The notes under the pieces: model-generated | What the model was told of the DNA's origin: nothing | Seen by the model: only the letters and a program-made list of their open reading frames with translations | The model's database searches: none | Program-made: the position numbers and the translations under genes | Shown: positions 1-46,836 of the stretch, piece by piece | How positions within the stretch are numbered: position 1 is the first letter of the stretch | Layout of the letters: each line of letters opens with the position of its first letter | DNA from: a virus | DNA length: 46,836 nt | IMG/VR virus record: IMGVR_UViG_3300044946_000051 | Span: 1 to 46,836 of that record | Reading direction: 5' to 3' (one strand)

Positions 1-127
1 GGCGACGAGTGTCATCATCTCCTCGCGCACGGCGTATGTCATCAAGGGAACAGAAGCCGTGCGCTACAAGGTGCCTGAGGCAGTTGGCAAGGAAGTTGTC
101 TCCTTCGACCGTGGGTCCTCGTTCGAG
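1..127. repeat. Terminal direct repeat, left copy (circular overlap)
   Basis: These 127 bases are identical to 46710-46836. The repeat lies inside a coding frame that continues across the join without interruption, so the two ends are the same place in a circular map. The length equals a common assembler k-mer (127), so this is probably an assembly overlap rather than a biological terminal repeat. Confidence 0.95.
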
Positions 128-295
128 CCGGGAGACTACAAACTCAAGGCCATGCCGAAGTCTGGACGCTTGGGCGCGAGGCAAGAACGCGCAGGCGCAG
201 ATTCGCGTGGGAGCGTCAGCTATGCGAGGGGGGGGGCGGCCAAGCGATTCATCCATCATACAGCCAACATTCGTGAAGGGTTGAAAGCTAAGTAG
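2..295 (+). CDS. Hypothetical early protein, C-terminal part (gene spans the circular join)
   Basis: This frame is the continuation of the gene beginning at 46522. Joined across the repeat it gives 160 residues and stops at TAG 293-295. The product is basic and has no family I recognise. Its middle part (KGTEAVRYKVPEAVGKEV) reads like a small folded domain. The C-terminal part contains a nine-G run at 228-236 encoding Arg-Gly-Gly, a likely slippage point. It is the first gene of the rightward early operon and is followed 27 bases later by a Cys-rich small protein. Confidence 0.75.
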   Translation, partial: ATSVIISSRTAYVIKGTEAVRYKVPEAVGKEVVSFDRGSSFEPGDYKLKAMPKSGRLGARQERAGADSRGSVSYARGGAAKRFIHHTANIREGLKAK

Positions 296-322
296 CCCCA
301 GTCCTAAAGAGGAGAGAGACCA

Positions 323-520
323 ATGATGGACAAGTATTGCGAATGCCCGAAGTGCTCCGAGGAACTCTGCAAGTACGGGAAGTGCCATCAGTGCGATACC
401 TGCGACAACCACGCTGAGGAGCAGTACGAGCGCTGGCTGGAGAGCTATTACGGCGGCGATACGCCACAGACCGACCGGGAACGGCAGGAAGTGGCATGGA
501 AGGAGTTCAAAAATGTGTAG
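323..520 (+). CDS. Small Cys-rich (zinc-binding-like) early protein
   Basis: A 65-residue protein starting MMDKYCECPKC. The N-terminal half carries eight cysteines and a histidine in CxC-x2-C, C-x5-CHQC-x2-C spacing, so a small zinc-bound fold is likely. The C-terminal half is acidic and polar. A GAGGAG ribosome site lies 8-13 bases upstream; either of two adjacent ATGs could be used. It overlaps the next gene by 8 bases. The function is unknown. Confidence 0.7.
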   Translation: MMDKYCECPKCSEELCKYGKCHQCDTCDNHAEEQYERWLESYYGGDTPQTDRERQEVAWKEFKNV

Positions 521-731
521 CTTTTGCGGCTGGGATAGTGAAGCGAAAGAACCTGAGGAACTGGACGGAACGGTGCACGAGCATGACCCAAGAATCAATC
601 TGGCTACGGCTTGGCTCGAATGCCGGACTTGCGGAGTGCTGCTGTTTGACCTAAATACAGGGCTTCCGCCCGTGCTGCGCGTCAAGCGCGAGGAAGCAGA
701 GCGATTCCTGCGGCTGACGGAGGGCCTATGA
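513..731 (+). CDS. Small zinc-ribbon-like protein
   Basis: A 72-residue protein with two Cys pairs, MCSFCGW at the start and ECRTCG near residue 37, the usual layout of a two-knuckle zinc ribbon. A GGAGTTC ribosome site inside the preceding gene supports the ATG at 513. It overlaps the upstream gene by 8 bases and shares ATGA with the ERF gene downstream. It is probably an accessory nucleic-acid-binding protein, but nothing in the sequence fixes the role. Confidence 0.7.
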   Translation: MCSFCGWDSEAKEPEELDGTVHEHDPRINLATAWLECRTCGVLLFDLNTGLPPVLRVKREEAERFLRLTEGL

Positions 732-1546
732 GCGCAGACACCGAGACAACAAAGCCTGAGCCAAAGCCCAAAACGCTGGTGCAAAAGCTCTGCGAAGTAA
801 TGGCTAAGGTCAAGTATATCCAGAAGTTAGGCCACAATCAGGCGCAGTCTTATCGCTACGCGACTGAGGCTGACGTTGCCGATGCCCTGCGTGGTGAGTT
901 GGCCGAGCGGAACATCTTCATCTTCCCGAACATGGTCAAAAACGAGCGCGTGAAGTTGGAGCGTATGAACTTCAAGGGTGAAGTCAAGATGTCCTATGCC
1001 ACGGACCTTGAGATGGATTGGACCTTTGTGGACGGCGATTCTGGAGAGACGCACACGTGCCGGATACCGGGATGCTCTGAATCGCCCGGTGACAAGGGCG
1101 TGTATGTCGCCATGACAGGCTCCGAAAAGTACCTGCTGATGAAGTCGTTCCTCATCCCGACCGGGGACGACCCGGAGAATGACTCCAACGAGCCGCAAGG
1201 GACGCTCAAGGACGCCAAAGCGGTCGGGGAGGCAAAAGTAGCCAAGGCCAAGGAGAAAGCCTCTCCTGGGGCGGCACAGACGCCAGCAAAGGCCATTCCT
1301 GCGCTGTTCTACACCGAGCCTGAGAGCCACAATGGGCATTTCGTGGAATTCATCAACATCCGGGAGTTTCTGGCTACGCGGGAGGACTTGCAAGACTCGC
1401 TGAGAATGGCTTTTACCGCGCACCGGGCCAAAAAGACCAAGGATGAGACGGCGCTGGTACCGAGCGGGGAGCTACAGCCCTTGCTGGAGAAGCTGGTCGG
1501 GGAGTTTGGATTGCAAGTGAAAAAGCTGGAGAGTCCAAGTGCCTGA
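728..1546 (+). CDS. ERF-family single-strand annealing recombinase
   Basis: A 272-residue protein. Residues 16-150 match the ERF (essential recombination function) superfamily: the helix LVQKLCEVMAKVKYI, then the signature KLGHNQAQSYRYATEADV, a central beta-rich part, and the glycine/Ser-rich SPGDKGVYVAMTGSEKYLLMKSF block preceding a GDDPE acidic end. ERF proteins such as P22 Erf anneal complementary single strands in phage recombination and genome circularisation. The tail after residue 160 is a Lys/Ala-rich linker and a separate helical domain. It is coupled by ATGA to the upstream zinc-ribbon gene and overlapped by the next. Confidence 0.88.
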   Translation: MSADTETTKPEPKPKTLVQKLCEVMAKVKYIQKLGHNQAQSYRYATEADVADALRGELAERNIFIFPNMVKNERVKLERMNFKGEVKMSYATDLEMDWTFVDGDSGETHTCRIPGCSESPGDKGVYVAMTGSEKYLLMKSFLIPTGDDPENDSNEPQGTLKDAKAVGEAKVAKAKEKASPGAAQTPAKAIPALFYTEPESHNGHFVEFINIREFLATREDLQDSLRMAFTAHRAKKTKDETALVPSGELQPLLEKLVGEFGLQVKKLESPSA

Positions 1547-1868
1547 CGTGCAGGAAGTGCTGGCGCAATGCCAGTGGCTGATCTCAAAGGGCCGGGGGAG
1601 CGAAGCTGCGAAGCTCGTTCTGCCGCGGATTGAGGCCAAGCGGCGAGTAGCCAACAAGGAAAAGCGTACGCGGGTGCAGTTCGATTGCGATGAGCAGACA
1701 TACTCGGACTTCCATGCCGAGAGGACCCGGTACGTGGAAGCTTGCGGCAATCATCCGCTCATCGCTTATGCGATTATCATTAGGCTTTTGAGGCAGTTGC
1801 CGACAAGCAGCATTCAGCGCTTGGCATCCGAGGACGAGCCGGTCAGGGAATCTCTGGGGGACGCATGA
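1539..1868 (+). CDS. Hypothetical early protein (109 aa)
   Basis: It starts at GTG 1539, inside the end of the ERF gene, with a GGAGAG ribosome site 7 bases upstream. The product is largely helical with a basic middle (EAKRRVANKEKRTRVQF) and no recognised domain. Position next to ERF suggests a role in recombination or replication, which is inference only. Confidence 0.65.
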   Translation: MPDVQEVLAQCQWLISKGRGSEAAKLVLPRIEAKRRVANKEKRTRVQFDCDEQTYSDFHAERTRYVEACGNHPLIAYAIIIRLLRQLPTSSIQRLASEDEPVRESLGDA

Positions 1869-1960
1869 AGCCCACGCTTAGAGCGATCTGCTTCGTCGGT
1901 GCGCTGTTCCTGCTGCTGGTGGGTTTGCTGCTGCACGAGCTGAATCAGGTGCACTTTTAG
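1865..1960 (+). CDS. 31-residue single-pass membrane peptide
   Basis: The frame ATG 1865 to TAG 1960 shares ATGA with the upstream stop. The product is Lys/Arg at the N-terminus, then a hydrophobic stretch (ICFVGALFLLLVGLLL), then a short polar tail. This is a typical small phage membrane peptide. The coupled start and clean transmembrane segment support it despite its size. Confidence 0.55.
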   Translation: MKPTLRAICFVGALFLLLVGLLLHELNQVHF

Positions 1961-1968
1961 GAGGAAAC

Positions 1969-2253
1969 ATGAAAGAACAAGCAGTACTCGTAACAACAGT
2001 CCACAAGGGGGTTTTCTTTGGCTATGCCAGCGCGGGAGTCAAAGAGAAATCCATTACCATCAAGAACGCTCGCAACTGCGTGTATTGGTCGGCGGATGTG
2101 AAGGGCTTTCTCGGCCTAGCCGCCAATGGCCCGACTAGTTCTTGCCGCATCGGTCCCAAGGTTCCCGAACTCACGCTAACGGATGTGACGAGCATTTCCA
2201 AGATCACACCAGAAGCTACCGAGAAGTGGGAGAAGAATCCGTGGGCGCTGTAA
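1969..2253 (+). CDS. Conserved phage protein (DUF6948-like)
   Basis: A 94-residue protein with a near-perfect AGGAGG ribosome site six bases before the ATG. The signature VTTVHKGVFFGYA, CVYWSADVKGFLGLAANGP and the closing EKWEKNPWAL are characteristic of a small family found in many phages, which I recall as DUF6948. Its function is unknown. The family assignment is from memory of the pattern, not from a search. Confidence 0.7.
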   Translation: MKEQAVLVTTVHKGVFFGYASAGVKEKSITIKNARNCVYWSADVKGFLGLAANGPTSSCRIGPKVPELTLTDVTSISKITPEATEKWEKNPWAL

Positions 2254-2741
2254 AAACATACGGTAAACCCGCCTTCTCCGGCTCCGGCTACGGCTCCGGC
2301 TACGGCTCCGGCTCCGGCTACGGCTACGGCTCCGGCGACGGCGACGGCGACGGCGACGGCTCCGGCGACGGCGACGGCTCCGGCTCCTTAAAAGAAGCGA
2401 CGGAATGCTTCATCGCTATGCTGCCGAAAGAGCGCGAAGCGCGAGTTCGGTTGTTGATGAAGGCTGGCGCGAAGATTGCCTACTGGCGCTCTGGCAAAGA
2501 TGCACGGCCATCGAACGGCGGCAATGCTGACCCTGTGGACATCGGCACCGTCCAGAAGATTAATGGGCCGCTGGAAATCTGCACAGCGAATGCGCTGCAT
2601 GCAACCTACAGGCTCGACAAGTGGAAAGGCGACCGCATCTGGCTTGTCGCGCTAAAAGGGGAAGTTGTCGAGCAGGAAGATAAACTCGGTGCTCTGGAAC
2701 GAGAGATTCTCGCAGAACTCACAGGCGGGGTGCTGCGTTGA
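2241..2741 (+). CDS. Protein with Gly-Ser/Tyr/Asp dipeptide repeat N-terminus
   Basis: The best start is GTG 2241, overlapping the previous gene by 13 bases, with GGGAGAAG just upstream; a longer frame back to 2142 would lie wholly inside the neighbour. The 166-residue product begins with a short lead, then 37 residues of alternating Gly with Ser, Tyr or Asp (2277-2387), then a folded domain of about 110 residues (from LKEATECFIA) that is helical and ends LEREILAELTGG. The repeat is probably a flexible spacer. The domain is not recognised. Confidence 0.65.
   Translation: MGAVKTYGKPAFSGSGYGSGYGSGSGYGYGSGDGDGDGDGSGDGDGSGSLKEATECFIAMLPKEREARVRLLMKAGAKIAYWRSGKDARPSNGGNADPVDIGTVQKINGPLEICTANALHATYRLDKWKGDRIWLVALKGEVVEQEDKLGALEREILAELTGGVLR
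2277..2387 (+). repeat. In-frame hexanucleotide tandem repeat GGCTCC/GGCTAC/GGCGAC
   Basis: There are 111 bases built from six-base units, each a GGC glycine codon plus TCC, TAC or GAC. The units are segmented: Ser/Tyr types first, then Asp types. Uniform codon choice indicates recent expansion by slippage or recombination. Confidence 0.9.
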
Positions 2742-2833
2742 GAGAACTGACCGAGCGGGACTTGCTGCGCTACGGGATACGGCTCTTGGCGGCGCTGGGC
2801 TACGGACTGTTCCTATGCTGGTGGAACTGGTGA
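2738..2833 (+). CDS. 31-residue membrane peptide
   Basis: TTG 2738 overlaps the upstream TGA. The peptide has a charged N-terminus (RELTERDLLRYGIR) followed by a hydrophobic segment (LLAALGYGLFLCWW). It ends four bases before the next gene. Size and start codon make it tentative; the spacing and transmembrane pattern favour a real gene. Confidence 0.45.
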   Translation: MRELTERDLLRYGIRLLAALGYGLFLCWWNW

Positions 2834-2837
2834 AACG

Positions 2838-3104
2838 ATGATTACGCTAGACAAGATGCAAAAGCAGCTAGACGCCATCGAGTTCAAGGTCTTGGACGTG
2901 GCGGAATCGCAGGGTAAGTTGCTGGCAGCGCTGAACAGCATGGAAACAGAGTTCACCGCTGACTTTGCGAAGCTCTACAACGGGCACGGGTTGGCGCTTC
3001 AAAAGCTGGGCGATCTGGTAGACGCTTGGAACGAGCTGATGAAGTTGCGACCCGTGCCGCGCAGCAAAAAGCGGAGGAGCGGAAAAAGGGCTGGAGAGCG
3101 CTAG
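2838..3104 (+). CDS. Coiled-coil early protein
   Basis: An 88-residue product whose first 70 residues show heptad-like spacing of hydrophobics (MQKQLDAIEFKVLDVAESQ...), followed by a highly basic tail (RSKKRRSGKRAGER). This looks like a small oligomerising, possibly nucleic-acid-binding protein. No family was recognised. Confidence 0.65.
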   Translation: MITLDKMQKQLDAIEFKVLDVAESQGKLLAALNSMETEFTADFAKLYNGHGLALQKLGDLVDAWNELMKLRPVPRSKKRRSGKRAGER

Positions 3105-3130
3105 GAGTCTTTACCTCTGGAGGGGGCGCG

Positions 3131-3358
3131 ATGAGCGAATCTAACTGTAAATGCTGCTATAACGCTAGAAAACACTTCCGCGTAGGCGATAAAGTAGTGC
3201 TGAGCGTGGATGGCTGCACGCAGTTGCCAGAGTTCATCATGCACAAGAGCCACGGCATCGTAGTGGGCTTTTCGCGGAGCTTCAACTGTATGCGTATCAA
3301 GTTTCCGAATCTCGTTAAGCCGCAAACGCTGCATTGTGGCTTTTTCGAGCGGATGTGA
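3131..3358 (+). CDS. Small SH3-like/KOW-like hypothetical protein
   Basis: ATG 3131 follows a GGAGGG ribosome site. The 75-residue product has Cys at the N-terminus (NCKCCYN) and then a beta pattern FRVGDKVVLS...HGIVVGFSRS...MRIKFP, which resembles small SH3-like barrel proteins common in phages. A longer frame from 3026 would overlap the previous gene heavily. Role unknown. Confidence 0.6.
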   Translation: MSESNCKCCYNARKHFRVGDKVVLSVDGCTQLPEFIMHKSHGIVVGFSRSFNCMRIKFPNLVKPQTLHCGFFERM

Positions 3359-3494
3359 GCGCGGCGCGGCCCCCGGAGCGGTGAGGGGCGGGGCTTAGAC
3401 AAGGGAGGGGGGATTTGGCTGTGTGCCACAACGGGTTGACAATTTTCCTTTTGATTGTTTGCTGCATTCTTGCTTGGGGAAGGCGTGAAAAGAG

Positions 3495-3674
3495 ATGAAA
3501 CATTTAAGAGAAGTCATTGATGCTTTGCTTGACGCGATTGACGATGCTGCTGATGGTACGTCTTGGCTTGACCACGGTCCTTATCAACTGATTCTCCAAA
3601 GAGCCAAGGAATTAAGAAAGGTTGCCCAAAAAGAGATTGGTGGCCTGAAAGAATCCTACGAGCCAAAGGTATGA
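3495..3674 (+). CDS. Hypothetical 59-aa protein
   Basis: The frame ATG 3495 to TGA 3674 has AAAAGAG before the ATG and shares ATGA with the downstream PP-loop gene. The product is helical and amphipathic (HLREVIDALLDAIDDAADG, then a Lys-rich helix). Translational coupling to the PP-loop protein is the best evidence that it is real. Function unknown. Confidence 0.55.
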   Translation: MKHLREVIDALLDAIDDAADGTSWLDHGPYQLILQRAKELRKVAQKEIGGLKESYEPKV

Positions 3675-4564
3675 GCCTGCCTGAATATCTCAGTCTTGGC
3701 GTCGGCGTTCAGTCGAGCACACTGGCTTTCATGGCTGATGAGGGCGAAATTGAGCCTATGCCGAAGGCTGGATTCTTTGGCGATACCAAAGATGAGCCAG
3801 CAAAAGTCTATGAATGGTGGCAATACCTGAAAGCGAACATCAGAAACTTCCCTATTTTTGCCGGGAGTTACGGGGATTTGATGCAGGATTCTTTGCGGGT
3901 GCGCCGCTCGTCGAATTGCGCTAACTGCAAGCATAGGCACCCCAAGAGTCAGAAGTGCCATCGTTGCGATTGCGCGGAATATCTTCCCGGCAGGCTCTAT
4001 CTCGCCAATTCCATCCCTGCTTATGTGAAGACCCCGGATGGGAGCAAGGGAATCTTGGACCGCAAATGCACGCGAGACTACAAAATAGCCGTGGTTCATC
4101 GTGGGATTAAAAAACACTTAGGACTCAAGCGCATTCCGGCCAATAGCCCTATCTTGGCAACGGTCTGGGTTGGCATTTCGTTTGACGAAGAGGACCGCCA
4201 GAGCCCAAGTAAGGTTCCGTGGATTGAGAACCGCTGGCCACTGCTAGAGCGTGGTATGACACGCGAGGATTGCGTCCAGTGGATGCTCGAACACAAAAAG
4301 CCCAAGCCGCCGCGCTCGGCGTGCAAGAAGTGTCCCTACCATTCAGACGCTACTTGGCTCGCCATGAAGATTGAGACGCCCGAAGAATTTCAGGAATGCG
4401 TGGACTGGGAGAAACAATTACAGGCCGCCTTCCAGCGACAAGAAGTCTTGGAAGGGATGCCATTTCTCCATGCCAGTTTGGTCCCACTAGACCAAGTACA
4501 GTTCAACCCGGATGACAAGCGCGATAAGTTTAATCGGACTTGCGAAGGGATGTGCGGACTGTGA
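3671..4564 (+). CDS. PP-loop ATPase / PAPS-reductase-like phage protein
   Basis: A 297-residue protein. The N-terminal SLGVGVQSSTLAFMAD (residues 8-23) is the PP-loop signature of the adenine-nucleotide alpha-hydrolase / PAPS reductase family, which activates substrates by adenylation. Cys clusters at CANCKHRHPKSQKCHRCDC (about residues 82-101) and SACKKCPYH (about 218-226), plus a C-terminal CEGMCGL, suggest a bound metal or Fe-S site. Homologues are common in phages, often annotated as phosphoadenosine phosphosulfate reductase, with no settled substrate. Nucleobase or tRNA thiolation, or DNA modification, are possibilities rather than findings. Confidence 0.75.
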   Translation: MSLPEYLSLGVGVQSSTLAFMADEGEIEPMPKAGFFGDTKDEPAKVYEWWQYLKANIRNFPIFAGSYGDLMQDSLRVRRSSNCANCKHRHPKSQKCHRCDCAEYLPGRLYLANSIPAYVKTPDGSKGILDRKCTRDYKIAVVHRGIKKHLGLKRIPANSPILATVWVGISFDEEDRQSPSKVPWIENRWPLLERGMTREDCVQWMLEHKKPKPPRSACKKCPYHSDATWLAMKIETPEEFQECVDWEKQLQAAFQRQEVLEGMPFLHASLVPLDQVQFNPDDKRDKFNRTCEGMCGL

Positions 4565-4572
4565 GATTTCGC

Positions 4573-4601
4573 TTGACAAACTCGCCGCTAGATTTTAGAT
4601 T
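4573..4601 (+). promoter_or_regulatory. Sigma70-like promoter
   Basis: TTGACA at 4573-4578, a 17-base spacer, and TAGATT at 4596-4601. It would transcribe the inverted-repeat region and then the gene at 4800. Confidence 0.6.
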
Positions 4602-4642
4602 TGCTCTGCGAATCCGCAGTGCTGGGCTGTTGGTAGTACGTC

Positions 4643-4696
4643 TTGCCGACTTGCGCCAACACTCAGCGCTGCGATCCGTAGAAAGCAAGTCGGCAA
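4643..4696 (+). repeat. Perfect 12-bp inverted repeat (RNA hairpin candidate)
   Basis: The arms 4643-4654 and 4685-4696 are exact reverse complements separated by 30 bases. No U-tract follows, so it is not a standard terminator. Confidence 0.8.
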
Positions 4697-4761
4697 ATGT
4701 CCTCAAAATTGACCACGTACTTTGTGACCATCACGAGAGAGTCATTCGCCGCCGATTTTGC

Positions 4762-4791
4762 TTGACAGGTAGTTGTAATGTCCACTAAAAT
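4762..4791 (+). promoter_or_regulatory. Sigma70-like promoter for a leaderless message
   Basis: TTGACA at 4762-4767, an 18-base spacer, and TAAAAT at 4786-4791. Only 8 bases separate the -10 box from the ATG at 4800, and no ribosome site precedes that ATG, so transcription should begin at or next to the start codon. Confidence 0.7.
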
Positions 4792-4799
4792 ATCCCGCT

Positions 4800-5471
4800 A
4801 TGACTCCACAACAATATCGGCCATCCAGCCGTAGCTGGATTAAACTTTGGGTTAACGAATGGCTCACTGGTACTGTGCGCTGGCAGTTAACGCCTCAGCA
4901 ACGCTCTATTTGGGCTGATTTGCTCGCGCTCGCTGGCCGCTCGCGCTTTCCCGGTATCGTTTGCTCTGGCGAGACGAATGGAACACTAGAACCTTTCCCG
5001 ATGGACTATCTCTGCTCAGTGTTCCGTTGCTCACTGAAGGACGCCAAGGCAGCTTTTGAACTCTACAAGGCGCAGGGCCGCATCTCGATAGACAAAACTG
5101 GCGTGATTCAAATTGTGAATTGGGACAAATATCAGTCCGAATATCAACAGAAACGCCAGCGCACGGCATACAAAGCCGCAAAAAGTATTTCAAATGTCCG
5201 CAAGAAGTCCGCTGTAGAGGTAGAAGGAGATAAAGAGGGAGAAAAATCATCGCCCCGACTGGATGACTTAAAAAAGTCCTTCCTGGCGAAGTGTCAAGAC
5301 CCTCAAGGAATCATCGCGGCCATCGTCGAGATTGTCTGTGAGCGAGCGGCCAAGAGTGGAGTGAAGATTCGGACAGAGAAGTACATTCAGAAGGCGGTTG
5401 AGTCCTTCGATACGGAGTCCGGGCAGGACAAAGAGGAATTGCAGCATCGGCTGAGAACGGTGCCGCTTTAG
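4800..5471 (+). CDS. Replisome-organiser-like replication initiator
   Basis: A 223-residue protein. Residues 10-110 resemble the N-terminal domain of phage replisome organisers (winged-helix, DnaD/DnaB-initiator type): SWIKLWVNEWLTG, LTPQQRSIWADLLALAGRS, then a block on cell-cycle-initiator-like FRCSLKDAKAAFELYKAQGRI ending NWDKYQSEYQ. A charged linker follows and a C-terminal helical domain. Such proteins bind the phage origin and recruit the host helicase. It has its own promoters and no Shine-Dalgarno. No phage helicase or polymerase is present, which fits host-dependent replication. Confidence 0.75.
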   Translation: MTPQQYRPSSRSWIKLWVNEWLTGTVRWQLTPQQRSIWADLLALAGRSRFPGIVCSGETNGTLEPFPMDYLCSVFRCSLKDAKAAFELYKAQGRISIDKTGVIQIVNWDKYQSEYQQKRQRTAYKAAKSISNVRKKSAVEVEGDKEGEKSSPRLDDLKKSFLAKCQDPQGIIAAIVEIVCERAAKSGVKIRTEKYIQKAVESFDTESGQDKEELQHRLRTVPL

Positions 5472-5480
5472 AGGAGAAAA

Positions 5481-5657
5481 ATGGACGCGAATGCAAGGGT
5501 GGATTACTTCCGGTCGGAAATCAAAGGCGACATAGCCAAGCTAGAAAAGGTGATGGCCGAACAGCATACGGAGAACCTGCGGATTTTGCGCGACTTCGAA
5601 AAACGGCTGGAGAAGATGACAAGCGAACTGAAAAACCTTGAGATGTCGGTGCGCTGA
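5481..5657 (+). CDS. Small coiled-coil protein (58 aa)
   Basis: ATG 5481 with GAGGAGA seven bases upstream. The product is almost entirely a charged coiled coil (KGDIAKLEKVMAEQH...LRDFEKRLEKMTSELKNLEM). It directly follows the initiator gene, so it may be an accessory oligomeriser. No family was recognised. Confidence 0.65.
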   Translation: MDANARVDYFRSEIKGDIAKLEKVMAEQHTENLRILRDFEKRLEKMTSELKNLEMSVR

Positions 5658-5688
5658 GCGATTTTCTTTAAACGTAGAAGAGCGAAAA

Positions 5689-5726
5689 GGGGGTCAGGCG
5701 TTCACCTGCTAGCGGTGCTGGCCCCC
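5689..5726 (+). other. GC-rich hairpin between early genes
   Basis: GGGGGTCAG (5689-5697) pairs with CTGGCCCCC (5718-5726), and an inner CACC/GGTG stem (5703-5706 with 5714-5717) continues it with a five-base bulge. No U-run follows. It may be a structured intercistronic RNA or weak transcription pause. Confidence 0.55.
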
Positions 5727-5788
5727 TGAGTAGCGAACGAGAGCCGCGAGGCAGCACAACAGAGTCTAACGGCGCATGTGGAGGGGCG

Positions 5789-5998
5789 ATGGAGCACATA
5801 GGACAGCATCCGCAGAGTTGCCGGGAATGCAACATCTGGCGCTCGAGGGACTCCCTTGGCAGCAAAGCATTCAGCTATCAGAGCCGGGAAGAGTTCGAGC
5901 GGGAATTCGAATTCGGCGGGGCGTTAAAGTTCGTGGCTTGGGGCGACGTGACGGAACTTAAGCTATGGGAGAAGCGCAATGACCCTCCGAAGGCGTAA
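5789..5998 (+). CDS. Hypothetical 69-aa protein
   Basis: ATG 5789 has GGAGGGG six bases upstream. The product has one CREC pair and an acidic-aromatic middle (SREEFEREFEFGGALKFVAWGD). A competing frame from 5776 lacks a comparable ribosome site and is rejected. It overlaps the next small gene by 20 bases. Unknown function. Confidence 0.55.
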   Translation: MEHIGQHPQSCRECNIWRSRDSLGSKAFSYQSREEFEREFEFGGALKFVAWGDVTELKLWEKRNDPPKA

Positions 5999-6098
5999 GA
6001 CCTTGGCGCAGCGCAGGTACAGGCGGAAGCATCCCTATCGGCGGCGCGTGACGATCTTGGGCGTGAGCGTGTATGTGGATTATTGGAGCAAGCGATGA
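5979..6098 (+). CDS. Arg-rich 39-aa protein
   Basis: The frame ATG 5979 to TGA 6098 has GGGAGAAG upstream and ATGA coupling with the nuclease gene. Arg and Lys make up over a third of the first 25 residues (TLRRRKTLAQRRYRRKHPYRRR), then a short beta-type end. It is probably nucleic-acid binding if expressed. Tentative because of length. Confidence 0.45.
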   Translation: MTLRRRKTLAQRRYRRKHPYRRRVTILGVSVYVDYWSKR

Positions 6099-6697
6099 GC
6101 AAAGCAAAGCCTAATCCGGCGCATCTGCTTTTTGAGAAGCACTTGAAAGAGTTAGGGTTGGACTTTCAGGCTGAATATCGGTTCCATCCTAGGCGTAAGT
6201 GGCGCTGGGACTACATCTTAGGCTCGAAGATTGATGGGGTCTTTGCCCGAAATGGTATCTCGGTGGAGATTGAAGGCGGATTCTACCGTGGCGTGGGAGG
6301 CCACAACTCGATAAACGGCTTACAGCGCGATATGGACAAGCAAAACGCGGGGGTGATGCTGGGATGGCGTCCTCTACGTTTTAGCTCCGCAGACGTGCTC
6401 CGTGGGCGAGCAAAGGCATTCCTGGCAGAGCATCTAAACTGCGGTGCACCCATGACCCAAGGCAAGCGGGAAGAGGGCGAGCCAATCAGGGGATTAGTTC
6501 TAGTTGCTCTGCTTTGCTTTGCGCCCGTCGCTAATGCCAAGCCGCACATCTGGAAGCATCTAAAGTGCGCTTTGAACGGGCCGCATTACGATTATGTACA
6601 CCAATGGGATACGGTTGCGCCGTGCCAAGCGCCGCGAGCGTTGACACCAGAAGAGCAGAAGCATTGGCCACCGAAGCCAGAGGAGAAATTGCCATGA
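6095..6697 (+). CDS. PD-(D/E)XK-like endonuclease with an unusual C-terminal signal-peptide-bearing extension
   Basis: The 200-residue frame starts at ATG 6095 (GGAG upstream, ATGA overlap). Residues 10-112 resemble small VRR-NUC / very-short-patch-like phage nucleases: KWRWDYILG (D39), VEIEGG (E58, E60), then GHNSINGLQRDMDKQNAGVMLGWRPLRF. The family normally ends near residue 115-120. Here the frame continues 80 residues, and residues 132-148 (RGLVLVALLCFAPVANA) look exactly like a Sec signal peptide with an ANA cleavage site. Either this is a fusion, or an internal start (ATG 6452) makes a separate exported protein from the same frame. The nuclease part may act in recombination intermediate processing. 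Confidence 0.7.
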   Translation: MSKAKPNPAHLLFEKHLKELGLDFQAEYRFHPRRKWRWDYILGSKIDGVFARNGISVEIEGGFYRGVGGHNSINGLQRDMDKQNAGVMLGWRPLRFSSADVLRGRAKAFLAEHLNCGAPMTQGKREEGEPIRGLVLVALLCFAPVANAKPHIWKHLKCALNGPHYDYVHQWDTVAPCQAPRALTPEEQKHWPPKPEEKLP

Positions 6698-6957
6698 CCG
6701 AGCCAATGAGCCAATCAGGGAGCAGCTACGGGAGCGCACTCATGACTAAGGGCAAGGGGAAGTTTCGAGTGGGGCAGGTGGTTTACTCAACACGCTGGCT
6801 TTGCTATGGCCTGCTGACGAAACGTATGGGACAGACCTTCGCGGAAGGCCGACTGTGGGAAATGACCAATCCTCGCGGCGTTGTACATCGCAAACAAATC
6901 ACTGTTGTAGAGCGCGAAATTCGAGCGTTGGACAGGCGCGAGGCAGGCCGTGGCTGA
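6694..6957 (+). CDS. Hypothetical 87-aa beta-rich protein
   Basis: ATG 6694 follows AGGAGAAATTGCC and overlaps the nuclease stop by four bases. After a Ser-rich lead, GKFRVGQVVYSTRWLCYGLLTKR and the later HRKQITVVEREIRALD suggest a small SH3-like barrel, a common shape for early phage accessory proteins. Function unknown. Confidence 0.6.
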   Translation: MTEPMSQSGSSYGSALMTKGKGKFRVGQVVYSTRWLCYGLLTKRMGQTFAEGRLWEMTNPRGVVHRKQITVVEREIRALDRREAGRG

Positions 6958-6973
6958 GAAGCGCGGGGAGGGG

Positions 6974-7240
6974 ATGATGAGCGATTCGATTAACATGCGA
7001 GAGATGCATAGCTACCCTGATTGGGAGCGTTATGCGCGGCGGCGAGACTACGAATGGTTCCAGCCGCAGATGGAACCGCAATGGGTTGCTTGGTGGGTCG
7101 AGATACTCAAGCAATCGGAGGATACTCCTGAATTGTTTCCTCATGGCAAGTGGGCTTCGATTCAGAGATTGCAAGCGAAACTGGCGGTGGAAGCAGCAAG
7201 TGAGAGATTCGCAATGCGGGGGGCCCAGCATGGCAAGTGA
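6974..7240 (+). CDS. Hypothetical early protein
   Basis: I chose ATG 6974 (a second ATG follows at 6977) because GGGGAGG lies immediately upstream; GTG 6950 in the same frame is possible. The 88-residue product is Trp- and Arg-rich (YPDWERYARRRDYEWFQPQMEPQWVAWWVEILKQ) and helical. No family recognised. Confidence 0.55.
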   Translation: MMSDSINMREMHSYPDWERYARRRDYEWFQPQMEPQWVAWWVEILKQSEDTPELFPHGKWASIQRLQAKLAVEAASERFAMRGAQHGK

Positions 7241-7262
7241 CAGCGTTCCAGGAGGCAAGGTG

Positions 7263-7805
7263 ATGAACGACGAGCAAATCAAGTACATGGTCAATCGGTT
7301 TCTCACTTGGCGGTTGCCTGAAAACTTCAATCCAGACGCTGGTATCAGCTTCAAGCGTGAATACAATGAGAATACGCCTTGGCCGATGAAGAATGAGCCA
7401 GTAGGGACGAATTTGTTTGACGCCACGCAAGCAGAAGAAATGATTCGCTATTTGCTTGAGGGACTGCCAGCGGCAAGTGACAGCGGGAGCGGGCAGGCGA
7501 TGGGTTATCAAGGCGATGCAGAGGCATTCCGCCAAGCGATGCAACAGCATCGTGAAATTGCAATGAAAATTGGGTGGTGCCAAGGAGAAACATTCGACGA
7601 AGCATTAGAGCGTTACGTAAGCGAACGTCTCGCCTCCGCGCCAGCCGACGCCGAGAAGGAGTTGCGGGCGAAGGTGAATAGCTTGCCGCAGATTCGTTAC
7701 GTTTCGAGCGGAGATGATACAGAGCCAAGCGGATATTATGTGCCGCTAGACGCCGTGCTCGCGCTTCTCAGCGAGGGGCAGCCGGGAGAAGGGACAAAGG
7801 AATGA
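7263..7805 (+). CDS. Conserved phage protein (MNDEQIKYMVNRFLTW family)
   Basis: ATG 7263 follows an AGGAGG ribosome site; ATG 7230 in the same frame overlaps the previous gene. The 180-residue product opens with MNDEQIKYMVNRFL, RLPENFNPDAGISFKR and PMKNEPVGTNLFDATQAEEMIRYLLEGLP, a pattern I have seen in many phage and prophage proteins of unknown role. A second half with EALERYVSERLA and a C-terminal helix follows. It overlaps the exonuclease gene by four bases. Confidence 0.65.
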   Translation: MNDEQIKYMVNRFLTWRLPENFNPDAGISFKREYNENTPWPMKNEPVGTNLFDATQAEEMIRYLLEGLPAASDSGSGQAMGYQGDAEAFRQAMQQHREIAMKIGWCQGETFDEALERYVSERLASAPADAEKELRAKVNSLPQIRYVSSGDDTEPSGYYVPLDAVLALLSEGQPGEGTKE

Positions 7806-8296
7806 GATATTTTCTAGACACTGAGTTTATTGAGAATGGCCCACAGTTCCCGCTAATTCTGCTTTCTATCGGCATTGTTTCGGAGACTGGCGCGGAGTTC
7901 TACGCCGTCAACGAAGATGCTCCGCTAGAGTTGGCAAATGACTGGGTGAAGGTGAACGTTATCCCGCACCTTGGCGATGAGTACAAGGTGCCCATCAAGC
8001 AAATAGGCCCACGCATTCTGCACTGGGTATACGACAAAGAGAAGCCGGAGTTCTGGGGCTACTACGCCGATTACGATTGGGTTGTGTTCTGTCAGCTATT
8101 CGGGACGATGATGGACCTGCCGAAGGGCTGGCCGATGTATTGCCGCGACATCAAGCAGCTCTGCGACTCGCTAGGCAATCCGAAATTGCCGAAGCAAACA
8201 TCAACCGAGCACAACGCTCTAGAAGATGCGCGATGGAATAAGCAGGCGTTTGAGTTCTTGAGCCCCGCGCCCCTCGCAGAGAAAGGCAGCAAATGA
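7802..8296 (+). CDS. DEDDh-type 3'-5' exonuclease (Rv2179c-like)
   Basis: A 164-residue RNase-H-fold protein with all four acidic/His motifs: Exo I as LDTEF (D6, E8), an Asp in the YYADYDW block near residue 94 (Exo II), and Exo III as EHNALEDARWN with its His and Asp. It matches the short phage exonucleases related to mycobacterial Rv2179c, which act 3'-5' on RNA or DNA ends. ATGA coupling with the preceding gene fixes the start at 7802. Confidence 0.82.
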   Translation: MRYFLDTEFIENGPQFPLILLSIGIVSETGAEFYAVNEDAPLELANDWVKVNVIPHLGDEYKVPIKQIGPRILHWVYDKEKPEFWGYYADYDWVVFCQLFGTMMDLPKGWPMYCRDIKQLCDSLGNPKLPKQTSTEHNALEDARWNKQAFEFLSPAPLAEKGSK

Positions 8297-8355
8297 GCGA
8301 CGAGCTTACAGTACAAATCTATAATTGAGGCAGTCGAGCGTGGCGGGGAGGGAAG

Positions 8356-8664
8356 ATGAGCGAGATAATTGGAGCAGATGCAAGAGCCTATGCGCATAAG
8401 TGTATTGAGCGAGTCACTGAAATGCGTAAGCTCGACTTGGAGCGGGCGAAGGAGCCGAATGCTGTTGACGTAGATTACTACCTTGGTCGAGCGCATCGCT
8501 GTGACGATATTCTGTTCTGGCTTGGCGAATACGAATCGCACATCGAGGCAGGGCTATCGGCTACGGAAGATTGGTGGCATAAACGCTGGCACGCAGATAC
8601 AGGCATTCCTTGCGATGGCGAATCTAAGTACTGCCCATTGATTGCTCATCCGGTGAGGCCATGA
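8356..8664 (+). CDS. Hypothetical 102-aa protein
   Basis: ATG 8356 with GGGAGGGAAG upstream. The helical N-terminal half (ARAYAHKCIERVTEMRKLDLERAK, YYLGRAHRCDDILFWLGEY) is followed by a Trp/His/Cys segment (WWHKRWHADTGIPCDGESKYCPL). No family recognised. It shares ATGA with the next gene. The 60 bases upstream contain only an 11-codon frame (8293-8328) and nothing else. Confidence 0.6.
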   Translation: MSEIIGADARAYAHKCIERVTEMRKLDLERAKEPNAVDVDYYLGRAHRCDDILFWLGEYESHIEAGLSATEDWWHKRWHADTGIPCDGESKYCPLIAHPVRP

Positions 8665-8873
8665 TCCTACAGGGGAGCGGACTGGCGGCGCGATGCTTGG
8701 AATGTTTGCGTGAGCCGTGCTTGTGCAAAGACCATTCAGGGATGAAAATTGACGACGATACGCTGATTGACTTTGCCACTTGCAGCAACAAAGGTATTCG
8801 CCTAACGGCAGAAATTACCTTGCGGAAGCGACACCCGGCGGGCCGCCAGCGGATGAAGGAATGGAAGGCGTGA
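8661..8873 (+). CDS. Small Cys-containing hypothetical protein
   Basis: A 70-residue product coupled by ATGA to its upstream neighbour. N-terminal CLECLREPCLC suggests metal binding; the rest is mixed and ends in a basic helix. It overlaps the HNH nuclease start. Function unknown. Confidence 0.55.
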   Translation: MILQGSGLAARCLECLREPCLCKDHSGMKIDDDTLIDFATCSNKGIRLTAEITLRKRHPAGRQRMKEWKA

Positions 8874-9196
8874 AAGCAGACCGGGAGTTGACCAAGCTGG
8901 CGAGATTCAAGGACAAGCGCAGCTACATTGCGTCCGACCAGCGCGAGATATTGTTCGGAGAGGATTGGAAACAAAGAAAATACGAGCTATTAAAGCGCAG
9001 CTTGGGTCAGTGTGAGCGATTTACCGTTCTTGGCCGGGTGCATGATGCCTGGTGCCGAGGAGAAGGGGGAGAGCCGCATCACATCAAAAGGCGCTCCGTT
9101 TCCCGCGATGACAGGCTAGACAACCTAGCGAATTTATCTCACTGGTGCCATTCCGCAGAGGATTTGAGGAAACCGCAATGGACAAAGCGAAGCTAA
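8861..9196 (+). CDS. HNH endonuclease
   Basis: The best start is ATG 8861 (GTG 8870 also possible), giving about 111 residues. The HNH motif is EPHHIKRRSVSRDDRLDNLANL then SHWCHS: the His-His pair, a central Asn and a final His coordinate the catalytic metal. A Cys before the domain (GQCERF) and the late HWCH could hold a structural zinc. Far from the terminase genes, it is more likely a recombination or homing-type nuclease than the packaging HNH protein. Confidence 0.78.
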   Translation: MEGVKADRELTKLARFKDKRSYIASDQREILFGEDWKQRKYELLKRSLGQCERFTVLGRVHDAWCRGEGGEPHHIKRRSVSRDDRLDNLANLSHWCHSAEDLRKPQWTKRS

Positions 9197-9264
9197 GTCG
9201 CAGACAGAAATACGATTACCGCGATCTGGACCGGCGCGAGCTGAAGGTCTATTGTGCGCCGTGA
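9178..9264 (+). CDS. Possible 28-aa basic peptide
   Basis: ATG 9178 lies within the HNH gene end and stops at 9264. The peptide is charged (KLSRRQKYDYRDLDRRELKVY). The start overlaps the upstream gene as in the rest of this operon, but there is no clear ribosome site and the length gives little support. Confidence 0.3.
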   Translation: MDKAKLSRRQKYDYRDLDRRELKVYCAP

Positions 9265-9349
9265 TGCCATCCAAGCAGCCTGGAATCTTCGCAAACTCAT
9301 GCGAGCCAAGCCCGGCGCAACTATCAAGATTGAGGATTCCCGCCCGTGA
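9254..9349 (+). CDS. Possible 31-aa peptide at the end of the early operon
   Basis: GTG 9254 is preceded by GAAGG at a good spacing. The peptide RRDAIQAAWNLRKLMRAKPG then a short beta-like end reads like protein. It would be the last rightward early gene before the leftward orphan. Confidence 0.35.
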   Translation: MRRDAIQAAWNLRKLMRAKPGATIKIEDSRP

Positions 9350-9412
9350 GCACAGCAACTACAAGCGATTCCCTTTGAGAATCTCCCAAATCGATACAGG
9401 CGATTGTGAGTA

Positions 9413-9688
9413 CTAGACCGGAACGCAGTAGATCGCCCCATCTACGATATAGATGCGGTAGCGGAAACCCTTGCGAGCGGCAAAGCGCTGGAGCGCGACC
9501 TTGAAAGACACCACCGGATCGGTGATGCCCTGCGCCAGCAGGAAGTTCCTGGGCAGCTTGATTTCAAACGGCTTGCCGCCAGCAAGGAACTCCACGGCTT
9601 CTTTCCATATTTTCGATTGGCGAATCACGGCTTTCACGATTGGCCTAGGAAGAGAGTCTTTCTCTTTTTCCATGAGCTTGATGTGCAT
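9413..9688 (-). CDS. Orphan leftward hypothetical protein
   Basis: ATG at 9688 has GGAG about seven bases upstream on the minus strand; a TTG at 9700 is less likely. The 91-residue product has helix-rich PRPIVKAVIRQSKIWKEAVEFL, a GGKPFEIKLP turn and a C-terminal beta pair (FRYRIYIVDGAIYCVPV). It is the only leftward gene between 1 and 42 kb and sits at the left edge of the accessory block. It might regulate that block, but no DNA-binding motif is evident. Confidence 0.6.
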   Translation of the reverse strand: MHIKLMEKEKDSLPRPIVKAVIRQSKIWKEAVEFLAGGKPFEIKLPRNFLLAQGITDPVVSFKVALQRFAARKGFRYRIYIVDGAIYCVPV

Positions 9689-9850
9689 GTTCGGCTCCAA
9701 ACGAGCGCAGGAGGCCCCGGCGAATGGGTCCTACCGGGCTTGGGGTGGATTTGGAAAAATTTTAGAGGCCATAAGACAAAAATCAAAAGTCAAAAACTTC
9801 CTGCTTTTTTGAGAGTAACAAAAACTCCCAAAACGCCACGACTAGTAGTA

Positions 9851-9902
9851 ACGGGATACTGGTACCTAGACACCCAGCAACCGTCTGAGACCAATATCCC
9901 GT
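9851..9902 (+). repeat. Imperfect inverted repeat (11 of 12 bp)
   Basis: ACGGGATACTGG at 9851-9862 and CCAATATCCCGT at 9891-9902 pair with one mismatch around a 28-base loop. No U-tract follows. Candidate RNA structure or operator pair. Confidence 0.65.
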
Positions 9903-9923
9903 TTCGCATGGTTGACTGACAGA

Positions 9924-9943
9924 CTACAGTGTAGAATCTACAG
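9924..9943 (+). promoter_or_regulatory. Overlapping palindromes, operator candidate
   Basis: CTACA-G-TGTAG (9924-9934) overlaps TGTAGA-A-TCTACA (9930-9942), so CTACAG occurs twice as a direct repeat with the complement between. The overlapped TAGAAT (9932-9937) could itself be a -10 box, which would make this a repressor-occluded promoter. Confidence 0.4.
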
Positions 9944-10038
9944 GAAAACCGTTTCCCATGTCAAGACAAATCGCGTAATTTTTACAGGTACTACTAGTTA
10001 CATTTCCACAGGCAGGATATTTTCACCCCATTATCCTC

Positions 10039-10067
10039 TTGCATTGCTACACACTACATTCTACTCT
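10039..10067 (+). promoter_or_regulatory. Possible promoter of the MoxR-VWA operon
   Basis: TTGCAT at 10039-10044, a 17-base spacer and TACTCT at 10062-10067. The same -35 variant is used before the gene at 12340. The -10 match is weak. Confidence 0.35.
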
Positions 10068-10128
10068 ACTGGAACGGGTGTCTATCGCATGGACAGCCGA
10101 ATTCAAAACTCGAAAAGGAAAAACTGAC

Positions 10129-10824
10129 ATGATTACACAAATGAACGCATGGACTCTTCTGGATACCGCAATGCGGCACCTTAGGGTTGTTTGCGTTTGT
10201 GGCAAGCCCGGTATCGGAAAGACGTTTACCGCGCAAGGTGGATCACACCCCACCAACACGGTCTCTTTAAATCTGTCAGAGGATACCGTCGTTCAGGAAT
10301 TATTCGGACATTACATCCCGGAAGGAAATGCCTTTGTCTACCACGACGGACCTGTAGTGACGGCGTTCCGCGAAGGAAAGACACTTGTTATCAATGAACT
10401 GTCTAGGGCATCGGGAGCTGTGAAAGACGCCTTACTGTCCATTCTTGACAGCAAGGACTCCGCGCGAATTACTCTCGCGGACGGGGAGACCGTCACGGCC
10501 AGCAAGAATTTTCGAGCAGTCATTACTTCAAATGACAGCGCGGACGAACTCGATCCTGCCTTGCGGGACCGTTGCGAGACGGTTATCAATCTGACTGATC
10601 CACACCCCGGACTTATTTCCGCACTAAATACCGCATGGGCAGGACTAGGCGATGCGGTAAAAGACTCATGGAAAGACACGTCCCGCGCTATCTCGACTAG
10701 GGCAAGCTTTGCCTACGCCAAGCTCAGGAATGCAGGCGTAGCGCAAGACACTGCCGCGATACTGGCCTATTCCGAGCGTGCCAAAGACATAACCGACACG
10801 TTCAAACTGCGGGGTGTGCTGTGA
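10129..10824 (+). CDS. MoxR-like AAA+ ATPase
   Basis: I place the start at ATG 10129 (AAAAGGAAAAA upstream), giving 231 residues; a longer frame from 10039 has no ribosome site. Walker A is GKPGIGKT (25-32), Walker B TLVINE (85-90), sensor 1 VITSN (131-135) and an Arg-finger-like LRDRCE (145-150). ELSRAS and the insert before sensor 1 are typical of the MoxR/dynein-related AAA_5 group. These ATPases usually work as chaperone-like remodelers with a VWA partner. The next gene, overlapping by four bases, is exactly such a partner. Leucine CTA codons and CTAG sites are unusually frequent here compared with the head genes. Confidence 0.85.
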   Translation: MITQMNAWTLLDTAMRHLRVVCVCGKPGIGKTFTAQGGSHPTNTVSLNLSEDTVVQELFGHYIPEGNAFVYHDGPVVTAFREGKTLVINELSRASGAVKDALLSILDSKDSARITLADGETVTASKNFRAVITSNDSADELDPALRDRCETVINLTDPHPGLISALNTAWAGLGDAVKDSWKDTSRAISTRASFAYAKLRNAGVAQDTAAILAYSERAKDITDTFKLRGVL

Positions 10825-12071
10825 TTCCTCAAATACTCAAAAAACGCGCAAGGGACAGAAAAACCATCCCGGTCCCGGCCGTAGCAGGCAGGGGAAACGG
10901 AGAATATGAGATAAATGACAATCCTATTGACGGCGCCGCTGGAGCAACGTCTTTCAGTGGGCGTAAGTTTTATGTCCCGCTATCCAGCGCGGATAAGGAT
11001 CAGGCTGTCCGCGCGCATGAATACGCTCATCTGGCCGTTGACGCGATAGTCCCGGACATAGGCCGGACGTTCCATTGCGCATCGAACGGCTGGGTGCAAT
11101 GCGTGCTAGACAACGTTGTAAACGGATTCGCGTTTGCAAACGGGGTGGACAGCATCAAACACTTGCCCATGCCTGCCCTAGCGGAAGATATCCCCGCAGA
11201 ACAGGTCCGCGAGATACACGCGCAAAGGGCACTCCAGATTCTCAGCGTAAAACCGTCTGTCAAAGGCAAAGACCTGAACGCGCGGGACCTAAATGTACTC
11301 AAAACGGCCAGCGTAAAACTCCGCGCTATTGGTGCTGGCATGAAAGGCAAAAAAGCCATTCCGCCTAGCGTGACAGACCAGATTATCTTGACGGCCAAAA
11401 GCCTAGAAAAATACTTCGAAACCCCGCAAGACATGGAACGCGTGGACCTAGGCGAACTGGACGAGCATGGCGATAAAACCATGCCGCGTCTCTTTTATGA
11501 AGCACCAGAATGGTGCGACATGGAAATTGTCAAACCTAACCTAGACAAGTCTATTTCGCGGATGAGACTAGGCCACAAACGCAAGGCAGGGTTTCTGGGA
11601 GCATTCCGTAATCCCTTGCGTGCTCTTTTGCCTGCCTTTGACGGCATGGCATGGGACCGTAAAGTCCCTAGCATCGGCGGCAACATTCTTATCGATATGT
11701 CTGGCTCCATGCACTTGTCCGGTACGGACCTAGTGGAACTACTGAGAACAGCTCCAGCCGCAACCATAGCGGGATATTGTTCAGACTGCGTAAAAGACGG
11801 TTGGTTAATCATTCTAGCCGCAAACGGACGCTATACGTCTGATCCTCAGGCTATAGGATCAGGCAATGGGGTTGACGGACCTGCCCTAGAATGGCTGGCC
11901 AGACAGCGCGGACCGAAAGTCTGGATATGCGACGGCATGGTAACGGGAGTAAAGGACGCGCGACACCCCTTACTTACGCTCGAATGCCGCAACAAATGCG
12001 CAGAGAATAATATTCTCTACGTTTCCAGCCTACGCGAGTACTTTTCACTAGCAACCAAGGTGAAACCATGA
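10821..12071 (+). CDS. Metallopeptidase-like/VWA protein, partner of the MoxR ATPase
   Basis: A 416-residue product from GTG 10821. The N-terminal domain has the zinc-protease motif HEYAH (66-70) followed by QCVLDNVVNGF (93-103), which fits the putative metallopeptidase domain that precedes VWA-like domains (DUF2201 N-terminal type). The C-terminal part carries a MIDAS motif NILIDMSGSM (D292, S294, S296) and a later CDGMVTG (D371), typical of VWA. MoxR-VWA pairs couple ATP hydrolysis to target remodelling; here a protease-like domain is added. It is translationally coupled to the ATPase and shares ATGA with the 60-aa gene. Confidence 0.8.
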   Translation: MIPQILKKRARDRKTIPVPAVAGRGNGEYEINDNPIDGAAGATSFSGRKFYVPLSSADKDQAVRAHEYAHLAVDAIVPDIGRTFHCASNGWVQCVLDNVVNGFAFANGVDSIKHLPMPALAEDIPAEQVREIHAQRALQILSVKPSVKGKDLNARDLNVLKTASVKLRAIGAGMKGKKAIPPSVTDQIILTAKSLEKYFETPQDMERVDLGELDEHGDKTMPRLFYEAPEWCDMEIVKPNLDKSISRMRLGHKRKAGFLGAFRNPLRALLPAFDGMAWDRKVPSIGGNILIDMSGSMHLSGTDLVELLRTAPAATIAGYCSDCVKDGWLIILAANGRYTSDPQAIGSGNGVDGPALEWLARQRGPKVWICDGMVTGVKDARHPLLTLECRNKCAENNILYVSSLREYFSLATKVKP

Positions 12072-12250
12072 CACGCAAACACTTCATTGCCCTAGCCGAT
12101 GCACTCAGGTCCGCGAGACCGGCGGAAACGCCTAATATCAACCCCGACATGGCGCAATGGGAACTGGATTGCAGGCGAATCGCGGATGCCTGCAAGCAAT
12201 TCAATCCCTACTTTCAGAGCGAAAAATTCCTAGCCTACACGCGCAAGTAG
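12068..12250 (+). CDS. Conserved small protein (MTRKHF family)
   Basis: A 60-residue protein sharing ATGA with the VWA gene. The pattern MTRKHFIALADALRSARP, a central QWELDCRRIADACKQFNP and a closing FLAYTRK is a small family I recognise from many phages and plasmids without a known role. It is the last gene before a strong terminator, so it belongs to the same transcript as the ATPase and VWA protein. Confidence 0.7.
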   Translation: MTRKHFIALADALRSARPAETPNINPDMAQWELDCRRIADACKQFNPYFQSEKFLAYTRK

Positions 12251-12269
12251 CAGAAAACACTCAAACCTA

Positions 12270-12300
12270 GGCCAGAGCCTAAAAACTCTGGCCTTTTTTC
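12270..12300 (+). terminator. Rho-independent terminator
   Basis: A perfect 8-bp stem GGCCAGAG (12270-12277) and CTCTGGCC (12286-12293) with an eight-base loop, followed by TTTTTTC. It ends the MoxR-VWA operon 20 bases after its last stop codon and separates it from packaging genes. Confidence 0.93.
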
Positions 12301-12330
12301 TTGCATACAAGGCAGGTCCCGCGCTAGAAT
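12301..12330 (+). promoter_or_regulatory. Promoter for the small terminase, probably leaderless
   Basis: TTGCAT at 12301-12306, an 18-base spacer, TAGAAT at 12325-12330. The ATG at 12340 comes nine bases later and lacks a clear Shine-Dalgarno. Confidence 0.6.
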
Positions 12331-12339
12331 CACTAGGAC

Positions 12340-12816
12340 ATGGCGCAAAGCATTGATTATCCGCAATTAGAGACCATCCCAGCGCGCAAAATAGGACGTT
12401 CACGCAAAGCTCCAGCGCTAAAGACTCAAGTTATCATCAAACGCTCGCAAGGACAGGATAAAACTAGCATAGGAAAAGACTTAGGAATTGCAAGGAATAC
12501 TGTCACTAGGATCATAGAGGAATGCGACGTTGAACGACACATTGAAGCAAATCGGTCCGCGAGTTTGGATTTGATCCCTGAAAGCATTCGAGTAGCAAAA
12601 TATCGTCTCTCGCAAAACTCTGAAAACATGGCAATTAAGGTCCTTGAAAATACCATCTGGCCATTGAACGCGAAGCAAGGCAAAGCCCCTGAGCCTGGCC
12701 TAACCATTGCTATACAGAATCTCATGCAAGTACAGCCTAATCAGCCAGTTAAGCAAGAAACATCCATTGACGTGTCGCCAGCCGCAGCCGACACAAAAGG
12801 GCAAGCGCAAGAATAA
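12340..12816 (+). CDS. Terminase small subunit-like protein with helix-turn-helix
   Basis: A 158-residue protein. Residues 29-64 form a helix-turn-helix of the small-terminase/resolvase type (VIIKRSQGQDKTSIGKDLGIARNTVTRIIEEC), followed by helices and a Gln/Pro-rich tail. Small terminases recognise the packaging site and hand DNA to the large subunit, whose gene begins 1.2 kb downstream with two small genes between. It has its own promoter and terminator-isolated start. The alternative is a generic DNA-binding regulator. Confidence 0.6.
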   Translation: MAQSIDYPQLETIPARKIGRSRKAPALKTQVIIKRSQGQDKTSIGKDLGIARNTVTRIIEECDVERHIEANRSASLDLIPESIRVAKYRLSQNSENMAIKVLENTIWPLNAKQGKAPEPGLTIAIQNLMQVQPNQPVKQETSIDVSPAAADTKGQAQE

Positions 12817-13055
12817 TACTCGTTGCAACGTCCATTACTACCTGTAAGTAATTGAAAACAAACACAATCAAAGATACTAGGACTAGGTGCATAATAGTTC
12901 TTATCGGACTCACTCGCGGCACGCCGTAGGGGCAGGGAAGCAGGCGAAAAGAGGGGGTGGCGTTTGCTTATGCATAGGTCCATCCACAACTTTTCCCAAA
13001 ATAGGTCACACATTTATCTTGACAACCAGCGAAAATATGCTATGAAAGAGGTGGA
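12817..13055. promoter_or_regulatory. 239-bp intergenic region between small terminase and late genes
   Basis: No gene is seen. It contains the perfect 10-bp palindrome CGTTGCAACG (12821-12830), a short ATTAC/GTAAT stem near 12834-12852, two CTAGG repeats near 12878-12888 and the promoter at 13019-13046. A packaging (pac) site near the small terminase is conceivable but not demonstrable here. Confidence 0.4.
13019..13046 (+). promoter_or_regulatory. Promoter of the packaging operon
   Basis: TTGACA at 13019-13024, a 16-base spacer, TATGAA at 13041-13046; the ATG at 13056 is nine bases on. The preceding ATTTATC is repeated before the scaffold promoter at 19241, so the two may be co-regulated. 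Confidence 0.55.
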
Positions 13056-13424
13056 ATGGGACGCCGGAGAATGTTTACGGAGCGCACGAGGCTAGTGGTT
13101 TATATGGAGACGGCGGACTTACAGCGGATAACGGAGACGGCACGGGAAGCGGGAAAGACAGTTGTGGAATGGGCCAGAGAGGTATTGCTTGAGATTGGTG
13201 AACCAAAAGCGGTGCGGGAGCCTGAGCCAGTACGTGTGGCACGACGGCGGCCTAATGTGCTTGAGCGATTACCAGTCCTTGCGGACGCAGGTAGTGCAGC
13301 GAGTGCCGAGGAAGATGTTCGTGTTTCTGAAGGCCGGGGCGCTTCTGAAAGAACTTGCAAGCACGGAACTCCAAAAGGCTGGCGGTGCTGGCAATGCGGC
13401 GGGATGGCGATAATCGAGGGCTAA
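13056..13424 (+). CDS. Ribbon-helix-helix-like protein with C-terminal Cys/His knuckle
   Basis: A 122-residue product. The N-terminal TRLVVYMETADLQRITETAREAGKTVVEWAREVLLE is a strand followed by two helices, as in small ribbon-helix-helix DNA-binding proteins. A linker leads to CKHGTPKGWRCWQCGG, a four-ligand zinc knuckle. It is the first gene of the packaging operon and may regulate it. The start follows GAGGTGG closely, but the message may also be leaderless. Confidence 0.6.
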   Translation: MGRRRMFTERTRLVVYMETADLQRITETAREAGKTVVEWAREVLLEIGEPKAVREPEPVRVARRRPNVLERLPVLADAGSAASAEEDVRVSEGRGASERTCKHGTPKGWRCWQCGGMAIIEG

Positions 13425-13425
13425 A

Positions 13426-13599
13426 ATGTACGAGCACAGTTGGGGTGAGGTAGTAAGGGTTTTTGCTTTCACGTTCGTTTTCTTCTGGCTTTGGGATAAG
13501 ATCGACGGCGCGAGCCGCTGGGAACGGAAGCAACGCGAGATTCACAGGCAGGCCCTCAAAGAAGGCTGGCGCAAGTGGGCTTCTACACCGGAGAACTAG
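13426..13599 (+). CDS. Small single-pass membrane protein (57 aa)
   Basis: ATG 13426 directly follows the previous stop; the product has a transmembrane stretch (VVRVFAFTFVFFWLW) and then a basic helical tail (RWERKQREIHRQALKEGWRKW). It overlaps the large-terminase start by 25 bases. Role unknown. Confidence 0.5.
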   Translation: MYEHSWGEVVRVFAFTFVFFWLWDKIDGASRWERKQREIHRQALKEGWRKWASTPEN

Positions 13600-15062
13600 A
13601 ACTCAAGGACGCCATCGCGGGCCTTGAAAGGCTGCCTAAAGCCAAGGAATTCGTAACGAGCAATTACTTCGCCGTGGCCTTCGTCGGCGGTGAAGGGGCC
13701 AGCAAATCCGTCTCCCTCTGTACTTCCTGCATCTGCAACGCAGTGATTGAGCCCAACGGTTTTTCCCTACTTGGTCGTCTCAACATGCCAGCTCTCGAAT
13801 CCACCACCATGAAAACGTTCCTGGAACTGGTTCCAGCCGACATGGGGGACTGGGCCGAGGCCAAAAAGACCTGGACGTTCAGTAACGGCCATCAAGTCAT
13901 CTTCCGTCATCTCGATATTTCCGACCCGAAAGTCACTGGCCACATTCGCAGCTTAAATTTGAGTTTTGCCGGGGTAGATGAAGCCTCGGAAATCCCGGAA
14001 GAAGTGTTTTTGATGCTCACTGGACGCCTGAGACGGAAGAACGTTTCTCGCAGGCTCTACCGCAGCGCCTCGAACCCTGCCGGCCACGACTACCAATGGC
14101 GCTATTTCTTCGACCCCGACCGCTCCGCCGAGATGAAGGGCATGAATCTTGGCATCGGGGCCACTTCAATGGAGAATGTCTTTCTGCCGGAGGAGTACCA
14201 CATCCGCAGAAAGTGCCTCTACCCCCCGGACTGGTATGACCGCTTTGTCAATGGCTCGTTCACCGATTTCACCGACCTGATTTACAAGGGATTTGGCGAC
14301 ATCACGCACGTCTGGGACGACGGCAGAGACTGGGAAGTGTTCGCGGGGCATCAAAGACCGCCTGTCGAGTGGCCTGTTTTTGTTGGAACAGACGTTGGCG
14401 GCGGCGAGGAAGGCGATCCTTGGGCTATTCCGATTGCTTCTTTGGCTCCAGACGGCAATCTCTACCAGTTTGCCGAGATTTACGGCTCGGAACTCCGAAT
14501 CAAGCCCATTGCCGAGCAATTCCACGAAAAAATGGAAGGGCGCACGCTCGAAGGCATGGCCTATGACTATGCCCAAAGGGCCGCAGCGATTGAACTCGAA
14601 GATTATGGTATTTCCGGCCAAGCCGCCATCAAGGACGTGAAACCAGGTCTCTTCAAAGTCGCCCAGTACATGCACATTGACCCGCGCCTGAAACACCCGT
14701 TCACCGGAAAAGAAGGCTCTCCGCGCTATTTCGTCGCTAAATCCTGCGTCAACACCATCCGGGAACTTACCACTTACAAATGGGCCAAGGACAAATCAGG
14801 CAACCCAAAAAACGAGCCGAGCCACGCCAATTCCCACTGTCCTGACGGCATTCGCTACTTGATTCACACGTTCAGGCCGCTGCCATCGGAACTCGCAGTG
14901 CCGAAAAAGTGGGAGAATCCGAAGCTCGACATCGCTTCACGCCTCTACTGGCAGCGCGCGGAAGAGCACAAAGAGAAAGAGCCTTTGCGCCGCCACGGAT
15001 TTTCCACTTTCAAAATCAAGGATTTGAGAGTACAACACAGAAGGGAGATACCGCCGCAATGA
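13575..15062 (+). CDS. terL: Terminase large subunit
   Basis: A 495-residue packaging motor from GTG 13575. The ATPase domain has a Walker-A-like VGGEGASKS (37-45, with Ala in place of the usual Gly) and Walker B LSFAGVDEAS (DE at 135-136). The RNase-H-fold nuclease shows the metal-binding acids in VGTDVGG (D273), AYDYAQ (D331) and HCPDGIRY (D424). It cuts concatemers and drives DNA into the procapsid through the portal encoded downstream. Absence of an obvious cos signature and the circular permutation fit headful packaging, but that is inference. Confidence 0.92.
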   Translation: MGFYTGELELKDAIAGLERLPKAKEFVTSNYFAVAFVGGEGASKSVSLCTSCICNAVIEPNGFSLLGRLNMPALESTTMKTFLELVPADMGDWAEAKKTWTFSNGHQVIFRHLDISDPKVTGHIRSLNLSFAGVDEASEIPEEVFLMLTGRLRRKNVSRRLYRSASNPAGHDYQWRYFFDPDRSAEMKGMNLGIGATSMENVFLPEEYHIRRKCLYPPDWYDRFVNGSFTDFTDLIYKGFGDITHVWDDGRDWEVFAGHQRPPVEWPVFVGTDVGGGEEGDPWAIPIASLAPDGNLYQFAEIYGSELRIKPIAEQFHEKMEGRTLEGMAYDYAQRAAAIELEDYGISGQAAIKDVKPGLFKVAQYMHIDPRLKHPFTGKEGSPRYFVAKSCVNTIRELTTYKWAKDKSGNPKNEPSHANSHCPDGIRYLIHTFRPLPSELAVPKKWENPKLDIASRLYWQRAEEHKEKEPLRRHGFSTFKIKDLRVQHRREIPPQ

Positions 15063-15373
15063 ACGTTCCCGTGCCTCCAACACCCGATGAACTCGTAGAG
15101 GTTTTATTCGCGGAAGTCCTAATCCCACCTGAAGGCTATGAATACCACGGAAACAACGGCCAGTTGCTTTTCCCAGTTTACGGCCAGGACCGCTGGCGCT
15201 TGCTCCTGCACAAGAAAGACACCGACTTCATCGACCCAGCGAATTTTGCTCCGGTTTTCCTCGAAGGGCAATTCATTCTCAAGTTGACCAAAGCCCTTCA
15301 CGCCATGCAGCGCGAACTGAATCAGGCGGTGAGCGACGACATCCCGGAGCCGGTGAGCCGTGCCCTTAACTGA
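15059..15373 (+). CDS. Hypothetical 104-aa protein
   Basis: ATG 15059 is coupled by ATGA to the terminase stop. The acidic product (PPTPDELVEVLFAEVLIPPEGYEY...) has a C-terminal amphipathic helix (ILKLTKALHAMQRELNQAV). No family recognised. It lies between terminase and portal. Confidence 0.6.
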   Translation: MNVPVPPTPDELVEVLFAEVLIPPEGYEYHGNNGQLLFPVYGQDRWRLLLHKKDTDFIDPANFAPVFLEGQFILKLTKALHAMQRELNQAVSDDIPEPVSRALN

Positions 15374-15512
15374 CAAGGGCAATAAAATCATGGCCGCGAT
15401 GAAGCGGCAGTACGGGAAAAGGGCGGAACAGGTTTTCTACGCATCACGCAACAAGGGAACCATTAGCGGCGTGGACAAGGCCAGAGCAAAACGTGAGCAG
15501 AAGCGATCTTAA
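15360..15512 (+). CDS. Conserved small phage protein (VFYASRNKGTI family)
   Basis: GTG 15360 gives 50 residues, PLTDKGNKIMAAMKRQYG then EQVFYASRNKGTISGVD and a basic end. This compact motif recurs in many phage head modules without a known function. An ATG at 15390 would drop the conserved first ten residues, so I prefer the GTG. Confidence 0.6.
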   Translation: MPLTDKGNKIMAAMKRQYGKRAEQVFYASRNKGTISGVDKARAKREQKRS

Positions 15513-16152
15513 AATCATCGACGGCGGATTCCCGGTCTATGGACCGGACCAACTACGAAAAATCAACGCTATGCGCATGGCTTTCTCCGCTCCCGACAGC
15601 CTCGCTCCGGTCGTCAACACAAAGGGCGAAGCTCTTTTTACCACCGCCGAGGACATGAACGACGAACCAGCCTCCTGCTATAACTGCCAGTTCTACAACG
15701 AAAAGGCCGAGCGCTGTGCGCTTATGGGTCCAAGGAAAGTCATAAAGAAATTCATATGGCCGAAAGAAGCGACCGCCGATGCCAAGCAGATTGAGTACTG
15801 GCCATGCTGCTCGATGCAATTCTACGGCGAACCAAACAAAGGCGAACCCGTCTACCGCGTGTTTGCCAACGACCCCGACTATATGGGACTCATCTGGATA
15901 AACGCTCCGAAGCCAGGTCAGAAATACGGGGGAGCAAACTGCGGAGGCGTGAACGGCGGAGACGATTGCGACCACTACCAAGTGGACGGCGACAAGCCGA
16001 AGTGGGAATCTGCTACCGGGTTTTGCCGCGCTTTACAGACCGAAGTGGCGGCAGGAGACGTGTGTTGCCAGTGGCGCGATGATGATACGCTCCAATGGCA
16101 GGATGCGCAGAGGCTTTTAGGGGAGTTGAGCGATGCAGACCGACCTAAGTAA
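15493..16152 (+). CDS. Cys-rich hypothetical protein of the head module
   Basis: A 219-residue product from GTG 15493. About twelve cysteines occur, in CYNCQFY, RCALMG, WPCCSMQ, ANCGG, DDCDHY, GFCRAL and DVCCQW, suggesting multiple metal sites. It lies between the terminase and portal and overlaps the next gene. I do not recognise a family and cannot say whether it enters the virion. Confidence 0.6.
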   Translation: MSRSDLKIIDGGFPVYGPDQLRKINAMRMAFSAPDSLAPVVNTKGEALFTTAEDMNDEPASCYNCQFYNEKAERCALMGPRKVIKKFIWPKEATADAKQIEYWPCCSMQFYGEPNKGEPVYRVFANDPDYMGLIWINAPKPGQKYGGANCGGVNGGDDCDHYQVDGDKPKWESATGFCRALQTEVAAGDVCCQWRDDDTLQWQDAQRLLGELSDADRPK

Positions 16153-16285
16153 TATGGGCTCGCTAATGAAGCCGATGGTCATGGCCGCGATGAAGTTGGC
16201 CGAAAAAGGCAAGACGCCCGACAAGAAAAAGGCTAAAGTCGAGGCCAAGATGAAAATGAAGGTCAAAGTGAAACATGGTGGATGA
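16133..16285 (+). CDS. Lys/Met-rich 50-aa protein
   Basis: ATG 16133 (GGGGAG upstream) to TGA 16285. After a Met-rich helix (MGSLMKPMVMAAMKLAEKG) the tail alternates Lys with hydrophobic residues (KVEAKMKMKVKVKHGG). It overlaps both neighbours. Possibly a basic, nucleic-acid-associated peptide. Confidence 0.5.
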   Translation: MQTDLSNMGSLMKPMVMAAMKLAEKGKTPDKKKAKVEAKMKMKVKVKHGG

Positions 16286-16496
16286 AACCAGAACGGCGCT
16301 CGAGGCGCAAATCGCCCAGGAAGCAAAGGAGTTGAAAGAGGCTCCGGTAATCAAACCAATTGTCGGCCAGGTGATGCGCTGCCATATTTGCGGACAATGT
16401 TTTTCCAGAAACGATTTGAAGCCGTTCGACACGCATGTTCCACATGGGACACCGAGACTTGCTTGCCCGCGCTGCCACCCTGAAAGGACACGATGA
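16275..16496 (+). CDS. Zinc-ribbon small protein
   Basis: A 73-residue protein with CHICGQCF and a later CPRCH, plus His in between, forming a C2H2/C4 ribbon. An N-terminal Glu/Ala helix precedes it. Function unknown. Confidence 0.6.
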   Translation: MVDETRTALEAQIAQEAKELKEAPVIKPIVGQVMRCHICGQCFSRNDLKPFDTHVPHGTPRLACPRCHPERTR

Positions 16497-16535
16497 GCGA
16501 AAAAGATTGGGACAATTACGAAAAGGAGGAACTCC

Positions 16536-16811
16536 TTGGAGTCGCACCTAGTTTGCTATATCTCAAGCGGACTTTTGGCACTTCTGTTGGCAATCCAGCA
16601 GTATCAGCACAACCGGACAAACAGGGGGCTGATCGACAAGATACTCGAAAGCCGGGGCCTGACAAGCCTGCCTGACGAGCACCCGCTAGTGGAAACGGTG
16701 AAGAGCCTGACGAAAAGTACTAATGAGCCGCTGACGGAGAAACGGAAAGCAGAGATGCTTCAGCGCGTCCGTTTCAACATCCCGAACATGCCGATTCTGA
16801 AAGGTAAGTAA
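16536..16811 (+). CDS. Small membrane-anchored protein upstream of portal
   Basis: TTG 16536 is preceded by a perfect AAGGAGG at seven bases, which decides the start. The 91-residue product has an N-terminal transmembrane helix (LVCYISSGLLALLLAI) and a charged helical rest ending NMPILKGK. The stop overlaps the portal ATG. An alternative frame from 16493 (60 codons) looks less protein-like after its first 15 residues. Confidence 0.6.
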   Translation: MESHLVCYISSGLLALLLAIQQYQHNRTNRGLIDKILESRGLTSLPDEHPLVETVKSLTKSTNEPLTEKRKAEMLQRVRFNIPNMPILKGK

Positions 16812-19234
16812 TGGCCGGAACAGTCAGCGGAATCATGCAGAAAGTCACTTCGCTCTTTAAGGGCGGAAGTGATTCTCTTGTCCGCGACAAGCAGGAAAAG
16901 CAGGATAAGCGCAGTATTGTTCCCAGTTACCCGTGGGACAAGCCCATCGAGGAAAGAATAAAATGGATGCTGGACCAGCGCTACTGGAAGCTCCAGTACG
17001 AGAAACTCCAGCTCCACCGCAAATGGTTCCGCAACCATCTTTTCTTCACCGGCTACCACGATTCTGTTTTATCGGACATCGGGTTTTCCTTCGACAGCAT
17101 CGGCGTGAATTCGGCAGAGTATGGGTTTGCTTCGAACTACTACAGGAGTTATATCCGCTATGGCGCAGCCATGTACGTCCAAACGGCCCCGGAGTTTATT
17201 GCTCAACCCAACTCTCCTGATGCGGAATCTCAGGGCGTTGCGGAGGCGGCTAGGGCTGCACTGGAAATATCCAAGGAAAATATTGGCTATGATGCAATCC
17301 GGGCACGCGAGGCGACTAACCTTCGTCTCTTTGGAAACTCCTTCCGTTACAACTACTATTCCATTGATCCTCGCTACGGATTCGTCACGCAGCCCGTCTA
17401 CGAAGATGTCGAAGTGCAAATCTCAGAAGGCTCTTGGCAATGCCCTATTTGCGGGCTACAGGGAGAAGGTCAGCAAACAGTTTGCCCGGCCTGCGGCCCT
17501 GATGCGCCTGCTCCGCCGATAAATACTCCCCCACAAACAGCGCAAGTCCCGCAGATGAAAGGGAAAGTCGCTTATCCGAAAGGACAGGAAGTCTGCGAAT
17601 GTATCTGGCCATTCGAGATTTACGTGCGTTCATCGGTCAAGAATCTTCGGGAAGCCCCGGAACTCCTGCGTGTGAGGATGGTGGATTCGGTTGCCCTTCA
17701 TGCGAATTTCCCGAAAGCGAAATTCGGCGGAATGCAATCGGCGGGCGAAGGCGTGAACGTCAGCGAGGACATCGGCCTCGTCTACCAAGAGGCCATTCCC
17801 GACTTGCCTTCCGACCCCACGCAATATCCAGGCTGGTATGAACGAGCCGTCGCGCAGCAGAAAAAGACCTTGATTCAGGGCTGGATTCGGCCAAGCCAGT
17901 ATTTCTTTGACGATGAGATGCGGAAACTTTTCCCGGTTGGACTTTACGCCGGGAAAGCCGATGATTGCCTGCTCGAAACCAGAAACGAATCAATGGACGA
18001 CCACTGGACGCATTTCAAGCACATCCACGTGGAAGGGCGATTCTGGGGCGATGGCGACGACGACCTTATTCCTCTTCAGATGCAGTTCGATGAATGCGAC
18101 CGGATGCTCATGCGGCATGTGGATTACAACACCATGCCATTGCTTCTCGCGGACACGCAGAAAATCGATAAGAACAACATCATCCGCGACGGCGGCTACA
18201 TGATTGAGTGCAAGAATCTCGGACAGAGAAACATCGACCAAGCCGTGAAATGGCACCCTGGAGGACAGATTAGCCCGGATGTCTGGAATTGGAAAAACAC
18301 CCGCTTGCAGGATATGCAGTTCCACTCCGGCGTAAGCCCTGCCGCCATCGGCCAGCACGAAGAGGGCATCAACACATTCGGAGGCCAGCAGACAGCGGCG
18401 TCGCAGGCTCAAGGGATGCTCGCTCCCTTGCAGCTCATGTATAAGGAAGAAAACGAACTCTGGGCCATGCAGATGACGAAACTCGATTGCGAGAACTGGC
18501 TCGACGACAGAGTGCAAGCCACGATGGGACAGAACGGCCAGTGGGAATTCAAAATGCTGCGCGGGGAGATGCTGAAGCTCGACGGCATCCGCTGGGTGGC
18601 GCGAATCGTTCCGCTCGACCCGTCGAAGCAGCAAAATCTCGTTCAGGCTATTTCAGCCGGAGCTTTCAATCCGCAGTTGCCGCAAGCGGTGCAAAACAAA
18701 GTCTTGGAGCTTTACCAACTTTCTCCCGATCTCAGCCCGAACGCTCGTGACCAGAAACTTCAGGCAAAAGAAATTCAGCAAGGCAAAGTCGGGCAAAAAA
18801 TACAGGTTCCCCCGACGCCACAGAATCCTCAGGGCGGAACCATGACGCAGTGGCCGGAGCCGATGCTGGCCCGCGACAATGACCCCGTGCATATCCAAGC
18901 GCTTACCGACTGGATGAAATCGGACGATTGGGATACGCAGCCACCGGAAGTTCAGGCCGGAGCGCAGGACCATTTGCATAAGCACCTGATGAACATGCAG
19001 AAAATGGCGCAGATTCAGGGAGCGATTCAAGGGGCGGGACAGGAAGCTGGAGGCCAGCCGCAGAAACCCGGTGAACAGACTTCGCCACAGCAAAGACAGG
19101 CTGCTGGGCAGCATAAAGGCAACGCCATGAAGCCACATCAGCCACAGCCGTCAGGGGGCAATGGGTCGCATATCGGCCCACGCGGGCAGTCTCATTCCGC
19201 GCAGCAAAGACGGAGAAACGGCAGGAGCGGTTGA
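16811..19234 (+). CDS. Portal protein (P22-type, long)
   Basis: An 807-residue portal. The N-terminus has the helical RIKWMLDQRYWKLQYEKLQLHRKWFRNHLFFTGYH; mid-protein HWTHFKHIHVEGRFWGDGDDDLIPLQMQFDECDRMLMRHVDYNTMP and GVSPAAIGQHEEG...FGGQQTAASQAQGMLAP are typical of large P22-like portals. Residues 211-228 insert a four-Cys zinc ribbon (CPIC...CPAC). The last 110 residues are Gln/Gly/Pro-rich. It forms the dodecameric ring through which DNA is packaged and ejected. Length and family point to a short-tailed phage. Confidence 0.88.
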   Translation: MAGTVSGIMQKVTSLFKGGSDSLVRDKQEKQDKRSIVPSYPWDKPIEERIKWMLDQRYWKLQYEKLQLHRKWFRNHLFFTGYHDSVLSDIGFSFDSIGVNSAEYGFASNYYRSYIRYGAAMYVQTAPEFIAQPNSPDAESQGVAEAARAALEISKENIGYDAIRAREATNLRLFGNSFRYNYYSIDPRYGFVTQPVYEDVEVQISEGSWQCPICGLQGEGQQTVCPACGPDAPAPPINTPPQTAQVPQMKGKVAYPKGQEVCECIWPFEIYVRSSVKNLREAPELLRVRMVDSVALHANFPKAKFGGMQSAGEGVNVSEDIGLVYQEAIPDLPSDPTQYPGWYERAVAQQKKTLIQGWIRPSQYFFDDEMRKLFPVGLYAGKADDCLLETRNESMDDHWTHFKHIHVEGRFWGDGDDDLIPLQMQFDECDRMLMRHVDYNTMPLLLADTQKIDKNNIIRDGGYMIECKNLGQRNIDQAVKWHPGGQISPDVWNWKNTRLQDMQFHSGVSPAAIGQHEEGINTFGGQQTAASQAQGMLAPLQLMYKEENELWAMQMTKLDCENWLDDRVQATMGQNGQWEFKMLRGEMLKLDGIRWVARIVPLDPSKQQNLVQAISAGAFNPQLPQAVQNKVLELYQLSPDLSPNARDQKLQAKEIQQGKVGQKIQVPPTPQNPQGGTMTQWPEPMLARDNDPVHIQALTDWMKSDDWDTQPPEVQAGAQDHLHKHLMNMQKMAQIQGAIQGAGQEAGGQPQKPGEQTSPQQRQAAGQHKGNAMKPHQPQPSGGNGSHIGPRGQSHSAQQRRRNGRSG

Positions 19235-19240
19235 TTTATC

Positions 19241-19269
19241 TTGACACTCTTGAATTTGTAACGTACAAG
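19241..19269 (+). promoter_or_regulatory. Promoter of the scaffold/capsid unit
   Basis: TTGACA at 19241-19246, a 17-base spacer, TACAAG at 19264-19269. ATG 19277 follows after seven bases; AAGGA overlaps the -10 box and could act as a ribosome site only if transcription starts further upstream. ATTTATC before the -35 matches the 13019 promoter. Confidence 0.6.
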
Positions 19270-19276
19270 GAACAGC

Positions 19277-20164
19277 ATGGAAGGTAATCTGACTTTCACC
19301 GAACTGGAGACCGCAGCAACTCAGCAGACCACCGCTACCTCTGCTGAAACGACTGCGGCAACGACCACGGCGGAAACCACCGCAGCGGAAACGAAACCTC
19401 AGTTTACGGAAGCCGACGTAGAGGCGTATAAATCACTGGTGGATATGGGCATCACTCCGCAGAATGCTTCGGAGTTCAAGGCCGCGAAAACGGCCCTTGA
19501 TAACCTGCCTGCCTTGCTCGAAAACAATCCTGACTTGCTCATGGATGAAATCGAGAAGAACAATCCGCAGTTGCACAAACAACTGCTGGAGCGCATGTCC
19601 GACCGCTGGTTTAACCGTCTCCCCGCCGAAGTCCGAAACGGCAGCGCGAACGGCAGTTCGAGCAGAACTGCTGATTCGGCACCCGCACCTGACCCCCGCC
19701 TTACGGCAATCGAGGCCAAGCTGGACAAGTTCATTCAGAAAGAGAATCAGGAAGAGTCGGTTCGCAGGCAAAACGCGGTATCGGAAGGCTATAAGACTTC
19801 CGTGGACGGCCTGCTAAAGAAGCTCCCTGAATCTGTTTCGCAGCGCGATCGGGATTATATCCGGCTGAAAACGAATGAGCTTCTCTGGGCTGACAACTCT
19901 GCCCGTGACCGTATCGCCAAGGGCGTCTATGTGGATGTGCCGACCTACTTCTCGAAGGCATCAAGCCTCGTTACTGCTGAAACCAAAGCCGCATCAACCG
20001 CTGAACACACCCGCCGCTCGACAGTCGAAGCGAACGGGGTGAAGGAGATTCCCGCCGCCGCCGATAACGTAAACGGCAGCGCGTCCTCGAAGCAAGAGGG
20101 CCACGGGCAAGACCCCATTTGGGGCAATATCTCCGATTCAGAACTGAAATCAGCGTACAAATAG
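19277..20164 (+). CDS. Scaffolding protein
   Basis: A 295-residue, mostly helical, acidic protein with a Thr/Ala/Glu-repeat N-terminus, a central helical region (ADVEAYKSLVDMGITPQNASEFKAA), a coiled coil around RLTAIEAKLDKFIQKENQEES, and a C-terminal WGNISDSELKSAYK helix. Position between portal and major capsid plus composition identify it as the internal assembly scaffold. No protease is fused or nearby. Confidence 0.75.
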   Translation: MEGNLTFTELETAATQQTTATSAETTAATTTAETTAAETKPQFTEADVEAYKSLVDMGITPQNASEFKAAKTALDNLPALLENNPDLLMDEIEKNNPQLHKQLLERMSDRWFNRLPAEVRNGSANGSSSRTADSAPAPDPRLTAIEAKLDKFIQKENQEESVRRQNAVSEGYKTSVDGLLKKLPESVSQRDRDYIRLKTNELLWADNSARDRIAKGVYVDVPTYFSKASSLVTAETKAASTAEHTRRSTVEANGVKEIPAAADNVNGSASSKQEGHGQDPIWGNISDSELKSAYK

Positions 20165-20181
20165 CGGCCTAGCAGGTTCCC

Positions 20182-21474
20182 GTGCCACAATTTGATTTGT
20201 CCGCAGCAGACCCGATTTTCAAGGTCGTTTTCAATCCTCGTGTGGAAAAACAGTTCAACACCGCCGCCGTCCTTTGGAACGACGTGTTTGAAGGCGCTGG
20301 CACCATGATCTCGAACCGTGGTCTCGAAATACCAGTGCACATGGCAGGGAACGGCCAACACGCATGGTACGGCGATGGCGGAGCGCTTCCGGCTGGAGAC
20401 TCTCAGCGCGTCAACCGCGCCATCGTGGGATTCTACAGCTACGTCAAACCCATCCAGTTTACCGGCGCGGCGCTTGATGCAGGCGGGGGCGGAGACGCCA
20501 CGAACTACGTCAAGTCCCTGGCATTCAATGTCCGAAACGGCGTCGTGGACGCCATTAAGGAACTGAACTGGTACTCCTTCCTCGACGGCTCGGCTACGCT
20601 CGCCAAGGTTGGCGCTATCGTTACGCTTTCGACGGTAGCCAACACGGTTGTAGACGTAACAGGACTAGGCGATGGCGCACGCTACCTACGCCCTGGCTTG
20701 ACCGTGGACTTCCTGACCGGGACGGTTAACACCATCAAGGGTACGGCGACCATCGTTTCAGTCTCAAACCTTCTTGGCGTGGCAGGCACCACAAACCTGA
20801 CGGCGGCTGGCGGCAACGTCACTATCACCGTAGGCCCGGCTTCTGCGGCTGGTGTTTTGGCCGTGGGCGATGCCATTATTTCTTCGGGTTCCTACAACAA
20901 GGCGATGGCCGGACTCAAGGTCATTATTGATAATGGAACGTTCGCAGCCAACTTCCAGAACATCAACCGGGCAGCCAACCCCCAGTACAACGCTTCCATC
21001 GTGGCGCTTTCCGGGACTCCCGCTCTGACCCGCGATTACCTGCGGCGCGGCATCTGGCAGATTCAGCAAGTGCGTGGCGCGGTGGACCTGAACAAGCTCC
21101 GCATCTGGAGCCACGGCAGCCAGCTCCATGCCTACGTGGACATGGGCTGGACGCTCAAGCAGTTCAACGGCACGGCGATGAAGATGGACCTTGGCTTCAC
21201 AGCCTATGAGTTCGAAGGCATCCCCTGGGTCATCGACACCGATGCTCCCCGCGACACGCTCTACATGCTGAACAAGGACTCGATGCTCAAGGTCACGGCG
21301 CGGAAACTCAGCTTTGACGACCGGACAGGCTCGATTCTGAACCGCGTGCCCACGACCACTGGCGGCTACAACGATGCATTCGTGGCCTACCTGGAATTTC
21401 GTGGGAACCTTGGTGCCTACTTCCCGAACGCCAACACCGCCATCACGGGGCTTGGAATCCCGGCTGGGTACTAA
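20182..21474 (+). CDS. Major capsid protein
   Basis: A 430-residue HK97-fold-type coat protein from GTG 20182. The N-arm is PQFDLSAADPIFKVVFNPRVEKQFN; an E-loop-like region holds HMAGNGQHAWYGDGGALP; later blocks DYLRRGIWQIQQVRG and GFTAYEFEGIPWVIDTDAPRDTLYMLN are typical of the A-domain and C-terminal strands. Residues about 150-240 are a Val/Thr/Gly-rich beta insert (VVDVTGLGDGARYLRPGLTV...), likely a surface-exposed domain. It is preceded by scaffold, as in P22-like systems. Confidence 0.88.
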   Translation: MPQFDLSAADPIFKVVFNPRVEKQFNTAAVLWNDVFEGAGTMISNRGLEIPVHMAGNGQHAWYGDGGALPAGDSQRVNRAIVGFYSYVKPIQFTGAALDAGGGGDATNYVKSLAFNVRNGVVDAIKELNWYSFLDGSATLAKVGAIVTLSTVANTVVDVTGLGDGARYLRPGLTVDFLTGTVNTIKGTATIVSVSNLLGVAGTTNLTAAGGNVTITVGPASAAGVLAVGDAIISSGSYNKAMAGLKVIIDNGTFAANFQNINRAANPQYNASIVALSGTPALTRDYLRRGIWQIQQVRGAVDLNKLRIWSHGSQLHAYVDMGWTLKQFNGTAMKMDLGFTAYEFEGIPWVIDTDAPRDTLYMLNKDSMLKVTARKLSFDDRTGSILNRVPTTTGGYNDAFVAYLEFRGNLGAYFPNANTAITGLGIPAGY

Positions 21475-21477
21475 AAA

Positions 21478-21660
21478 ATGGCGAAGTGCGACAAAAACAT
21501 TTACGGTCGAGACCCGGACGGCGGAGCGAAGGACGCAGCAGCCGAAGCGCTCCGCCGCATGGGTTCACTCAGCGTCACGGACAAAGCCGCGAAGTCCGAT
21601 GGGTCTGACACGTCCGATTCGAGTGACATCACCGGAGATTTAGGCTCTGCGAAGCCTTAA
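21478..21660 (+). CDS. Small hypothetical head-module protein
   Basis: A 60-residue acidic, Ser/Asp-rich protein (SDGSDTSDSSDITGD near the end) starting three bases after the capsid gene. It is probably disordered. No family recognised. Confidence 0.55.
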   Translation: MAKCDKNIYGRDPDGGAKDAAAEALRRMGSLSVTDKAAKSDGSDTSDSSDITGDLGSAKP

Positions 21661-21673
21661 AGGAGAAACGGCA

Positions 21674-21856
21674 ATGGCAAAAGTGAACACCAGCGGCAGC
21701 GGCACTTCGATTCTGGGGCAGGTTCCTGAGCTTGGCGGACAGGCCAGTAAAGCCTTAAAGCAGGCGATGGGCGATCTGGATGACAGCTTCAGCAACAAAA
21801 TCAACGGCGACCTGAAGTCCGAAGATGTGGAGTACGACCCGGAGGAAGGAAAGTAA
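21674..21856 (+). CDS. Small acidic hypothetical protein
   Basis: A 60-residue product with AAAGGAG upstream. After a Ser/Gly lead, ELGGQASKALKQAMGDLDDSFSNKI is helical and the tail is acidic (SEDVEYDPEEG). It abuts the next gene with no gap. Function unknown; possibly a minor head component. Confidence 0.55.
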   Translation: MAKVNTSGSGTSILGQVPELGGQASKALKQAMGDLDDSFSNKINGDLKSEDVEYDPEEGK

Positions 21857-22198
21857 ATGGCTCTCGTAGCAACACCTAAATATAAATGGGCTTGGGGCGC
21901 GTCCGAATTCTTCGTTATCATTTCCGTCAATGACGCAGGAACCTACGTTCCTGGCGGATACACGATGCTTCCGAGCCTCTTCACGCTCAACACATTTGCC
22001 TCCACTTCCGATTCACAACTTCAGGCTCCTCCTGTATTTGGTGCTGTGGGCATCTGGGCTGATGGGCAGGCAGGGAATTACGCATTTATGTTCAGTGGCA
22101 CGGGGAACATGGGGATTGCCGTCAGTTCGACGGGCGTGGAACTTGGCAGCGTATCGGCGGCGGGGGTTACGACCGCTCTTTGCGCCTTTGGACACTAA
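21857..22198 (+). CDS. Beta-rich structural protein candidate
   Basis: A 113-residue protein with little charge and strong beta character (FFVIISVNDAGTYVPGGYTMLPSLFTL...AGNYAFMFSGTGNMGIAVS). It directly abuts both neighbours. It may be a capsid decoration or adaptor protein; no homology is recognised. Confidence 0.6.
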   Translation: MALVATPKYKWAWGASEFFVIISVNDAGTYVPGGYTMLPSLFTLNTFASTSDSQLQAPPVFGAVGIWADGQAGNYAFMFSGTGNMGIAVSSTGVELGSVSAAGVTTALCAFGH

Positions 22199-22621
22199 AT
22201 GGCGATTGCCAGTCTCGATTCCGCGAATAGCCCAAGCGTAGGCTCTTATACTCTGCTGATTGGCAGGGATATGCCGTTGTACTTGACGGCGGCGGGATTC
22301 TTTACTGGCGCGGCGACAGGTCCGGTTTTTGGAATGCCGCCACAATCTTCCATCCCTCGCGGGACGCTATGGGTTCAAGCTGTTCCAAATGCGGCTCCTG
22401 GAGCAACGGGAGCGATTTCCCTGCAACTGATAGTTTCGTTCGATGGCGGGGTTACGTTTCAGGCAACCGGGGCAGCGGTAGCGGCATGGGCGGCAGGCGT
22501 GGGGACAGTCATTTCTTTCAACGTTTCCGGGCTTGGCGGTAACGGGCAGTTGGCCTTGGTCGCATCAGGCGTGACGCTCGGTACGGCGACTGGCTTTAAT
22601 ATTTATGCTCATCTTGGGTAA
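22199..22621 (+). CDS. Beta-sandwich-like structural protein candidate
   Basis: A 140-residue protein, uncharged and Gly/Ala/Thr-rich, with a repeated strand pattern (GAISLQLIVSFDGGVTFQATGAAVAAW, GNGQLALVASGVTLGTATG). The FDGGVTF segment is typical of beta-sandwich virion proteins. Contiguous with its neighbours in the head module. Confidence 0.6.
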   Translation: MAIASLDSANSPSVGSYTLLIGRDMPLYLTAAGFFTGAATGPVFGMPPQSSIPRGTLWVQAVPNAAPGATGAISLQLIVSFDGGVTFQATGAAVAAWAAGVGTVISFNVSGLGGNGQLALVASGVTLGTATGFNIYAHLG

Positions 22622-22630
22622 AGGAGACTT

Positions 22631-22870
22631 ATGGCGACTCTGGTAGCAACTCGACTCGTTTGCACGAACTTGGTCAGCTCTTCTGGCGCTTGCCGCTTGC
22701 AGGTCTGGACAGGCACGCTTCCAAACCAGTCCATTCTTGTGGACATGGAACTGACGGCGGCGCAGAACGCGGCACTCTCTACAGCGCTGGCGGCGGCTGC
22801 TGGCACCACCACAAACTTCGACTTTGCGGCAGCCGATTCGCCTTTGCAGGGCTTGTATCAGGTCGCCTAA
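22631..22870 (+). CDS. Small hypothetical structural protein
   Basis: A 79-residue product with AAAGGAG before the ATG. Alanine-rich helix (LTAAQNAALSTALAAAAG) after a beta-rich N-terminus with two Cys. It shares TAATG with the next gene. Unknown function. Confidence 0.55.
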   Translation: MATLVATRLVCTNLVSSSGACRLQVWTGTLPNQSILVDMELTAAQNAALSTALAAAAGTTTNFDFAAADSPLQGLYQVA

Positions 22871-23238
22871 TGGCCGCGCTTCCCGAATCTTGGAAGCTAA
22901 AGCCCAAGAAGCGTCCTGACGGGAAGCTCGACCTCATAGGGAAAGACATTCACGGCGAAGAGTACGTGGCGCGAACGACAGAAGGGCCGGGCGTCACGGA
23001 GCGAGACTTGCAGATTCTTTCCGTTGGCAACCGCGAGACGAGCACGGCAGCGGATGTGGTGAAGTTCTACCAGAAAGAACGAGAGGACTTCAACGCCCGG
23101 AAGGCCGATGAAATGACGGATGAATACATGGACGGCGCGGAGAAAGTCGTTCGGGCGGGATTACATCTGAGCGAAAGTCGCGTGGGCTACAGCCGTTCTT
23201 ATGCAATTGGGTGGGAGAGGGCTTTTGGTGGCAACTAA
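22870..23238 (+). CDS. Hypothetical charged protein of the head module
   Basis: A 122-residue product from ATG 22870, overlapping the previous stop. It is highly charged (WKLKPKKRPDGKLDLIGKDIHGEEYV) with a helical middle (VVKFYQKEREDFNARKADEMTDEYMDGAEKV). Its soluble composition contrasts with the beta-rich neighbours. No family recognised. Confidence 0.6.
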   Translation: MAALPESWKLKPKKRPDGKLDLIGKDIHGEEYVARTTEGPGVTERDLQILSVGNRETSTAADVVKFYQKEREDFNARKADEMTDEYMDGAEKVVRAGLHLSESRVGYSRSYAIGWERAFGGN

Positions 23239-23548
23239 AGTCACTAGCAACATGGCGACGTTCACCGTGGATACGGATGTGGTGGCTCCCGGCAAGTACG
23301 TCTGGAAAAAGAATGGAGTTCCTATCCCCGGAGCGCCAAGCGCCAAGACGTATACGCCGCCGCCGATGAGTCCGGAAGATATTCGCTCGAAGTACAGCGT
23401 TGTAGTGGAAGGGCAGGACACTACAGAAGAAAGCAACGCCATTGTGCTCGATGCAAAGATGCCGGATTCCGTGACAGTTCCGAACCAAGGGCTTCCCAAA
23501 CCAGCCTGGCAGCCTTATGTTGACCCGGATGTGAAAGGAAAAAACTGA
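23228..23548 (+). CDS. Ig-like domain protein 1
   Basis: Start GTG 23228 is chosen because the next gene begins with the same ATKV/ATKI sequence and because GGGAGAGGG lies upstream. The 106-residue product is a single Ig-like domain: YVWKKNGVPIPGAPSAKTYTPPP, then SPEDIRSKYSVVVEGQDTTEESNAIVL. It is clearly paralogous to the first domain of the following protein. Such domains decorate capsids or tails and bind cell-surface sugars. Confidence 0.75.
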   Translation: MATKVTSNMATFTVDTDVVAPGKYVWKKNGVPIPGAPSAKTYTPPPMSPEDIRSKYSVVVEGQDTTEESNAIVLDAKMPDSVTVPNQGLPKPAWQPYVDPDVKGKN

Positions 23549-24099
23549 TGGCAACAAAAATCAATACCCCGGTAGCGGTGGGCGAGTTCGCTACCTTTGG
23601 CTTCACGACAGACATCTTGGAGCCGTACAGGTTCCAGTGGAAGCGCAACGGAGTATTCGTCGGCGGCAATAACAAGAGTTATACCACGCCCCCGCTGCGC
23701 CCGGAGGACTTCAAGGCCAAGTATAGCGTGGTCGTCACGGGACAGGACAAGACCGAGGAAAGCGATGCCGTTCTGCTCTCCGATGTCATGGCCAAGCCTG
23801 CCGCGAAACCTGCGGCCCCAGTCGTTCCTGCTGGCATGGTTCCGCCGAAAATCACGGTACAGCCCGTCAGCCAGTCCGTAAAAGTGAAGCAACCAGCTTC
23901 TTTCTCGGTGCAGGCCACAGGGACCGCTCCACTCGCCTATCAATGGCAGAAGAACGGCGTCAGCATCCCCGGAGCCGCGAGTAGCTCCTACACGATTCCT
24001 TCACCGGAACTGACGGACAAAGATTCAAAGTTCGTTGTGGTGGTTAGCAATCCGGCAGGTTCAATACCGAGCGAAGCGGCGACGTTGGAGGTGTCCTGA
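23548..24099 (+). CDS. Ig-like domain protein 2 (two domains)
   Basis: A 183-residue protein with a first domain paralogous to the preceding gene (FQWKRNGVFVGG..., RPEDFKAKYSVVVTGQDKTEESDAVLL), a Pro/Ala linker (about residues 80-100), and a second, canonical bacterial Ig-like domain (PPKITVQPVSQSVKVKQPASF, LAYQWQKNGVSIPGA, VVSNPAGS). Probably a virion decoration protein. The tandem arrangement indicates gene duplication plus domain gain. Confidence 0.78.
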   Translation: MATKINTPVAVGEFATFGFTTDILEPYRFQWKRNGVFVGGNNKSYTTPPLRPEDFKAKYSVVVTGQDKTEESDAVLLSDVMAKPAAKPAAPVVPAGMVPPKITVQPVSQSVKVKQPASFSVQATGTAPLAYQWQKNGVSIPGAASSSYTIPSPELTDKDSKFVVVVSNPAGSIPSEAATLEVS

Positions 24100-24716
24100 T
24101 GCCCTGGGCGATCTGGAGTCCTGAAGATTTTCCGAAGCGCGGCGATGGCGGCTTCATGGTGGATTATGTGCAAGCCTACCGCATCCAAGTTCCACTGTCC
24201 GCGAATTGCTGGACGGCGCTCGATGCTGATGGCTTCTACAAAGACAACTACGTGACGAGCTGGGTGGACAAGGAAGCCGACCAGAAAGAAATCACCATCT
24301 CCGCGCGGGAACTGGCCACGCGCATTTGCCGCGACAAGGGCATGGAGTTCAATGGGACGTTTTATCCCGTGGGCTTGATGTTCTGCAACAGCGACAACAC
24401 CAAGGAAGCCGACATGGAAGCCTTGGTAGTCGAAGGCAAGAGACGGAATCTGGCTTTCAGGAAGAAAACCGTCGAAGCCTTCGAGTTGCAGTTCCGCGTC
24501 AAGATGCAGGGAGGGCCGGGACGCTGGAGTCCTACGACCTACGAGCAGGAATGCTACGACCTGCTGGGCATGACGAGGCCGGAAGTCATCAACCGCCCTG
24601 CCACGCCGGCCAATCCTGAAATCAGGATTATCCAGCCCGACCCCGGCATGGTGGCGCAACTCGTTACAGCGGAAGTCGAAAAGCGCATCGCGGAACTGAC
24701 GGCACCCAAGAGGTAA
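24099..24716 (+). CDS. Hypothetical structural/connector protein
   Basis: A 205-residue protein overlapping the previous stop (TGATG). Aromatic, mixed N-terminal half and helical C-terminal half (EQECYDLLGMTRPEV, then a Pro-rich linker and VAQLVTAEVEKRIAEL). Not recognised; position before the connector candidate suggests a head-completion or assembly role. Confidence 0.55.
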   Translation: MPWAIWSPEDFPKRGDGGFMVDYVQAYRIQVPLSANCWTALDADGFYKDNYVTSWVDKEADQKEITISARELATRICRDKGMEFNGTFYPVGLMFCNSDNTKEADMEALVVEGKRRNLAFRKKTVEAFELQFRVKMQGGPGRWSPTTYEQECYDLLGMTRPEVINRPATPANPEIRIIQPDPGMVAQLVTAEVEKRIAELTAPKR

Positions 24717-24722
24717 CAGTGA

Positions 24723-25694
24723 GTGAACGCTCTTTCTCTTGTCCAGCGTGTTGCGAGGCGTAATCCGAGCTACGACCAGTCGGAATACCTCGACGAATGC
24801 AACGCTGCATACAAAGAGACCTGGGACTATATCCTCCAGCTCGAGGACAGCTATTTCACCGACATAAAAATCGTCACCGTCACAACCCAAGCGGCAGAGT
24901 TCGACTTCCTTGCCAACTTCAATGGGAACCTCAGTTCCTCTGTTTCGCTTCGCGCGTTCCAGATTGACCGTCTCCGCATCCTTCAGCCGGGAGACACCAA
25001 CTGGAACAAAGCTAGGCCACGGAACTGGAATGACGATGATTTTCAAGCGCAGCAGCAAATCACGCCTCAAGTAGCGGCCACATCGGGGCCGTATCTCTAT
25101 CAGCTTTTCTCGAAGTTCAGCGTGCTCTTTGCCCAGCCTCTACCTGTTGGCACGCAGATTGAAGTGGTCTACAGCTTCATTTGGATGCCGCTGGCGATTG
25201 TGTTCAACGGAACGGTATCGAGTTCCGGGGTGACGGTTACAGGCGCGGGAACGAACTTTACGCAGATAGTGCCTGTGGATTTTGCTTCGGCCCTTCCTGG
25301 GAACGATCAGGACACCGACATCGGCCTGGAGTTGGTGCTGAATGCCGGGGCAAATAACCAGACGTACCGGGTCAAGGCCGTTGGCAGCGACACGTCCCTG
25401 ACGCTTCTGACGGCCCCTAGCCCGGCTATTCCAGCCAGTACGAACTACAATCTCTGCTCCGTTCCTGACATTCCTGACGGGCACCACAACGTTATTTCGA
25501 CCATTGCCACGCGCAATTTCATGTCCACTCCGGGGAATGACCCTCGCTTCGAGGCTTGGGCGGCTCTAGCCAAAAACGAGCTGGACTCCATGCGCGACAG
25601 CATTATGGTCAGACAGCGGCAGGAACCAGCACGGGTCAAGCCCTTCCCGCAGAGGCTTTTGCGATATACGGTATCGCCTTCGAGTTCACACTAA
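24723..25694 (+). CDS. Head-tail connector-like protein with inserted beta domain
   Basis: A 323-residue product from GTG 24723. The N-terminal helices (LSLVQRVARRNPSYDQSEYLDECNAAYKETWDYIL) and C-terminal WAALAKNELDSMRDSIMVRQ resemble phage adaptor proteins that dock under the portal. The middle (about 160-245) holds a small beta module of the GTVSSSGVTVTGAGTNFT...YRVKAVGSDTSLTLLT type, which recurs in the next protein. Assignment by position and pattern only. Confidence 0.55.
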   Translation: MNALSLVQRVARRNPSYDQSEYLDECNAAYKETWDYILQLEDSYFTDIKIVTVTTQAAEFDFLANFNGNLSSSVSLRAFQIDRLRILQPGDTNWNKARPRNWNDDDFQAQQQITPQVAATSGPYLYQLFSKFSVLFAQPLPVGTQIEVVYSFIWMPLAIVFNGTVSSSGVTVTGAGTNFTQIVPVDFASALPGNDQDTDIGLELVLNAGANNQTYRVKAVGSDTSLTLLTAPSPAIPASTNYNLCSVPDIPDGHHNVISTIATRNFMSTPGNDPRFEAWAALAKNELDSMRDSIMVRQRQEPARVKPFPQRLLRYTVSPSSSH

Positions 25695-28324
25695 TGGCTG
25701 AGAGACGCAGAGCGCCGCAAGAGTTCGAGCAGACCCAGAACGAAGCAGGCCCGCGAGTACTTACGCTTGATTCCTTAGTGGGGGGTTACAACGGCTATAC
25801 GTCTCCCGATCTGCTCACCCCGCAATTCTGGGCAGCATCCTCACAAGTCTATGCCGGGCAGTTCGGGACGATTCGCCGCGCTCGCTGGGCACCGTTTTTT
25901 AACAATACCGCCTCTGGCTTCACGGCTCACGCGCAGCGCATCGTCTCGATGTTTTCGTTTTTAGACCCCACCCTCCTAGGATTCCCTCCCAATCAGTTCA
26001 CCGTCAATCGCGTACTTTTCGATAACAATGATGATGTGACTTGGCCGCGATGGGTTTCGAACAATCCGCTTTCCGCGTCGGGAATGGTGGCAGCGGTACT
26101 GACACAGCCGCTTGATGAGGTGTGGGACCGGTTCATAGGGCAGCAACCCAGTGCGGACTTTCCTTTTGCCCTTTCTATCTTGAATGGGCCGTGGATGAGG
26201 ACCAGAATCGGAAACGCCATCTATGAAACAAACGGGCAATTCCGGTGCAAGACAGTTCCTAATACCATTGTCGAATCATCTCCTCTTTTTATGTTCTGGG
26301 GCTTGGATGCTCCAGACGTATCTCCTGGAATTACGCTTGTTGCAGGTTCGACCGCGACAATCGTAGCGGCTACCGGGGCTGTCCGCGCCAATAATATTGT
26401 CACAATCACAACGACCGCTGCCCTCTCAGCGGGGATGGTCACAGGAGTCTATGTCCAGATTGCAGGTGTGACCGATACGACCTTCGACACAGCGGCAGGT
26501 GTAGCCGTTCAAATAACTGTAACTGGAGGTTCTTCTTTTACCTTTCCGCAAGTCGGCGCTGCATCCACGAGTGGCAGCGGAACAGTGACGCTGGGCATCA
26601 CGAAAACGATTGGGCGTTCCTATCAATGGGCTTGGGAAGCGGATATTAATAGCGAAACTTCGGCCCCCTCTCCAGCTTCGCAATTCGTGAAATACACCAA
26701 TCAGACTGGGACGATTGACTTGGTGGAAACAGGTACGGTAAGCGTCGTGTCGGGTAATACTGGAGTGACCGGAGTTGGAACGTCATTCAGTCCTGCTTGG
26801 GTTGGCAGAGCGCTTTGGGTAGAGGGCGCTCCGGGACTTGGTAACTACATTGTCTCGGTCGCAAGCGCCACGTCTATGACACTCAAGAATGGCTATTCCG
26901 CAGGCACCATTGGCGGTGCGCGGTTTCAGGTATATGACCCGCAGATACTTAATGCCTTCCCTCCAGGTGAAGGATTCGTAAAACTCTACGCCACAGGAGA
27001 TGGGCAACCTGTTTATTTCCTAATTGGACGTAACGCTTTTAATCCAAATGGCACAACAGCGCTTTTGGCAGGGCTTGAATTCAATGATACGGCTAACTCC
27101 GAGCCTCCGAATCCTCCATTCACCAGCGAAATCACGCAGATTTACAACGTTCCTCCGCCTATTGGGAAGTTCTGCCAGGACTATCAAGGGCGCGTGCTCG
27201 TCTATGGCGTTGTGGCCAATCTCCAGACTTTCTTCTACTCGAACATCGAAGCCACGGTTATTGGCCAGCCCCCAGAATGCTTTTCTCCATTGAATACCGT
27301 GACCATGCCTCTCGGAGACGGGCAACTGAACGGTATGTCGAACCTACCAACGGGACTCATTATTTGGTCCAGCCGTCAGGACATGTACAAGCTGACCGGC
27401 CTACTCAGCGACAACACCATTGCGAATCCGGCCCAGTTGGCAGCGACGATTCAAAGGCTTCCTTACAAGATTGGCTGTGCTTCGCCTTACGCCACGGCAG
27501 TTACTCCTCTCGGCGCGATCTGGCTTTCCTCCGACCGCGAAGTATGGCTCTTTACCGACCACTACGCTCCCAAGAATGTGGGCAAGCCTGTTCAGGATGT
27601 GCTTAATCGCATCAACGGAGCGCGACTGGGATTCGCCAAGATGCAGTTCTACAAGCGCGGCGACAGGTCCTGGCTGGCCCTTGCTCTGGCTCTTGACTCT
27701 TCGACCTTCAATAACAAGTTGCTTTTGCTCGACCTCGACCTTCTGGCCTCGAACGGCGCTCCCAGCTACTTCACCTTCGATATGGCGACGAACGCGCCGA
27801 CGTGGTATCAGTTCGACATCAACTGCGAAAGCATCATCACCAGCTACGACAACAATTCGACAAACCATCTCTTCGTGGGCGACGTGGACCTGATTACCGA
27901 CGTGGACTGGCAGCCAAGCTACTTCACGATTGGCGCGGAGCAGAGCATTCCAACTCCCGGCGTCACGCTTCATGCCTTCGGCAACGAGGACCCGCACATG
28001 ATAAAGACCTTCGAATGGATGCGGGCGCTCACCAACCAGATTCCGAACAACCTGGCCTCCCAAGGCTGGGCTTGGGCCGTGAATGCCTTTGATGACGACA
28101 AGTTCGTGATTGGCGTGAATGCCTTGACCACGAATCTTATTCCGGGCGTGGATAGCAACTCAAATCCATTGTTTCTTGAATACTCCCCTGCTAAATTCAA
28201 GTTCGGCGGCTTCCGGCCAGTGAAGGGACGCAGGTTCCAGATTGGCACGACCTTCCCAACCGCTCCGGGACTGTACGAGTTGCGGGGATTCGAAGTGGCC
28301 TATACCGGGATAGTGGGGCGCTAA
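25694..28324 (+). CDS. Large tail/hub protein, beta-propeller-like
   Basis: An 876-residue protein from ATG 25694, where the start abuts the previous stop. After an N-terminal GPRVLTLDSLVGGYNGY, it carries two inserted beta modules: one about 215-310 and one about 340-420 (TGTVSVVSGNTGVTGVGTSF...IVSVASATSMTL). The remaining blocks such as LGAIWLSSDREVWLFTDHYAPKNVGKPVQDVLNRI are propeller-like, reminiscent of P22 gp10-class DNA stabilisation/hub proteins. It probably forms the tail hub that plugs the portal and binds the spikes. Confidence 0.6.
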   Translation: MAERRRAPQEFEQTQNEAGPRVLTLDSLVGGYNGYTSPDLLTPQFWAASSQVYAGQFGTIRRARWAPFFNNTASGFTAHAQRIVSMFSFLDPTLLGFPPNQFTVNRVLFDNNDDVTWPRWVSNNPLSASGMVAAVLTQPLDEVWDRFIGQQPSADFPFALSILNGPWMRTRIGNAIYETNGQFRCKTVPNTIVESSPLFMFWGLDAPDVSPGITLVAGSTATIVAATGAVRANNIVTITTTAALSAGMVTGVYVQIAGVTDTTFDTAAGVAVQITVTGGSSFTFPQVGAASTSGSGTVTLGITKTIGRSYQWAWEADINSETSAPSPASQFVKYTNQTGTIDLVETGTVSVVSGNTGVTGVGTSFSPAWVGRALWVEGAPGLGNYIVSVASATSMTLKNGYSAGTIGGARFQVYDPQILNAFPPGEGFVKLYATGDGQPVYFLIGRNAFNPNGTTALLAGLEFNDTANSEPPNPPFTSEITQIYNVPPPIGKFCQDYQGRVLVYGVVANLQTFFYSNIEATVIGQPPECFSPLNTVTMPLGDGQLNGMSNLPTGLIIWSSRQDMYKLTGLLSDNTIANPAQLAATIQRLPYKIGCASPYATAVTPLGAIWLSSDREVWLFTDHYAPKNVGKPVQDVLNRINGARLGFAKMQFYKRGDRSWLALALALDSSTFNNKLLLLDLDLLASNGAPSYFTFDMATNAPTWYQFDINCESIITSYDNNSTNHLFVGDVDLITDVDWQPSYFTIGAEQSIPTPGVTLHAFGNEDPHMIKTFEWMRALTNQIPNNLASQGWAWAVNAFDDDKFVIGVNALTTNLIPGVDSNSNPLFLEYSPAKFKFGGFRPVKGRRFQIGTTFPTAPGLYELRGFEVAYTGIVGR

Positions 28325-28857
28325 TGCCGGGACTCTACATGGGACCGAGTTCAGCGTTCGGCGGAGTGTTCGGCGGGAAACCTCCGATGGCGAATGGCGG
28401 CCAGCCAATTACCAATGGCCCTCCAATGCCAGGTCCGGCACAAACCGGTGGACCTCCCACCATCGGCCCGCAAACTCAAAGCGGAGCGCCACAGCCAGCA
28501 GGCAGTACGCTTGGCCCGCAAGCCATTCGCGCCACAGGTCCATCGCAGGGCTATGACCCCTCTTATCTGCAAAACCTCGCCACGGCCATCGGCGGATTGT
28601 TCTCGAATCCGCAGGGCGGCAACGTGATGAATGTGAATCCGCTCGGCAATCTCTCTGAAATAAGCCCGCCATCGGGGCAGATTGGCAATGCTCCACAGCC
28701 GGGGCTTCCGCAGTCGTGGCTCCAGCAGGCTCTTGCAGGGCTTGGCTTCGGCTATACGCCGTCAACTCCTCCTGTTCAATCCATTGTGAACAGACCGCCG
28801 CAGATAGGGAGTCTCGGCGGGAATGGCGGCGGTTCAAGCCCAAGGATGTACCAATGA
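28324..28857 (+). CDS. Pro/Gly/Gln-rich virion protein candidate
   Basis: A 177-residue low-complexity protein (Gly, Pro, Gln, Ser, Asn), with two short helices (DPSYLQNLATAIGGLFSN and LPQSWLQQALAGLGFG). It overlaps both neighbours by one to four bases. Composition is shared with the downstream ejection-type proteins, so it is likely an internal or tail component. Confidence 0.5.
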   Translation: MPGLYMGPSSAFGGVFGGKPPMANGGQPITNGPPMPGPAQTGGPPTIGPQTQSGAPQPAGSTLGPQAIRATGPSQGYDPSYLQNLATAIGGLFSNPQGGNVMNVNPLGNLSEISPPSGQIGNAPQPGLPQSWLQQALAGLGFGYTPSTPPVQSIVNRPPQIGSLGGNGGGSSPRMYQ

Positions 28858-29069
28858 CCACGTTCGAAAAAGTCAGGCAAGTCATGGCGTTGGAAACCGG
28901 GGAGGAAGTGACGCCCGATACTAGGCTTGTCACGCTGGTAACGGACTCGCTTGAAAGGGCGAATCTCATCCTTGAACTGGAGGGGGCTTTGGGAGTCGAG
29001 ATGCCGGACTCTGAAGCGCAGAATTTCTTCACCGTGGCCGACATCGTGAGTTACGCGGAGGCGCATTGA
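28854..29069 (+). CDS. Acyl carrier protein
   Basis: A 71-residue four-helix protein sharing ATGA with its upstream gene. The 4'-phosphopantetheine site is TDSLERANLILELE, with Ser32 in the D-S-L triad; the rest (EKVRQVMALETGEEVTPDTRLV, ALGVEMPD, FFTVADIVSYAEAH) matches the canonical ACP fold including the helix-IV TVADIV motif. An ACP carries acyl groups as thioesters. It overlaps by four bases the start of a GNAT acyltransferase, suggesting that this enzyme draws its acyl donor from it. Such a gene inside a virion module is unusual. Confidence 0.88.
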   Translation: MTTFEKVRQVMALETGEEVTPDTRLVTLVTDSLERANLILELEGALGVEMPDSEAQNFFTVADIVSYAEAH

Positions 29070-29509
29070 TTCGAGCCGCCACAGAAGCGGATGTACCGCG
29101 TATTGTGGAACTGGGCAGCCGTTCGCTGGTGGACGGTCCTTACGCCGGGATGCTCAAGGACACCCCGGAACAGAGCGCGAAGCTGGCGATGGGGGTCATT
29201 GCGAAGTCGAATGGCAGGATTTTGCTCTACCAGAACGATGCGGGGAAAGTGGCGGGACTTTTGGGATTTATCATCTTCCCGCACTACTTCACAGGAGAAC
29301 TCACGGCCACTGAAATCATGTGGTATGTTCAGCCGGAGGACAGAGCGGGAGGGAACGCCATCAAGCTCTTGTGGGAGGCGGAGAAGCAGGCAAAAGAGAT
29401 GGGAGCCGTATGGTCTGGAATGACCGCCCCAAATGAGGAAGTCGGGAAACTCTATGAGAGGTTCGGCTACCACAAGATCGAAGTGTCTTACATGAAAGAG
29501 CTACGCTAA
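29066..29509 (+). CDS. GNAT-family acyltransferase
   Basis: A 147-residue protein from TTG 29066, coupled to the ACP stop. MIRAATEADVPRIVELG is the GNAT N-terminus, PEDRAGGNAIKLLWEAEKQAKEMG (about 90-113) the acyl-CoA/pantetheine-binding motif A (R-x-x-G-x-A), and KLYERFGYHKIEVSYMKEL the motif-B end. GNAT proteins are known near internal virion proteins of podoviruses (T7 gp13 is GNAT-like). With an adjacent ACP, it may acylate a virion or host protein using acyl-ACP. Substrate unknown. Confidence 0.85.
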   Translation: MIRAATEADVPRIVELGSRSLVDGPYAGMLKDTPEQSAKLAMGVIAKSNGRILLYQNDAGKVAGLLGFIIFPHYFTGELTATEIMWYVQPEDRAGGNAIKLLWEAEKQAKEMGAVWSGMTAPNEEVGKLYERFGYHKIEVSYMKELR

Positions 29510-30249
29510 TGCCAATAATCTCCGCCATTCTCGGTGCAGTTATCCCAGCGGTTATTGCCGGGTCAGGCGTGGCTGGGGTTGTCGAAGGCGCACAGGCGGG
29601 AGGCCGTCAGCAGCAAGCGCTCACGGAACAGGAACAAATCGCCCAGCAGGAGCAGCAGGACAAGCAGCAGGTATTCAACCAAGCCGAATCTTTCTACACG
29701 CCCTACACACAGTCGGGTAGTCCATTCCTTCAAAACATCCAAGCAGCGGCAGCGGGGCAGGGGGCGCAGCAGGGGAACAATGCCGCTGGAACCTTCCGAC
29801 AGCAGATGGGGCAAACCGGGATGGGTTATGGGCCGAGCGGTTCCACTGCGGCAGGGCTGGCGAGCATTGGAGCAGGACAAGCACAATCTGGCGCGGCGAA
29901 CTACCTGACGAATCTTCTGAATAATGAGCAGATTAAGTTCCAGGCGCAACAGGGGCTTACGCAGGCAGGCCAAATGGCTGGAAGCAGCCAGAACCAACCG
30001 AATGTCTCCGCACAGTTACCTTATCAAAGCACGGGTAGTGGCTTAGTTGGTCTTGCTGGCGTGCTGCAAAATCTTCTCACTCAGGGACAGCAAGGCAATC
30101 AGGTTCCTGGCACTGTTCCGGGTGGAGCAGGTACAACCGGAACAGCCCTGCAAAACTCCGGGGTATTCGGGCCGATACCGGGCGTCCCGACATTCCCGAC
30201 ACAAGGCGGTAGCGGCAGCACGCCGACGACTGGTGGGTGGGTACTATGA
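29509..30249 (+). CDS. Ejection-type internal virion protein 1
   Basis: A 246-residue protein. The N-terminus is a glycine-containing hydrophobic helix (IISAILGAVIPAVIAGSGVAGVVEGAQAGG), followed by a Gln-rich coiled coil (QQALTEQEQIAQQEQQDKQQVFNQAES) and a long Gly/Gln/Ser/Thr-rich region. Small proteins of this sort are ejected with the DNA to form a channel in podoviruses (compare P22 gp7/gp20). Function inferred from composition and place. Confidence 0.6.
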   Translation: MPIISAILGAVIPAVIAGSGVAGVVEGAQAGGRQQQALTEQEQIAQQEQQDKQQVFNQAESFYTPYTQSGSPFLQNIQAAAAGQGAQQGNNAAGTFRQQMGQTGMGYGPSGSTAAGLASIGAGQAQSGAANYLTNLLNNEQIKFQAQQGLTQAGQMAGSSQNQPNVSAQLPYQSTGSGLVGLAGVLQNLLTQGQQGNQVPGTVPGGAGTTGTALQNSGVFGPIPGVPTFPTQGGSGSTPTTGGWVL

Positions 30250-31205
30250 GCACTCCACAGAATCCACTCATGGCCGCTGACCCCACGCAAGGGATGATGC
30301 AACAGGCGCAGCAATCCATTTCGAATCCGATGGCCTCGGCTGTTCCGCAGCAAGGCGGAGGGCCGATCGACATTACGCAGCATCCGGTCATTGGAGCCAT
30401 CATCAAAGCGCTTTCTGGTGCTGCCCAGAGTTACGGCTGGACTTCCATGCCGCCAGAGCAACGGTTACAAGCCCAGCAGCTTGAATCGCAGAAGGCTGAA
30501 ACAATGGCTCGCATGGCGCAGACCGGAGCCTACCAGCAAGGGGAACTGGCCTATCGCGGGCAACTCGCGGACGTAGCAAAACAGAACGCCGACACACGAA
30601 CAGAAGATTTGAAGCGCAAACAGGAACAGGGCGATACATCCAATGCCATCAAGCAACAGATGGCCGACCTCGCGGCAGAAAAAAGCGACTGGCAGAAGGA
30701 CATGGCTGCTGGCCGGTTGACCCAGGCAAAACAGAGAATATCAAATCAGGCCGCGCAGTTCGAGCAGACCTTCAAGCTTCGCGCCCAGCAGGTAGGAATC
30801 GAGCAAGCGAAACTAGAACTTGCTCAGACGGGCATGGGCATCAAACAAGGCTTCCTTGATCTCGCCGGAGCAGCTTTGAACCAGAAGGGCACAGCGGAAG
30901 GGCTAAACACGATTACCAAGTTGCAAGGGCTGGCCTTTGAGCATCCGATTCTCGCGCAAGCCTTTGGACTGGATGATGTGACGAAAATGGTAGGCGAAGC
31001 TCGCGGGGCCGGGATGCCGGGCGTTTCACCTGGAGGAGCGCCAGCAGTGGGTGGCCCGACCGCGCCGTTGCCATCTCCGCCTGCGACAAACAAAGTACAG
31101 GCCAAGCAAAATCAGAAGAAACCAGCACAGGCAGGAGGGGTAACGCACGTCTGGACGCCTAACGGCATTCGGCCTGTCCAGCCAACGGGAGGGACAACGC
31201 CCTAA
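30246..31205 (+). CDS. Ejection-type internal virion protein 2
   Basis: ATG 30246 overlaps the previous stop by four bases (a GTG nine bases earlier is possible). The 319-residue protein has a Met/Gln-rich lead, a long coiled-coil middle (QQLESQKAETMARMAQ through FEQTFKLRAQQVGIEQAKLELAQ) and a Pro/Gly/Ala-rich tail. Composition and order (three successive Gln/Ala-rich proteins) match the ejectosome set of short-tailed phages. Confidence 0.6.
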   Translation: MSTPQNPLMAADPTQGMMQQAQQSISNPMASAVPQQGGGPIDITQHPVIGAIIKALSGAAQSYGWTSMPPEQRLQAQQLESQKAETMARMAQTGAYQQGELAYRGQLADVAKQNADTRTEDLKRKQEQGDTSNAIKQQMADLAAEKSDWQKDMAAGRLTQAKQRISNQAAQFEQTFKLRAQQVGIEQAKLELAQTGMGIKQGFLDLAGAALNQKGTAEGLNTITKLQGLAFEHPILAQAFGLDDVTKMVGEARGAGMPGVSPGGAPAVGGPTAPLPSPPATNKVQAKQNQKKPAQAGGVTHVWTPNGIRPVQPTGGTTP

Positions 31206-32992
31206 TGCCTGATGGTCAAAAGGTTGTGGCTGTCCCCGGCGTCGGGAACATCGCCTTCCCCGGCACGATGGACGATTCCGCCATCAATCAGGCTATTAGC
31301 CAGCACCTTGCGGCCATGCAGCCCGGAGCGATGCAGGCGAAACCGGGTGGGCCTATCCTCAATGCGAAGCAGGTTGCTCCCGCTGGAGACACGTCTAGCG
31401 CCAGCCCTTTGCGCGAGGGTGCTTTGGGCGCGTCAAGCGCGATTATCCCTGAAAGCCAAATGAGTCCTAATTGGAAGCAGAACCTCTCCACCATAGGCAC
31501 TGGACTCAATACGCAGGTGAACCAAGCTGCTACGACGCCCTGGGGCCAAGGCGGGCCACTCTACGGGGTATTGGCGATGCTTGGTAAGGCACTTATGGGC
31601 GGAGCGCATGGGGTAGCCAGCGGCGTAGAGGAAATGGGGAGTTCCTTTGGCAAACCAACCACCGAGCGCGGGATTGTGGACTCTTCGAAGTTCTCTCACG
31701 GCCTTGGCGCTACGGTTGGAAATGCTGCCACCCTTGGGCTTCTAAAGAAATCCCCTGAAGTTCTATCCGACCCTCTAGGGACAGCGGCTTTTCAGAAAAC
31801 TGCTCAAGAAATCATCAACGAAGGGCCATCGAAAGCCCGTGTTCTTGCCGACCAGCACGCCCATGCGCTCGAACTCCAGAAGCATATCGCTGGCGTCGAG
31901 GATGCCGTCCACACCGACGCGCAACAAGCTATGTCACAGGTAGCGGCAAAAGTGGATGCGGCCAACCCCAATGGGGCGTTCGACAAAGCGGACGTGGGAA
32001 CAAGACTCAAGAACGCCATCGGTGACACGCTCTCCGATACCAGCCAGTTGCCCAAGTCCGTGAGAGATTTGCTTCCCAAGGAAGCGGCAGGCAAGCAACC
32101 CGGCCCGAATATCGGCGGTAAGACGTTGGATTTAGCGAAGCCGGAGGATATGGCTGCCTATCAGCGATACAAGGCTTCGGGAGCTTTTACGCCAGAAGAG
32201 ATTGCGAACTACGAAGGCAAGTCCACGGGCAGCATGACATTCGAGGACTTGAAGCAGGCCCGCTCGAATCTTGGCAAGCAGATGCAAAGCCTTGAAGGCT
32301 CACCCAAAGCCGCTGCCTCCGCCGCCTACGGAGAGATGAGTAAGATGCTGCGCGAAGGAGCAAAAGCGGCCGGCGCGGAGCCAGACTGGATTGACGCCAA
32401 CGCAAAGTGGAAAGGCTACCTTGACGACTTCCATAGGTCCCCGGTCCAGAAAACGCTCTTTGGCGAGAATGCCCATGACATCATGGACCCGCTCACCGGG
32501 AAGTCTCGCGTGCAAACGCTCGACATCCTGAGCAAGTACGAGCCTTTTGGCATTGATATGGATAAAATCAATCAGGAGGTCAGGCGTTCAGGAGCCATTG
32601 ATACCGTACAGCGTCTCTCGCGGCCTAGCAAGATGGATTTGATTATCGCCAAGCTCTCGCCTACTGGAGCAGCTCTGCGTTCTGGAGTGCCTCGCGCACT
32701 GAGAAGTCCCGCTGCGGCTGATTTTCTTGGCGGGAAGGGTTTCGAGCCTGAGAACATTTCTCCAAAGAAAGTCTATCCAAACAAGACCGCAGCGGCAGCC
32801 GCTCTCAAGGGCAAAGGGCCGACGAGCGGGAACCCCACTCCTTTTGGCGGCTCAGAATCCATGATGAAGAACGAAGTCCTCAAGGAATCCATCGCCAATG
32901 CGGAAAAGAAACTTCAGTCAGCAAAGGGTGAAGAGCGCGGCATCATCCGGCGCCAGATCGCGGACTTCAAAGAGCAGCTAGGAGAGATATGA
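31205..32992 (+). CDS. Ejection-type internal virion protein 3 (large)
   Basis: A 595-residue protein sharing TAATG with its neighbour. The opening VVAVPGVGNIAFPGTMDDSAINQAISQHL is a motif common at the N-termini of phage internal or DNA-transfer proteins. A Gly/Ala-rich hydrophobic patch (LYGVLAMLGKALMGGAHGVASGVEEMG) may interact with membrane; extensive helices and a coiled-coil C-terminus (SIANAEKKLQSAKGEERGIIRRQIADFKEQL) follow. I see no muramidase motif. Confidence 0.6.
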   Translation: MPDGQKVVAVPGVGNIAFPGTMDDSAINQAISQHLAAMQPGAMQAKPGGPILNAKQVAPAGDTSSASPLREGALGASSAIIPESQMSPNWKQNLSTIGTGLNTQVNQAATTPWGQGGPLYGVLAMLGKALMGGAHGVASGVEEMGSSFGKPTTERGIVDSSKFSHGLGATVGNAATLGLLKKSPEVLSDPLGTAAFQKTAQEIINEGPSKARVLADQHAHALELQKHIAGVEDAVHTDAQQAMSQVAAKVDAANPNGAFDKADVGTRLKNAIGDTLSDTSQLPKSVRDLLPKEAAGKQPGPNIGGKTLDLAKPEDMAAYQRYKASGAFTPEEIANYEGKSTGSMTFEDLKQARSNLGKQMQSLEGSPKAAASAAYGEMSKMLREGAKAAGAEPDWIDANAKWKGYLDDFHRSPVQKTLFGENAHDIMDPLTGKSRVQTLDILSKYEPFGIDMDKINQEVRRSGAIDTVQRLSRPSKMDLIIAKLSPTGAALRSGVPRALRSPAAADFLGGKGFEPENISPKKVYPNKTAAAAALKGKGPTSGNPTPFGGSESMMKNEVLKESIANAEKKLQSAKGEERGIIRRQIADFKEQLGEI

Positions 32993-33525
32993 TTTACGTT
33001 GTCGCTACGCCACAGAACAAATTAGAGAAGCGTGGCCGCGTCTGTGGCTGGCACTTCATTTCTTTGGATAAGAAGGCGAAGGAAGAGTGGCGCGGGCTGC
33101 TTGCCCCGCTCAAAGGAAAGGAAATTGCCAATGTCGTCGCAAGTGACCTGGACCGCGAGGCCGCAAATGTTGCTGGCTCAGAACTTGGACTTCCCGTCCG
33201 AACTGACTATCAATACCGCAGGTTCAATTTCGGACGATTTCATGCCCGCGATTCTATTCTCGCTGATGGAGCTGTTAGAGCTGTCGAGGAAAAATGGCGT
33301 GATAACCCTGACATCCCTTTGCGCGAAGGAGACTCCCTCACCAGCTACCGAAAACGTTTCGTAGAGAGCTTCAAGAAACTGCTGGATAAGGAAGGGGATT
33401 GCCTTTTTGTGACGGACCAGCGAAGCATCGCCGTGATTCGGGACGGCTTCAACGCGCATTCGCTCATCCCGAACGGCAACCCCGTAAATACGAAGAAGAT
33501 ATTCGTGGTGAAGAAGAATGCCTAG
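32989..33525 (+). CDS. Histidine-phosphatase-fold protein lacking both catalytic histidines
   Basis: A 178-residue protein. VVASDLDREAANVAGSELGLPV (49-70), RRFNFGRFHARDSI (77-90), EEKWRDNPDIPLREGDSLTSYRKRFVESFKKLL (100-132) and FVTDQRSIAVIRDG (140-153) line up with the phosphoglycerate-mutase/histidine-phosphatase blocks SDLxRAxxTA, the GExW region, NPxxPPxGES and VTHGxxI. The phospho-accepting RHG near the N-terminus is ATP (residues 6-8), and the second His is Asp143. The protein is therefore probably a pseudo-enzyme used as a binding or structural module. It is coupled to an ejection-protein gene upstream and an FnIII gene downstream. Confidence 0.6.
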   Translation: MIYVVATPQNKLEKRGRVCGWHFISLDKKAKEEWRGLLAPLKGKEIANVVASDLDREAANVAGSELGLPVRTDYQYRRFNFGRFHARDSILADGAVRAVEEKWRDNPDIPLREGDSLTSYRKRFVESFKKLLDKEGDCLFVTDQRSIAVIRDGFNAHSLIPNGNPVNTKKIFVVKKNA

Positions 33526-34048
33526 CGGCCCACAGCGCGTATGGTCACAAGTCCCGATGGACTCTGCAATGGGGCCGGATACCTATTCCTTCCTGACTTG
33601 GCTGATGACCGTCGCCAATCAGACGCAGGGCAGCCTTTTCCCGCCTGCGGCACCGATGGTGACGACGATTCCCCACCCAAATGCTGTCTTTATTGCGTGG
33701 AACGAAGTCGTGAACGCGGCCAGTTACGCCGTGTTCGAGACTTCTACGAATCAAACTCCCGCTGGATTACCACTCACCACAGTTCCGGCAAATTTAGGTG
33801 GGACAAGTAATGGGTTTCTACGCGCCAGCCTTAACGACACAACGACCCGATACTACTGGGTACAGGCGATTGACAAGAATGGCGACCGCAGCTCGGTATC
33901 GGCTCCGGCTCCAGGTGCGGCGCTCGCTAGTGCTGCCACGGTCATTCCTGTTTCGCAGACGCCAGTGAATCAAGGCGGAGTTGGTGGCGGAGTCGGTGGC
34001 GGCGGCGGAATTTACGGGAGGGGCGGCAACGTGAACCGCCTGCAATAG
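33518..34048 (+). CDS. Fibronectin-III-like tail protein
   Basis: A 176-residue protein. Residues 50-125 look like an FnIII domain (VFIAWNEVVNAASYAVFETSTN, TRYYWVQAIDKNGDRSSVSAPA). A Gly-rich end (GGVGGGVGGGGGIYGRGG) follows. FnIII modules are common in tail and fibre-attachment proteins. It sits immediately before the tailspike, so it may be an adaptor between hub and spike. Confidence 0.65.
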   Translation: MPSGPQRVWSQVPMDSAMGPDTYSFLTWLMTVANQTQGSLFPPAAPMVTTIPHPNAVFIAWNEVVNAASYAVFETSTNQTPAGLPLTTVPANLGGTSNGFLRASLNDTTTRYYWVQAIDKNGDRSSVSAPAPGAALASAATVIPVSQTPVNQGGVGGGVGGGGGIYGRGGNVNRLQ

Positions 34049-35806
34049 ATGCCAACGCCATGCACAGTGACGGGAACCCTTGCAACGCTTACCTCTGGCA
34101 AGATTGCTCAGGGCAAGGTCATTTTCCAGCTTACGAATGTTGGAACTGGCAACCCCATTAGCGTTAGCGGGACGAGCGTCTTTCCAGCCTTAACGCTGAC
34201 AATCATGACGGACCAGAGCGGTAATTTTTCTACCCCTCTCTGGGGTAACGACAATATCAATCCGTCGAACACTCTCTATGCGGTGACGTTCAGGGACTTT
34301 CAGGGCAATGAGATTGGGCCTGTCCTGTTCAGCATTACTGGCCCCACAGTAAACTTAAACTCCGCCACGCCCGTCAATAACGTGCTACCTCCCGTGTTTT
34401 CGGGAGCAGGTTTGGTTGGCGCAGTTCTGCTTAATCCAACGGTAGGCCAAACCATCTCTGGGTTCCCGCTTACGCTTGCAAGCACAACCCCGCTTTCCGT
34501 CCAGGGCACATCCGTCTTCAGCGGCCCTAGCCTGTCTGTTAACCGGATGGAGAATATCCGCTATCTGGATTCTGCAAACAATGCTGGCTGGACAGGAGCC
34601 GACGCTTTCGCATGGATAAATTCAGCCATCGCGGACCTTCCGGCATCTGGCGGGATTGTGGATGCTCGTGGGCTGGCTGCCAACACGTTTACCGTGTCTA
34701 CGCAGTTGAACATTGGGAGCGCGACCAAGCCAGTGACTTTGCTGGTTGACCGCCAAACAAGATTCATCGTCAACGTCACAGGCGGGATTCCCGCAATCCA
34801 GGTATTCAATGCCTCCTCCATCATTGGCAGCGGCGGCGTGGGTAACGTTTCAAATGGCGGATTCCTGCTAGGAAGTTCAGCGAGCGTTTCCAACTTCATC
34901 ACCAACGGCGACCAGAGCGGGGCGCAGGAATTCATGTTTCTTGAGAACCTGTTTTTTCAGGGGAATAGCGCCGCAACCTGCTCCGGTCCTCTCGCTTACT
35001 TCAAAAGACTATTTGTGCCCAGCGGGGTAAGGAACTGTACGTTCCTCGGTGCTATGAACGTCGTAGTGGCGCAGATTGAAGCGTGCGGCGTATTCATGTG
35101 GGACAATAACTGGGTAAATGCCGCTTCTGGAACATCCGGGTTTACAGGGGCGCAGGCGATGGTTGTGAATGGGTCTTCTGGCCCGGTAATGATTATCGGC
35201 GGGGCTATCGAGCATTCGACAAACAACCTGCCGCTGCTTTCTATTGATGCCACCACGGGGTTTGGAGCGGGCGCGGGAGCCACGCAGAATATCTCTGTTC
35301 TCGGAACGTATTTTGAAGCGCAGAAAGTAGGCGGAGAGACAGGGACAGGCAATGGCATCGTCATCAATAATGCCCAAAACGTGTTTATCGAAGGGATTCT
35401 ACTTGGCGGAAACTTCCAGGCTGGCGGTGACGGCATCCATCTTCAGGAGTCGGCTGGCGGAAACCTCAAGAACATCACACTGAAAAACATCTTCAGCCCC
35501 TTCACAGGGACGAGCCTAACGAATACCATCAACGACACCGCGAGCGGCGGCTTTGCCATCACGCTTACCAACGTGAACGAATACGTCCATAATGCCCCTA
35601 TCTATTCGACAGGGCTTATCCAGTCGGCGACACACGTCCTGACGGCGGCAGCTCCAACGGTAGCGGCGGCGCAAGTAGGGCTTGGCTCAACGACGGCGGC
35701 AAGCGCCACGGCTGGAACCAACGGAGCAGTCCCCGCGCAGGTGCTAGGCTATCTCATTGCAAACGTGGGAGGAACGGCGGTTAAAATCCCGTATTTCAAC
35801 ACATGA
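34049..35806 (+). CDS. Tailspike/tail fibre with right-handed beta-helix
   Basis: A 585-residue protein. The N-terminal 90 residues form a beta-sandwich head-binding type domain (PCTVTGTLATLTSGKIAQGKVIFQLTNVGTG, FRDFQGNEIGPVLFSITG). Residues about 170-500 begin with the pectate-lyase-type entry NAGWTGADAFAWINSAIADLPASGGIVDARGL and continue as short Asn/Gly-rich coils (NNAQNVFIEGILLGG, NLKNITLKNIF) of a parallel beta-helix. Such spikes bind and often depolymerise host surface polysaccharide. Catalytic residues cannot be assigned. Confidence 0.78.
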   Translation: MPTPCTVTGTLATLTSGKIAQGKVIFQLTNVGTGNPISVSGTSVFPALTLTIMTDQSGNFSTPLWGNDNINPSNTLYAVTFRDFQGNEIGPVLFSITGPTVNLNSATPVNNVLPPVFSGAGLVGAVLLNPTVGQTISGFPLTLASTTPLSVQGTSVFSGPSLSVNRMENIRYLDSANNAGWTGADAFAWINSAIADLPASGGIVDARGLAANTFTVSTQLNIGSATKPVTLLVDRQTRFIVNVTGGIPAIQVFNASSIIGSGGVGNVSNGGFLLGSSASVSNFITNGDQSGAQEFMFLENLFFQGNSAATCSGPLAYFKRLFVPSGVRNCTFLGAMNVVVAQIEACGVFMWDNNWVNAASGTSGFTGAQAMVVNGSSGPVMIIGGAIEHSTNNLPLLSIDATTGFGAGAGATQNISVLGTYFEAQKVGGETGTGNGIVINNAQNVFIEGILLGGNFQAGGDGIHLQESAGGNLKNITLKNIFSPFTGTSLTNTINDTASGGFAITLTNVNEYVHNAPIYSTGLIQSATHVLTAAAPTVAAAQVGLGSTTAASATAGTNGAVPAQVLGYLIANVGGTAVKIPYFNT

Positions 35807-38460
35807 AGAAAACACTTTTATCCCTATTGTTTCTGCTGCTTGGCGCAACCTATGCCAACGGGCAAGGCACGCTTTATCAACTCAGCCCGCCCGCGCCAAA
35901 CGCCCAAGTGCTCGTCTGCCCATCGCCAGACAACGGCTATCCATGTCCGGCTCCAGCAGCTATCTTCAGCAATGTTGGGCTTACAACTTCCGTCCCTCAA
36001 CCTGTCCAACTTGGCTCTAGCGGCTTCTTTTCGTTCTATATCGCATCTGGCACATATACGATCCAGCTTCTAGGACCAGGCTACAACAGCGGAAACCGGC
36101 AAGTCGTTTCCATCGGCTCCTCTTCCGGCTCGGGGATACCGCAGGTGGCTTCCCTGCCCGGAACATGCACAGCAGGACAGCAATTCCAATTAACGGTTTC
36201 ACCGTTCACGCTTTTCACCTGCGGGCCGAATAATACGTTTGTTGTTGGTGGCGTATCAGGCGGGACCTTTGGGGCCAGTCCTTCAAGCGGTTACACATTC
36301 ACAAGCACGCCAATTACAACAGCGCCATTTAGTGGAAATTTACTCATAGGGACCATCATCAACCCTACTGATGTGAATACCTACGTTGCAGGTTCGGGCT
36401 GGACAATTGCGCTAGCTTCAGGCGGCACGATTGGAATGGAATACCAGACGGCAGGCTCGGCTACTTCTTACACTGCTGCCTTCACGCAATCCACGAGCGT
36501 CGTATGGGCTGGTACCATTTGCGCGTTCAACGCGACGAATCCTGCATTCGTTCAAGCGTCGCAGAGCGGGTCAAATCATGCTTCCCTGGCGTATGGGTCG
36601 AACAACGGGGCAGGCAATTTTCTCTTTGCTGTTTTCCGTTACTCTAGCGGCTCTACTGGACCCATAACCGGAGTTACTGATACTCGCGGCAACACATGGC
36701 ATTTGATTGGATTACGAGCGCTGGAGTCGGCGGTGAAAGGCGTTGGCGATAGTGCGGTACAGGAAATTTGGTACGCCACAAACTCTATCCCTGGAGCGAA
36801 CACGGTAACTGCCGCCGGTATTTCCGGCGCTACGGCTGAAACCGCCGTGTCGGAATGGTCCGGAGTGGCAACCTCGAATCCCTTCGTCGATTATGCCTAC
36901 AACCCCGATGGTACAGGGAACACGGCGAGTACGAGCGTGCCTGGCGCGACTACCAATAACCAGTACCTTTATCAAGCTGTTAACAACGCGACCGGCGTTG
37001 TAGATGTTTCTGGGCGGGACCACGCTGCTGTTTTCCGTACTGCAAGCGGGAATCTTGCTTCCACTGGCGGACAGCTCTATCACAAAAAAGGCATCTACAA
37101 CGGTCAGACATCCGTACTGGAAACGAACAACAGCCAAACCAACTGGTATGTTTTTGCGCTTCCGCCAACGGCATCAGGAGGGATAACTCAGGTTTATTGG
37201 GACATTGTAGGTGAAACTACCTCACAAGCATCCAGCACCAATCAAAACGGCACAATTTTCAACGTCCTTCCTTCCGCTTATTCCGGGCCTGCCCCTAGCG
37301 GCGCACTTCTATCAGTCCTATGGCAACGGCCAGCATCGTCCGCCCTCAACAACAGCGTGTTTTTTAGAAACATGACGTGCCGCATCCCCGACAATCAAAG
37401 AAGTGCAACCAACTGCTTTGATTCTTTTGAAACGCAATTTTCTGGTCATATCAATACTGTGGCGGAAACAGCGATAGGTTACGTGGACCAAGTTTGCTCA
37501 GGCCTAACCCCCGCAGTAGCTAACATGATCGGATATCGCTCAAATCAAACAGGAACGAATGAGGCTTACTTTGAAAACACATGGTCGATAGGATGGAACT
37601 TCTCGGAAAGCGTATCGTCCAACCATCCTATTGGCATAAACATGCACGCCCTGTGCAACCAGCATGCCGGAAGCTTTTCCCTTAGCCCGGGAGCTTCTCC
37701 CTATGGCGGCATCCTCATTCACTACCAAGACCTGCACAACATCGGCGGTCTAACTTTCGGTTGCCCCGTCGCTGGGGGTCGCTTCGATTCTTTGAATATG
37801 ATTACGGAGGACATCGGTAGTTCCGGCTCGTTCGTCCGAACGAGCAATGCTACAGAAGCCAACCCTGGAAACTGTGTTGGGCACGTTGACGTAACTACCA
37901 GCGCTGCTGGGGGCGGCGGAACGGTGACTCCCGGCACCTTTTTTGTCGCAGGAAGCGGCGCGAATTTTCGAGTCAATGAGTCACAGCGGCTCGTGCAGAA
38001 CGGACTGATAACTTCCAACTTTACCTCCGCCGCGACGACCGGCACGACGAAGCAAACACTGGCAACGTATACGTTCGTTTACAACACCGCTGGGAACGCT
38101 GGCCCATTCCTGAACAATCCAAATGCCGTGTTTGAGATTGTTGCTTGGGGAATCACGGCGGCGAACGGGAACAGTAAGACAGTCGAGATCGATTTCGGCG
38201 GAACGGCAATAGCTACCATCACATCCACCGTCAATACTGGAAGCATTCGATGTAAAGCCCGCATCATCGTTAGTTCTGTCGCCAATACGCAAGAAGTTGA
38301 AGGAGAATGCGATGATGGAACAGCACGTTCAGTGACACGCACCGCTCCTGGCATCACTGGAAACGCCAATATTGTCACCAATATCGCGGCCACAACCGGG
38401 ACAGCCAGTGGAGATTTTACATTTAAGGGATTGACGATTGAATATATAGGTGGACAATGA
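35803..38460 (+). CDS. Sec-signal-bearing fibre-like protein (885 aa)
   Basis: It shares ATGA with the tailspike gene. It starts with a textbook signal peptide (MKKTLLSLLFLLLGATYANG, then Q), then a carboxypeptidase-regulatory-like beta domain. Two related beta domains follow, at about 165-250 and 265-390 (NFLFAVFRYSSGS, ITGVTDTRGNTWHLIG, NSIPGANTVTAAG, SEWSGVATSNPF), of a type common in secreted bacterial proteins. The last 140 residues (NAVFEIVAWGITAANGNSKTVEIDFGG... ASGDFTFKGLTIEYIG) match a C-terminal domain I associate with phage fibres. A fibre protein with a cleavable export signal is paradoxical. Confidence 0.7.
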   Translation: MKKTLLSLLFLLLGATYANGQGTLYQLSPPAPNAQVLVCPSPDNGYPCPAPAAIFSNVGLTTSVPQPVQLGSSGFFSFYIASGTYTIQLLGPGYNSGNRQVVSIGSSSGSGIPQVASLPGTCTAGQQFQLTVSPFTLFTCGPNNTFVVGGVSGGTFGASPSSGYTFTSTPITTAPFSGNLLIGTIINPTDVNTYVAGSGWTIALASGGTIGMEYQTAGSATSYTAAFTQSTSVVWAGTICAFNATNPAFVQASQSGSNHASLAYGSNNGAGNFLFAVFRYSSGSTGPITGVTDTRGNTWHLIGLRALESAVKGVGDSAVQEIWYATNSIPGANTVTAAGISGATAETAVSEWSGVATSNPFVDYAYNPDGTGNTASTSVPGATTNNQYLYQAVNNATGVVDVSGRDHAAVFRTASGNLASTGGQLYHKKGIYNGQTSVLETNNSQTNWYVFALPPTASGGITQVYWDIVGETTSQASSTNQNGTIFNVLPSAYSGPAPSGALLSVLWQRPASSALNNSVFFRNMTCRIPDNQRSATNCFDSFETQFSGHINTVAETAIGYVDQVCSGLTPAVANMIGYRSNQTGTNEAYFENTWSIGWNFSESVSSNHPIGINMHALCNQHAGSFSLSPGASPYGGILIHYQDLHNIGGLTFGCPVAGGRFDSLNMITEDIGSSGSFVRTSNATEANPGNCVGHVDVTTSAAGGGGTVTPGTFFVAGSGANFRVNESQRLVQNGLITSNFTSAATTGTTKQTLATYTFVYNTAGNAGPFLNNPNAVFEIVAWGITAANGNSKTVEIDFGGTAIATITSTVNTGSIRCKARIIVSSVANTQEVEGECDDGTARSVTRTAPGITGNANIVTNIAATTGTASGDFTFKGLTIEYIGGQ

Positions 38461-39158
38461 GGCGTAAACTAATTATCGTCTTGCTTTTGCTCTGCGCTGG
38501 GTCGCTGGCTTTATTCAGCCACGGGCAAGTGCAATCTCTTTCGCTTCCAAGGCAAGTACCGATTCACTGCTCCGGTAGTTGCTACTCGGTCATGACCCCG
38601 GGGACAACCGGAATTATTATGGCGCGGTTCTCTAGCGTGGAAACACTGGCCGATAGCATCGGGAACGTGTGGACGCGCGATCAATGCACGAACTTTACCG
38701 GCGACTGTGCTTTCAGCACGCGTTTCAATATCCCGTACCCGATGGGAGACACGATTACTTTCCCGCCCGGCGAAGGGACCGACGCATATCTTCTCATCTA
38801 TGACGGAACTTGGAATTTTGACAGTGGCTCAACTGGAGACTATTCCATTTCCAATTCAGCGTTCCCCTCCGACTGCACGAACGGGCAAGATTGTCCATAT
38901 AGTTGGACCCCGCCTCTCGACGCGGTTCCAGGTGCATTACTGATTGCTTGGGCGGATGCGAACTCAACAGGGAAGGGAATTGCGTCACCTGGCTTCGGCT
39001 TCAACATCGAAGCGAGCGACGGAACGTTCGCCGTCGAGGACATGATTGCGCCGCTGAAAAGCGTCTACATCGGCTCCCTGGAATGGAAAAACGCGGATGG
39101 TTCCGACAGCGGCGGAAGCCACTGGCTCATGGGATTTGCGGAGTATCGATGCCAATGA
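38457..39158 (+). CDS. Secreted Cys-containing protein (233 aa)
   Basis: ATGA-coupled to the preceding gene. MRRKLIIVLLLLCAGSLALFSHG is a signal peptide. The mature part resembles the preceding and following proteins: GTTGIIMARFSSVETLADSIGNVWTRDQC, AYLLIYDGTWNF, PGALLIAWADANS. It has eight cysteines after the signal, plausible disulfides in the periplasm or outside. No catalytic motif is seen. Likely exported from the infected cell. Confidence 0.7.
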   Translation: MRRKLIIVLLLLCAGSLALFSHGQVQSLSLPRQVPIHCSGSCYSVMTPGTTGIIMARFSSVETLADSIGNVWTRDQCTNFTGDCAFSTRFNIPYPMGDTITFPPGEGTDAYLLIYDGTWNFDSGSTGDYSISNSAFPSDCTNGQDCPYSWTPPLDAVPGALLIAWADANSTGKGIASPGFGFNIEASDGTFAVEDMIAPLKSVYIGSLEWKNADGSDSGGSHWLMGFAEYRCQ

Positions 39159-40264
39159 GGAAGCTGGCTCTATCAACGATTCTGTTTTTCAGCGCCGCAA
39201 GCCTTAACGCGCAAACTCCGCTCGCGGTGCAAACTTGCGTGATCTCCAATGGCGCTGGCAATCAAGGCTCCTACACATGCACTTTCTCACAGCCAAACGT
39301 GGCAGGCTCGGCCATCGTCATTCCTGAGGTTGGGGTGCTGGCGAGCATTACGGACTCGAACAAAAACACCTACGTACAGGATACGAGCACTCCACAGCTC
39401 GGTTTCTGGCACGCGCTGAATATCGCGCCGGGGCCGAACACCGTCACGCTCACGCTGAAGCAGCCGGGAGCGATTCAGGCGCTACTTACGGAATACGCAG
39501 GCGTCAGTGGCATCAGCGTTTCAAGCGTGGCATCCGGGCTAGGGACAGGCCCGTTGTCGCCCGCGCTACCAGCAGCGGTGGGAAACATCGTTCTAGGCTT
39601 TGGCTCGCAATGGACGAACTCTTACCAAGTGCCAAGCGCAGCCGGGTCGGGCTTCACGTTCGAGAAGAACGGCCCTTTATGGCTTGAAGATAAAACAGTG
39701 AGCGTGGCTGGAAACGTCATTGCTTCGGCAATCTACAGCAGCCCCGTAAACTGGGTAAATTGGTATACTGGTGTTGCGGTCCTGAATCTTACGCCCCCCA
39801 TTCCGCCTACCTACGAGATGGTCACTTTCCCGCTTCATGTGCGCTACTGCACGCTCTGCGATGGCACGGATGATACAAGCACGGGGCTGAACATCCTGAC
39901 AGGCTTGCAGATTCAGCTCGCCCAAGGGCAATCGAATCTCGGAACCTTTGTCCTCAACTCCACAGGAGACGTGACGGCGAAAGGAGGCATCGACGTAACG
40001 CAGTTTCCTATCGTGCTGAACTTCACGTTTCTCGACCCTACAGGGTCCGTGCTTCCGCAATGCAAGTCCATCGTCATAATGAACTATCCCGCGCCGCCGA
40101 ATGCGTGTCTCCAGATCGCGTTTGACCCTACAACGCTAGGTTACTTCTCGACTGTCAACGGCGTGCAGTTCTGGAATGCCCAGTGGTACACGCTGAACAT
40201 GGCTCTGTTGCTCGATTCGAAGAATGCCGCGCCACGAGGGAGTCGCCAGTGGACAAGTCCGTAG
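39155..40264 (+). CDS. Secreted paralogous protein (369 aa)
   Basis: ATG 39155 is ATGA-coupled; a second in-frame ATG lies at 39149. Signal peptide MRKLALSTILFFSAASLNA with cleavage before Q. The mature domain (SAIVIPEVGVLASITDSNKNTYVQD, FWHALNIAPGPNTVTLTLKQ, LLTEYAGVSG) is a paralogue of the domain in the 885-aa protein. A C-terminal domain of about 120 residues (YEMVTFPLHVRYCTLCDGT...) is distinct. Third signal-bearing product in a row. Confidence 0.7.
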   Translation: MRKLALSTILFFSAASLNAQTPLAVQTCVISNGAGNQGSYTCTFSQPNVAGSAIVIPEVGVLASITDSNKNTYVQDTSTPQLGFWHALNIAPGPNTVTLTLKQPGAIQALLTEYAGVSGISVSSVASGLGTGPLSPALPAAVGNIVLGFGSQWTNSYQVPSAAGSGFTFEKNGPLWLEDKTVSVAGNVIASAIYSSPVNWVNWYTGVAVLNLTPPIPPTYEMVTFPLHVRYCTLCDGTDDTSTGLNILTGLQIQLAQGQSNLGTFVLNSTGDVTAKGGIDVTQFPIVLNFTFLDPTGSVLPQCKSIVIMNYPAPPNACLQIAFDPTTLGYFSTVNGVQFWNAQWYTLNMALLLDSKNAAPRGSRQWTSP

Positions 40265-40443
40265 GCCGTTGCATCGCGTTCCGGGAAGGCTCAGTGAACG
40301 ATTCGATTATCTATGTGCCTTGCAGAGCGCCAATCAAGTTCCGTAATGCGATGAAGAAAAAAACATCAAGGCGTTTTTGCCCGTACCATGAGAAAGCCTT
40401 TCGTGAGATATTGCTGGGGATTCTGAATGCGAGGAAAGCATGA
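40249..40443 (+). CDS. Small Cys/His-containing protein
   Basis: GTG 40249 with GAGGGAG upstream gives 64 residues. C-terminal RFCPYHEKAF plus two earlier cysteines could hold zinc. It overlaps both neighbours (ATGA downstream). Role unknown. Confidence 0.5.
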   Translation: MDKSVGRCIAFREGSVNDSIIYVPCRAPIKFRNAMKKKTSRRFCPYHEKAFREILLGILNARKA

Positions 40444-40745
40444 ACGTCACACAGAAAGCGTTGTGGAGTGGCGCACTCAAATCGGCGGTCGGTGCTCTCA
40501 CGGGCGTCATTCTTGCCAACTTTGTGGATGTTCCACAGACGCTTTTTAGCTGGCCGTGGTTCCGGCATGTGCTCATCGCTGCGGGAGTAGTGGTGCTGGT
40601 TACGGAAGCCCGTTTCTGGAATCAATGGGCCCATAGCGGCGCGACTCCCGCACCTATCCAGCAATCCCTTGCCGATGCGAAACAGGCTAACGTACAGGCA
40701 GGAGTAGCTATTGCAAAGGCGCAGACCGAGGCGCCGAAACCGTGA
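40440..40745 (+). CDS. Two-helix membrane protein, holin candidate
   Basis: A 101-residue protein with two predicted transmembrane segments (LKSAVGALTGVILANFV and VLIAAGVVVLVTEARF) and a charged Ala/Lys/Gln C-terminus. Size, topology and place right after the tail genes suit a class-II holin. The sequence does not match a specific holin family that I recognise. Confidence 0.5.
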   Translation: MNVTQKALWSGALKSAVGALTGVILANFVDVPQTLFSWPWFRHVLIAAGVVVLVTEARFWNQWAHSGATPAPIQQSLADAKQANVQAGVAIAKAQTEAPKP

Positions 40746-40978
40746 GCGACCCGGTACAAATCGCGTTAATTACTGGCCTGACGGTGGGCTTGCCGTCCAT
40801 CGTCAGCAGCTTTATCTGGGGCTGGACGAATCGAAAGAAAATCGTCTCGATTGAGCAAAACACGAATCATAAACTAGATCAGTTGCTCGATCAGCGAAAT
40901 GCGGCTACCACGCGAGCTGATTTAGCCGAAGGACACGCGGCTGGGGTTACGGCAGAGCAGGACCGCATAAAGACGTGA
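40742..40978 (+). CDS. Membrane-anchored coiled-coil protein (spanin or holin accessory candidate)
   Basis: A 78-residue product from GTG 40742 (coupled). One N-terminal transmembrane helix (IALITGLTVGLPSIVSSFIWGW), then a coiled coil (VSIEQNTNHKLDQLLDQRNAATTRADLAEGHA). The layout resembles inner-membrane spanins or phage holin-accessory proteins. Confidence 0.45.
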   Translation: MSDPVQIALITGLTVGLPSIVSSFIWGWTNRKKIVSIEQNTNHKLDQLLDQRNAATTRADLAEGHAAGVTAEQDRIKT

Positions 40979-41085
40979 GGCGCGTAGATTGGAAAATATC
41001 CGATGTGCTTTGGGCTATGTGGTGTTTGCTACTGACAGCGGTTTTCTTTAGCCGGATACTTCGGCGGATGATTGTAGAAAGGTAG
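40975..41085 (+). CDS. 36-residue membrane peptide
   Basis: GTG 40975 overlaps the previous stop. A single hydrophobic helix (VLWAMWCLLLTAVFF) between Arg-rich ends. Plausible small lysis-region peptide. Confidence 0.4.
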   Translation: MRRVDWKISDVLWAMWCLLLTAVFFSRILRRMIVER

Positions 41086-41094
41086 GGTAGAAAG

Positions 41095-41253
41095 ATGCCA
41101 TATATATTTCTCATTGTTGCGGCAGTTTGTTGTACGCTGGCGGCGTTCTTGCAGCCAGTCGCTCCACCCGCTCCGTGGTATGGACGCATTCATCTAGGCT
41201 GGCTGGGTGTGGCGTTCTATCTTTGGAGCATTGTTCTTTCGCAGCACCACTGA
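41095..41253 (+). CDS. 52-residue two-helix membrane protein, holin-like
   Basis: ATG 41095 to TGA 41253. Two hydrophobic segments (IFLIVAAVCCTLAAFL and LGWLGVAFYLWSIVL) separated by a Pro-rich turn. This is holin-like in size and topology; its stop overlaps the next ATG. Confidence 0.5.
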   Translation: MPYIFLIVAAVCCTLAAFLQPVAPPAPWYGRIHLGWLGVAFYLWSIVLSQHH

Positions 41254-41438
41254 TGATTTGTGAGCGCCCCAACTGCGCGTGCGGCAACAAAGAGATTCCG
41301 CCAGAAGAGCAGTATCACGGCCTTAGCATTGGCGGGTTTCCGGTGCCGGTGCCGTATTGCAAAGCGGCCATTAAAGCTATGGAGCGCGAGTACCAGGCGT
41401 ATCAGGTGAAGAAACAGAAGCCGAGGCCCAAAAAGTGA
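41253..41438 (+). CDS. Small Cys-containing hypothetical protein
   Basis: 61 residues beginning MICERPNCACGNKEIP, with Cys spacing suggesting a metal knuckle, then a Pro-rich segment and a Lys-rich tail. GTGA overlap with the next gene. Function unknown. Confidence 0.5.
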   Translation: MICERPNCACGNKEIPPEEQYHGLSIGGFPVPVPYCKAAIKAMEREYQAYQVKKQKPRPKK

Positions 41439-41704
41439 ACCCAGCGACGTGGGGAGTGCTAGAGTGGGTGGGAACTATCCTCGTCAGCGGACTCGTTAAC
41501 ATGCTGATTGGAGCCTATTTCATCGGGAAGTACAAGGAGCGCGTGGACGGGACATACAACGCGAGAGTCGAGCGGCTAACAAGCGAAGTCAATCAGTACG
41601 AGGCCAAGGTCGAGAATCTGGAGCGGGAAGTAGGAAGGTTCGGGCGCCAGTTGGCGGCCTTTACCGGCAAAGCCAACGGCGAAACTTACAGAGATGGAGA
41701 CTAA
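41435..41704 (+). CDS. Membrane-anchored coiled-coil protein (i-spanin-like)
   Basis: An 89-residue product from GTG 41435. The N-terminal helix (WVGTILVSGLVNMLIGAYFIG) is followed by a long coiled coil (YNARVERLTSEVNQYEAKVENLEREVGRFGRQL). This is the usual layout of an inner-membrane spanin subunit. No outer-membrane partner is evident nearby. Confidence 0.5.
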   Translation: MNPATWGVLEWVGTILVSGLVNMLIGAYFIGKYKERVDGTYNARVERLTSEVNQYEAKVENLEREVGRFGRQLAAFTGKANGETYRDGD

Positions 41705-41706
41705 CT

Positions 41707-41910
41707 ATGGGCGGAGGCTCACCTTTACCCCCCGAAGTCGTTTTGATGGAAGCAACCGTAGTCGGCGATGATGTCGCGGTTTTCGAAGGAACGAACGCGC
41801 ACGATGGCACGCCAGTGAAACTCGTTCTCTTGGGAGATGTTTCCTACTTCACAACGGGAGAGAAGTTCAAGGTCACGTTTGACCCGCTGCCCAAGTCCAA
41901 ATCCGCATGA
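41707..41910 (+). CDS. Small beta-rich hypothetical protein
   Basis: A 67-residue product (VVLMEATVVGDDVAVFEGTN, VKLVLLGDVSYFTTGEKFKVTF) with an even beta pattern. It shares ATGA with the membrane protein downstream. Unknown function. Confidence 0.5.
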   Translation: MGGGSPLPPEVVLMEATVVGDDVAVFEGTNAHDGTPVKLVLLGDVSYFTTGEKFKVTFDPLPKSKSA

Positions 41911-42470
41911 CGTTCGCTGGCTGGCTGGCGCTCTACCTGTGCGCTCAGGCGCTTCACTACCTCTTTGCCTACGGGACGTACTGGATGGTTGGTCCTGGCT
42001 GGCTCTACGGCTGGGTGTGGGGTATCTCGACCGGGCTGCTCGCTATTTGCTGCCTTGGCATGGCCTGGGAGGCGATGTGGGACCGCAAAAACAAATCCAA
42101 GGCACTTGCCATCGCCTTCCTGCTTTCCGGCCCTCTTTGCCGCTATGCGTTCGTGAATCTAGGCCATTCTGCGATGTGGGCAGATTGGCTGGTGCTGTCT
42201 GAGGCTTTGGTGCTGCTGTGGAGCGGGGTTATCCTGCTTGTCATGGCAGCGCACCGCTATACCGGGGTTTGCTTTGTCCTAGGAGCCTACTGGCTGGTGC
42301 GGGGCGGTTGGGACTTGGCCTATCTACTGAACTTCCCTCAATGGCTGCCGCTGAATCCGTGGGTGCCAACAGCATTCAACGCTGTTGCGATTGGGACTAT
42401 TCTCCTGCTGCTGCGTCCTGCACGGCATCGTGATTCGTCTGCGGGATGCCGCCCTGAACAGTCACGCTGA
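41907..42470 (+). CDS. Polytopic membrane protein (about six TM)
   Basis: A 187-residue protein with about six hydrophobic helices (WLALYLCAQALHYLFAYG, LYGWVWGISTGLLAICCLGMAW, LAIAFLLSGPLCRYAFV, WLVLSEALVLLWSGVILLVM, GVCFVLGAYWLVRGGW, AFNAVAIGTILLLL) and a short basic tail. It is the last rightward gene, and its 3' end overlaps the convergent DUF5675-like gene by 74 bases. Possible holin, or superinfection exclusion protein. Confidence 0.6.
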   Translation: MTFAGWLALYLCAQALHYLFAYGTYWMVGPGWLYGWVWGISTGLLAICCLGMAWEAMWDRKNKSKALAIAFLLSGPLCRYAFVNLGHSAMWADWLVLSEALVLLWSGVILLVMAAHRYTGVCFVLGAYWLVRGGWDLAYLLNFPQWLPLNPWVPTAFNAVAIGTILLLLRPARHRDSSAGCRPEQSR

Positions 42471-42870
42471 TAACTTCTCCTGCATCGCTGGCGGCTTTGA
42501 GCAGAATCCAAAGTTCTGAGAAGGCTTTCCTGCTCGCGCCAATGAAGTCTGTCGCCGCCGTGTCTCCTACCAGAATACAACCTTCCGTGTCCGCCGCGTC
42601 ATTGCCCCAATGAATCAGTATGTTTGAGCGATTCGGGATCCCCAGGACGTGCGGCATAGCTTTGGCGTATTGGAGCACCCAAGAGTCGCTGCTTGTCAGG
42701 AATTTCGGACTCGGACCTAAGACGATAAGATACTTCCCGGGTGGAATCGCAGACCCAGGCAAACCATCCTTCACGGGCAATTCGAGCGTGTCCCATGTTC
42801 TGCCCCCGCCTTGAAGTTCTCCCTCGGTGGATAGAGCGGTCAGTGTCAGGCGTTGGAGTATGAGTTCCAT
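42397..42870 (-). CDS. DUF5675-like protein, probable cell-wall-related hydrolase or transpeptidase-like
   Basis: A 157-residue protein, last of the leftward operon. GGGRTWDTLELPVKDGLPGSAIPPGKYLIVLGPSPKF and the signature ILIHWGNDAADTEGCILVG (H87, C98) match the DUF5675 family often found next to lysis genes in phages. The His...Cys pair recalls the L,D-transpeptidase site, so an action on peptidoglycan is possible. No Shine-Dalgarno is visible before ATG 42870. No other endolysin candidate is convincing in this genome. Confidence 0.65.
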   Translation of the reverse strand: MELILQRLTLTALSTEGELQGGGRTWDTLELPVKDGLPGSAIPPGKYLIVLGPSPKFLTSSDSWVLQYAKAMPHVLGIPNRSNILIHWGNDAADTEGCILVGDTAATDFIGASRKAFSELWILLKAASDAGEVISVTVQGGIPQTNHDAVQDAAAGE

Positions 42871-42979
42871 AAAGAGCGGCCAAGGGCAGGGCCTGCGCCA
42901 TTCAATCGGGTCCTGCCCTCAGCAGGTCCGCAGCTTCTCCTTTCGCGCGCCGTGAGAAGCGCGGCGCTAAAGATTTGGC

Positions 42980-43022
42980 GGGGCGGCGAGGGGTTCAGGT
43001 TGGAAGGCAAAACCGCCGCCCC
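42980..43022. repeat. GC-rich 9-bp inverted repeat
   Basis: GGGGCGGCG at 42980-42988 and its complement at 43014-43022, with a further TTTGGCG/CGCCAAA pair outside (near 42975 and 43044). It lies in the gap between two leftward genes. It may be a pause, terminator-like element or RNA stability structure; there is no clear U-tract. Confidence 0.5.
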
Positions 43023-43053
43023 GAATTGGCGCACATCGCGTAGCGCCAAACTC

Positions 43054-43485
43054 TTACGAAAGCTGGTTGATGACCCCGCCTGTGGCCGGCGCCGTCAGCA
43101 AAGGCACTGTGGCCGTCGCTGTGACTGTCGTGCCATCCGAGGCCGTGCCCGTAGCTGTCAAGGTGTAGCTCGTCAGCGCGTCGGCCGCCGCATCCACAAC
43201 CTGAATGGTGTTGCCAGTCGGGTCTGAGACTACGGGCGACAAGGTGTTGCCGGGGTCGCTCGAAGTCCACGCGACCGGTGCGCCGGGAGTCATGCCTCCG
43301 TTCCACACCACAACAAAGGTGCTTGTCCCGCCTACTTTTGTTCCTGTAATTGCCATGTTCGCTTCTCCTATTTGAAAGATTGTACCCCCTCTTGCGGGAG
43401 AGGGTTCCAGCAAAACTCGAATGCGCTCCAGCACCTCGAAGATGCGCCGAAGGTAATACTCCGCCAATTTGTCTGCTTCACTCAT
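43054..43485 (-). CDS. Ig-like (BIG-type) domain protein, possibly two nested products
   Basis: The open frame gives 143 residues. The first 43 form a charged helix (SEADKLAEYYLRRIFEVLERIRVLL). From Met44 (ATG at 43356, preceded by AGGAGA) a beta-sandwich domain follows (MAITGTKVGGTSTFVVVWNGG, TGNTIQVVDAAADALTSYTLTATGTASDGTTVTATATV). The internal ribosome site is better than any upstream one, so a 100-residue Ig-like protein may be made separately. Confidence 0.6.
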   Translation of the reverse strand: MSEADKLAEYYLRRIFEVLERIRVLLEPSPARGGTIFQIGEANMAITGTKVGGTSTFVVVWNGGMTPGAPVAWTSSDPGNTLSPVVSDPTGNTIQVVDAAADALTSYTLTATGTASDGTTVTATATVPLLTAPATGGVINQLS

Positions 43486-43506
43486 GGAATGCTGTTCCTT
43501 ACTGCA

Positions 43507-43746
43507 CTACGTACTCTTCGAACTGTCTGGAACTTCGGGCGGGAGGGCCTTCAATACATCGTCCAAATGCAGGCATTCCTTTAGGTTTGGACATGGGTCA
43601 TTTGGCGCTGTTATCGCAATCTTGCCGTTGCAGTAGTCATTCCCCGCCGTGGCATCGTACAGGATTCCTATGACCGGAGCGCCATAGCTTGGAAGCAGGA
43701 CTACCTTGTCTCCGTTCTTGGCCTCGCGTCCATTCTTGTAGTGCAT
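43507..43746 (-). CDS. Small phage protein (MHYKNGREAKNGD family)
   Basis: ATG 43746 has AAGGAGA seven bases upstream, so the longer frame from 43764 is unlikely. The 79-residue product starts MHYKNGREAKNGDKVVLLPSYG, a pattern recurrent in small phage proteins, with an SH3-like beta core and a CNGKIAI / CPNLKEC pair. Unknown function. Confidence 0.65.
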   Translation of the reverse strand: MHYKNGREAKNGDKVVLLPSYGAPVIGILYDATAGNDYCNGKIAITAPNDPCPNLKECLHLDDVLKALPPEVPDSSKST

Positions 43747-43767
43747 TGCGCTTCTCCTTTTCATTTC

Positions 43768-44499
43768 TCATGCCATACCTTGCACGGAATCCGCTAATAG
43801 ACCCGCCAAGTCAAGGCCCGAGGGTGCTCTCCCGCTTTGCTTCAACCATTCTAGCCCGATAAGCGCCTCCGCTTGGTCCGCCCAGCGCGAAACAAAGTCC
43901 CACCTTGCGTGGTAGACCTTGCCCCAGGAGACAATGGCTACTCCGTTGCGCCCGTAGCCGGAAACGTAGATGTAGTGGCCTTGGTTCGTCGGCTTATCGT
44001 TCGGCAGGAATTCCCATGTAGGGTCAATCCCTTGGTTGATTTGGTCCACCATCGACTGTGGCACGACGATGCCGAGGCCCATCCCGCCAAAGGTGTAGAT
44101 AGCCCCTTTGAGCTGGTCGATGTTGTTCAGATCGAGCGCCGCGTAGCCAGCCAGAACTTTGTTAGCCTTGTAAAAGGCAAAGCCCTCGTTCGGGTCGGTT
44201 CCTTGGTCGGTGGCTGGATTAGAAGGGTCATAGCCCGTGATGGCGCTGTAATCGGCAACTACCAGGTCCGTCGTAGCCAAGAGCGGGGAGCCGGCATTCG
44301 CTACCGCTTTCCACGTCATGCGCTGGTGCCAGATGCCAGCCTCGAAGCACAGTCCTAGAGAGTCGTTACCAAGCATTTGGTAGTCTATCGGCCGCTCGTA
44401 GGCACAGACTGGCGGAAACGCTATCTTGCTGGCGCTGCCGTAGTTGCTGAGAGCCAAGGCGTAGCGGTTGCGGATGTAGGGCTTTTTGCCGAACTTCAT
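43768..44499 (-). CDS. Papain-like/C39-type cysteine peptidase-like protein
   Basis: A 243-residue protein. NDSLGLCFEAGIWHQ (C51) occupies the place of the active-site Cys, and GHYIYVSGYGRNGVAIVSWGKVYH the His block; the central DYSAITGYDPSNPATDQGTDPNEGFAFYKANKV and GAIYTFGGMGLGIVVPQS are characteristic of a protein family frequent in soil bacteria and their phages. The Gly-Asp/Gln oxyanion residue before Cys is not standard, so activity is uncertain. Coupled by four bases to the methyltransferase gene upstream. Confidence 0.65.
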   Translation of the reverse strand: MKFGKKPYIRNRYALALSNYGSASKIAFPPVCAYERPIDYQMLGNDSLGLCFEAGIWHQRMTWKAVANAGSPLLATTDLVVADYSAITGYDPSNPATDQGTDPNEGFAFYKANKVLAGYAALDLNNIDQLKGAIYTFGGMGLGIVVPQSMVDQINQGIDPTWEFLPNDKPTNQGHYIYVSGYGRNGVAIVSWGKVYHARWDFVSRWADQAEALIGLEWLKQSGRAPSGLDLAGLLADSVQGMA

Positions 44500-45539
44500 C
44501 TCGCAACCTCTTGGAAATCCAATACTTCCTGAGAAAGCCTCTTGGCCGCTATCTCGCAGTACTTCTCTTCGATTTCTATGCCGACTCCTCGAGAGTGGTT
44601 TTTCTTCGCCACAAGTAGGGTTGTTCCAGTTCCCGCGAAAGGGTCAAGCACACAGTCCCCGGGCCCGGCGCCCGCCAGAATGCACGGCAGAATCAATTCC
44701 TCTGGATAGGTTGCTGTGTGGTCGCCTTCACCTTGCGCTGTAACGACGGTCCAAACTGTTCGCTTGTTGCGCTCTGTCACCGGCAAGCAGACCGCAGTCT
44801 CAAAACTAGGATTACTTTTCTCTATGCCAGGTGTCCCGGCCGCTGCCTTGCGCCCAACCGCTTTCATCGGACCATTCGTTTTCGCTCCGCCGTTCGCGCG
44901 ATGTGAGCCAATTTGTGCCGCGAGATTCTGACTGAGACGCATGTGCGTGTTTTTGCTGACGGGCTCGAGCGTGGCTTCCTGGTTGTAGTAATACTTCTCG
45001 GACCGGGAAAGCAAAAAGATGTATTCATGCGCTCCGGTAGGGCGGTCAGTAACCGATTCAGGCATCGTATTCGGCTTACTCCAAATGATGTCGCACCGCA
45101 GATACCAGCCATCCTCCTGCAGCCGAAAGGCGAGACGCCAGGGTAGACCGATGAGGTCTTTCTTTTTCAGATTCCAGCACGCGGGAGGCTTCCGATCTCG
45201 AGGACCGCCGCATACCGCAGAGTGGTTGTAATCTTGCGAGATGCCGCCGCCGCCCCATCCGTGACCGCCTGCAGCGTAAGTATCGCCACAGTTCACCCAC
45301 AGCGTTCCGTCCTCCGCAAGAATCCTTTGCACGTCCAAAAATATCGCACCGAGTTTTTCCAGCCATTCCGCCGGCGTCTCTTCCTGACCTATGCCTTCGG
45401 CCTCGCCGTAATCGCGGAGTCCCCAATAAGGAGGGGAGGTCACGCAACAGCGAATAGAATCACTCTCCAGCGTCGGCAGCACTTCTCTGCAATCCCCGTG
45501 GTAGATGGTGATTCCCGCATGCTGGTAGTAGGGCCTCAT
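44496..45539 (-). CDS. Site-specific DNA methyltransferase (N4-cytosine or N6-adenine, beta class)
   Basis: A 347-residue protein. Motif IV is TSPPYWGLRDYG (34-45) and the AdoMet motif I DPFAGTGTT (299-307), giving the circularly permuted order of the beta class. SPPY is commoner in N4-cytosine enzymes than DPPY-type N6-adenine ones. The central target-recognition part is about 150 residues (DRKPPACWNLKKKDLIG...). No restriction enzyme is adjacent, so it probably protects phage DNA or alters regulation. It starts immediately after the lipoprotein stop (TAAATG). Confidence 0.88.
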   Translation of the reverse strand: MRPYYQHAGITIYHGDCREVLPTLESDSIRCCVTSPPYWGLRDYGEAEGIGQEETPAEWLEKLGAIFLDVQRILAEDGTLWVNCGDTYAAGGHGWGGGGISQDYNHSAVCGGPRDRKPPACWNLKKKDLIGLPWRLAFRLQEDGWYLRCDIIWSKPNTMPESVTDRPTGAHEYIFLLSRSEKYYYNQEATLEPVSKNTHMRLSQNLAAQIGSHRANGGAKTNGPMKAVGRKAAAGTPGIEKSNPSFETAVCLPVTERNKRTVWTVVTAQGEGDHTATYPEELILPCILAGAGPGDCVLDPFAGTGTTLLVAKKNHSRGVGIEIEEKYCEIAAKRLSQEVLDFQEVAR

Positions 45540-46154
45540 TTACTTCTGGTGCCCGAACGACGCCGTGCGAGCCAGCCAGGAGTGGCCGTGGACATGGTGC
45601 TTTTTATTATAGGCGTCCACCAAGGGCTTCCCGGTAGGTTTGTCGAGCGCCGCGTTGTAGTTCGAAATCAAGGTGTTGGCGTCCAGCGTGTTGATGCGGA
45701 ACACGATAGAAGCTACCACTGGCGGGGCGCAGGACGGGATTAGCGCTGAGATCGTGAGGAAGATGGCGTCTGCGGCCTGAAAGACGAGAATAGCGTTGGT
45801 CTGGGTCGCTGCGTTTGAAACTTGGACGATTTGAAGGACGGCATTGAAGTCGTCGCCGAACACCGCTACCGCCGCTTGAGTCTGCTGGCAGACAGTTGTC
45901 GTGTTGGCCGTGGCCGCTGCAAGCTGCGCGGCAATGACTTTAAGGCTCGCTGCGTCCGCCGTGATTTTAGCCTCTAGGCCGGTGTTGACGGGCTTCCCTT
46001 CCGCGATAGAGACGATGTTCAGCACGTTGATTAGAGCGGGAGCCGCAGCAGCAAGGATGGTGTCCAACTTGCTAATCCAGGCTGTCGAGCAGCCTTGGAG
46101 CGCCAAGAGCGGAGCCAAGAGCAGCACTAAAAGAGCCTTTGGAGTTTGTCGCAT
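45540..46154 (-). CDS. Lipoprotein
   Basis: I chose ATG 46154 (GAGGTGA upstream on the minus strand), giving 204 residues. MRQTPKALLVLLLAPLLALQGC is a lipoprotein signal with lipobox LLALQGC. The mature part is helical and Ala/Val/Asn-rich with three more Cys, and ends HGHSWLARTASFGHQK. Being second in the repressor operon, it may be a surface lipoprotein for superinfection exclusion, or an outer-membrane spanin; neither is proven. Confidence 0.7.
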   Translation of the reverse strand: MRQTPKALLVLLLAPLLALQGCSTAWISKLDTILAAAAPALINVLNIVSIAEGKPVNTGLEAKITADAASLKVIAAQLAAATANTTTVCQQTQAAVAVFGDDFNAVLQIVQVSNAATQTNAILVFQAADAIFLTISALIPSCAPPVVASIVFRINTLDANTLISNYNAALDKPTGKPLVDAYNKKHHVHGHSWLARTASFGHQK

Positions 46155-46190
46155 CGCGTTCACCTCGCTAGAGACGGAGAGTAGCACAGA

Positions 46191-46370
46191 TTAGGCCCTT
46201 ACTAATCGCTCAATTTTCTTCAGCCCTAGATAAGCCAGCAGTTCATCGCTTGGCGTGCGCTTTCCATTCATCCAGTAATAGACCGCTTGTGGCGTCACAC
46301 TGAGGTCCTTCGCCACCTGCGCCGCGCCACCCTTCCGCCGAATCTCACGCCTCAACAACTCGCTGGCCAT
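46191..46370 (-). CDS. Cro/CI-like helix-turn-helix regulator (59 aa)
   Basis: The minus-strand frame from ATG 46370 to TAA 46191-46193 encodes MASELLRREIRRKGGAAQVAKDL, then SVTPQAVYYWMNGKRTPSDELLAYLGL. The AAQVAKDLSVTPQAVYYWMNGKRTP core is a canonical helix-turn-helix with the NGKRxPS end of Cro-type proteins. It starts directly after a -10 box with no ribosome site. It lies divergent from the early operon at 46522 and probably represses one or both promoters in the intervening region. Confidence 0.8.
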   Translation of the reverse strand: MASELLRREIRRKGGAAQVAKDLSVTPQAVYYWMNGKRTPSDELLAYLGLKKIERLVRA

Positions 46371-46376
46371 ATTATC

Positions 46377-46405
46377 GTATTAACAGGTCTGTTTGCCGAT
46401 TGCAA
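46377..46405 (-). promoter_or_regulatory. Leftward promoter for the HTH gene, leaderless
   Basis: On the minus strand TTGCAA (46405-46400), a 17-base spacer, TAATAC (46382-46377), then six bases and the ATG at 46370. Confidence 0.6.
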
Positions 46406-46440
46406 CATCAAAGTTGTCTTTTCCACAGGACTAGTACTAT

Positions 46441-46453
46441 TTTGTTTAACAAA
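46441..46453. promoter_or_regulatory. Palindromic operator candidate
   Basis: TTTGTT-T-AACAAA is a perfect 6+6 palindrome, five bases upstream of the rightward -35 box, where a small HTH dimer could bind. Confidence 0.5.
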
Positions 46454-46457
46454 TGTG

Positions 46458-46487
46458 TTGACACAGATTCCGACTTATGCCAATATT
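46458..46487 (+). promoter_or_regulatory. Rightward early promoter
   Basis: TTGACA at 46458-46463, an 18-base spacer and AATATT at 46482-46487, 34 bases before ATG 46522. The -35 overlaps a short GTGT/ACAC palindrome. Confidence 0.55.
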
Positions 46488-46521
46488 CGCTCAGCCCACT
46501 TTAGAGGGGGGGGGCAAAGAG

Positions 46522-46836
46522 ATGGCAAAGCAAAACAAGATTGGCCGTATGGCTCTGGGAGTGGTCCAGAAGTTCGCGCCAAAAGTAAAGAGCGTTCGGG
46601 ATGCGGATGATGACTTGATGGTGGAAGTCACCAGTAAGGATGAGAAGGCCAGCAAGCGCAAGGACCACAACGAATGCGCGATGGCAACCGCCATCAAGCG
46701 GCAGGAGAGGGCGACGAGTGTCATCATCTCCTCGCGCACGGCGTATGTCATCAAGGGAACAGAAGCCGTGCGCTACAAGGTGCCTGAGGCAGTTGGCAAG
46801 GAAGTTGTCTCCTTCGACCGTGGGTCCTCGTTCGAG
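46522..46836 (+). CDS. Hypothetical early protein, N-terminal part (gene spans the circular join)
   Basis: ATG 46522 opens a 160-residue frame that reads through the end of the window and resumes at position 2. The N-terminal 60 residues are charged and basic (AKQNKIGRMALGVVQKFAPKVKSVRDADDDLMVEV, DEKASKRKDHN). The leader contains AGAGGGGGGGGG, a plausible but homopolymeric ribosome site. First gene of the rightward early operon; no family recognised. Confidence 0.75.
   Translation, partial: MAKQNKIGRMALGVVQKFAPKVKSVRDADDDLMVEVTSKDEKASKRKDHNECAMATAIKRQERATSVIISSRTAYVIKGTEAVRYKVPEAVGKEVVSFDRGSSFE
46710..46836. repeat. Terminal direct repeat, right copy (circular overlap)
   Basis: Exact copy of 1-127; closes the genome at 46,709 unique bases. 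Confidence 0.95.

Follow-up and report, generated by a model that had tools for sequence, protein, structure and literature searches.

The DNA considered here is IMG/VR record IMGVR_UViG_3300044946_000051, a viral sequence of 46,836 bases, and the whole of this stretch is referred to as the window. At 10129-12250 it carries, as an earlier note on this DNA had described, genes for a MoxR-type AAA+ ATPase, for a protein joining an HEYAH sequence with a MIDAS motif, and for a 60-residue protein, the first two overlapping by 4 bases at 10821-10824 and the last two by 4 bases at 12068-12071 (Table 1). Searches with the window proteins returned a single contig with close relatives, the sister phage L002, and comparison with it shows purifying selection on each of the three genes (dN/dS about 0.07 for the ATPase, 0.19 for the VWA protein, and 0.13 for the third gene). 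The ATPase and its VWA partner constitute a genuine gene pair and probably a two-gene phage machine.

Table 1. Positions and properties of the features discussed in the text
Feature	Position	Strand	Details
MoxR-type AAA+ ATPase (gene 1)	10129..10824	+	ATG start, 231 aa, AAA_5
Motifs of the ATPase			Walker A GKPGIGKT; degenerate Walker B N89, E90; sensor 1 N135; R148, R191
HEYAH and VWA protein (gene 2)	10821..12071	+	GTG start, 416 aa
Domains of the 416-aa protein			N-terminal zincin-like, C-terminal VWA
HEYAH codons	11016..11030	+	residues 66-70, predicted helix 58-73
D97 codon	11109..11111	+	the one acidic position in predicted helix 89-106; possible third ligand, depending on the alignment
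MIDAS DMSGSM codons	11694..11711	+	residues 292-297; with D352 and D371
60-aa protein (gene 3)	12068..12250	+	co-transcribed, judged by position only
Intrinsic terminator	12269..12294	+	stem-loop, then T run; same hairpin in L002
Divergent intergenic control region	9701..10128	.	about 428 bp; partly conserved in L002
Inverted repeat	9850..9903	.	AACGGGATACTGGT ... ACCAATATCCCGTT; 14-nt arms, 93%
807-aa protein	16811..19234		sub-threshold match to a zinc ribbon of RanBP type, E = 4e-4
DNA methylase	44496..45539	-	N6_N4_Mtase, E = 1.2e-46; right end, opposite strand

The ATPase matches the Pfam family AAA_5 (E = 2e-19), and its nearest solved chains are midasin, followed by NorQ/CbbQ. Walker A and sensor 1 are present as previously recognized, but the Walker B motif recognized with them has Asn in place of Asp; this residue, at position 89, is Asp in 36 of 41 homologues and Asn in 5. 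Apart from this exchange, the protein has the Walker A, Walker B, sensor 1, and arginine finger elements of the MoxR clade, and Glu90, Asn135, Arg148, and Arg191 are invariant in all 41 homologues, as are the Gly and Lys columns. It should be noted, however, that a conserved Arg is replaced by Ala at position 187 (Ala in 2 of 41 members) and that the window member is on a long branch of the family tree; together with the Asn substituted for the Walker B Asp, these features suggest that activity of the window pair is not assured.

The 416-residue partner has no Pfam match at E ≤ 1 and no match to PF13203 (DUF2201 metallopeptidase-VWA) at E ≤ 10, and a structural model of it (pLDDT 68.7) gave uninformative Foldseek results. 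The VWA fold that had been proposed is borne out by a better modeled relative, L049 (pLDDT 86.7), for which the top Foldseek match is the RGLG1 MIDAS (probability 0.98); the matches to this model are to VWA domains only, and no zincin was found among them. The MIDAS residues Asp292, Ser294, Ser296, Asp352, and Asp371 (D/S/S/D/D) are unvarying in all 47 aligned members of the family, whereas HExxH is present in 33 and is replaced in the other 14 by sequences such as RExxR and YGxxL. On a tree of the VWA part, HExxH is a clustered trait with four changes, three of them forced by well supported branches. Because HExxH is missing from this many members and has changed at least three to four times, whereas the MIDAS is invariant, proteolysis looks optional, and the earlier suggestion of it as the core activity is not supported.

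The window protein itself has the HExxH of a zincin metallopeptidase and, encoded next to the ATPase, is a VWA partner with an intact MIDAS. Of the 33 members with HExxH, 31 also have EE.R[VI]N farther along the chain; in the proteins of the window and L002, V-L-D-N-[VI]-V-N stands in place of this second motif, which leaves Asp97 as the candidate ligand. The span 93-103, in which a third zinc ligand had been expected, does contain one acidic residue, Asp97, but its register is alignment-dependent, as Leu96, Asp97, and Val99 lie opposite the family EE.R in two alignments and are shifted in a third. Position 97 and HExxH are statistically associated (Fisher p = 2e-8), but with just three independent pairs on the tree this does not count as independent evidence. 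A zinc site composed of His66, Glu67, His70, and the acidic Asp97 is possible from these sequences. The alternative, that the pair is degenerate, with a zincin site that is dead in this phage and a protein that merely scaffolds the ATPase, has in its favor the long branch and the absence from the window and L002 proteins of the SP motif and of both acidic residues and the arginine of the family EExR; it is less likely than not, given that both sisters keep His66, Glu67, His70, and Asp97 and that purifying selection acts on the N-terminal part of the protein (dN/dS about 0.16).

The 60-residue protein is a member of a separate small phage family with the pattern MTRKHFIA...FN..F...F, and its relatives are found in other viral loci that have no VWA-family match. 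Because these loci lack the pair, the gene is best regarded as an independent small phage gene outside the conserved unit, and the three genes are not the self-contained cassette that the earlier note envisaged; with respect to the recurrence of the three-gene order that it anticipated, the pair does recur elsewhere but the 60-residue gene is no part of what is conserved. The strong terminator that it placed beyond this gene is present, and the same hairpin is found in L002. Upstream, where a control region of 440 bp had been described, there is indeed an intergenic stretch, between the ATG of the ATPase gene and a divergent minus-strand ORF that starts near 9700, but it is slightly shorter and only parts of it are conserved in L002. 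The core of its inverted repeat (AACGGGATA/TATCCCGT) is kept in L002, and the repeat is a possible operator. L002 thus retains the three genes, the terminator hairpin, and portions of the upstream region, but it is collinear with the window over this stretch, so that its conservation alone proves little. L002 is the 78,747-bp contig IMGVR_UViG_3300020579_000009 and contains two matches to the terminase large subunit (26586-27902 and 73493-74857); it may represent two joined phages or a composite genome.

The wider family was opened by a DNA motif scan for GNGVDGPA, which gave 83 viral loci, 10 of them chance hits. Homologues of the VWA protein (E < 1e-5) are encoded in 74 viral loci; in 61 of these the ATPase gene immediately precedes, and most of the other 13 are truncated at the edge of the locus. 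The motif biases these counts, which are minimum values. With identities of about 20-30%, the pair is found again in some 60 further viral loci. The earlier reading as a MoxR-VWA pair of chaperone type with a zincin-like N-terminal domain is supported, and the conserved unit is the ATPase and VWA pair, which is common in uncultivated viruses. No homologue was detected in isolate phages by tblastn with the VWA protein, L048, or the family consensus (the consensus against 50,697 records), or in plasmids by tblastn with P0002. Pfam does not recognize this family of VWA proteins. The only library families that match the two proteins substantially are PHROG 16448 (E = 1.9e-24) and PHROG 33218 (E = 1.7e-15), the latter match spanning the VWA part only and its family having no assigned function. 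The window genes upstream of the pair encode an ERF recombinase (728-1546), a phage replisome-organizer domain (4800-5471), and an exonuclease-like protein (7802-8296); near other viral copies there are exonuclease and annealing-protein families. The window pair is located just upstream of the terminase, but the distance between pair and terminase varies widely among phages.

The combination of a MoxR AAA+ protein with a VWA adaptor is shared with RavA-ViaA and NorQ/CbbQ-type systems; these are not known to contain a zincin domain. The present layout is already known, since such pairs have been reported in three studies (PMC7824862, PMC8651126, and PMC7911831), and the window pair is a divergent variant of it. 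In group 2.2 jumbo phages, a MoxR protein is found with a vWA protein fused to an N-terminal metallopeptidase, and a role in virion assembly was proposed (Iyer et al. 2021, PMC7824862); the adjacency of the two genes and the N-terminal metallopeptidase domain are alike, a match by architecture only, but the family described here is found both in phages with sizes of about 39-145 kb and on bacterial chromosomes, and it lacks HExxH in 14 of 47 members. Atu_ph07 was considered as a jumbo-phage example from that study and ruled out. AAA/vWA pairs are present in haloviruses (PMC7911831), and cobST pairs in many tailed viruses, the peptidase annotation of which has been called mistaken (PMC8651126). 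The breadth of the family, the loss of HExxH, and the chromosomal captures described below were not found in the open-access literature searched.

Phage CobS/CobT-like pairs, such as the cyanophage "peptidase" and CobS and gp68/gp69 of Gordonia phage DalanDe, likewise consist of an AAA_5 ATPase adjoining an HExxH...VWA protein, and the CobT-like proteins of S-WAM1 and DalanDe also carry HExxH and an ED.RIE motif. They differ in that the CobT-like partner has 581-725 residues, as compared with 416 in the window, and the gene order in S-WAM1 is reversed; a family HMM search did not detect the VWA domain in the CobT-like partner. The window ATPase matches phage CobS proteins, and the N-terminal domain of its partner aligns with the actinophage and cyanophage CobT-like proteins with an hhalign score of 35.8 (30 column shuffles gave no more than 15.8), although the full-length alignment with the S-WAM1 protein is poor. 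These similarities, with the abundance of viral cobST pairs (PMC8651126), are what would be expected of a cobaltochelatase helper of the CobST kind, raising the supply of cobalamin by way of the CobN of the host. However, there is no match to Pfam CobT in the window at E ≤ 1 and no CobT or CobS model among the matches of the 47 members, and most members keep HExxH, even if the peptidase annotation is regarded as an error (PMC8651126). CobN is present in 0 of 38 phage records and ribonucleotide reductase in 6 of 38, the records being incomplete and their hosts unidentified. Such a helper function is very improbable.

In bacterial genomes, scanning identified 33 loci, mainly in metagenome-assembled genomes (MAGs) of Actinomycetota on contigs of up to 392 kb; the pair is present in 8 of 148 genomes in the class of L121. 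In one group, the order is lexA (minus strand), LexA boxes, MoxR, VWA, two LexA boxes, LysM, NrdR, PIG-L, and DinB. Divergent lexA is retained in seven chromosomal loci, and in all of these two boxes, spaced by about 42 bp, precede MoxR; in six loci one box of the two is near-perfect. Strict LexA boxes number 44 in 188 kb, as against 0.3 in shuffles. In chromosomal loci without adjacent lexA, there are only downstream boxes, which by position belong to LysM, so that the prediction of SOS control of the pair is limited to those loci in which lexA adjoins it. In seven relatives from the same class that lack the pair, lexA stands without the two genes; six have LexA boxes there, and five have nrdR about 0.6-1 kb from lexA, indicating that the pair is an insertion at the lexA locus. 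In a second chromosomal group, the pair is flanked by a gene for a small VWA protein upstream and by one for a 411-residue protein downstream; in L101, L102, L103, and L106 the small VWA protein has ADASGSM and the 411-residue protein has no Pfam match. L100 and L103 are from MAGs titled Bifidobacterium breve, a label that looks wrong, as their copies cluster with those of freshwater actinobacteria. Of the chromosomal copies, 27 have a complete N terminus, and every one of them keeps HExxH.

In an 82-row tree, rooted by midpoint only and with some long branches that meet, the chromosomal copies fall into two clades, of 8 and 21 rows, that both lie within the phage diversity, and two changes between phage and chromosome are forced by starred branches. 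One of the clades is the one inserted at the lexA/LysM/nrdR/dinB locus. The simplest reading of this topology is two captures of the phage pair by cells, so that bacteria appear to have acquired it at least twice. A more elaborate proposal, which adds to such captures by Actinomycetota that one lineage placed the pair under LexA control in the SOS response, with an intact zincin unfolding and cutting a repressor or replisome protein upon DNA damage, and that the phage copies do the equivalent for phage replication, is rather unlikely as a whole. Neither in the window nor at other phage copies does the pair have LexA boxes nearby, and SOS control of the phage copy was rejected on this basis.

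The chromosomal copies also bear on a role in virion assembly, as a chaperone that also processes structural proteins by proteolysis, for at the SOS locus no virion genes were seen. This role was proposed for the jumbo-phage pair with the same MoxR and metallopeptidase-vWA layout, and the p618/p892 pair of the archaeal virus ATV acts in tail development (PMC7824862); the position of the window pair next to the terminase fits it as well, but the variable terminase distance in other phages does not, nor does processing fit the absence of HExxH from 14 of 47 members, so that it is unlikely. Lower still is the likelihood of an attack machine that unfolds and cleaves a protein of the host or a rival phage in host takeover, superinfection exclusion, or anti-defense, as the earlier note suggested. 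Although HEYAH and the acidic Asp97 would permit a zinc site, HExxH is dispensable in parts of the family, PADLOC gave only weak matches in the window (best E = 8e-4, TRIP13, with a low score), the neighbors lend no support, and long-term cellular retention at a housekeeping SOS locus is ill-suited to an anti-host weapon.

A role in DNA metabolism is favored over virion assembly because of the cellular SOS location, the DNA-metabolism genes of the window, the recombination genes near other copies, and the variable terminase distance. We therefore prefer, tentatively and with a likelihood a little short of even, the explanation that the pair is an ATP-dependent protein-remodeling machine, most probably acting on a phage or host protein of DNA replication, recombination, or repair. 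The MoxR-type protein would form a ring, and its ATP cycle would be passed to the VWA partner, which may grip the target through its MIDAS site; the zincin-like domain would bind the same target and may cut it where its site is intact. The target would be neither a virion part nor a defense protein. The link between remodeling and DNA metabolism is one that we infer from gene context, and it should be recognized that the position of the pair in cells is no direct guide to its target in phages, which counts against this explanation, as do the lack of LexA boxes at the phage pairs and the preponderance of phage neighbors with no known function.

The function of phage MoxR-VWA pairs, annotated as cobST or "peptidase," has been the subject of three conflicting published readings, cobalamin synthesis, virion assembly, and chaperone activity. 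The chromosomal branch beside lexA, nrdR, and dinB points the question of function to DNA-damage physiology, and the repeated loss of HExxH alongside an invariant MIDAS separates a core activity, remodeling, from an optional one, cleavage.
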